The notes beneath the pieces were generated by a model, which searched no databases, had not been told where the DNA came from, and saw only the letters and a program-made list of their open reading frames with translations. This document shows positions 1-35,402 of a stretch of DNA of 35,402 nt, in pieces. Source of the DNA: Saprospiraceae bacterium (GTDB lineage: Bacteria; Bacteroidota; Bacteroidia; Chitinophagales; Saprospiraceae); the NCBI GenBank assembly GCA_013002995.1, contig JABDLO010000222.1:1-35402 (forward strand), read 5' to 3'. Positions within the stretch are counted from its first letter, which is position 1. Every line of letters starts with the position of its first letter. A program made the position numbers and the translations under genes.

Positions 1-2
1 GG

Positions 3-560
3 GTAGGAGTTGCCGTTATGTTTTCGAGGAGAATTGAAATGAAGGGAAATGTATTTGAAAAGAATTGGGGGAGAAGTGCTTATGGCTTACTACTAAAAGA
101 GATATACGATGCGGAAATCCTCAATAATAAATTCAAGGAGAATACCATTGGAATCTTTGTGGAAGGATCTAATAGGATTAACTATCATTTTAATGATTTT
201 AATAGGAATGGATGGGCATTGAAATTTTCCGGAGGCTGTGAAGACAATGAGATCAGTCAAAACAATTTCATTGATAATTCACTAGACTTGGTAGTAAACA
301 CTAAATTATCCTCCAATAAATTTCACAAGAATTACTGGTCCGAATATTCAGGTTATGATCTTGATAAGGATCAACTGGGAGATGTTCCACATTATCCGGT
401 TAAATTATTCTCCTATGTTTTGGATAAAGCTCCTGAAGCGATTGTTCTGATGAGGAGTTTATTTGTAGATATTATTAATTTTTCTGAGAAAATAAGTCCT
501 GTTTTTACACCCAAGGATGTGATGGACGATTCACCATTAATGTATCCGGTCAATGATTAA
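3..560 (+). CDS. nosD: NosD, copper-binding/maturation protein of nitrous oxide reductase (C-terminal part, cut by window edge)
   Basis: The reading frame is open to the left edge, so the start lies outside the window; an internal ATG at 18 is not the true start. NosD is a periplasmic right-handed beta-helix protein that works with the NosFY ABC transporter to mature the copper centres of nitrous oxide reductase NosZ. The visible part has NosD/CASH-type beta-helix repeats (N-x-F, N-N-x-F patterns), the family stretch AYGLLLKEIYDAEI, the NYWSEYSGYDLDKDQLGDVPH block and a conserved tail ending SPLMYPVND. The stop overlaps the nosF start by 8 bases, which indicates translational coupling. Assignment rests on family resemblance and on the nosF-nosY genes that follow. 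nosZ should lie further left. Confidence 0.9.
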   Translation, partial: VGVAVMFSRRIEMKGNVFEKNWGRSAYGLLLKEIYDAEILNNKFKENTIGIFVEGSNRINYHFNDFNRNGWALKFSGGCEDNEISQNNFIDNSLDLVVNTKLSSNKFHKNYWSEYSGYDLDKDQLGDVPHYPVKLFSYVLDKAPEAIVLMRSLFVDIINFSEKISPVFTPKDVMDDSPLMYPVND

Positions 561-1257
561 AGTAACCAATTTACATAAGTCATTCAAGAAAAATGTTGTG
601 CTCAATGGTATTGACTTGAACATTTCTGATCAGGGGATTACTGCCATACTTGGCCCAAATGGTTCTGGAAAGACCACCTTCATCAAATCGATATTGGGAT
701 TGGTGATCCCACAATCTGGAGAAATAAAGATTCGGAATCAATCCATTAATGGAAGAGATGACTATAGATCAGATATCTCGCATCTTCCTCAGATCGCATC
801 ATTCCCGGAAAACCTCACAGGAAGAGAATTGATAAAGCTCGTAAAGGATTTAAGGAAAGGTGAGAGTCGTGAAAGTGAGTTGATTGAGTTATTAAATCTC
901 GAACAAGAACTGGATAAGAAAATGGGTAATCTATCCGGTGGAAATAAACAGAAGATCAATATTGTGCTCGCATTGATGTTTGATACACCATTGATCATCC
1001 TGGATGAACCAAGTACCGGTTTGGACCCCGTGTCATTATTAAGATTTAAGGAGTTTATTAAAGGAGAAAGCAAGGCGGGTAAGAAAGTATTACTTACAAC
1101 TCACATAATGGATCTTGTTGATAAATTGGCGGATGATGTTATTTTTCTGCTTGATGGACATATTCATTTCCAGGGCTCTGTAGATCAATTATTGACCACA
1201 ACAGGAGAGCAAACCATTGAGAAATCTATTGCTTCACTTTTACAAAGCAATGCTTAA
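553..1257 (+). CDS. nosF: NosF, ABC transporter ATP-binding protein
   Basis: This 234-residue cytoplasmic ABC ATPase is of the usual NosF size. Walker A is GPNGSGKT (residues 34-41), the signature is LSGGNKQK (127-134), Walker B is LIILDEP (147-153), and the switch His lies in LLTTHIMD. It should power the NosY permease in a NosDFY complex that supplies a sulfur- or copper-related function for NosZ maturation. It starts 8 bases inside nosD, and its stop shares one base with the nosY start. Taken alone the protein could be any CcmA-type ATPase; the name comes from its position between nosD and a NosY-like permease. Confidence 0.9.
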   Translation: MIKVTNLHKSFKKNVVLNGIDLNISDQGITAILGPNGSGKTTFIKSILGLVIPQSGEIKIRNQSINGRDDYRSDISHLPQIASFPENLTGRELIKLVKDLRKGESRESELIELLNLEQELDKKMGNLSGGNKQKINIVLALMFDTPLIILDEPSTGLDPVSLLRFKEFIKGESKAGKKVLLTTHIMDLVDKLADDVIFLLDGHIHFQGSVDQLLTTTGEQTIEKSIASLLQSNA

Positions 1258-2039
1258 TGATTGAAGTATTTAAATACAGTTTAAAGGATATGGTCAGGAA
1301 TCGGTGGATTTTCCTTTACACAGGCTTTTTTTTATTGGTAACAATATCCTTATTAGCATTGAGTAATGACCTTATAAAAGTGACAATATCAATGAGTAAT
1401 ATTGTCTTGATTCTGACCCCTTTGGTAGGTCTTTTATTCGGAACAATGTATAGTTACAATTCACGGGAATTCATTGATCTGCTTTTGGCTCAACCCTTAT
1501 CCAGGATTTCGGTGTATTCGGGGATTTATCTGGGTCTTGCTATTTCTCTAATACTTAGTGTAGTGCTAGGCATTGGTGTTCCGATGGCGTTTTATGGGAT
1601 ATTTACTTCTGAAGCCTTAATACCTTTTCTTGTGCTTTTCTCAATGGCCATAGTTTTATCAATTATTTTTTCTTTGATTGCCTTTCTTATTGCAACTCGA
1701 TTTGAAAATAAATTAAAAGGTTTCGGCCTGGCCATTTTTGTTTGGTTGTTTTTTGCTGTTATCTATGATGGGATATTTTTGCTTGTGTTGATGTGGTTTA
1801 AAGAATATCCGCTGGAAAAGCTGACGATAGGACTCACTTTATTTAACCCGATAGACCTTGCCAGGATATTAATATTACTAAAGCTGGATGTATCTGCCAT
1901 GATGGGTTACACCGGTGCTGTATTGCAGAAATACCTTGGATCAGGATTGGGCATCTTAACGATTATTACTTCACTCGCTATGTGGATAATTATACCTGCT
2001 TTAATGTTAAAGCGAATTCTTTACAAAAAGGATTTTTAA
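1257..2039 (+). CDS. nosY: NosY, ABC-2 type membrane permease
   Basis: This 260-residue protein is almost entirely hydrophobic and has about six predicted membrane segments: near residues 18-36, 47-66, 94-118, 125-146, 160-180 and 233-251. The N-terminal segment FKYSLKDMVRNRWI and the FGTMYSYNSREFIDLLLAQPLSR block match NosY/ABC-2 permeases. It overlaps nosF by one base (TAATG), so the two are co-translated. It is the last gene of the nos cluster on this strand; the next gene is tail-to-tail four bases away, and I see no nosL or clear terminator hairpin between them. Confidence 0.88.
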   Translation: MIEVFKYSLKDMVRNRWIFLYTGFFLLVTISLLALSNDLIKVTISMSNIVLILTPLVGLLFGTMYSYNSREFIDLLLAQPLSRISVYSGIYLGLAISLILSVVLGIGVPMAFYGIFTSEALIPFLVLFSMAIVLSIIFSLIAFLIATRFENKLKGFGLAIFVWLFFAVIYDGIFLLVLMWFKEYPLEKLTIGLTLFNPIDLARILILLKLDVSAMMGYTGAVLQKYLGSGLGILTIITSLAMWIIIPALMLKRILYKKDF

Positions 2040-2043
2040 TCGA

Positions 2044-2556
2044 TCACCAGTTTCCTGCATATCTCAATGATTCACCAGTGCTTTCTATAACGTAAGCTCT
2101 TTTGATGGTTATGATCTGTCTGATGTGGTGATAATCATGAGATAACCAGTTACACAGGAATAATTTTGCACTCATCGGTCCGAATTTTTGATGTTGATAA
2201 GCATTGTTCCATTGGGGATTCTCAAGATTTTTTAACCAGGTAATGCTTTTCTCTCTTTCTGACTTCCAATCTTCCAGTACTTGATTGTAGTCTTGTTCAG
2301 AATATGTGCGAGAAGTGACCCAGCCTACGGGATCAATTGGATTCAATGGTCGCGATGGATCATCTAAGGTAGATCTTACCCTTTCTCTGAAATCCTCTAC
2401 CTCCTCATCCCTTAGATGGCAGATAACCTGTAGAAGAGACCATTTTTCTTCATCTTCAGTGAATTGATATTCTCTTTCAGGGGTGCCTTTTAAGAGGTTA
2501 TAGATAATATCCTTATTTCTTTCGAGGTCTAAGATGATTTTATGTGCATCAAACAT
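2044..2556 (-). CDS. DinB-family putative metal-dependent protein
   Basis: This 170-residue protein has the four-helix-bundle pattern of the DinB/YfiT superfamily. The three expected metal-ligand histidines are visible: H47 in ICHLRDEE, and H140 and H144 in LSHDYHHIRQI. Members bind divalent metal, and some act as thiol-dependent S-transferases (the bacillithiol type), but the substrate here cannot be told from sequence. It lies 14 bases downstream of the VOC gene, and the two are probably one transcript. It ends tail-to-tail with nosY. It may be a housekeeping or stress protein and has no evident link to the nos genes. Confidence 0.82.
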   Translation of the reverse strand: MFDAHKIILDLERNKDIIYNLLKGTPEREYQFTEDEEKWSLLQVICHLRDEEVEDFRERVRSTLDDPSRPLNPIDPVGWVTSRTYSEQDYNQVLEDWKSEREKSITWLKNLENPQWNNAYQHQKFGPMSAKLFLCNWLSHDYHHIRQIITIKRAYVIESTGESLRYAGNW

Positions 2557-2570
2557 AATATGGTAATAAT

Positions 2571-2999
2571 TTATTTGGCAAATATTTGACTCATATCCTT
2601 GAAGGACTTGAATTCGAGGGCATTATCGCTTGGGTCTTTAAAGAACATGGTCGCCTGTTCTCCTACCTGTCCTTCAAATCTTACATAAGGTTCAATTACA
2701 AAACGGATTCCTTTTGACTTTAAGTCAGAGGCCAGGTTATGAAAATCATCCCAATCCAGCACAACACCAAAGTGAGGAACCGGCACATCATGCCCATCTA
2801 CAGGGTTATGGTGTAATGGTTCAGCCATTTCGGTGGGTGGCTTGTAATGGATTACAAATTGATGACCGAAAAAGTCAAAGTCTACCCAGTGATCACTGCT
2901 TCTACCTTCTTCACAACCAAGTGTGTCTCTATAAAATATACGAGCCTCTTCCAGATTTGATACCGGAACAGCAAGGTGAAATGGATTTATTTTATTCAT
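2571..2999 (-). CDS. VOC (glyoxalase/bleomycin-resistance/dioxygenase) family protein
   Basis: This 142-residue single-domain protein has the paired beta-alpha-beta-beta-beta pattern of the vicinal oxygen chelate fold. The start [24 protein letters not shown] is typical. Likely metal ligands are H8, H76 (in PHFGVVLDW) and E129 (in DNALEFKSF). Such proteins act as small lyases, isomerases, dioxygenases or drug-binding proteins; the substrate is unknown. The ATG start at 2999 gives a full-length domain. The DinB gene follows 14 bases downstream, so the pair is likely an operon. Confidence 0.85.
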
Positions 3000-3103
3000 G
3001 TGTAAATGGTGTTTTGTAAATGCTCAAAATCTTTTTTCCTTCTCCAGATTATGCTATCCAACAGATGAGGTTCAATTTAGATTTCATAAATCTACAATAT
3101 TCT

Positions 3104-3269
3104 ATGCCTCAAAACCTCAATTACTAAAATACTTAGGTTTTTACTTTCCTTTCTCTCATTGAGCTTGAAGGTTTCGGCATATAGTAATGATGACCCCAAT
3201 GATACCAATGTAGATTTTAAGTATCCTCGTTATATGAATATAGAATTGTCGAGTGAAATTCTCTGCTAA
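3104..3269 (+). pseudogene. Possible remnant of a secreted-protein gene, frameshifted at its start and truncated
   Basis: The intergenic DNA here encodes a stretch that looks like an export signal followed by a mature N terminus. Reading from 3105 it gives TSITKILRFLLSFLSLSLK, then VSAYSNDDPNDTNVDFKYPR, and stops at 3267-3269. The only nearby ATG (3104-3106) is one base out of frame with it; removing one base right after the ATG would give a Lys-containing, hydrophobic signal peptide. The frame ends after about 50 residues, abutting the stop of the convergent hydrolase gene. It may be a decayed gene front, a gene with a non-ATG start, or chance. Confidence 0.35.
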
Positions 3270-4084
3270 GGAATATGCTTGACAATGTGGAGTGGGGATT
3301 TACTCCAGTTAAAGTGGTTGAACCCCTCAATAATGTGATGACTTACAGAAGCAGAACTCTTAAATTTATTTACAAGTTGACTGACAGTTTCAGAAGGTGT
3401 CATTTCATCTTCCGTAAATGAAAATGCTCTAACCTTTCCGGTATATTTTTCGATAGCAGAATTATAATTAAATGATGATCCCATTGGTTCTAATCGTCCT
3501 GTATTTACCAGATGACACCAATCTTTCATCGTCTGGATTCCTTCTCTTCCTGCGAATCCAAATTTTTGACCAGGGAAATATCCGATCAATTGTGATAAAG
3601 GGACAAAGAACTTGCCTGCAAATTTAAGCCAGTGCCTTCTTTTTCCGGGCCAATCTTTATAATAAGGAAGACTTGATCCAATCAATATAATGTGATTGAT
3701 ACAGTCCGAATATCTGGCTCCAAACATACAAGCAACTTGTCCACCAAGTGAATGACCACATAACTCAATTTGATTATAACTCTTATCATCAATGATACTA
3801 TTTACGATTTCGTACAAATCATTTATCATGGCCTGGTAACCAATCTTATTCCTTCTATCAGCCCTTACGGTTGAGGTTCCCATGCCTCTGTAATCAAGAG
3901 TAATAACATCTTTTTCTTTTTCCTCTACAATACATCTGGCCAATCTCTTATAATAAGATCCCCTAACACCCATCGCAGGCAAAATGATGACCAATCCCGA
4001 TTCAGAAATTCCATCGGAAAATAGCTTATAGGAAACCTTATGACCCTTATTAAATTTAAATAATACCTCTTCTTCGTAAGCCAT
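3266..4084 (-). CDS. Alpha/beta hydrolase (COG4757-like)
   Basis: This 272-residue serine hydrolase fold protein has no signal peptide, so it is probably cytoplasmic. The nucleophile elbow is GHSLGG (residues 110-115, Ser112). The oxyanion-side motif region is LPAMGVRGSYYKRLA. The FDYRG-like element appears as LDYRGMGTST. The catalytic His is probably H257 in GFNHFNW, with an acidic residue in FSFTEDEMTPSE. The family is predicted esterases or lipases of unknown substrate. The start lies two bases beyond the stop of the EamA transporter gene, so the pair should be co-transcribed. Its stop overlaps the end of the possible pseudogene on the other strand. Confidence 0.82.
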   Translation of the reverse strand: MAYEEEVLFKFNKGHKVSYKLFSDGISESGLVIILPAMGVRGSYYKRLARCIVEEKEKDVITLDYRGMGTSTVRADRRNKIGYQAMINDLYEIVNSIIDDKSYNQIELCGHSLGGQVACMFGARYSDCINHIILIGSSLPYYKDWPGKRRHWLKFAGKFFVPLSQLIGYFPGQKFGFAGREGIQTMKDWCHLVNTGRLEPMGSSFNYNSAIEKYTGKVRAFSFTEDEMTPSETVSQLVNKFKSSASVSHHIIEGFNHFNWSKSPLHIVKHIP

Positions 4085-4086
4085 GT

Positions 4087-4926
4087 TTATTTACTCTGGT
4101 TCAAGAGAAAACTTGAAATGATGATCATAGAACCACCAATCATCATTCTGGATGTGATTACCTCACCCAGGATCAGGTACCCCAATACAACAGCACTCAC
4201 TACTTCAAGATACATAATTGCTGATGCCATATAAGCTTTTAGATATTTTAACCCCAGGAAGAAGAGATAAAAAACACCAAGTCCAACAACTATTGCATAG
4301 GTGCTACTGAGTACAAAGTCTGAATTGGTCATTAACGGGAACCCAATTACGAAAAACGGCAGAAATACGATTGCTCCTGCCAGATTCTGATAGAATATCA
4401 TTTCAATTTGATTGAAACGGGAAACCCTGGATTTGAATATGATTACAGTAAGGGCATAGACGACAGCAGCCAGGAGTGCAGCTGTCATACCTACAAGGTC
4501 ATCGTTCATAATTGAAAATGAACGATCAGAATAAGCAATGATCAATCCAGCAAATGAAGTGAATATCAATAATTTGTGAAGGGTGAGTACTTTTTCTTTA
4601 AGAAATATATATCCAAGGATCGCTGCAAAAATAGGATATGAATAAAACAATACCGTTGCGTTTGCTACGGACGTAAGCACGAATGCCAGAATATAAAGAT
4701 ATAGGCGTATGGCATTTAGTATTGAAGCAACCAACATGGATTGATAACCCGGTCTTAGGATACTTTGCTTCTTATAAAGTATCCAGCCTCCAAGCAATAT
4801 TGTAGGGAGTCCCATTCTTACCCAAGCAATGGCCTTGGCATCCATTTCAATATATTTTATTAAAATTCCGGATGTTCCTGCAATTATTCCAGCAGCTACC
4901 AGTGATAAAAATGCTCTTTGTCTCAT
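4087..4926 (-). CDS. EamA/DMT-family inner membrane transporter
   Basis: This 279-residue protein has about ten hydrophobic segments arranged as two repeated halves of five, the pattern of EamA (drug/metabolite transporter, RhaT/YdcZ-like) exporters. The first half starts LSLVAAGIIAGTSGILIKY and ends FLKEKVLTLHKLL; the second half ends in the matching YLILGEVITSRMMIGGSMII. Substrates of this family include amino acids, nucleobases and other metabolites, and none can be assigned here. The hydrolase gene begins two bases after its stop, so they are likely one operon. The gene is divergent from the outer membrane protein gene at 5070. Confidence 0.88.
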   Translation of the reverse strand: MRQRAFLSLVAAGIIAGTSGILIKYIEMDAKAIAWVRMGLPTILLGGWILYKKQSILRPGYQSMLVASILNAIRLYLYILAFVLTSVANATVLFYSYPIFAAILGYIFLKEKVLTLHKLLIFTSFAGLIIAYSDRSFSIMNDDLVGMTAALLAAVVYALTVIIFKSRVSRFNQIEMIFYQNLAGAIVFLPFFVIGFPLMTNSDFVLSSTYAIVVGLGVFYLFFLGLKYLKAYMASAIMYLEVVSAVVLGYLILGEVITSRMMIGGSMIIISSFLLNQSK

Positions 4927-5033
4927 TAATGGTAGCTGAAGTAATTGTATAGATGTTTTAGATCTCTTGACATAGTTTCGACCAATGAGGTTGTTTTATG
5001 GAATAGTAATGCTTCCTCAAAGATTAAGTGGTG

Positions 5034-5041
5034 TATATTTG
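5034..5041 (+). promoter_or_regulatory. Putative Bacteroidota-type -7 promoter element (TATATTTG)
   Basis: TATATTTG fits the phylum consensus TAnnTTTG exactly. It lies 28 bases before the ATG of the outer membrane protein gene at 5070. A weak -33 partner (TTC in place of TTG) sits 18 bases upstream, at 5013-5015. Transcription would start near 5048, giving a short leader. Inferred from motif only. Confidence 0.5.
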
Positions 5042-5069
5042 CATGTTGAAAACCCTAATATAAAAAGGA

Positions 5070-6299
5070 ATGCGAAAAATCCTGGTAGCAGTGTTCAGCT
5101 GCTTTCTATTATTTAATCTCTCTAGTCAGGATATCATTGACCGTTTGGACATATTTATCGATTGTCAATTTGGTTGCGACTTCACCTATATCAGGCAAAA
5201 TATAGAATTCGTCAATTTCATGCAAGATCGATTCCAGGCAGATGTATTTGTTCAAGCTACAAGGTTGAGAACGGGATCAGGTGGAAGAGAAATCCAGTTG
5301 GTTTTCAGTGGAAACGACCAATTTGCCGGGATGCAAGATACGATAACGTATCAGTTGATTCCAGAGGCAACAGATGCCATTGAAAGAGAAGCTCTGGTCA
5401 GGAATGTGAAACGTGGATTACTACCATATTTATTAGAAACACAACTGGCTGAAAACATCACGTTTGAAATTGAGGGAGTTGAAAAGGAAGAAGAAAAAAT
5501 AGTAGAAGATCCCTGGAATTTTTGGGTTTTCAATATTGGAGGAAATGCCAATCTTGAAGGGGAGGCTCAATTTAATAGTGCCTCATTTTCTACAAGATTT
5601 TCAGCATCGAGGGTAACTGATGCCAGTAAGATTTCTGTCTTTGCAAGATACAATTATGAAGAGGGGAATTTTGATTTAGGGGATGGAGAAGAGTTCAAAT
5701 CGATTATTGAAAGATACTTTGCCAATATGAGATATGTACTCAGTATAAATGATCATTGGTCAGCAGGATTTAATGCAAATGTTGGTTCTTCAACATTTGG
5801 TAATACAGATATTGAAGGTTCTTTCAGACCTGCAATAGAATTTAATGTTTATCCCTATGAGGATGCTGCAACCAGAAGGCTTTCATTCAACTACAGCATA
5901 GGCCCGGAGTATAAAGACTATACGGACACCACACTTTTTGATAAGTTAGAAGAAACAATAGTAAGACATCGGATAGATATTGAATTTTCTCAGACTCAAA
6001 AATGGGGAGAATTAGAGATTGATGCAGGAGTGAGTCAATATCTTCACGATCCGAGTTTATACTCTATGTTCATTAATCCAAACCTTGAATGGATCATTAC
6101 AAGAGGTTTAAGACTCAACATAGGAGGAGTGATTTCATTTGTAGGAGATAGGATTAACATTGCCAAAGCTGACCTCTCTGATGAAGAGATTTTGTTGCAA
6201 GTCAGGCAATTGGATACAGATTACAGATACTTTACTTATGTTGGCTTCAATTACCGATTTGGATCAAAGTATAATAACTATGTAAACCCAAGGTTTTAA
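5070..6299 (+). CDS. Uncharacterised outer membrane beta-barrel protein with a periplasmic N-terminal domain
   Basis: This 409-residue exported protein has a signal peptide in residues 1-20 (MRKILVAVFSCFLLFNLSSQ, cleavage near SSQ|D). Residues 21-135 form a soluble domain with two close cysteines, C32 and C36 in DCQFGCD, that could form a disulfide. An acidic linker (EKEEEKIVEDPW) follows. From about residue 150 there are alternating aromatic beta strands with short turns (for example FARYNYEEGNFDLG and FTYVGFNYRFGSKYNNY), ending in NPRF, consistent with a beta-barrel ending in Phe. I do not recognise a characterised family. The layout suggests a DUF481-like barrel, but I cannot confirm this. 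It is a single-gene unit with its own promoter-like element. Confidence 0.7.
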   Translation: MRKILVAVFSCFLLFNLSSQDIIDRLDIFIDCQFGCDFTYIRQNIEFVNFMQDRFQADVFVQATRLRTGSGGREIQLVFSGNDQFAGMQDTITYQLIPEATDAIEREALVRNVKRGLLPYLLETQLAENITFEIEGVEKEEEKIVEDPWNFWVFNIGGNANLEGEAQFNSASFSTRFSASRVTDASKISVFARYNYEEGNFDLGDGEEFKSIIERYFANMRYVLSINDHWSAGFNANVGSSTFGNTDIEGSFRPAIEFNVYPYEDAATRRLSFNYSIGPEYKDYTDTTLFDKLEETIVRHRIDIEFSQTQKWGELEIDAGVSQYLHDPSLYSMFINPNLEWIITRGLRLNIGGVISFVGDRINIAKADLSDEEILLQVRQLDTDYRYFTYVGFNYRFGSKYNNYVNPRF

Positions 6300-6406
6300 C
6301 TATTTCTATCTAATTCCATCAATTTTCATCTGTTTTCAATTTTTGGGTTAGATTTTGCATATGATTTAAGAAGTAATAACTTCATAGATCATAAAGCGAT
6401 ACTAAT

Positions 6407-8074
6407 ATGACCGATATTGAAATTGCACAACGGGTTCAGTTACAACATATATATGCAATTGCAGGAAAACTGGGAGTAAATACAGACGATATTGAAACCT
6501 ACGGAAAGTATAAGGCCAAGCTTCCATTAAACCTGATTGATAAAAAGAAAGCATCTAAGAGCAAGCTTATTTTAGTCTCAGCAATGTCACCCACACCTTC
6601 AGGAGAAGGAAAGACCACCATTTCAATTGGGCTTTCTGAGGGATTGAATAAGATTGGGAAAAAATCGACAGTAGTATTAAGAGAACCTTCCCTGGGGCCT
6701 GTATTTGGAATCAAAGGGGGAGCCGCTGGAGGAGGTTATTCACAAGTGCTTCCAATGGAGGATATCAACCTCCATTTCACAGGAGACTTTTCAGCTATAG
6801 AAAAAGCACATAATTTATTGGCTGCAGTCATTGATAATAATATTCAAAGTAAGAAAAATTCATTAGGTATTGATCCAAGGACGATTACCTGGAAGCGAGT
6901 CATGGATATGAATGACCGGGCTTTGAGAAATATTATTGTTGGTCTGGGAGGTACCAGTTCAGGCGTTCCCAGGGAGACAGGTTTTGATATTACAGCGGCA
7001 TCCGAAATCATGGCAATATTATGTCTGTCAGAAGATAGAGCTGACCTTATAAAGAGGTTAGGGAATATATTCATAGGGTATACCATGGATAGAAAACCCA
7101 TCTATGCAAGAGACCTGAAAGCTCCGGGAGCAATGGCAGCGTTATTGAAAGACGCCATCAAGCCTAACCTTGTCCAGACCATTGAAGGAAATCCCGCCAT
7201 AATTCACGGAGGCCCTTTTGCCAATATTGCTCAAGGAACCAATTCTGTGATTGCAACAAGAATGGGGATGTCGCTTTCTGATTATACTGTCACTGAAGCG
7301 GGATTTGGAGCTGATCTGGGGGCAGAAAAATTTCTTGATATTAAGTGCCAAAGTGCCGGGATAAGCCCTAAAGTTGTTGTGCTTACTGCAACCATTCGAG
7401 CCTTGAAATATCATGGTGGAGTGCCACTCGATCAATTGAAAGAACCTAATCCGGAAGCAGTAGAACAAGGACTTCCTAATCTGGAAAAGCACCTTGAGAA
7501 TATCCGAAAATTTGGAATTACTCCGGTTATAGCAATTAATAAGTTTGTCTCGGATACTGATGAAGAAGTTGAAGTTATCAGATTATTTGCTGAAAAGTCA
7601 GGGACCAAATGTGCTGTTGCCGAAGTATGGGCCAAAGGAGGAGAGGGTGCCATCGAATTGGCTCAAAGGGTAGTGGAAGAAATTGAGAATAATGAAGTTA
7701 ACTTTAAACCTATTTATCAATGGGATGCTCCAGTTAAGGACAAAATTGAGTTGGTTGCCAGGGAGATATATGGTGCTGAGGGAGTAGATTATGATGCTCA
7801 AGCCAAAAGAGACCTCAGAAAAATTTCAGCATTGAATCTTGATCATCTTCCTGTATGTATTGCCAAAACACAAAAGTCACTTTCAGACAATGCCAGGCTG
7901 CTTGGAAGACCTTCAGGTTTTATAATAACAGTACGCGAAATTGAGATCGCTGCCGGGGCAGGATTTTTAGTTCCTATTACCGGTAACATCGTAAGAATGC
8001 CCGGTCTCCCTGCTAGTCCGGCCAGTGAAAATATTACCATTGATAATGAGGGCAATATCATTGGCCTGTCTTAA
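6407..8074 (+). CDS. fhs: Formate--tetrahydrofolate ligase
   Basis: This enzyme makes 10-formyltetrahydrofolate from formate, tetrahydrofolate and ATP in the cytoplasm, feeding purine synthesis, formyl-Met-tRNA formation and serine/glycine one-carbon exchange. The length of 555 residues matches the family. The ATP-binding loop PTPSGEGKTT is at residues 62-71. Other hallmark blocks are LREPSLGPVFGIKGGAAGGGY, the folate-side stretch beginning NIAQGTNSVIATRMG, and the C-terminal FLVPITGNIVRMPGLP. It stands alone in the same direction as pckA. No THF riboswitch-like structure is evident in the 107 bases upstream. Confidence 0.97.
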   Translation: MTDIEIAQRVQLQHIYAIAGKLGVNTDDIETYGKYKAKLPLNLIDKKKASKSKLILVSAMSPTPSGEGKTTISIGLSEGLNKIGKKSTVVLREPSLGPVFGIKGGAAGGGYSQVLPMEDINLHFTGDFSAIEKAHNLLAAVIDNNIQSKKNSLGIDPRTITWKRVMDMNDRALRNIIVGLGGTSSGVPRETGFDITAASEIMAILCLSEDRADLIKRLGNIFIGYTMDRKPIYARDLKAPGAMAALLKDAIKPNLVQTIEGNPAIIHGGPFANIAQGTNSVIATRMGMSLSDYTVTEAGFGADLGAEKFLDIKCQSAGISPKVVVLTATIRALKYHGGVPLDQLKEPNPEAVEQGLPNLEKHLENIRKFGITPVIAINKFVSDTDEEVEVIRLFAEKSGTKCAVAEVWAKGGEGAIELAQRVVEEIENNEVNFKPIYQWDAPVKDKIELVAREIYGAEGVDYDAQAKRDLRKISALNLDHLPVCIAKTQKSLSDNARLLGRPSGFIITVREIEIAAGAGFLVPITGNIVRMPGLPASPASENITIDNEGNIIGLS

Positions 8075-8222
8075 TTTCAATAATCCTCTAGGTAAATAAA
8101 ACATGATGAGTATCATATAGAATTATGATAAAGTTAATCTTTGTATGCCTTTTTCATTATGCCAAATGATTTATCTTGCCGGCTTAAATGAAAATACATC
8201 TTAATTAAAAAAGCTATTCATT

Positions 8223-9800
8223 ATGTCGTTTAATTTAAAACAATACGGTATTGACGTAAAAAATATTTACAGAAATACCAGCGTACCTGCTCTTTATGAA
8301 ATCGGTTTAAGACAGGAAAAAGGTACTGCTATCTCTGATGTCGGAGCCCTGATGGTTTATTCAGGAGTTAAGACAGGAAGAAGCCCTAAGGATAAAAGAG
8401 TTGTAAGAAGTCCTGAATCTGAAAATAATATCGATTGGGGTGAAATCAATATAGATCTTGATAAGCATATTTTTGATATCAATAGAGAACGTGCAATTGA
8501 TTATCTGAATACAAGAGAGAGGGTTTATGTAGTAGATGCCTTTGCTGGATGGGATCCTAAATACAGGCTTAAAGTTAGGATCGTTTGTACTAGAGCTTAT
8601 CACTCTCTTTTCATGCAGAATATGTTGATCATGCCTACTCCAGAGGAGTTAGCTGATTTTGGAGAGCCTGATTATGTAATCTTCAATGGTGGTGCTTTTC
8701 CTGCCAACAGACACACTGATAAAATGACTTCCAAGACCTCAATTGATGTGTGCCTGGAAGATAAAGAGATTGTTATTCTTGGTACAGAGTACGCAGGGGA
8801 AATGAAAAAAGGTATTTTCTCAATTATGAATTATCTGATGCCTCTTCAGGATGTACTTCCTATGCACTGTAGTGCAAATGTAGATGTAGATGGAAATGTT
8901 TCCTTGTTATTCGGACTATCTGGAACCGGCAAAACCACATTGAGTGCAGATCCTAAAAGAAATCTTATAGGTGATGATGAACATTGCTGGACTGATGATG
9001 GAGTATTTAATATTGAAGGTGGATGTTATGCTAAGGCGATCGATCTATCTCCTGAAAATGAGCCTGATATCTACAATGCCATCAGATTTGGAACTGTACT
9101 GGAGAATGTTGTATATGATAAAGAAACCAGAGCTGTTGATTACAGTGATGTATCCATTACACAGAATACAAGAGCTTCTTATCCTATTGATTTCATCGAT
9201 AAGGTACAGATTCCTTGTGTTGCAGGACATGCCAATAATATCATCTTCCTGACATGTGATGCATTCGGTGTTTTGCCTCCGGTAAGTAAATTGACTCCCG
9301 AGCAGGCCAGTTACCACTTCATTTCAGGATACACTGCTAAAGTAGCAGGTACTGAGATGGGAGTTACTGAACCTCAGGCTACATTCTCATCTAACTTTGG
9401 AGCAGCATTTATGATGTGGCACCCAAATAAGTATGCCGAGTTGTTGGCAGATAAAATGAAGAAGCATGGAGCCAATGCATGGTTGGTTAACACTGGATGG
9501 ACAGGTGGAGCTCACGGTGTCGGAAGCAGGATAAAACTTAGATATACAAGGGCGATGATTGATGCCATCCATGATGGATCTCTTGAAAACGTTGATTATC
9601 ATACTGATAGGAGGTTTGGATTTGCAGTACCTACTTCGTGTCCTAATGTTCCTGACGATGTATTGTTACCTAAAAATACCTGGGAAGACAAGGAAGGGTA
9701 TGATGTGGTAAAAGAAAAGCTTGTGAAATTATTCCAGGACAACTTTAAGCAGTTTGAAGCTGGAGTAAATGAAGAGATCAAAGCAGCAGGACCTAAATAA
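8223..9800 (+). CDS. pckA: Phosphoenolpyruvate carboxykinase (ATP)
   Basis: This enzyme converts oxaloacetate and ATP to phosphoenolpyruvate, CO2 and ADP, the committing step of gluconeogenesis; in some Bacteroidota it runs in reverse as an anaplerotic step. The protein has 525 residues, the usual size. The kinase-1a P-loop is GLSGTGKT (231-238), the kinase-2/metal motif is NLIGDDEHCW (247-256), the oxaloacetate-binding region includes SGVKTGRSPKDKR, and the Arg-rich C-terminal site includes GAHGVGSRIKLRYTRAM. The gene is followed by a clear terminator hairpin at 9830-9861. The 148-base leader holds a weak -7-like sequence (AATCTTTG at 8136-8143) and a short inverted repeat (8112-8117/8124-8129) of unknown meaning. 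Confidence 0.97.
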   Translation: MSFNLKQYGIDVKNIYRNTSVPALYEIGLRQEKGTAISDVGALMVYSGVKTGRSPKDKRVVRSPESENNIDWGEINIDLDKHIFDINRERAIDYLNTRERVYVVDAFAGWDPKYRLKVRIVCTRAYHSLFMQNMLIMPTPEELADFGEPDYVIFNGGAFPANRHTDKMTSKTSIDVCLEDKEIVILGTEYAGEMKKGIFSIMNYLMPLQDVLPMHCSANVDVDGNVSLLFGLSGTGKTTLSADPKRNLIGDDEHCWTDDGVFNIEGGCYAKAIDLSPENEPDIYNAIRFGTVLENVVYDKETRAVDYSDVSITQNTRASYPIDFIDKVQIPCVAGHANNIIFLTCDAFGVLPPVSKLTPEQASYHFISGYTAKVAGTEMGVTEPQATFSSNFGAAFMMWHPNKYAELLADKMKKHGANAWLVNTGWTGGAHGVGSRIKLRYTRAMIDAIHDGSLENVDYHTDRRFGFAVPTSCPNVPDDVLLPKNTWEDKEGYDVVKEKLVKLFQDNFKQFEAGVNEEIKAAGPK

Positions 9801-9829
9801 GATACCTAAATAGTTGATCCAAGATAAAG

Positions 9830-9861
9830 GTCACCTTCATGAAAATGGAGGTGGCTTTTTT
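9830..9861 (+). terminator. Rho-independent terminator after pckA
   Basis: GTCACCTTCAT (9830-9840) pairs with ATGGAGGTGGC (9845-9855) across a GAAA loop; two of the 11 pairs are G-U. Six T residues follow (9856-9861). Confidence 0.85.
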
Positions 9862-9900
9862 GTTATTGGATATCCGACTCTCTTGGACGTCAGATATTAG

Positions 9901-9964
9901 TTTGAAGCCTGCCTGTTCGTCAGACAGGATCGGAATCCTACCAGATGGTAGGCAGGCTTTCAAA
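9901..9964. repeat. Branched inverted-repeat element (possible REP/MITE-like intergenic repeat)
   Basis: The outer arms TTTGAAGCCTGCCT (9901-9914) and AGGCAGGCTTTCAAA (9950-9964) are inverted copies with a one-base bulge. Inside are two further hairpins: CCTGT/ACAGG (9912-9916/9924-9928) and CCTACC/GGTAGG (9937-9942/9947-9952). They compete in part with the outer stem and could form a cloverleaf-like fold. It lies between the convergent terminators of pckA and the cyclophilin gene, a typical place for dispersed repeats. Copy number elsewhere is not visible. Confidence 0.6.
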
Positions 9965-9980
9965 CAGCCATTAAAAACTG

Positions 9981-10014
9981 AAAAGCCACCAACAAGATTA
10001 TTGAAGGTGGCTTC
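9981..10014 (-). terminator. Terminator hairpin after the ettA-cyclophilin transcript
   Basis: On the minus strand, AAGCCACC (10013-10006) pairs with GGTGGCTT (9990-9983) across a 15-base loop, and the 3' arm runs into TTTT. It lies 25 bases beyond the cyclophilin stop. The U run is short, so strength is uncertain. Confidence 0.6.
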
Positions 10015-10038
10015 ATTAATATTATTTCTAAGATATTA

Positions 10039-10539
10039 TTATAAGACCTTAACAGATTCAATATAATCACCTTGTTCTATGATGTTGACTACATCCTGAT
10101 CATCCTGGCTCTTTACCTTTCCGAATACACTATGATTGCCATCCAACCAAGGTGTCTCGACATGAGTGATGAAAAATTGAGAGCCATTGGTTCCTGGTCC
10201 GGCATTGGCCATTGATAATACCCCCGGGCTGTCGTGCTTCAAGTCTGGATGGAATTCATCTTCAAATCTATAACCAGGACCACCTCTGCCTGTTCCATCA
10301 GGACATCCACCCTGGATCATGAAATCATTGATCACCCTGTGAAATAGGAGATTATCGTAATACCCATTCTTAGCTAAACCGAGAAAATTTGCAGCGGTCT
10401 TGGGTGTTTTGGAGGCATAAATTGTTAAGTTGATGTCTCCTTTATTCGTAGAAATACAGACATCAACATCATTTTCAAACTTTGCGTTTTGAATGGCTTC
10501 CACCATATCTTGCGCATCAATTTTATCTTTTGCTGACAT
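10039..10539 (-). CDS. Cyclophilin-type peptidyl-prolyl cis-trans isomerase
   Basis: This 166-residue protein catalyses cis-trans isomerisation of Xaa-Pro bonds. The cyclophilin core is complete: [25 protein letters not shown] with catalytic Arg68 and the Phe/Gln of the active site, [15 protein letters not shown], and [13 protein letters not shown]. About 25 extra N-terminal residues ([17 protein letters not shown]) precede the fold and are not a signal peptide, so it is probably cytoplasmic (PpiB-like). It starts 10 bases after the ettA stop and is likely co-transcribed with it. Confidence 0.93.
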
Positions 10540-10549
10540 AATTAATTAT

Positions 10550-12220
10550 TTACAATAAACTTTTAAATCGTGGTCTCTTAGGTGTAATATCACCATATTT
10601 TTCCTTCTTGGCTGCTTCATATGCTGAGAAGTTACCTTCAAAGAATACAACTTCTCCTTCATCTTCAAATGCAAGTATATGAGTCGCCAATCTATCAATA
10701 AACCACCTGTCGTGCGATATAACAAGTACACATCCGGCAAAGTTCTCAATGGCCGACTCTAATGCCCTCAAAGTGTTCACATCGATATCATTGGTAGGCT
10801 CATCCAGAAGTACAACATTTCCACCTTCTTTTAAGGTGATGGCAAGGTGTAGCCTGTTGCGTTCTCCACCGGATAAGACTCCTACTTTCTTCTGTTGATC
10901 ACCACCGGTAAAATTAAACTTACTGATATAAGCCCTCACATTTACTTCTTGATTACCTACTCGTATAAATTCATTACCCTGGCCTACCACTTCATATATG
11001 GTTTTATCAGGTACTAGGTCTTTGTGGGATTGGTCTACATAAGCCAGTTGAACAGTATCTCCAACAGTAACAGTTCCAGAGTCTGGTTGGTCTTCTCCCA
11101 TGATCATTCTGAACAGGGTAGACTTTCCGACACCATTAGGCCCGATGATACCCACAATTGCATTTTTAGGAATAGACAAGTTAAGATTGTCGATCAATAA
11201 GCGCTTGTCGAATCCTTTAGATAAATCCTGAATGTTAATCACATTTTCCCCCAATCTTGGGCCTGGTGGTATAAAGAGTTCAAGTTTTGCCTCACGCTCT
11301 TTTACTTCCGCATTGCTCAAAGCATCATATGAATTTAGCCTTGCTTTTCCTTTGGCCTGCTTGGCTTTTGGATTCATGCGTACCCATTCCAGCTCTTGTT
11401 TTAGCATCTTCTGACGCTTGGATTCTGCCTTTTCCTCCTGTGCCAACCGCTTTGCTTTCTGGTCCAGCCAGGAACTATAATTTCCTTCCCAGGGTATGCC
11501 TTCTCCTCTGTCCAATTCCAGGATCCAACCTGCAACATTATCAAGGAAATATCGATCGTGAGTTACTGCTATAACTGTTCCTGGAAAGGATCCCAGGTAT
11601 TGCTCAAGCCAATGTACACTCTCAGCATCAAGATGGTTGGTAGGCTCATCAAGGAGTAGTATATCTGGTTTACTCAATAATAAACGACACAATGCAACCC
11701 TTCTGCGTTCTCCACCAGATAGGACAGCGATACTGGCATCATCCGGCGGGCATCTAAGTGCTTCCATTGCCATTTCCAGTGTATGGTCTAAATCCCATGC
11801 ATTTAGGTGATCCATTTGTTCCAATAATTCTCCTTGCTCTTCAATGACTTTCATCATCTCATCTTCATCCATCGGCTCCGCAAGCTTTGCAGAAACTGCT
11901 TCATATTCATTAACGACATCAACAATGTGCTGTACGCCTTCCTGAACGGTTTCTTTCACCGTTTTCGATTCATCCAGTTCTGGTTCCTGTGCCAGGTACC
12001 CGATTTTATACTCTTTATCAAAGTGTACACGTCCCTCAAAGTTCTGGTCGATGCCTGCTATGATTTTCAGCAGGCTTGATTTCCCGGAGCCATTAAGACC
12101 AAGCACTCCAATCTTGGCACCATAAAAGAATGAGAGCCATATGTTTTTTAATACTTGCTTGCTAGGAGGAAAAGTCTTACTGACTCCTTCCATTGCAAAG
12201 ATTACTTTATTGTCAGCCAT
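10550..12220 (-). CDS. ettA: EttA, energy-dependent translational throttle ABC-F protein
   Basis: This 556-residue ABC-F ATPase binds the ribosomal E site and gates entry into elongation according to ADP/ATP level. There are two ABC domains without membrane segments. Domain 1 has Walker A GLNGSGKS (41-48), signature LSGGERRR (167-174) and Walker B ILLLDEPTNHLD (187-198). Domain 2 has Walker A GPNGVGKS (360-367), signature LSGGERNR and VVLLDEPTNDIDVNTL; this NDID(V)NTLRALE form is characteristic of EttA. The charged linker at about 250-315 corresponds to the P-site tRNA interaction motif. A good promoter-like pair precedes it at 12243-12270, and the cyclophilin gene follows after 10 bases. Confidence 0.95.
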   Translation of the reverse strand: MADNKVIFAMEGVSKTFPPSKQVLKNIWLSFFYGAKIGVLGLNGSGKSSLLKIIAGIDQNFEGRVHFDKEYKIGYLAQEPELDESKTVKETVQEGVQHIVDVVNEYEAVSAKLAEPMDEDEMMKVIEEQGELLEQMDHLNAWDLDHTLEMAMEALRCPPDDASIAVLSGGERRRVALCRLLLSKPDILLLDEPTNHLDAESVHWLEQYLGSFPGTVIAVTHDRYFLDNVAGWILELDRGEGIPWEGNYSSWLDQKAKRLAQEEKAESKRQKMLKQELEWVRMNPKAKQAKGKARLNSYDALSNAEVKEREAKLELFIPPGPRLGENVINIQDLSKGFDKRLLIDNLNLSIPKNAIVGIIGPNGVGKSTLFRMIMGEDQPDSGTVTVGDTVQLAYVDQSHKDLVPDKTIYEVVGQGNEFIRVGNQEVNVRAYISKFNFTGGDQQKKVGVLSGGERNRLHLAITLKEGGNVVLLDEPTNDIDVNTLRALESAIENFAGCVLVISHDRWFIDRLATHILAFEDEGEVVFFEGNFSAYEAAKKEKYGDITPKRPRFKSLL

Positions 12221-12242
12221 TGAATAGATATTGTTGTGGGTG

Positions 12243-12270
12243 CAAATTTAAACAAGTTTGTGAGTGTCAA
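12243..12270 (-). promoter_or_regulatory. Putative Bacteroidota promoter for ettA
   Basis: On the minus strand TTG (12270-12268) is followed after 17 bases by TAAATTTG (12250-12243), an exact TAnnTTTG match. Transcription would begin near 12236, about 16 bases before the ettA ATG at 12220. Motif-based inference. Confidence 0.6.
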
Positions 12271-12294
12271 ATGATGTTAAAAGAAGAATATGAA

Positions 12295-12302
12295 TAACTT
12301 TG
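12295..12302 (+). promoter_or_regulatory. Putative -7 element (TAACTTTG) for the DUF1080 lipoprotein gene
   Basis: Exact TAnnTTTG match 29 bases before the GTG start at 12332; no clear TTG at the -33 position. It is divergent from the ettA promoter in the same 111-base gap. Confidence 0.4.
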
Positions 12303-12331
12303 AAATAACATCCAACTAAATCTCTGAATCT

Positions 12332-12904
12332 GTGAAGCATTCCTTATTAATCTGTCTTGTCCTTGTGCTCATTAGTTGCAAATCAAAAGAAGCTATAAAG
12401 AATAATGAAATGATGCCTATTCCAACCTTTGTTTATCCACTTTCAACAGTGGGTAACGCTGATTGGAAGGTAGACAATGGGGTGATTTCCTGTGATAAAG
12501 GTGAAGGTTTTTTTCAGACCACTAATAACTTCCAGCATTTTGATTTATCAGTTGATTTTAAACCGGAAGGAGACATCAATTCCGGCATATTTTTGGGCTG
12601 TCAAGGAAGAGAACTGTCCGCTACTGGTTGTTATGAAGTGAATATTTGGGACAATCACCCTAACCAGGATTTCAGGACTGGGTCCATAGTAACCAGGGCT
12701 AAACCAATATCTAAAGTTGATTCTAAAGGGAAGTGGAATAATTATATGATACGAGTACGACCGGGAAATATAAGTGTCATGTTAAATGGTACTCCGACGG
12801 CTTTTTTAAAAGTTGATTCTGAAATAACCTCATCTCCGATTGCTTTCCAGAAATTTGGGAAGGGTAAAATATCATTTAAAAACTTTAAGATTGAGAGACG
12901 TTGA
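12332..12904 (+). CDS. DUF1080 (3-keto-disaccharide hydrolase-like) lipoprotein
   Basis: This 190-residue protein has a lipoprotein signal in residues 1-16 (hydrophobic core LLICLVLVLISC, lipidated Cys16), so it is expected to be membrane-anchored and exported. The start codon is GTG; an in-frame stop at 12317 excludes any upstream start. The mature part is a concanavalin-like jelly-roll of the DUF1080 family, with DLSVDFKP, GDINSGIFLGC, CYEVNIWDNH, GKWNNYMIRVRPGNISVMLNG and a final ISFKNFKI strand. Some members hydrolyse 3-keto-glycosides; activity here is inferred from family only, and this is a short, single-domain version. Confidence 0.85.
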   Translation: MKHSLLICLVLVLISCKSKEAIKNNEMMPIPTFVYPLSTVGNADWKVDNGVISCDKGEGFFQTTNNFQHFDLSVDFKPEGDINSGIFLGCQGRELSATGCYEVNIWDNHPNQDFRTGSIVTRAKPISKVDSKGKWNNYMIRVRPGNISVMLNGTPTAFLKVDSEITSSPIAFQKFGKGKISFKNFKIERR

Positions 12905-13060
12905 ATGCAATTTAGTCGATTCAATTAGCTGAATTCATTTAGAATTTCCATCTTTATATTTCATAAAGAAATATCATGAAACGATAATATTGAAGAGCGA
13001 AGCGGTTCCATGAGTGCAGATGTTTTTCTGCATTTTACATCGCAAAAAAATAATAATCGA

Positions 13061-13504
13061 ATGAAAAAGACTAAAATCATAGGATGGGTAGCATTAGCGG
13101 CATTAATCATCATCCAATTCTTCAGAATTGATAAAACCAACCCTGAATATGACATAAACAATGACTTCATAACCATACATCAACCACCTGAAGATGTAAA
13201 GTTGATGTTGAAGGAGGCTTGTTATGATTGTCATTCCAATGAATCAAGATATCCTTGGTATACCAATATTGCTCCCATTTCATTCTGGGTTAAGGGACAC
13301 ATAGACAATGGCAGAAAACATCTAAACTTTTCAGATTGGGGTACCTTTTCTGATAAAAAGAAAGATCACAAAATTGATGAAACCATTGAGTATGTAGGAG
13401 AAGGTTGGATGCCCATCGGTAGTTATAAAATTGCACACAGTTCAGCGAGACTAACAGATGAGCAAAGGCAGAGGATGGTGGCTTACTTTACTTCTCTTCA
13501 GTAG
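13061..13504 (+). CDS. Haem-binding domain protein with CxxCH motif
   Basis: This 147-residue protein has one N-terminal membrane segment (about residues 6-21, IIGWVALAALIIIQFF) followed by a periplasmic domain with a single c-type haem motif, CYDCH (C54, C57, H58). The block YDCHSNESRYPWYTNIAPISFWVKGHI and the end MPIGSYKIAHSSARLTDEQRQRMVAYF match the Haem_bd (PF14376-type) family of Bacteroidota. I chose the ATG at 13061 because it directly precedes a Lys-rich signal anchor; the frame is open back to an ATG at 13010, but that adds an unlikely leader. An electron-transfer or sensing role is possible; the function is not known. Confidence 0.85.
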   Translation: MKKTKIIGWVALAALIIIQFFRIDKTNPEYDINNDFITIHQPPEDVKLMLKEACYDCHSNESRYPWYTNIAPISFWVKGHIDNGRKHLNFSDWGTFSDKKKDHKIDETIEYVGEGWMPIGSYKIAHSSARLTDEQRQRMVAYFTSLQ

Positions 13505-13513
13505 ATGGAAGTT

Positions 13514-13653
13514 GAAGGCAGAGCCTTCTTATGTCGGATTTCCAATAAATTAGAACGTGTGATTTAAGGGCGAAGGCGGAGCCTTCTTGCGTCAGTATTA
13601 TATTTTACTCACAATATATTTTATGGAGTCGAAAGCAGAGACTTCTTATGTCG
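13514..13653. repeat. Three degenerate hairpin repeats spaced 58-59 bases
   Basis: Copies start at 13514, 13572 and 13631. Each is about 23 bases of the form GAAGGCRGAGCCTTCTTRYGTC. Copies 1 and 2 hold perfect 6-bp stems (GAAGGC/GCCTTC) with 3-base loops; copy 3 has one mismatch (GAAAGC/GACTTC). They fill the gap between convergent genes and are followed at 13666-13683 by two tandem AATCCGTGT units, a type of short repeat seen in intergenic DNA of this phylum. No coding capacity is evident. Confidence 0.6.
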
Positions 13654-13710
13654 ATAAGTTGGAAAAATCCGTGTAATCCGTGTAATCGCTGCCGAAGGCA
13701 GGCCTAAAAA

Positions 13711-14367
13711 TCAGTGATCCTTCTTCAATAAATGTGGATACTTAACCTGGAATCTTTTTAACCTTGGTATAGATACTGACCTTACGTAGGGCTGATTAGG
13801 ATTTCTTTTTTCATAATCCTGGTGATAGTCTTCAGCCTTATAAAACTTGGTTAATGGTTCAAGTGTAGTCGTAATGGGACCATCAAATGCTTTTTCTTCC
13901 CTTAACTTAGCTATGTAAGCCTCGGCTGCCATTTTTTCTTCATCATTTTTATAGAAGATGGTGGAGCGATATTGTCTGCCTGCATCCGGTCCCTGGCGAT
14001 TGAGGGTTGTAGGGTCGTGAGACCCGAAGAATACTTCAAGCAATGTATTGTATGAAACTATATCAGGATCGTAATACACTTCTACGGCCTCAGCATGATC
14101 GGTTCTACCTGCACTGACATCACTGTAATTGGCACTATCAGCCGTACCACCGGCATATCCGCTGATTGCTTCAGCGACACCTTCAACTGATTCATAAACA
14201 GCTTCTACACACCAGAAACAACCGCTGGCAAATACAGATTTTTCATATTTTTCATTCTGAAGGTCGACATATTTTACCTCCATTTCTGGAAGAGTGATTT
14301 CCTTGGTCTGGTTGCAATCGGCTATAAATAGGCTTAAAAGAGATATAATATAGATTTTCATAATCAT
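13711..14367 (-). CDS. msrA: Peptide-methionine (S)-S-oxide reductase MsrA, exported form
   Basis: This enzyme reduces the S-epimer of methionine sulfoxide in proteins. The protein has 218 residues; the catalytic motif is GCFWC (49-53, nucleophile Cys50), followed by VEAVYESVEGV and the SGYAGG block. The glutamate/tyrosine-containing EVFFGSHDPTTLNRQGPDAGRQYRS block and KFYKAEDYHQDY are also present. About 25 N-terminal residues look like a signal or lipoprotein peptide (IISLLSLFIADC, Cys18), implying repair of periplasmic or outer-membrane proteins; the Asp before Cys18 makes lipidation uncertain. Translation may start at Met1 or Met3. Monocistronic. Confidence 0.93.
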   Translation of the reverse strand: MIMKIYIISLLSLFIADCNQTKEITLPEMEVKYVDLQNEKYEKSVFASGCFWCVEAVYESVEGVAEAISGYAGGTADSANYSDVSAGRTDHAEAVEVYYDPDIVSYNTLLEVFFGSHDPTTLNRQGPDAGRQYRSTIFYKNDEEKMAAEAYIAKLREEKAFDGPITTTLEPLTKFYKAEDYHQDYEKRNPNQPYVRSVSIPRLKRFQVKYPHLLKKDH

Positions 14368-14600
14368 AACTTATAAACTTATATTCTTGAATTGTAAAAA
14401 TAACAGTAAGTCATGTAAGAAGTTGTCGGCAAGCGGATTAATTATTTCTTAAAGGGATTTGGGAGTCCCTTAAGGTAGTGAGATTCCTAAGCCTGTTAAG
14501 GATTGGTAAGCTCACGGTTAATAATTGATGGAATTGATTTGGTGCGGTTTTGTTGATGCAGTCAGATCTCTATAATTCGGGGACTGAAGCCCCCGTTCCG

Positions 14601-14760
14601 GAATTTTGAATTAGGGATTCGGGCTTGCCAATCTTTTCGCTTCTCTTCAAGCTTGGGAATCCCTTAAGGTAGTCCCCTTTCCTGAATTTTAAAGTAGGGA
14701 TTCGGGCTTACCAATCTTTTCGCTCCGCTTCGAGCTTGGGAATCCCATAAGGTAGCCCCC
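14601..14760. repeat. Two tandem 77-base intergenic repeats with inverted-repeat ends
   Basis: Copy 1 is 14601-14677 and copy 2 is 14684-14760; both are 77 bases and I estimate 85-90% identity by eye. Each begins GAATTTT, holds GGGATTCGGGCTT near the left and ends in CTTGGGAATCCC, WTAAGGTAG and a run of C. GGGATTC and GAATCCC are perfect inverted arms within each copy, so each can fold into a long stem. A third, shorter match to the right end (GGGAGTCCCTTAAGGTAG) lies at 14461-14478. No transposase is nearby, so a non-autonomous or REP-like element is the likeliest class. Confidence 0.65.
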
Positions 14761-14767
14761 GATCCAT

Positions 14768-14798
14768 AAAAAAAAGGGCCATCCCGTGAAATGGCCCT
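14768..14798 (-). terminator. Strong Rho-independent terminator, minus strand
   Basis: AGGGCCAT (14798-14791 on the minus strand) pairs with ATGGCCCT (14782-14775) across an 8-base loop, and eight T residues follow on the minus strand (14775-14768). It lies about 240 bases beyond the DAHP synthase stop, so it ends either the trp operon transcript or a separate small transcript. Confidence 0.85.
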
Positions 14799-14801
14799 AT
14801 A

Positions 14802-14869
14802 ATAACGGTTCTGGATAGTTTAAAAATTCATTCTAACGTATGGATATCAATCCACCTAGCGACCGTTAT
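14802..14869 (-). ncRNA. Candidate structured RNA element just before the terminator
   Basis: ATAACGGT (14802-14809) and ACCGTTAT (14862-14869) are perfect inverted arms enclosing a smaller hairpin, TGGAT/ATCCA (14841-14845/14850-14854). On the minus strand this structure is followed 3 bases later by the strong terminator at 14798-14768. This arrangement could be a small RNA, or a structured 3' end protecting the trp mRNA. I see no convincing promoter for an independent transcript, so the call is tentative. Confidence 0.3.
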
Positions 14870-15041
14870 ATAATGAATAGTAAGCGAAAAGTTAAATCTC
14901 ATTATCTTGGGTACACACAAATTAAAGCATACTTATGATAATTTTTTATAATGTATAAGTCTTTCTGTATAAATTGGTCGTATACCCTTATTGATACTCA
15001 GGGGATACCCTGACGTTTTAATAGCTGACTTCGGAATCTCG

Positions 15042-16046
15042 TTAAACGATGACTTCCCGGACTTTTAATATCTTATCAATTGCCTCTGCAGATTGTCGAT
15101 AATCCAAGGTCTGTTGTCCATCTGACAAAGCTTTCTGAGGGCAGCTGTGTACTTCCATGATGATACCATCTGCGCCTGCTGCCACACTCGCAAATGCGAT
15201 TGAATCAACATATTTTCTAACGCCTATTCCATGAGAAGGATCTGCTACTACTGGGAGGTGAGACCGATCTTTAAGAATGGTGATCGCATTGATATCCATG
15301 GTATTTCGGTAAGCACTTTCAAATGATCTAATGCCACGCTCACACAATATGATATCCTCATTTCCATTGGAGAAAATATATTCCGCAGATTGAAGCAATT
15401 CTTCAATCGTACCTGAAATTCCTCGCTTTAAGAGAACTGGTTTATCTACTTTTCCCAGTTCATCTAGTAAATTGAAGTTCTGGCTATTCCTTGCTCCAAC
15501 CTGGAAGATATCTACGTAATCGTACATTTCTTTGATCTGAGATACTTGCATGACCTCGGTGATAATTTTAATGCCTTCTGCACTGGCTATATCATGCCAT
15601 AATTTCAATCCTTCAATTCCCAGCCCTCGAAAGCTGTAAGGAGAACTCCGTGGTTTATAAACACCGCCTCTCATGATGGAAATGTTGCTTTTCTTTAAAT
15701 GGTCAATTGTGCTCTTGATCTGATCTTCATTTTCAATAGAACAGGGACCTGCCATAATCTGAAAATTACCATTTCCGATTTTTAAATCTCCTCCTATGGT
15801 GATCTCTGATTTCCCTACTTTCCATTTGCCTGACACCAGTTTATAAGGATCACTGACCTTGTGAATGTCTTTTACACCTGACAGATGCCCAATTGATCTA
15901 AGGTCAATTGATTTTTTTCCGATACAGACAAAATAACGACCGTATTGAGTGGTCACCTCATTATGAGTAAATCCTAATGTTTCAATTGAAGATTTTATGG
16001 TGCTTTCTGATTCTTCAGAAATATTGTTTTCTAAGTGAATGATCAT
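15042..16046 (-). CDS. aroF: 3-deoxy-7-phosphoheptulonate (DAHP) synthase, type I-beta, with N-terminal regulatory domain
   Basis: This enzyme condenses phosphoenolpyruvate and erythrose 4-phosphate, the first step of the shikimate pathway. The 334 residues divide into an N-terminal ferredoxin-like regulatory domain (about 1-72, containing YGRYFVCIGKK and GVKDIHKVSDPYKLVS), as in the Thermotoga-type enzyme, and a TIM barrel. The barrel shows AGPCSIE (99-105, metal ligand Cys102), KPRSSPYSFRG (131-141), VGARNSQNF, LLKRG and VADPSHGIG. There is no chorismate mutase domain. The start overlaps the trpA stop as ATGA, so it is translated as part of the trp operon and falls under the same attenuator. 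Close relatives are also named aroG or aroA; the symbol is a convention. Confidence 0.92.
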   Translation of the reverse strand: MIIHLENNISEESESTIKSSIETLGFTHNEVTTQYGRYFVCIGKKSIDLRSIGHLSGVKDIHKVSDPYKLVSGKWKVGKSEITIGGDLKIGNGNFQIMAGPCSIENEDQIKSTIDHLKKSNISIMRGGVYKPRSSPYSFRGLGIEGLKLWHDIASAEGIKIITEVMQVSQIKEMYDYVDIFQVGARNSQNFNLLDELGKVDKPVLLKRGISGTIEELLQSAEYIFSNGNEDIILCERGIRSFESAYRNTMDINAITILKDRSHLPVVADPSHGIGVRKYVDSIAFASVAAGADGIIMEVHSCPQKALSDGQQTLDYRQSAEAIDKILKVREVIV

Positions 16047-16840
16047 GGACGGATACTTTTTACAAAATTGTTTATTCGGTCTGACATAGGTTTTTCTGAA
16101 TTAAGTGCTCTGATAAATGCACTTCCTACAATTGCCCCATTGCTATAATTACATGCAATATTAAATGTGTTATTGTTGTGGATTCCAAATCCTATCAGAG
16201 TAGGAGAGGAAAGTTTCATGTTTTTAATGCGAGAAAAGTAAGCTTTCTGCTGTTCTGATATATCTTCACTCTTTCCTGTAATACTAGACTGTGAAACGAC
16301 ATAAATGAAAGCAGAACTCAAACGATCTGCCTGATGGATTCTGTCTTCTGATGTCATTGGAGATATCAGAAAACTGATCGATAAGTTGTATTTTTCAAAT
16401 AGTTGCACATATTCTTTTTCATATATGGGCATGGGTAGATCAGGAATGATCATACCATTTATTCCGGCTGAAGAGGCTTCTTTAAGGAATTTTTCTACCC
16501 CATATTGGAGCAATTGGTTGTAATAACCCATAGCAATGATGGGTACCTGTGTCTTTGACCTTGCCACTTCAACCTGAGAAAATAACAATGATAAATTCAT
16601 CCCGTTCTTCAAGGCAGTTTCACTACTCTGTTGAATGGTAAGCCCATCAGCAAGAGGATCTGAGTAGGGCATTCCTAATTCTATAAGGTCAACACCTGCA
16701 TCACTTAACCCACATATGATATCAGTGGTATCATTTAAAGAAGGATATCCAGCAGTGAAATACACATTAAGGATATTGGATCCTTTTTTTATAATCGTGT
16801 CCCTAATAACATTGGTTGACATGCTAGTTAGCTTTTGCAT
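16043..16840 (-). CDS. trpA: Tryptophan synthase alpha chain
   Basis: The alpha subunit splits indole-3-glycerol phosphate to indole and glyceraldehyde 3-phosphate and passes indole to TrpB. The protein has 265 residues; catalytic E54 and D65 sit in IELGMPYSDPLADG, the expected spacing, and MIIPDLP and FGIHNNNT follow. The annotated ATG at 16840 overlaps trpB by 17 bases; a second ATG at 16822, just after the trpB TAG, would give a protein six residues shorter and is equally credible. The stop overlaps the DAHP synthase start by four bases. Confidence 0.95.
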   Translation of the reverse strand: MQKLTSMSTNVIRDTIIKKGSNILNVYFTAGYPSLNDTTDIICGLSDAGVDLIELGMPYSDPLADGLTIQQSSETALKNGMNLSLLFSQVEVARSKTQVPIIAMGYYNQLLQYGVEKFLKEASSAGINGMIIPDLPMPIYEKEYVQLFEKYNLSISFLISPMTSEDRIHQADRLSSAFIYVVSQSSITGKSEDISEQQKAYFSRIKNMKLSSPTLIGFGIHNNNTFNIACNYSNGAIVGSAFIRALNSEKPMSDRINNFVKSIRP

Positions 16841-18029
16841 TCATATAATTTATAAATGTATTTAAATCTTTATCCCCACGACCTGAAAGGCTTACAACGA
16901 CCTGGTCGGTGGATTTAAGATCCATTCTACCCAGTATGGCAAGTGCGTGAGCAGTCTCGAGGGCAGGTATTATACCTTCCTCTTTACACAATTCCATAAC
17001 AGCAGTCATCGCTTCATCGTCCGTTGCTGCATACACCTTAGCTCTACCACTCTTGATTAGATGTGCATGCATAGGGCCTATTCCGGGATAATCTAGTCCC
17101 GCAGATAGTGAATACGGTTCTACAATCTGTCCTTCATCAGTCTGCATCAGTAATGTTCTGCAACCATGTATGATTCCTTCAGAACCTAGTATAGAAGTTG
17201 CAGCAGAGTGTCCTGAATTGATTCCTTTTCCGGCAGCTTCTGCTAGCACGAGTTTAACATCTTGATTATCAAGGAAATGATAGAATGCACCTGCAGCATT
17301 GCTTCCGCCACCAACACAAGCCACAATATAGTCCGGATAAGGTGATCCTGTCTTTTCTTCCATCTGTTTCATGATCTCTTCAGAAACTACTGATTGGAAT
17401 CGCGTAACCATATCTGGGTATGGATGAGGTCCGATGGCTGACCCTATGATATAATGTGTGTTTTCAGCGTGATTGATCCAATCTCTGATGGCTTCATTGG
17501 TTGCATCTTTCAATGTTTTCGAGCCACTTGTTGCTGGTTCTACTGTTGCACCAAGCATTTTCATTCTTAATACATTAGGAGCTTGTCGTGCAATATCTAC
17601 CTCTCCCATATATACCACACACTCAATACCCATTAATGCACATACAGTAGCAGTTGCCACACCATGCTGACCGGCACCTGTTTCGGCTATGATTCTCTTT
17701 TTACCGAGTTTTTTAGCAAGTAAAATCTGGCCAATGGTATTATTAATCTTATGTGCTCCGGTATGATTGAGATCTTCTCTCTTAAGGTATATATTGGCTC
17801 CGTATTTAGCTGAGAGATTTTTAGCAAGGTAAAGAGGTGATGGTCTTCCTACATAATCTCTGAGTAAATCATCGAACTCCCTTTGAAATGAAGGTTCATT
17901 CATGATGTTGAGATAGACTTCCTGTAATTCAGCCACATTTGCATGAAGCATTTCAGGAATGAATGCTCCGCCAAATTCTCCATAAAATCCATCCTCAGTG
18001 GGGTGGTAAGATGTGATGATCTTTTCCAT
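16824..18029 (-). CDS. trpB: Tryptophan synthase beta chain
   Basis: This PLP enzyme joins indole and serine to give tryptophan. The protein has 401 residues. The PLP lysine is K94 in LNHTGAHKINN. The family blocks AETGAGQHGVATATVCALMG, GSAIGPHPYPDMV, the phosphate-binding GGGSNAAG and the C-terminal SLSGRGDKDL are all intact. It is the TrpB1 type that pairs with TrpA, which follows directly. It starts 7 bases after the trpF stop. Confidence 0.97.
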   Translation of the reverse strand: MEKIITSYHPTEDGFYGEFGGAFIPEMLHANVAELQEVYLNIMNEPSFQREFDDLLRDYVGRPSPLYLAKNLSAKYGANIYLKREDLNHTGAHKINNTIGQILLAKKLGKKRIIAETGAGQHGVATATVCALMGIECVVYMGEVDIARQAPNVLRMKMLGATVEPATSGSKTLKDATNEAIRDWINHAENTHYIIGSAIGPHPYPDMVTRFQSVVSEEIMKQMEEKTGSPYPDYIVACVGGGSNAAGAFYHFLDNQDVKLVLAEAAGKGINSGHSAATSILGSEGIIHGCRTLLMQTDEGQIVEPYSLSAGLDYPGIGPMHAHLIKSGRAKVYAATDDEAMTAVMELCKEEGIIPALETAHALAILGRMDLKSTDQVVVSLSGRGDKDLNTFINYMNAKAN

Positions 18030-18036
18030 AATATTT

Positions 18037-18672
18037 TTAAGTATTATTCAGGTTGGTATTATATAATTCTTGATACTTGCGTACAAATTGGGTAATCAGT
18101 TTTGGGTCTTTTCTTCCCGGCTCAACCTCAAATTTACTATTGATATCAACCCCATGGAATTGCCGGTGGTTTACTTGATATAAAGATGGGCAATCTTCAG
18201 GACCGATACCTCCCGCAAGTAAGAAAGGAGTGGAACCCTGATAATGTTGTAATAATTCCCACTTGAATTTGAGCCCTGAGCCTCCATATTGAGGTGTCTT
18301 TGTATCAAATAAAAAAAGTGCGGCATCTTCATAATCTGCGATATTTCTAAAATCGTCACTTCCATTGACAGAAAAGACTTTTATAACATCCCGGATTTTT
18401 GAGACCTCATACACATATTGAGGTGATTCATTGCCGTGAAGCTGAACATAATCCAGTTGATGCTCCTCTATCTTTTCCTTAACGACCTCAATTTCCTCAT
18501 TGACAAAAACACCGACGTATTTAATCTGAGTGGTATCTGAAGGCATATGCAAAGGAGCCTTGAGGTATCTGCTGGAAGGAGCATAAAAGTTAAAGCCAAT
18601 CATGTCGATGGGCAACTTTACCATTTGGTCGAGGTTATCCTGATATTTTATGCCGCAGACTTTAATCTTCAC
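18037..18672 (-). CDS. trpF: Phosphoribosylanthranilate isomerase
   Basis: This enzyme performs the Amadori rearrangement of N-(5-phosphoribosyl)anthranilate. The protein has 211 residues, a small TIM barrel with the KVCGIK start (general base Cys6), QLHGNES and LLAGGIGPED. The likely catalytic Asp is in FHGVDINSKFE. The start codon is GTG, whose first base is the last base of the trpC stop (TAGTG), so translation is coupled. It is a separate protein here, not fused to TrpC as in enterics. Confidence 0.95.
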   Translation of the reverse strand: MKIKVCGIKYQDNLDQMVKLPIDMIGFNFYAPSSRYLKAPLHMPSDTTQIKYVGVFVNEEIEVVKEKIEEHQLDYVQLHGNESPQYVYEVSKIRDVIKVFSVNGSDDFRNIADYEDAALFLFDTKTPQYGGSGLKFKWELLQHYQGSTPFLLAGGIGPEDCPSLYQVNHRQFHGVDINSKFEVEPGRKDPKLITQFVRKYQELYNTNLNNT

Positions 18673-19463
18673 TATGCTTCTACCTTTAAGGAATCAATTA
18701 ATGATTTGCAAGCTTTGCCCGGGTCAGCGTGTAACATAAATTGTTCTCCAATGAGGAATCCATTGTATCCTACAGTTTTAAGCTTGACAATATCATCGAT
18801 ATTTTTGATCCCACTTTCAGAGATCTTAACCATGTCCTCGGGTAGTTGATCGTATAATCGTACTGAAAAATCTATATCAGTAACAAAGTTTTTCAGGTCT
18901 CTGTTATTGACTCCAATTAAATCTACATGATCTGAAATTTTATCTAACTGCTCCTCGGAGTGCAGTTCCATCAGGACTTCAAGGTTGAGGTCCTTGGCAT
19001 ATTTAGATAGTAATTCAACTTCTTGCTTAGTGAGAATCTCAGCAATTAAAAGAATGGCATCAGCACCTATACTCCTTGCTTCAGTGATCTGGTAAGGATC
19101 TATAATGAAGTCTTTTCTTAATATGGGGCAAAAATTATAGGTCCTTGCAGTGTTGAGGTCTTTATTACTACCTCCAAAAAAATGATTGTCCGTAAGTACA
19201 GAAAGTGCAGACGCACCAGCCTGCATGTATCCAAGGGTAACGGATTCTACATCAGCATATAAGTTGATCTCAGGTTTAGAAGGAGACCGTCTTTTAAATT
19301 CAGCAATGATCCCTGACTTATCTTCTCGCAGGATGTATTCTGATAAAGAAACCGTCTTGCTTTTATAATATATGGATTGTTCAAGAAGTCGAATGGGGTA
19401 GAGTTCCTTATTCTTTTCTACTTCCTTTTTTTTATGAGCTACTATTTTATCAAGTATGTGCAT
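18672..19463 (-). CDS. trpC: Indole-3-glycerol-phosphate synthase
   Basis: This enzyme closes the indole ring from 1-(2-carboxyphenylamino)-1-deoxyribulose 5-phosphate. The protein has 263 residues, a TIM barrel with the N-terminal MHILDKIVAHKKKEVE helix. Catalytic E55 and K57 lie in IAEFKRRSPSKP, followed by LRKDFIID, IGVNNRDLKNF and VKISESGI. It starts 3 bases after the trpD stop and shares one base with the trpF start. Confidence 0.96.
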   Translation of the reverse strand: MHILDKIVAHKKKEVEKNKELYPIRLLEQSIYYKSKTVSLSEYILREDKSGIIAEFKRRSPSKPEINLYADVESVTLGYMQAGASALSVLTDNHFFGGSNKDLNTARTYNFCPILRKDFIIDPYQITEARSIGADAILLIAEILTKQEVELLSKYAKDLNLEVLMELHSEEQLDKISDHVDLIGVNNRDLKNFVTDIDFSVRLYDQLPEDMVKISESGIKNIDDIVKLKTVGYNGFLIGEQFMLHADPGKACKSLIDSLKVEA

Positions 19464-19466
19464 TTC

Positions 19467-20459
19467 TTATTGAGTTGATATTAATGTTGATAATGCATTG
19501 AATGCCTTACCGGAATGAATGGATTCCCTGGCTTCTGATACACAATCTCCAATGGGTTTATTGAAGTCGAAACATTGAATGGCCAGGGCAGAATTAGCAA
19601 CAACAACATCAGTTTGGGCTTGCGTCCCTTCACCTTTGATTACTTTTTTGAAAATCTTAGCTGCTGAATCAACAGTGTCTCCACCATAAATCTCATTAGG
19701 ATTAAGCTGCCTCATATTGAAATAAGAAGGAGTTACCAATAGATCTTCATGGCTTTTGATCAATTTAACCGCACCGGTAAGGGATACTTCATCATATCCA
19801 TCCACTGAGTGAACAATGGTATAGTTCTTTTCAAGATTCTCATGCAAGTACTGGTATAGTCTTGCCAGCTTGAGATTGAAGACGCCCACCAATTGTTGTT
19901 TAGGTTCTGCTGGATTGACCAATGGACCAAGCATATTGAAGAACGTCTTTACTCCCAATTGTCTTCGTATCGGACCGACTCCTTTCAGTGCAGGATGAAA
20001 TAATGGTGCATGAAGAAAACAAATATTGGCAGCATCTATCTGCCTTTTGAGCGCATCGACATCATTGGTAAATTTATAACCCATGTGTTCTAGGACATTG
20101 GAAGATCCACAAGCAGATGAAACTCCATAGTTGCCGTGTTTGGTCACCTGATAACCTGCTCCGGCTACTACAAAAGATGACAATGTGGAAATATTGAATG
20201 TGTTTTTTCCATCTCCACCGGTACCACAAAGATCAATAGTCTCTCTTCCTTCCATATCTACCTTACGGCAAAGGTCTAATAAAGCAGTCCTGAAGCCGTC
20301 TAGTTCATCAACTGAGATGCTTCTCATCAAGTATACGCTGATAAATGCAGCTATCTGAGCTTCATTGTATCGATCTTGTGAAATATTGGTAAGCACCTCT
20401 CTGGCAGTGTCTCTATCTAGTTTTTTATGCTCGAATAATTGATTGAGTATGTCCTTCAT
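19467..20459 (-). CDS. trpD: Anthranilate phosphoribosyltransferase
   Basis: This enzyme transfers phosphoribose from PRPP to anthranilate. The protein has 330 residues; the PRPP-binding motif GTGGDGKNTFN starts at residue 79, and KHGNYGVSSACGSSNVLEHMG and RRQLGVKTFFNMLGPLVNP are intact. It is a stand-alone enzyme, not fused to TrpG. The ATG lies 9 bases after the trpG stop. Confidence 0.97.
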   Translation of the reverse strand: MKDILNQLFEHKKLDRDTAREVLTNISQDRYNEAQIAAFISVYLMRSISVDELDGFRTALLDLCRKVDMEGRETIDLCGTGGDGKNTFNISTLSSFVVAGAGYQVTKHGNYGVSSACGSSNVLEHMGYKFTNDVDALKRQIDAANICFLHAPLFHPALKGVGPIRRQLGVKTFFNMLGPLVNPAEPKQQLVGVFNLKLARLYQYLHENLEKNYTIVHSVDGYDEVSLTGAVKLIKSHEDLLVTPSYFNMRQLNPNEIYGGDTVDSAAKIFKKVIKGEGTQAQTDVVVANSALAIQCFDFNKPIGDCVSEARESIHSGKAFNALSTLISTQ

Positions 20460-20468
20460 TAGAGTATT

Positions 20469-21053
20469 CTAGGTAATGTTTAAAAAATTATTGATCATGG
20501 TTTTACCATCAGGTGTCATGATGGATTCAGGGTGGAATTGAACTCCATATACCTGAAGATCCTTATGCTGTATGGCCATAATTTCACCTGTAGAGTCTTC
20601 AGCAGTTATTTCGAGGCAATCTGGCATTGACTCAGGAACGATTACCCAACTGTGATATCTTCCGGCTTCAAATTCTTTGTCAATGTTGCCAAATATTGGT
20701 GTAGGATTATCAGTCTGAATCATTGTTGTGCTTATTCCATGAAAGACCCTATCCAGGTTTTTTAATTTCCCTCCATAAACCTCTCCGATGGCTTGTAGTC
20801 CCAGGCACACACCGAGTATGATTTTCTTGTCACCATATTGTCGGATGATTTCCTTGAGGTCACCCGCTTCATCAGGAATACCGGGTCCCGGTGAAAGAAT
20901 GAGGTGTGTGTATTCTTCAGGTTTACCATCAGGAATCTCATCATTTCTAAGCACATCTACTTCATATCCGAGAATTTCCTCAACGATGTGTACAAGATTA
21001 TATGTGAAAGAATCGTAATTGTCAATTACCAATATTTTCTTTTGATCGTTCAT
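20469..21053 (-). CDS. trpG: Anthranilate synthase component II (glutamine amidotransferase)
   Basis: This protein supplies ammonia from glutamine to TrpE. It is a 194-residue class I amidotransferase with the triad Cys83 (GVCLGLQAIGE), His174 and Glu176 (VQFHPES), plus DNYDSFTYNL near the start and SPGPGIP. The nucleophile motif reads CLGLQ where CLGHQ is more common; this should not affect the catalytic cysteine. A possible second use in p-aminobenzoate synthesis cannot be excluded. It starts 4 bases after the trpE stop. Confidence 0.95.
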   Translation of the reverse strand: MNDQKKILVIDNYDSFTYNLVHIVEEILGYEVDVLRNDEIPDGKPEEYTHLILSPGPGIPDEAGDLKEIIRQYGDKKIILGVCLGLQAIGEVYGGKLKNLDRVFHGISTTMIQTDNPTPIFGNIDKEFEAGRYHSWVIVPESMPDCLEITAEDSTGEIMAIQHKDLQVYGVQFHPESIMTPDGKTMINNFLNIT

Positions 21054-21057
21054 TTTC

Positions 21058-22440
21058 CTATATATTCTCCGCTCTGATCAGTGCCTGCTTGAGGGCTTGT
21101 AATTTATTGTTTACTTCCTGTAACTCTTTTTCTTCGTCGCTATCCATTACGATACCTGCTCCAGCCTGACAATGAAGTGAACCTGCAATACTCAGAAAAG
21201 AGCGAATCATGATGGCATGATTTAGATTTCCATTAAAATTGACAAATCCTATACCACCTCCATAAAAAGATCGTCTCGTAGGCTCCCAGTCATCAATCAA
21301 TTCCATGGCCCTAAATTTTGGTGCCCCACTTAGTGTGCCCGCAGGAAAGGTATCACCGAATACCTGCCAGGAGCTGACTCCTTCTTTAAGTTTTCCTTTT
21401 ACTACAGACACCAGGTGTATAACATGGCTGAAATACTGTACTTCCTTGTATTTATCTACAGCTACTTCGACTGTGTTTTTACTTAGATCGTTTCTTGCCA
21501 GATCCACCAGCATGATGTGCTCTGCGTTTTCTTTAGGGTCTGCGAGTAGTTTTTGAGATATTTCAAGATCCTCTGTGATATTCCCGGTCCTTTTAAATGT
21601 ACCGGCAATTGGATGTATTTCTGCAATACGTTCTTTTACTACCATTTGTGCTTCAGGTGAAGACCCGAAGATCTTGAAAGTCCCATAGTCATAATAAAAG
21701 AGATAAGGACTAGGGTTGATGGCTCTCAATGCTCTGTATACATTGAATTCATCACCTCTGAATGAATGTGTAAACCTTCTGGAAGGAACCACCTGGAATA
21801 TATCCCCTCGCTTACAATGAGACTTGGCTCTGGTTACAATGTCTTTAAACTCCTGGTCAACCATATTGGATGTTTCAGAGCCATCCAACTTAAATGAATA
21901 GGTCTGATGATCTTGCTTAAAGATGATATCCTGGATGGATTCCATGTTGGACTCCTGTCCATCAGGTATATTCTCTATGATGTATAAGTCATCATAAAAA
22001 TGATCGAATACAATCGTATATCTGAAGAAATCATACCTCACCTCAGGTATCCCATAACCAGGCTTCTGGTCATCAAATACAATGGTCTCAAATTGCTGAA
22101 CAGCATCGAATGTCGTATACCCAAATATTCCACCATACTTCATGCATATGTCATCCCCTTCAACATCAAATGCGTTGAAGTACTGTTCCAATGAGGAGAT
22201 GAGACCATTTTCTTTATTAAGGCCTCCGTTGTTTATCCCCTCAGTGATTATGGTTCCATTTTGAAACTTGAATGTTGATATGGGATCAAAACAAATGAAT
22301 GATAGGGAATCTTCCTTGGAAGAATAATCAGAACTTTCAAGTAATAATATCTCCGGATACACTTCCCTGATCTTAAGAAACAAGCTGACCGGTGTGATTA
22401 GGTCACCCAACAATCTCTTGCTTATACTTTTAACCTTCAT
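21058..22440 (-). CDS. trpE: Anthranilate synthase component I
   Basis: This enzyme converts chorismate and ammonia to anthranilate, the first step committed to tryptophan. The protein has 460 residues. The N-terminal LLES motif (residues 33-36, with the following conserved Ser) marks the tryptophan-binding feedback site. The chorismate-binding half shows GDIFQVVPSRR, SSPEAQMVV, HPIAGTFKRT, EHIMLVDLARNDLSK, GTLSGAPK and CQAGAGIVMDSD. It is the first structural gene of the operon and lies 24 bases after the attenuator hairpin. Confidence 0.97.
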   Translation of the reverse strand: MKVKSISKRLLGDLITPVSLFLKIREVYPEILLLESSDYSSKEDSLSFICFDPISTFKFQNGTIITEGINNGGLNKENGLISSLEQYFNAFDVEGDDICMKYGGIFGYTTFDAVQQFETIVFDDQKPGYGIPEVRYDFFRYTIVFDHFYDDLYIIENIPDGQESNMESIQDIIFKQDHQTYSFKLDGSETSNMVDQEFKDIVTRAKSHCKRGDIFQVVPSRRFTHSFRGDEFNVYRALRAINPSPYLFYYDYGTFKIFGSSPEAQMVVKERIAEIHPIAGTFKRTGNITEDLEISQKLLADPKENAEHIMLVDLARNDLSKNTVEVAVDKYKEVQYFSHVIHLVSVVKGKLKEGVSSWQVFGDTFPAGTLSGAPKFRAMELIDDWEPTRRSFYGGGIGFVNFNGNLNHAIMIRSFLSIAGSLHCQAGAGIVMDSDEEKELQEVNNKLQALKQALIRAENI

Positions 22441-22464
22441 AATCTGTTGTTAGTCTTGTTTAAT

Positions 22465-22500
22465 AGAAAAAGGCTTGTCGGAACCGACAAGCCTTTTTCT
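22465..22500 (-). terminator. trp attenuator terminator hairpin
   Basis: On the minus strand the 17-base arms at 22500-22484 and 22481-22465 (AGAAAAAGGCTTGTCGG and its exact complement) are separated by two bases. The distal arm ends in a U-rich run (TTTTTCT), so it is an intrinsic terminator. It lies between the leader-peptide stop (22523) and the trpE ATG (22440). The GGCTT of its proximal arm can instead pair with AAGCC at the leader stop, giving an antiterminator. Confidence 0.9.
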
Positions 22501-22522
22501 TTAATTCATACAAATGAAGGGC

Positions 22523-22582
22523 TTAGATTCCAACTGTGAAATCCCGCTTAAGCCACCACCAATTTGTATTTCTAAAAACCAT
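22523..22582 (-). CDS. trpL: trp operon leader peptide
   Basis: The 19-codon frame MVFRNTNWWWLKRDFTVGI has three consecutive Trp codons (TGG TGG TGG, 22561-22553) and ends in TAA. It lies 22 bases upstream of the attenuator hairpin and about 80 bases upstream of trpE. Segment 1 (GGCTTA, 22554-22549, overlapping the last Trp codon) is complementary to segment 2 (TAAGCC, 22525-22520, at the leader stop). Segment 2 can alternatively pair with GGCTT (22493-22489) in segment 3 of the terminator. A ribosome stalled at the Trp codons would cover segment 1, free segment 2, and favour read-through. The peptide is too short for most gene callers. Confidence 0.9.
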   Translation of the reverse strand: MVFRNTNWWWLKRDFTVGI

Positions 22583-22651
22583 TGTTACTAATTCTGTCGC
22601 TAAGAAAAAGCTTTTTTCTCATTTTTTAACAATAGGTGCCAAAAAATATTC

Positions 22652-22684
22652 CAAATTCATAATTCAGTTGTTAGAAGTTTTCAA
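22652..22684 (-). promoter_or_regulatory. Putative trp operon promoter
   Basis: On the minus strand TTG (22684-22682) is followed after 22 bases by TGAATTTG (22659-22652), a 7/8 match to TAnnTTTG. Transcription would start near 22645, about 60 bases before trpL. Motif-based and tentative. Confidence 0.4.
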
Positions 22685-22744
22685 CTTTGAATTAATATCA
22701 GGTACAGTACTTAGATAAGCGGGTAACCAAAAAAAACATCAATA

Positions 22745-25700
22745 TCACCCTCCAGGAATGGTATCCTTCTTCTCTTTTTTCTTCGCTGAAAGCGGTTTCC
22801 ACTTCTCCAATTTTTTCTTGATGTCTTCAATTTCTTTTCCTGCTTTTTCTTTTAGGATGTCTATGGGTTCAGTAGCAATAGAATCCAGTCCGGTCTTATT
22901 TAATAAGGAGTCAATTGCTTGATTTTGTTTTTTATCTATGATTTTACTTAATGAATCCTTTGCTGCATCTACTTTTTTATCTATGACTTTGGTTATACTG
23001 TCCTGAATATCTTTCTTAATGACATTAATGGTGTCTTTAATTGTGCCTTTAGTAGAATCAATTTGTGAATTTATTTTATCCTCTATTTCCTTCACCTTAT
23101 CTTTTAATTGGTCTTCAGCCATTTCATCCAATCGCTTTTCTGTACTCCCCAGGGGTGTTATCTTAAATGATGGATTCTGAATGTTTCCATTCATGTTGAT
23201 ATTTAGCAACAAATAGTCCCCTTGAGAAATATCCATTCCAAGCCTGGTAGCTTGTTTTTCTATTTCGGAGAGGCCATATTCAAGAGTACCACTGATAACA
23301 TTCTTCTTTAACAGGCTACGTGGAATTTCCAAGAGCAGTTCATAATTCATATTCCTGCCAAGACCATGTTTCCCACCTATGGTTAATGACATGCCCTGTC
23401 CTATGTCAAATTTGTGATCCTTTAGTTCCACCATCCCATCTACTACCTCAAACCAGTTTTTACTGTTCTCAATAGCCCAGTCTGAAATTTTTTCAACACC
23501 AAGTTTATTTCCCAGGCTGGATAATGGTCCGAATCCCTGAATCCTTCCATCTCTTGTCTCAATAAACCCTGAGGCATCCAGCGTATTATAGATGGGAGAG
23601 TAGTTAAGACCTACTTCACTATTCATCATTAGGGTTGCATTAAAGTATCCTGTGATGTAATCTGCAACAGGAGCAAGGTATTTAAATAGAGGAGATGACT
23701 TTACAGCATTCTGAAACCCAATCTGAGATAAGTCAATTTTGAAATCAAATTGATCGTTGCCGTCTGAAAATGTGGAGTATGATCCGGTAGCAACAATCTT
23801 TCCACCAAGTGTGGACGATTGTATCTGCTCAATTTCAAGGGTGCCATTCTTCAGAGATGCAAATCCTATTAGATCTTTTAATTGATAGCTTCCATGATCA
23901 AGCGAAGCTATATTGGCATCGATATTAATATTTACATTTTCAGGAAGTAGCAATCCTTTATTTGAATCTCCATCTACGCTATTTTCTGTTAGTAATGGAG
24001 CTGTATTTATGGATGGTGAATTGATGGTGATATCGCCATTTAAATCACCCTTATTCATAAGATATTGATTTATTCCTGAAAATGACCCTGTTGCATTTAC
24101 TTGCTGGTCACTGATGAAAGCTTGAAATCTCTTAACATTAATTAAATCATCTTCAATCGAGCCCTCCAATATGATATTGTTAATATTGTAAGAAGGGCTT
24201 AAAACTTGTTGAGCATACCAGTTTACATCCATATTTAAACTAGGTATAATAAAGGATGGGTCTTGAGAAGATGCACCTGAAGATGACATGAAATCTTCTG
24301 AATTTACTTTGTTGCTCTTGATGGTCGCAGCTCCTTTTAATGTTGTGCCGGAAAGGTAATTCAGGGGATAATCTAATGATGCATCAATGTTAAAGTCAGA
24401 CCCCTGAAATATCAGTTCCTCTATTCCTACTTCCAACAATTTTGGATCTGCATTTGAACTGAGTTTTTTAATTGCAATAGTGGGAATATCTGTTGATTCA
24501 ATAACTATATTTTCTCCATTAAAATACCCGTCAAATATGACATCTTTCCAATTCTTCTTTCTGATGTCATTCATTGTTCCCTTTAAGGTAAAATCACTGG
24601 TTACTGTACCTTTAAAGTCAGATGTTTCTTCCATAGGGAAGGCATCTTTCCATGTTTGGAGGTTTACATCTGCCATGAGACCCATATCAATAGATTGATT
24701 GCTGATGGGGCCGGTAACGCTTAACCTTCCAGATAATTTACTGTCTCTGGCTTTCATTGAGAATGAAGGGATGTCCATTTCGAGGTTCTCATAATTTACT
24801 CCTGAAGCCTTGATACTCGCTGAAGTCGTGATTTCCTGGATGGTAGTTGAAAGCAGTGGGTATTTCACACTTCCATTCATTACATCAAGCTTAATGCTCA
24901 CTGAAGGCATAGAAGACTCGTCATCTGCAAGAAGTCCTGTAATTGACGCCTCAATTGCACCCTCACCAGTTATCTGAGCATCACGATAATCCTGAGAATA
25001 GGCATATGGGATAAGAGAAAATATTTCTTTAAAATCAGCATCCGGTGCCAGGAAATCTAAATTCATTTCAGTTCCGCCGTCCTGAAGTTGAATGACTCCA
25101 TCCATATTGAAAGGCAAAGCATTAAGGATTATCTCATTTTCTCTGAAGGTGTATTTATTTTCTTGCATAGCAACCTCAATGATTGCATCTGCACTAACAC
25201 GAGCATTTTTCAACATCGGAATGCCAGAACTTGTCACTGTCAAGTCAGGTGTTGTTGTCTTTGTATTTAAATCAAATAGACTTTCGGTAAATCTGCCGCT
25301 ACCAGTATGATTGATGTCATTTATATATAGAGCAATATTGTTAAATTCATTATTGTACTTCAGATTACTTTCAGTAACTGAATATTTTTCAAGCTCTACA
25401 GTGTATTCACTTGATTCATTTCCTTCTTTAAAGATTAAATAGTTGTTATTCAGGTTGTTATCGACTTTCATGTCGAGTATTGCTTTATCAATACTGAATC
25501 CTTTGATAAGCAGGGGAGTAGACTTCTTAATAATTGAAGGTATTGAAACTGTAAAGTCAATTGTTTCAGAAAATGCAAGTGTGTCTCCTTCAAATTCATT
25601 TATACCAATGACAGATAGTTCATCTATTTTAATTGAAGCATCTGGAAAAGACCTAAAAAAAGATAGACCGATATCTGAGAATTCAACTCGTGCATTGACT

Positions 25701-25825
25701 TCCTCATTGATGGCTTGTTGAATCCCTTCTTTAATCTCTTCTTCAAATACCAAAGGCATAACGGCTAGTGCGAGGATGAAGCCGAGTAGTAAAATTCCTA
25801 AAAACTTCAGAATTTTTTTAATCAT
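22745..25825 (-). CDS. AsmA-family protein (large inner-membrane-anchored envelope protein)
   Basis: This 1026-residue protein has one N-terminal membrane anchor (about 5-25, ILKFLGILLLGFILALAVMPLVF) followed by the AsmA start pattern (EEIKEGIQQAINEEVNARVEFSDIGLSFFRSFPDASIKIDEL). The body is a long series of beta-strand repeats in the periplasm, with an AsmA-like C-terminal domain before residue about 860 (GFIETRDGRIQGFGPLSSLGNKL, KLDEL-like features). AsmA-type proteins of this size are proposed lipid-transfer bridges between the membranes. The last about 150 residues are a highly charged Lys/Asp/Ile helical tail (repeats of the kind DKKVDAAKDSLSKIIDKK), probably coiled coil. It lies 75 bases after the PorP/SprF gene and may share its transcript. 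Confidence 0.85.
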   Translation of the reverse strand: MIKKILKFLGILLLGFILALAVMPLVFEEEIKEGIQQAINEEVNARVEFSDIGLSFFRSFPDASIKIDELSVIGINEFEGDTLAFSETIDFTVSIPSIIKKSTPLLIKGFSIDKAILDMKVDNNLNNNYLIFKEGNESSEYTVELEKYSVTESNLKYNNEFNNIALYINDINHTGSGRFTESLFDLNTKTTTPDLTVTSSGIPMLKNARVSADAIIEVAMQENKYTFRENEIILNALPFNMDGVIQLQDGGTEMNLDFLAPDADFKEIFSLIPYAYSQDYRDAQITGEGAIEASITGLLADDESSMPSVSIKLDVMNGSVKYPLLSTTIQEITTSASIKASGVNYENLEMDIPSFSMKARDSKLSGRLSVTGPISNQSIDMGLMADVNLQTWKDAFPMEETSDFKGTVTSDFTLKGTMNDIRKKNWKDVIFDGYFNGENIVIESTDIPTIAIKKLSSNADPKLLEVGIEELIFQGSDFNIDASLDYPLNYLSGTTLKGAATIKSNKVNSEDFMSSSGASSQDPSFIIPSLNMDVNWYAQQVLSPSYNINNIILEGSIEDDLINVKRFQAFISDQQVNATGSFSGINQYLMNKGDLNGDITINSPSINTAPLLTENSVDGDSNKGLLLPENVNINIDANIASLDHGSYQLKDLIGFASLKNGTLEIEQIQSSTLGGKIVATGSYSTFSDGNDQFDFKIDLSQIGFQNAVKSSPLFKYLAPVADYITGYFNATLMMNSEVGLNYSPIYNTLDASGFIETRDGRIQGFGPLSSLGNKLGVEKISDWAIENSKNWFEVVDGMVELKDHKFDIGQGMSLTIGGKHGLGRNMNYELLLEIPRSLLKKNVISGTLEYGLSEIEKQATRLGMDISQGDYLLLNINMNGNIQNPSFKITPLGSTEKRLDEMAEDQLKDKVKEIEDKINSQIDSTKGTIKDTINVIKKDIQDSITKVIDKKVDAAKDSLSKIIDKKQNQAIDSLLNKTGLDSIATEPIDILKEKAGKEIEDIKKKLEKWKPLSAKKKEKKDTIPGG

Positions 25826-25900
25826 GGGTTGAAGTTTAATATTATGACGGTATATCCGTCTTCAATTCATACTCAATAGGAAGAAATATGTTCGTTTGGA

Positions 25901-26959
25901 CTAGAACTTAGGGCAGAAGTCACTGTCATTGTCATAGTCACCAAAGTAACTGATGGTAAACTCAAAGGCATTGAGTCCTAATCTGTCAGTTGTGAGGTCG
26001 TTGATGCTATGGTCATAGCTCAATCCAAGAAGGAATTTACCTGTTTCAAAACCCACTGCAAATACGACGCTCTCCAATGAAGTTCCATCCACATTACCCG
26101 ATGCTCTCAGCCAGGGGCCAAAGTGAAAAAACTGGGTTCCGTCATTGTCTAATTGATACTTGAAGTTAGATCCTAAATTGTATTGATTATGAGGGCCTTG
26201 TATCAGAATAAATGATCTCGGCTCTACAGTCCATTTATCAGTAGTTTTAATTGATAAAGCAAGAGATGCACTCCATTTTCTAAATAGCTTATTGTTTCTG
26301 TCTATCGACTGATTGGACTGATCAGATTTAAAGAATGCAATATTAGCGGCATTGATATGAAATAATCCAACTCCAGCGAAAAAAGTGGACCGGTCTGAAG
26401 GGCTGATCCTGTAATTAACACCCAGTCCAAAGTCACCATATCCAAAATTGTTGAGCGGAAGAAACTCACCGGTCTCCAGTGTGTATCCATCTATGGCATT
26501 GAACTGGTCTTCAAAAGTGAGGTCCTCATAGTTGATATTCCGTTGTGCCAATCCCATGTATAATCCTGCACTTAAATATTGATTGGTTGTCTTATCCAGT
26601 GCTTTATGATAAGCACCAAATAAAGATATCTGAGTCGTATTCAGGTCAAGTGTTGAAACCCGATCTCCGAAAAAGTTAATTCCAAAAGCAAATTTATCGG
26701 GTTGAGATGTAGTATTAGGGTTAATCGGAAAACTGACATCTCCTGAAAAACTATAAGTCCTTAAAGGATCATCAATGGCTGACCTCCATTGATCACGATA
26801 TGATAAAGCTACTCTGTAGAGTCCATTGGAGGTCCCTGTTAATGCAGGATTTAGCATTAAGGGATTAGCATAAAACTGAGAAAAATGGGCATCCTGGCTT
26901 TGTCCTTTATAGGTAAAGCCAACCAACAGAAAGCATATAAAGAGAAACACTTTATTCAT
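25901..26959 (-). CDS. PorP/SprF-family outer membrane protein (type IX secretion associated)
   Basis: This 352-residue protein has a signal peptide (1-22, MNKVFLFICFLLVGFTYKGQSQ) and the hallmark start of the mature form, DAHFSQFYANPLMLNPALTG, then YRVALSYRDQWRS. The rest is a beta-barrel pattern (GINFFGDRVS, YHKALDKTTNQYLSAGLYMGLAQR, FGLGVNYRIS, FLLGLSYDHSIND, FEFTISYFGDYD). PorP/SprF proteins help export or anchor type IX secretion substrates at the cell surface; genomes have many paralogues, so a specific partner cannot be named. A promoter-like pair precedes it. Confidence 0.92.
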   Translation of the reverse strand: MNKVFLFICFLLVGFTYKGQSQDAHFSQFYANPLMLNPALTGTSNGLYRVALSYRDQWRSAIDDPLRTYSFSGDVSFPINPNTTSQPDKFAFGINFFGDRVSTLDLNTTQISLFGAYHKALDKTTNQYLSAGLYMGLAQRNINYEDLTFEDQFNAIDGYTLETGEFLPLNNFGYGDFGLGVNYRISPSDRSTFFAGVGLFHINAANIAFFKSDQSNQSIDRNNKLFRKWSASLALSIKTTDKWTVEPRSFILIQGPHNQYNLGSNFKYQLDNDGTQFFHFGPWLRASGNVDGTSLESVVFAVGFETGKFLLGLSYDHSINDLTTDRLGLNAFEFTISYFGDYDNDSDFCPKF

Positions 26960-26967
26960 AGGCTGTG

Positions 26968-26997
26968 CAAATATGCAGATTATCTACTGCTATACAA
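26968..26997 (-). promoter_or_regulatory. Putative promoter for the PorP/SprF gene
   Basis: On the minus strand TTG (26997-26995) lies 19 bases upstream of CATATTTG (26975-26968), a 7/8 match to TAnnTTTG, ending 8 bases before the ATG at 26959. The leader would be extremely short. Confidence 0.45.
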
Positions 26998-27135
26998 CGG
27001 ATAAAACTAAAAAATAAATATAATGCCTACTATCATCTTTTTGTGTATTGGGAATCATGGATTTTATCGGCACATAATTTGATTTAAACCATAAGAATAG
27101 GAAATTCTTAAAAGACGTTATTTTGTGGTCAAATT

Positions 27136-27954
27136 TTGGTCATCGCAAGTAAGAAAAAATATAAACCCAGGAAAGTTCATGCCATCTGCATGCTGAGTTC
27201 TGTGGCAATTAGGAGTAAACCGGATCATCAATCAAGGATGATTGACCAGCTCCTTTTTGGTGAAGTATGCGAGATTATGACTAAAAAGCACAATTACTGG
27301 TGTAGGGTACGAAGCCCGATAGATGAAATGGAAGGTTGGTGCTTAAGTCATCAAATGTATTTATTAACAGCAATTGAATATGAAAAGTACCAATTAAAAT
27401 GTGCATTTGCCCTGGATATTTCACAATCTGCAATTGGGGATAATAAACACATACCCATTTTGCTCGGTTCCCGGTTGCCACATTGTGATGGCATCTCATT
27501 CAAGATGCCTAAAGAATCTATGAGATACAGTGGACAGGTATATTTTCCGCTCCAGACACCTTTTAAAATTGAGATGTTGCTCAAGATAGCAAGGAAGTAT
27601 TTGTATGCTCCTTATCTGGAAGGCGGAAGGACACCTTTTGGAATAGATGCAGGTGGATATATACAGATGGTTTTTCGGATTTTTGGAATGAACCTACCTC
27701 GGAAGATAGAACAACAATCAGACGAAGGAGAGGTATTACATTTCGTGGCCGAAGGAAAAGCCGGTGATCTTGCTTTCTTTACAGATGAGGATGGTAAGAT
27801 TAATCACGGTGGTATTTTGCTCGATAATGAACGCATTATTCATTCTTTTGGAATGGTCAGAATAGATCTATTGGATCACTATGGTATATTTAATAAGAAT
27901 TTAAAGATATATACCCACAGACTCCGATTCTTAAAGAGAATTTTACCTGAATGA
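27136..27954 (+). CDS. NlpC/P60 (C40)-like protein with SH3 domain, catalytic Cys replaced by Ala
   Basis: The protein has up to 272 residues. Residues 14-80 form an SH3-like domain (SVAIRSKPDHQSRMIDQLLFGE, then WCRV and EGWC), residues 145-240 an NlpC/P60 fold. In active relatives the site reads GIDCSGF; here it reads GIDAGGY, so Ala172 stands where the nucleophile Cys should be and the next Ser is Gly. The His (H224, INHGGILL) and the polar follow-up (IIHSFG) remain. YLWGG is YLEGG. A peptidoglycan-binding or regulatory pseudoenzyme is the likely role. The start is uncertain: TTG at 27136 (a stop at 27109 bars further extension) or ATG at 27190. There is no signal peptide. Confidence 0.8.
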   Translation: MVIASKKKYKPRKVHAICMLSSVAIRSKPDHQSRMIDQLLFGEVCEIMTKKHNYWCRVRSPIDEMEGWCLSHQMYLLTAIEYEKYQLKCAFALDISQSAIGDNKHIPILLGSRLPHCDGISFKMPKESMRYSGQVYFPLQTPFKIEMLLKIARKYLYAPYLEGGRTPFGIDAGGYIQMVFRIFGMNLPRKIEQQSDEGEVLHFVAEGKAGDLAFFTDEDGKINHGGILLDNERIIHSFGMVRIDLLDHYGIFNKNLKIYTHRLRFLKRILPE

Positions 27955-28007
27955 CGTGACTTTAAGTAATTTAGAGAGTCCATCTATTATAACTATAACT
28001 GTTAATA

Positions 28008-29612
28008 ATGAAAAGACTCAGTCTCTATTTTCTTCTCACATTTATATTCCTTTCTTCCTTCATTAGTGCTCAAGTGGTCATTGAAGGATACGTTTTTCAA
28101 TCAGATAACAGGGGTTTTCTAAATAGAGTACACGTAAGACTTGTAGAGAGTGCTACCAATTCAGAAGTGGGGGAGACACTTTCTGATATGGATGGGTTTT
28201 TCACTTTTAAGGCAGAATTGAATAAGGAGTATAAGATCATTGCTAATAAAGAAATGTTTGAAGAAATGGTGGAGCTTATTTCTACAAGCAAGAATGTTGC
28301 TAACGGGAAGGTCTTTGCCAGGGTTGAAATGAAAAGGGCTCCGGGCTATGTATTTGAAATTACAATGGCAGAAAAGAGAGAAGATCCTGATATTCCTGTT
28401 GATGCCATCAGAGGTGCCCTGATTGAAGTGTATAATAATACAACGGAAAAGCTAGATGTGATCTTTGAAGATCACCCCCATCCCGACTTCCAGGTAAATC
28501 TGTTAAAGGGGAATCATTATACCATCTTAATAAGAAAGCAAGGATATCTTGCAAAACGACTCGAAGCTTACGTTGATGTAGAAGGATGCATTCTATGCTT
28601 TGAAGGAGTCGGAAAAGTTGAGCCGGGAGTTTCTGATAATCTGACTGAGGGAAATGAAATGGGGGTTTTATTAGCTAACCTGGAGCTAGAGAGAATTGAG
28701 CAGGATAAGACATTTGAGATCAATAATCTTTATTATGATTACGGCAAGTGGGAATTGAAACCCGAAGGTAGAGCAGAGCTCAATAAAGTAATCAACCTGT
28801 TTAAAGACAATCCTGCTCTGATTATCGAATTGGGGTCACATACAGATTCAAGAGGGAAGAGTAATAAAAATCAGGAGCTATCAGAGAAGAGAGCACAATC
28901 TGCAGTAAGCTACCTAAAGACATACGGGAATATTCCCCCTGAAAATATTGTGGCAAGAGGGTATGGAGAGTCTAAAATCCTTAACAAATGTAAAGATGGT
29001 GTGGATTGTTCGGAATCTCAACATGCCAGGAATAGAAGGACTGAGCTGAAAATAATAGGTGAAAGAAGTGATTTTACATTCAAGTCTCTTATTGAACTCA
29101 AGGAAGAAGAAAAAATGGAGGCATTGATCAGAGAGCTTCAGAATCAGGACCAAGTAAGGGTAAAAGAAGGGGAGAAGCTATCGGATGTGCTTGAGAAAGA
29201 TGAATTGGGCTTAAAAGAAACCGAGGAGGTAAAGCAGGATTTACCTAAAAGCAAACCAGTACTCACTGAAACTAAAAAAGCAAACGAGTCTGAAGAGGCA
29301 AAAGGTGTGAAAGAAAAAGCTAATGACCAAGTTAAAGAAGAAGTTAAAGAGAATAATCCAACACCACCTGCTTCAGATCTAACCCACAGAATAGTTATTC
29401 ATTTTTCATATCAGCCTCTGCCATCCAATCATGCGATTTACAAAGAACACAAGGATGTATATGAATATATTTCTCCTCAAAATTACCGGTACTATTTAAT
29501 TGAGGCTTTTTCTTCGGAAGCTGATGCTCATGATGCTCTGGAAGATAAATGGCTTGAGAAATATCCCAATGCTTATATCATGACTTTTAAGGGAGATGAA
29601 CGAATTAACTAA
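28008..29612 (+). CDS. OmpA-family protein with carboxypeptidase-regulatory-like N terminus and SPOR-like C terminus
   Basis: This 534-residue protein has a signal peptide (1-21, MKRLSLYFLLTFIFLSSFISA). Residues 22-110 resemble a carboxypeptidase regulatory-like beta-sandwich; a second similar domain spans about 118-200 with CILC (194-197). The OmpA-like peptidoglycan-binding domain spans about 235-350 (LYYDYGKWELKPEGRAEL, ELGSHTDSRG, LSEKRAQSAVSYL, HARNRRTEL). A Lys/Glu-rich linker (about 360-450) follows, then a C-terminal segment (IVIHFSYQPLP ... YRYYLIEAFSSEADAHDALE, KYPNAYIMTF) resembling SPOR-type domains. It probably anchors an envelope complex to the cell wall. It ends tail-to-tail two bases from the DUF5683 gene. 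Confidence 0.85.
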   Translation: MKRLSLYFLLTFIFLSSFISAQVVIEGYVFQSDNRGFLNRVHVRLVESATNSEVGETLSDMDGFFTFKAELNKEYKIIANKEMFEEMVELISTSKNVANGKVFARVEMKRAPGYVFEITMAEKREDPDIPVDAIRGALIEVYNNTTEKLDVIFEDHPHPDFQVNLLKGNHYTILIRKQGYLAKRLEAYVDVEGCILCFEGVGKVEPGVSDNLTEGNEMGVLLANLELERIEQDKTFEINNLYYDYGKWELKPEGRAELNKVINLFKDNPALIIELGSHTDSRGKSNKNQELSEKRAQSAVSYLKTYGNIPPENIVARGYGESKILNKCKDGVDCSESQHARNRRTELKIIGERSDFTFKSLIELKEEEKMEALIRELQNQDQVRVKEGEKLSDVLEKDELGLKETEEVKQDLPKSKPVLTETKKANESEEAKGVKEKANDQVKEEVKENNPTPPASDLTHRIVIHFSYQPLPSNHAIYKEHKDVYEYISPQNYRYYLIEAFSSEADAHDALEDKWLEKYPNAYIMTFKGDERIN

Positions 29613-29614
29613 GC

Positions 29615-30265
29615 TTACCAGCCAAGGAGTAACTTAGGGGAAGCTTTTACCTTCCGGTTAAGAGGGATTTTAATACTGATGGATCCAAAGGTAGGCATCA
29701 TCCACCTTTCTTGTTGGTTGATTATCGGAGATTGGTAACCTATATCATCGTCAACATCAAAGTCAATCAGGTGGCGATCTATAAAAGCATCAAATACATT
29801 GAGTAAGTGAGCCAGAATCATCCCGATATAAGCATATTCTTTATTCTTTCGGTAACGGTCACGTAACAGCTTGGCTGTGCTTGCCTGATCCACTCCTTTA
29901 TAGTTATCAATCTCATCGTTTAGTAGACCGATGTAGGCCCCCTGCCATTCATCGAGGCGTTGATCATTCCATACATACCAATAAATGGCCGCACCCTCTA
30001 TTCCCCATACAAGCGGTATCTTCCAATACCTCCTGTTGTAGTATTGACCTCCACCAGGTACAATTAATGAATAGAAAGCTGCCTTGCCTGGCTTTCCTGT
30101 GAAAATGTCAAAGAAGGTATTGTTGTTTCTAGGTAGGGTATCCTGATCGTTGTATGATGTATCTGGAGGAGGTGGAAGATTACTGTTGTTATTTCCTCCA
30201 AATTGTGCATGGCACGCCAACGTGAATAAAAAACAAAATGTAAATATGACAGATTTCAACGGCAT
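29615..30265 (-). CDS. DUF5683-domain protein
   Basis: This 216-residue exported protein has a signal peptide (MPLKSVIFTFCFLFTLACHAQ), then a Pro/Asn-rich stretch. The DUF5683 domain follows, with AFYSLIVPGGGQYYNRRYWKIPLVWGIEGAAIYWYVWN, a charged helix with RDRYRKNKEYAYIG, and the end HLLNVFDAFIDRHLIDFDV. The fold has two hydrophobic hairpins; the role is unknown. I prefer the ATG at 30265 to the TTG at 30274, because the signal peptide then starts normally. In either case it lies directly after parB (overlap or 5-base gap), a linkage I associate with this phylum. Confidence 0.82.
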   Translation of the reverse strand: MPLKSVIFTFCFLFTLACHAQFGGNNNSNLPPPPDTSYNDQDTLPRNNNTFFDIFTGKPGKAAFYSLIVPGGGQYYNRRYWKIPLVWGIEGAAIYWYVWNDQRLDEWQGAYIGLLNDEIDNYKGVDQASTAKLLRDRYRKNKEYAYIGMILAHLLNVFDAFIDRHLIDFDVDDDIGYQSPIINQQERWMMPTFGSISIKIPLNRKVKASPKLLLGW

Positions 30266-30270
30266 AAATC

Positions 30271-31182
30271 TCAATCAAGTTCAAGACGGTCAATGATATT
30301 ATTGAATTCAATATCAGACTTGAATTTAATAACGATCTGACCTTTGCCTTTGTTATTTCGCTTGATTTCAACTTTTGTACCAACCATATCACTTATTCGA
30401 TCTCGAATATCAATAACTTCGCTTGGTAAATCTTGAGCAATACCCTGACTTACTCTTCCAGCAGCCTGTTGAGAAGATTTCTGATATGACTTAATGAGTT
30501 GCTCTGTAGCCCTTACCGACAGAGATTTTGCCACAACCTCATTGAACACTTTCTGTTGTAGTACGGGATTTTCAATTCCTGCTATACTCCTTGCATGTCC
30601 CATAGACAGTCTTTCGTCTTTAATAGCAGCCTGGATATTAGGAGGAAGTTTAAGGAGTCGTACATAATTGGTAATGGTACTTCTATTCTTTCCGATTCTT
30701 TTGCTTAAAGCATCATGAGTAAGCTCGCATTCATCCATCAGCCTTTGGTATGAAATTGCTACTTCGAGGGCATTTAAGTTAGATCTCTGAATATTCTCCA
30801 CAAGAGCCATCTCCAGCATTTCCTGATCGTTGGCTACCCTGATATAAGCAGGAATTTCATGCATTCCAGCCATTTTACTGGCTCTTAGCCTTCTTTCTCC
30901 AGCGATGAGCTGGAATCTACCATCGCCCATAGATCTTAATGTGACAGGTTGGATCAATCCGAAAGTCTTAATGGATTTGGCAAGCTCCATCAATTCTTCT
31001 GAATCAAATTCCTGTCTCGGCTGAAATGGGTTTGTTTCAATGTTTTCCAGAGGTACTAAAGCTGCATGCTCGTTAAGTTTTTTTATCGAGGATACTTTTT
31101 CCTCAGTTATATTTGTCTTCTCAATATTTGATAGTAAGGCTCTTATGCCTTTACCTACTTCCTTCTTTTTACTCATGGTCAT
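30271..31182 (-). CDS. parB: ParB, chromosome partition protein
   Basis: This 303-residue ParB/Spo0J protein binds parS near the origin and spreads along DNA as a CTP-dependent clamp. The N-terminal domain shows NPFQPRQEF (51-59, box I) and the nucleotide-binding GERRLRAS (95-102, box II). The helix-turn-helix region includes [29 protein letters not shown]-terminal dimerisation segment follows. An internal ATG at codon 3 could also start translation. The ATG overlaps the parA stop (ATGA). I found no perfect parS site (TGTTTCACGTGAAACA) in the window. Confidence 0.95.
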
Positions 31183-32012
31183 TGATTGATAGATGCTTTA
31201 GAAAGAATAGATTTTACCTTATTGGCATTGTATTTCTTGAAAATGCTGTCCTCGTTTTTTGACAGGAATTCATTGGCCAGATTCAGATAGTTGTTGGCAC
31301 CCTTGGAGGTGACGTCGTACAAGATGACAGGAATTCCCAGGCTTGGTGACTCACCGATCTTGGAGTTTCTATGAATGATCGTATCAAAAACAGGATCTGT
31401 AATGATGTGATTTACTTCTTTAACAACGATTTTAGCCATTCTCAGTCGCTTGTCATACATGGAGAGGACAACACCTTCTATGATCAAATCAGGATTGGTG
31501 GTCTCCTTGACTAGGTTGATGGTTTCTTTCAGCTTCCCGTATCCTTCAAGAGCGTAGAATTCACATTGCAATGGGATAAGAACTGAATCAGCTGCGGTCA
31601 GTGCATTTAAGGTGATCAATCCCAATGAAGGTAGACAATCGATGAATATATAGTCGTATTCACTCTTGAGTGGTGAAAGCAATCGAGCCAGCTTATGATG
31701 CCTGGCTTCGGAATTTACCAATTCAACTTCTGCTCCTACCAGGTCTATTGAAGATGGCAATAAGTCAAGGTTTTGTGTCTTGGTGGGGATAATCGCATCC
31801 TTTGCATCAGCTCCTCCCAGCATGCAATCATAGATGTTGTAATCATCATCTGCCGGGTAAATTCCCACTCCGGAAGTTGCATTGGCCTGTGGATCCGCAT
31901 CCACCAATAAAACTTTTTTATTTAGTATCGCCAGTGCAGCTGCCAGGTTAACGGCAGTAGTTGTCTTTCCGACCCCTCCTTTCTGATTGGCGATGGCTAT
32001 AATTTTTCCCAT
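31179..32012 (-). CDS. parA: ParA/Soj chromosome-partitioning ATPase
   Basis: This 277-residue MinD/ParA-family ATPase drives segregation of ParB-parS complexes over the nucleoid. The deviant Walker A motif is KGGVGKTT (11-18), with [12 protein letters not shown] and the Walker B-like [16 protein letters not shown]. The next blocks, [16 protein letters not shown] and [11 protein letters not shown], are typical of chromosomal Soj proteins. It heads a coupled parA-parB-DUF5683 unit. No exact promoter motif was found in the 39 bases before it. Confidence 0.95.
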
Positions 32013-32051
32013 AAATTATGTATCTCTAAGATATAATGATATTTACTAATA

Positions 32052-32732
32052 TTAAAGTTCGTACACTTTACCAATTTCTGGTAAAATCAATTCTTTACCT
32101 TTTGCGGAAAATGTATCAGCAGCTGCTTTGTGATCGATTTCAATGTATCCGAATGTATCGAAATGATAACCAAATATTTTATCGCATTCAATAAAATCAG
32201 AAGCTATTACGGCATCCTCGTATCCCATCGTGAAATTATCGCCAACGGGTAAGATGGCAAAATCCAGTTTTCTACTTGTTATGGGAATCAACTTCATATC
32301 CATCGTCAATGCTGTATCTCCGGCTATGTAAAAACAAACGGCACCATTATCTATAACAAAACCACCCGGATTACCTGCATAAGTCCCATCAGGAAGGACA
32401 GAAGAATGGATTGCATTTACATATTTAACTGATCCGAAATCAAAATTCCACTTCCCACCATGATTCATTGGATGACCCTGGTAACCCTTTTCTCCATAGT
32501 AGGTGACAATTTCATAATTGGATATAAGGGTCCCACCGGTTCTTTCGAGAATATTCTCCACATCTACAACATGATCCTGATGTCCATGTGTGAGAAGTAA
32601 ATAATCACAAGGGATCTCATCCACGTTAACATCTCCTGCTAGCGGATTGCCTGAAATAAACGGATCAACTACTAAGTTATGACCTCCTAATTCTATCTGT
32701 AGACCTGCTTGACCTAAAAATCGTAGTTTCAT
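32052..32732 (-). CDS. UPF0173 metal-dependent hydrolase (metallo-beta-lactamase fold)
   Basis: This 226-residue cytoplasmic protein has the metal-binding motif THGHQDHVVD (His49, His51, Asp53, His54) and further ligands in AIHSS, AGDTALTMDM and GYHFDTF. The start MKLRFLGQAGLQIELGGHNLVVDPFISGNP matches the UPF0173/UlaG-like group. The physiological substrate is not known. Its roughly 100-base leader contains inverted and direct repeats around 32759-32818. Confidence 0.88.
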   Translation of the reverse strand: MKLRFLGQAGLQIELGGHNLVVDPFISGNPLAGDVNVDEIPCDYLLLTHGHQDHVVDVENILERTGGTLISNYEIVTYYGEKGYQGHPMNHGGKWNFDFGSVKYVNAIHSSVLPDGTYAGNPGGFVIDNGAVCFYIAGDTALTMDMKLIPITSRKLDFAILPVGDNFTMGYEDAVIASDFIECDKIFGYHFDTFGYIEIDHKAAADTFSAKGKELILPEIGKVYEL

Positions 32733-32758
32733 ATTCTTTATGTTTTAAATGCTAATAA

Positions 32759-32818
32759 TCAATTGAATATGTAGGATTGATTGAAGAATTAATTCAATTG
32801 AATATTAATCAATTCTTC
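32759..32818. repeat. AT-rich direct and inverted repeats in the leader of the UPF0173 gene
   Basis: TCAATTGAATAT occurs twice as a direct repeat (32759-32770 and 32794-32805), each holding the palindrome CAATTG. GAAGAATT (32783-32790) and AATTCTTC (32811-32818) form an 8-bp inverted repeat. They sit between a TACTTTTG -7-like element (32840-32833, minus strand) and the ATG at 32732, so they could be an operator or mRNA hairpin. At this AT content chance is a real alternative. Confidence 0.35.
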
Positions 32819-32832
32819 TAGAAATCACAATG

Positions 32833-32840
32833 CAAAAGTA
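32833..32840 (-). promoter_or_regulatory. Putative -7 element (TACTTTTG) for the UPF0173 gene
   Basis: Exact TAnnTTTG match on the minus strand, about 100 bases before the ATG at 32732; no TTG is visible at the -33 position. Confidence 0.35.
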
Positions 32841-32873
32841 ACCTTAATTAGCTAAATAACTACGATTATTGCT

Positions 32874-34676
32874 TCATTCTACACCAATCTGTTTCAATAG
32901 GTGAGATGCATTAAAATTAGAACAGATTCCTTCCTTTAACTTATAATCAAAAACCAAATCTTCACCTTCAAATTCAATATCAAAGTAGTAATTTCTGATG
33001 TGTTTAGGTTGTTGGAGACTCAACTCTGCAAGTTGTATATCGTGGGTAGCAATAATAGCATAAGCCTGATGATCGAGAATCTTTTTCGTTATCGCTATAG
33101 ATCCTTTTAATTTATCTTTTGAATTGGTTCCTCTGAGCATTTCATCAATCAAGTAAAGAGCTTGATCACCTTGATTGAGGCTGTCAAGAATAACCTTGAC
33201 TCTATTCAATTCTGCTTTAAAGGTAGATACCGATTCCTCTAATGCATCTTTTATTCTCATATATGTAATGATCCTGACACTCGGTATTCTAAATTCAGAA
33301 GCATCCACAGTTGTACCGGAATAAGCAAGGATCATGTTAACGCCGATGGTTCGTAATATGGTGCTTTTACCTGACATGTTTGACCCTGTAATGATATTGA
33401 TATGGTCTTGTCTATTGAGGCTAAAATCATTGGGGATACATTGTCCATCCAGCATGAGAGGATGCCTAATATCTGTAAGCCTGTAATCTACTTTCTCATT
33501 AATAATGGGAAGCACATGATCAGAATGATTATATGCCCATATGGATAGTGACGTCAAGGCCTCTACTTCTCCTAGTGAAGTGAATAAAGCAGGAATATCT
33601 TCTTCATATTGCTCAGACCATTCTTTTAATCTCTTAAGAATCCTAAAATCCCAGAGCGTAGCCAAGTTCAAGATGAAACCAACTATCATATTCAGCCGAT
33701 AGTCAAGTTTATTGATTAAAACATCTAATTTATTAAGTGAAACAATCTGTGATTCTCCTTTCTCTTTTTGAATCAATTGACTGAGGTGGGCAGATTTCCA
33801 TTTTCGGTTATAGATCAAATTGAAAATGTCTATATACTCAGAAAGGTAGTTCTTCCCTGTGGAGATAGAATTGTGGATCTGATTGACTTTGTTAGCATAC
33901 CTTAGATAAATTGTGAATATGGCAATAGCTCCGGCTAATGCTATGGTGCTCAGAAAGGGCAAAGAAAAAAAATATAAAGCGATGATTGCGATCCAGAAAA
34001 GAGGAACGAACCACAATGCAATCTTTATAATAGGCATCTCAACAACAGAATAATCCTGTGAGGTCAACGATTTAATTTTACCTAATAAGTTGGCGTCGCT
34101 CTTACTCTCAGTCAACCAAAGTCTTGTAATAAATTCGTCCCTCCATTCTTTGTCTTCTGCCAATTCACGTATTGATTCTTGTCTGGAATGGATCTCTTCA
34201 ATAGTCGGTATTGTTGAAAGTATGTATGCAAGAGCATTTCCTCCCCATATGGATGCACATCGATTCACTAATCCGTACAATGAGCTATTGCCAAATATGT
34301 CCAGGTCATCTGTATAGTCGTGAGATGGGTTTAAATACGCATCTCCGTTTGGATACATGTTTTTATGAATGGTGAGCGTATTTATTTCATTTTCCTGAAT
34401 GGATTTCTTTGCATTAAGGTGAGCAATCCTGGAACGTGTCTTTTCATGTCGGATGAAGATGATAAAGAAAATGATTCCAAAAGCTATGATGCTTAAAATA
34501 CCATAGGTAATTGCTGAATTAAAGGAAAGAATAACGATTGCAACACCAACAAAAGCTGTTATTAATCTCATGAAAGAAAGCCTCCTCTCAATCTTGTTCA
34601 ATTTTTCTACCTGGGACTCTATCTGGTTGATCTCCTGAGCATATTTATTAATAATATCCTTCATCGATTTATTCAT
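32874..34676 (-). CDS. Membrane-bound MutS-like ATPase (lacks mismatch-recognition domain)
   Basis: The protein has 600 residues from the ATG at 34676; an alternative ATG lies at 34664, and a TTG at 34703 adds nine poor residues. The C terminus is a MutS ATPase domain with Walker A GSNMSGKST (431-439), SVSTFKAEL, Walker B ALYLIDEMLRGTNSKD (from about 506) and IIATHD. The N-terminal mismatch-binding domain of MutS is absent. Instead there are two pairs of hydrophobic segments, about 37-53/56-75 and 218-236/239-259, separated by charged helices. This class is found in Bacteroidota genomes, usually named MutS-related protein; its substrate is unknown. It should not be annotated as mismatch-repair MutS. 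Confidence 0.85.
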   Translation of the reverse strand: MNKSMKDIINKYAQEINQIESQVEKLNKIERRLSFMRLITAFVGVAIVILSFNSAITYGILSIIAFGIIFFIIFIRHEKTRSRIAHLNAKKSIQENEINTLTIHKNMYPNGDAYLNPSHDYTDDLDIFGNSSLYGLVNRCASIWGGNALAYILSTIPTIEEIHSRQESIRELAEDKEWRDEFITRLWLTESKSDANLLGKIKSLTSQDYSVVEMPIIKIALWFVPLFWIAIIALYFFSLPFLSTIALAGAIAIFTIYLRYANKVNQIHNSISTGKNYLSEYIDIFNLIYNRKWKSAHLSQLIQKEKGESQIVSLNKLDVLINKLDYRLNMIVGFILNLATLWDFRILKRLKEWSEQYEEDIPALFTSLGEVEALTSLSIWAYNHSDHVLPIINEKVDYRLTDIRHPLMLDGQCIPNDFSLNRQDHINIITGSNMSGKSTILRTIGVNMILAYSGTTVDASEFRIPSVRIITYMRIKDALEESVSTFKAELNRVKVILDSLNQGDQALYLIDEMLRGTNSKDKLKGSIAITKKILDHQAYAIIATHDIQLAELSLQQPKHIRNYYFDIEFEGEDLVFDYKLKEGICSNFNASHLLKQIGVE

Positions 34677-34839
34677 ACTGCAAGGATAATAATCTATATC
34701 CAATATTTATTAAGTAAGAAGAGTTATATGGGAAGTAATACGAATTAGAATTGTCTTTTAATATTGCTATTATTGTGACTACTCAATCAATTTTCGTCAT
34801 AATAGTATTCATCTTTAATTTTAAACAGAATTAATATTT

Positions 34840-35402
34840 ATGAAAAAACTTATCCTATCCTTTCTGGTAATTATTACAATGACTTCGTCCTGTAAAGTCC
34901 TGGAAGAGCTTGCTTTAGTACCATCTGAGTTTGAAACCATATCAGCTCTAAAAGAAGTTCTTAATTCTTCTGCATTCAGGTCAATAGCCACTTTGAAAAA
35001 AATGAATGATGGTGGGGTAGAAGCTTTACTTCCACAGGAATTACAACCAGTATTTGGAACCCTCAGAAATATCGGATTAGGTGGAAAGATTGATGAAGTG
35101 AATAAGCAGATTGTATCAGTCTCAGGTGTCGTTGTTGAAGAGAGTGGGTATATCATGGCTGATGCCATAAAGGAGCTTACTTTTACAGACGCTGTGGCGG
35201 TAGTTACCGGAGGTAAAGATGCGGCTACTCAGGTGTTAAGAGAGAAAATGTATATAAGCGTTAAAAAAAGGTACAGCGGTAGACTTGATGAAGAATTACA
35301 AAAAGGAGGAGGAGATGCAGTGAAATATTGGCCGATAGCAACAAATGCTTACAATTTGTTCTCTAAAGATAAAGTTGAAGGAACACTATCTGACTTCATA
35401 GC
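34840..35402 (+). CDS. DUF4197-family lipoprotein (cut by right edge)
   Basis: The frame is open from ATG 34840 to the window end (187 codons). Residues 1-18 form a lipoprotein signal (LILSFLVIITMTSSC, lipidated Cys18). The body shows the DUF4197 pattern: FRSIATLKKMNDGGVEALLP, VFGTLRNIGLGGKIDEVNKQ, then ELTFTDAVAVVTGGKDAATQVLREKM and YWPIATNAYN. The function of the family is unknown. It is divergent from the MutS-like gene. A 115-residue frame on the opposite strand (34821-35168) is a shadow. Confidence 0.85.
   Translation, partial: MKKLILSFLVIITMTSSCKVLEELALVPSEFETISALKEVLNSSAFRSIATLKKMNDGGVEALLPQELQPVFGTLRNIGLGGKIDEVNKQIVSVSGVVVEESGYIMADAIKELTFTDAVAVVTGGKDAATQVLREKMYISVKKRYSGRLDEELQKGGGDAVKYWPIATNAYNLFSKDKVEGTLSDFI

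Follow-up and report, generated by a model that had tools for sequence, protein, structure and literature searches.

A probable ribosome-mediated attenuator of the tryptophan operon in a Saprospiraceae bacterium, with a predicted antiterminator that pairs with the terminator loop and descending arm

The trp operon encoded in a 35,402-nucleotide stretch of DNA from a Saprospiraceae bacterium (hereafter, the window) is very probably controlled by a ribosome-mediated transcription attenuator. The initial annotation of this DNA had proposed such a mechanism, and it is upheld in related genomes, where both its Trp codons and its mutually exclusive helices are conserved and covary. The anatomy, conservation, covariation and folding snapshots of the element were computed; from these we infer how stalling, termination and the order of events would proceed in the cell.

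The element begins with a short leader ORF in which several codons for the regulated amino acid stand in a row. This ORF has 19 sense codons, including three consecutive Trp codons at the positions first reported, and ends with the stop codon TAA (22525-22523, minus strand). The leader and the first of the alternative hairpins, referred to as 1:2, comprise the following features:

22523 to 22582, minus strand: leader peptide ORF (trpL), MVFRNTNWWWLKRDFTVGI and stop codon, from the sequence and from a Trp-run leader at the equivalent place in relatives
22553 to 22561, minus strand: three Trp codons, TGG TGG TGG, the putative sensor, with letters kept in the alignment of relatives
22562 to 22569, minus strand: outer arm of the 1:2 hairpin, 5′ side, AUACAAAU, predicted by folding to pair with 22515-22508
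22508 to 22515, minus strand: outer arm of the 1:2 hairpin, 3′ side, AUUUGUAU, from folding
22549 to 22554, minus strand: segment 1, GGCUUA, pairing with 22525-22520, from folding and sequence
22537 to 22544, minus strand: inner hairpin of 1:2, 5′ arm, predicted by folding to pair with 22532-22525

The GGCTTA/TAAGCC pairing with which the 1:2 hairpin had originally been drawn is found where it was placed, as is a further AAGCC/GGCTT match. Folding adds to the hairpin an outer helix (22569-22562/22515-22508) and an inner hairpin (22544-22537/22532-22525) that had been missed. The attenuator element folds at -43.7 kcal/mol (z -5.8), and none of 200 shuffled sequences was equally stable. When both strands were scanned, the combination of a Trp-run leader and a terminator was found only once in the window.

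Downstream of the leader are the terminator and the strands of a predicted antiterminator:

22465 to 22500, minus strand: intrinsic terminator hairpin, 16 bp, from folding
22526 to 22534, minus strand: segment 2A, codons 17-19 (GUU GGA AUC), 5′ strand of antiterminator helix A, from folding and from covariation in relatives
22520 to 22525, minus strand: segment 2B, UAAGCC including the leader stop codon, 5′ strand of helix B, from folding
22488 to 22493, minus strand: segment 3B, GGCUUG, 3′ strand of helix B, within the ascending arm of the terminator, from folding
22477 to 22485, minus strand: segment 3A, 3′ strand of helix A, from folding

The intrinsic terminator, located between the leader and the first structural gene, has arms 22500-22485 and 22480-22465 and a GUUC loop (22484-22481); its stem comprises 16 perfect pairs, rather than the 17 first described, at -24.4 kcal/mol. 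Its five U sit within the 3′ arm, paired to five A, and because the U run belongs to the stem, the hairpin is absent from a consensus terminator scan. The predicted antiterminator has 15 pairs, namely those of helix A (22534-22526:22485-22477) and of helix B (22525-22520:22493-22488), with a 2-base bulge between them. Helix A thus contributes the nine of the 15 pairs that are made with the terminator loop and descending arm; its 3′ strand is the top base of the ascending arm, the entire loop and the first four bases of the descending arm. The AAGCC:GGCTT pairing originally taken to be the antiterminator survives as part of helix B, but makes up less than half of the structure, and a TTCAT/ATGAA helix suggested to be nested in it is replaced in the predicted fold by other small nested pairs. 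The 5′ strand of the antiterminator corresponds exactly to codons 17-19 plus six further bases, beginning with the stop codon; a ribosome at the stop codon would therefore cover this strand. The duplex formed with the window's own segment 2 has an energy of -21.0 kcal/mol, versus a mean of -13.1 kcal/mol with the segment 2 of other loci.

In the proposed mechanism, when Trp-tRNA is ample the ribosome would read the three Trp codons and reach the stop codon, within segment 2. There it would cover 22534-22520, and the terminator would form. If no ribosome were present, the large 1:2 hairpin, with its outer, middle and inner helices, would sequester segment 2, and the terminator would also form. 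A ribosome stalled on the Trp codons, by contrast, would block the 1:2 hairpin and leave segment 2 free. Helix B would be the first to form, as the ascending arm emerges; helix A would then capture the loop together with the start of the descending arm, and RNA polymerase would pass the U run and transcribe the operon.

We examined these states in folding snapshots of the RNA exposed at successive points. With a stalled ribosome, helix B is formed by the time the exposed end reaches 22486, and helix A by 22477. At 22477 or 22475, the values for helices A and B are 0.94-1.00 and 0.97-0.98, respectively; at 22473, they are 0.39 and 0.40 if the RNA is free from 22546, and 1.00 and 0.98 if it is free from 22542 or 22538. 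That is, both helices persist to 22475-22473, depending on the reach of the ribosome, and the terminator is favored from 22471-22469. A ribosome at the stop codon leads to the terminator in these snapshots, while with no ribosome the terminator forms alongside the 1:2 hairpin (0.92). At equilibrium with a stalled ribosome, the energy of the finished terminator is -33.4 kcal/mol, versus -19.9 kcal/mol for the antiterminator. Because the terminator prevails at equilibrium, the attenuation reading requires co-transcriptional kinetics. Some 10 nucleotides of RNA remain inside RNA polymerase, and for this reason the antiterminator would be the favored state while the polymerase is on the U run; it is on this preference that antitermination would rest.

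To be counted as conserved, an element had to have an ORF of 6-60 codons with WW or WxW, followed 10-110 nt later by a hairpin with a T-rich tail, no more than 400 nt from trpE. By this rule, a leader and terminator precede trpE in 101 of 108 usable loci from the family and order of the window, the window included; the Trp codons and the hairpin are thus kept in the comparison of relatives that the initial annotation had called for. The same holds for 59 of 63 loci in a class set drawn nearly all from other families, which includes two loci outside the class (L169 and L173), and for 14 of 26 loci from other classes, i.e., for 174 of 197 real loci in sum. The reverse complements of all three sets yielded no leader with terminator, and neither did shuffled controls (0/540 for the relatives, 0/315 for the class set and 0/130 for the other classes; 0/985 in total). 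The relatives set was based on 110 loci, hand-picked as long and strong TrpE matches from 190 genomes with a match; two of them were too short, and the set omits a partial match in G075 as well as weaker PabB-like matches. Among its seven misses, L073 has its leader farther away, and L061 has a leader with no accepted hairpin. Three loci from other classes (L182, L201 and L202) have a WWW leader before trpE and no intrinsic terminator by the rule, perhaps reflecting another mode of control. These counts bear on the idea that the hairpin merely ends an upstream transcript and that the Trp-rich ORF arose by chance. A gene on the same strand does end upstream, at 22745, but the contrast between real and control loci, together with the covariation of leader and terminator described below, reduces the probability of this explanation almost to nil.

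Tandem attenuators were also observed upstream of trpE: L097 (G096) has three Trp-run leaders, each with a terminator, and L100 (G071) has two.

Covariation of the alternative helices was assessed with a swap test, in which the pairing of each locus's own segment 2 with its own partner is compared with that of the segment 2 of other loci. Among the relatives (105 leader units from 102 loci; eight loci were omitted, two of them cut short and the others lacking a leader or an acceptable terminator), segment 2 pairs with the terminator loop plus 6 nt of the 3′ arm at -9.60 kcal/mol, versus -6.61 kcal/mol after swapping (z -14.2, 0/5000). With the ascending (5′) arm alone, z is only -1.2 (616/5000). 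The value is -16.3 with both partners and -17.1 for segment 1 with segment 2, and two negative controls gave -0.6 and -1.4. In the class set (n=59), the z-scores are -6.6 for the loop and 3′ arm, -5.8 for the 5′ arm, -10.9 for both and -14.1 for 1:2 (controls, +1.0 and +1.8); in the other classes (n=14), they are -3.5, -4.3, -4.8 and -5.1, respectively (controls, 0.0 and +0.6). For these two sets, eight loci of or near the window's family had been removed, along with units lacking a usable terminator. From these scores it follows that, in the relatives of the window, it is the pairing with the loop and descending arm that varies and covaries.

This result bears directly on the classical enteric layout, in which the antiterminator would involve no part of the terminator other than its ascending arm (AAGCC:GGCUU). 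Helix B is present in the window, and covariation between segment 2 and the ascending arm is seen in the class set and in the other classes, so that the phylum does include such layouts. In the window and its relatives, however, it is the loop and descending arm that covary, and from the score for the ascending arm alone we rejected this pairing as the whole antiterminator among the relatives. We therefore regard the enteric layout as unlikely for the window, though less so than the other alternatives considered here. Among the relatives, helix A and the 1:2 hairpin covary, but the ascending-arm pairing by itself, one of those in which the initial annotation had proposed to look for compensatory changes, does not. 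In several more distant loci (e.g., L185, L189 and L193), the duplex is made entirely with the ascending arm, and thus two antiterminator layouts seem to exist in the phylum.

The layout with helices A and B was also examined in a MAFFT alignment made without structure (A1), which includes 75 of 98 prepared sequences. Five tandem units and two irregular loci (L016 and L023) were excluded in the preparation, and the other 23 sequences, with divergent terminators or from other families, were removed by eye, a selection that favors the alignment; the swap tests retained them. In A1, the five central pairs of helix A are intact in 86.2% of cells, each pair showing changes in both of its strands, and the pairs of helix B in 51-68%; the whole structure is 71.5% formed, versus 32-42% for slid versions. 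The number of pairs with double changes is not above that in shuffles (13 versus 11.1, with 71/500 as high), but the number of cells with double changes is (86 versus 32.0), as are the pair types and the covariation score. The pairs to the loop columns (169-171) are not explicable by the terminator stem. The terminator is paired in 92.3%, the middle part of 1:2 in 54% and the outer 1:2 helices in 36-40% (in the register of L022); in A1, helix A of the window itself is misplaced by one column. Taken together with the swap tests, these data demonstrate that mutually exclusive antiterminator and anti-antiterminator structures are conserved by covariation.

The terminator arms GGCUUGUC/GACAAGCC (22493-22472 in the window) keep their letters in both Saprospiraceae-type and Flavobacteriaceae-type loci, and in the alignment of relatives this conservation exceeds what pairing requires. 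One explanation may be that the sequence of segment 3 has to resemble that of segment 1, itself dictated by the Trp codons (GGC follows in both). The exact hairpin is found once in the genome of the window, and in 4 of 40 genomes searched. In G004, a second exact copy (L211; contig C33, 49879-49901) lies about 9.5 kb from trpE.

Genes in the operon downstream of the terminator, and a hairpin that follows them, are as follows:

21058 to 22440, minus strand: trpE, best family TIGR00564, below curated cut-off
20469 to 21053, minus strand: trpG, family match
19467 to 20459, minus strand: trpD, family match
18672 to 19463, minus strand: trpC, family match
18037 to 18672, minus strand: trpF, family match below curated cut-off
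16824 to 18029, minus strand: trpB, family match
16043 to 16840, minus strand: trpA, family match
15042 to 16046, minus strand: DAHP synthase (3-deoxy-7-phosphoheptulonate synthase), NF006421 and TIGR01361 above cut-off
14775 to 14798, minus strand: terminator-like hairpin past the DAHP synthase gene, a possible operon end, from the consensus scan only

The gene order, trpE-G-D-C-F-B-A and then DAHP synthase, agrees with the seven trp genes and DAHP synthase gene initially listed. The names TrpE and TrpF rest on context and on top matches that fall short of the curated NCBIfam cut-offs, while the other six proteins exceed at least one cut-off; the nearest named relatives of TrpE are mostly Saprospiraceae records. 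Because the DAHP synthase gene closes the trp run, Trp control would extend to the first step of the aromatic pathway.

In Bacillus and in enterics, trp genes are controlled by TRAP-like or repressor systems, and the leader ORF of the window might in principle be incidental to such a protein. Neither TrpR (Trp_repressor, PF01371) nor TRAP (PF02081) has a family match in the window's genome, and the same searches were positive in control genomes; because this genome is a draft of 548 contigs (99% complete), the absence is incomplete evidence. In addition, the Trp codons are kept in letters across the relatives, which argues against control by a protein only. We thus consider a leader-RNA-binding protein or a repressor to be a very improbable alternative to attenuation by a translating ribosome.

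The attenuator of the window has several features in common with that of the E. coli trp operon as generally described, namely a leader peptide with Trp codons, the 1:2, 2:3 and 3:4 alternatives and an intrinsic terminator. In E. coli, segment 2 pairs with the ascending arm; in the window, by contrast, it overlaps the last leader codons along with the stop codon, and its predicted partners include the loop and descending arm of the terminator. The two also differ in that no TrpR partner was found in the window's genome.

At its curated cut-offs, Rfam has no match in the window, so the element is unannotated in this sense, as had been anticipated. The accompanying view that covariance models are mainly proteobacterial nevertheless overlooks RF01692 (Bacteroid-trp), a Trp-leader model from Bacteroidota that matches just under its gathering cut-off (44.7 versus 49 bits; E 3.6e-4 in a 451-base search). 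Because the alignment is full-length (model positions 1-131 of 131), this kind of element is already known; the motif was presented by Weinberg et al. 2010 (PMC2864571). Like RF01692, the window element lies before trp genes and has a Trp-run leader, a 1:2 hairpin with the Trp codons in its 5′ arm, and GGCUUGUC at the 3′ end. The model ends at that motif, before the terminator loop and 3′ arm, and therefore holds neither terminator nor antiterminator; the 3′ strand of helix A falls past its end. RF01692 scores above cut-off in only 1 of 20 tested loci of the window's relatives and in 4 of 14 loci of other families. In a scan of 148 genomes of the phylum with strict filters (E ≤ 0.001), 13 match, 11 of them above cut-off, and all 13 belong to one other family. 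Thr_leader, GibS (sRNA), Phe_leader and other weak Rfam matches were rejected, being far below cut-offs, and those checked rest on the terminator hairpin; Trp_leader is not among the 24 matches listed for the element.

In Flavobacterium psychrophilum, leader-peptide attenuation has been proposed for amino-acid operons, and Bacteroid-trp has been noted before the trp operon (PMC9723704, PMC6414381). This species belongs to a different family, and the relevant passages of these papers give no antiterminator structure. A search of the open-licence literature found no paper on trp attenuation in trp operons of Bacteroidetes or Bacteroidota beyond one unrelated. The survey of attenuation by Lopatovskaya et al. 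2010 may cover Bacteroidetes.

The position of promoters relative to the leaders suggests how translation may begin. Of 181 trp leaders, 99 have the exact -7 box, TANNTTTG, at a distance of 20-70 nt upstream of the first Trp codon, compared with 8 and 3 that have it in the next two 50-nt stretches upstream and 1 between terminator and trpE. In 47 of these 99 leaders (e.g., L007, L014, L095, L099 and L105), the first in-frame ATG lies 1-8 nt past the box, with a mode of 4, the spacing in L014, L099 and L105; the distance is 15-32 nt in 46 and 9-10 nt in five, and one has no such ATG. Counting every in-frame ATG, those located 4-8 nt after the box number 47 in frame versus 0 out of frame. The box is reported at -12 to -5 in F. 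psychrophilum (PMC9723704), so that a spacing of 4 nt means that the transcript starts at the ATG itself. Leaderless mRNAs represent 5.5% in that species (PMC9723704), and UTRs shorter than 10 nt about 3.7% in B. thetaiotaomicron (PMC7366714). These patterns suggest that 47 of the 99 boxed leaders are leaderless or nearly so. The leader of the window is not among them, and has one weak, better-placed candidate box:

22600 to 22607, minus strand: weak candidate -7 box, TTTCTTAG, two mismatches to TANNTTTG, 17 nt before the leader ATG, from its matrix score

No clear promoter box was found before this leader: the best matrix score is -1.2 (TGAATTTG, 69 nt before the ATG) and TTTCTTAG scores -4.4, while true sites score 9.0 at their 5% quantile. 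A leaderless trpL is described in Sinorhizobium meliloti (PMC7298713), whose leader RNA starts at the ATG, as appears to be the case for many leaders of Bacteroidota; it differs in its phylum and its 14-residue peptide.

The chances seem to us evenly balanced that Trp attenuation of this design is old and widespread in Bacteroidota, with an antiterminator that captures both the loop and the descending arm of the terminator and takes its other strand from the final codons of the leader, and that about half of the leaders with a recognizable promoter are translated from leaderless or nearly leaderless mRNA, which would let the ribosome load once the RNA emerges. The curated Rfam model misses the family of the window almost wholly, and lacks both of the states that decide the outcome; with the alternative helices defined, what was a sequence-level motif becomes a testable switch. 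The findings also suggest that, in this phylum, Trp control may usually operate without TrpR or TRAP. Finally, where Shine-Dalgarno sequences are not used, by what means a ribosome can load onto the leader quickly enough for coupling with RNA polymerase becomes a testable question.
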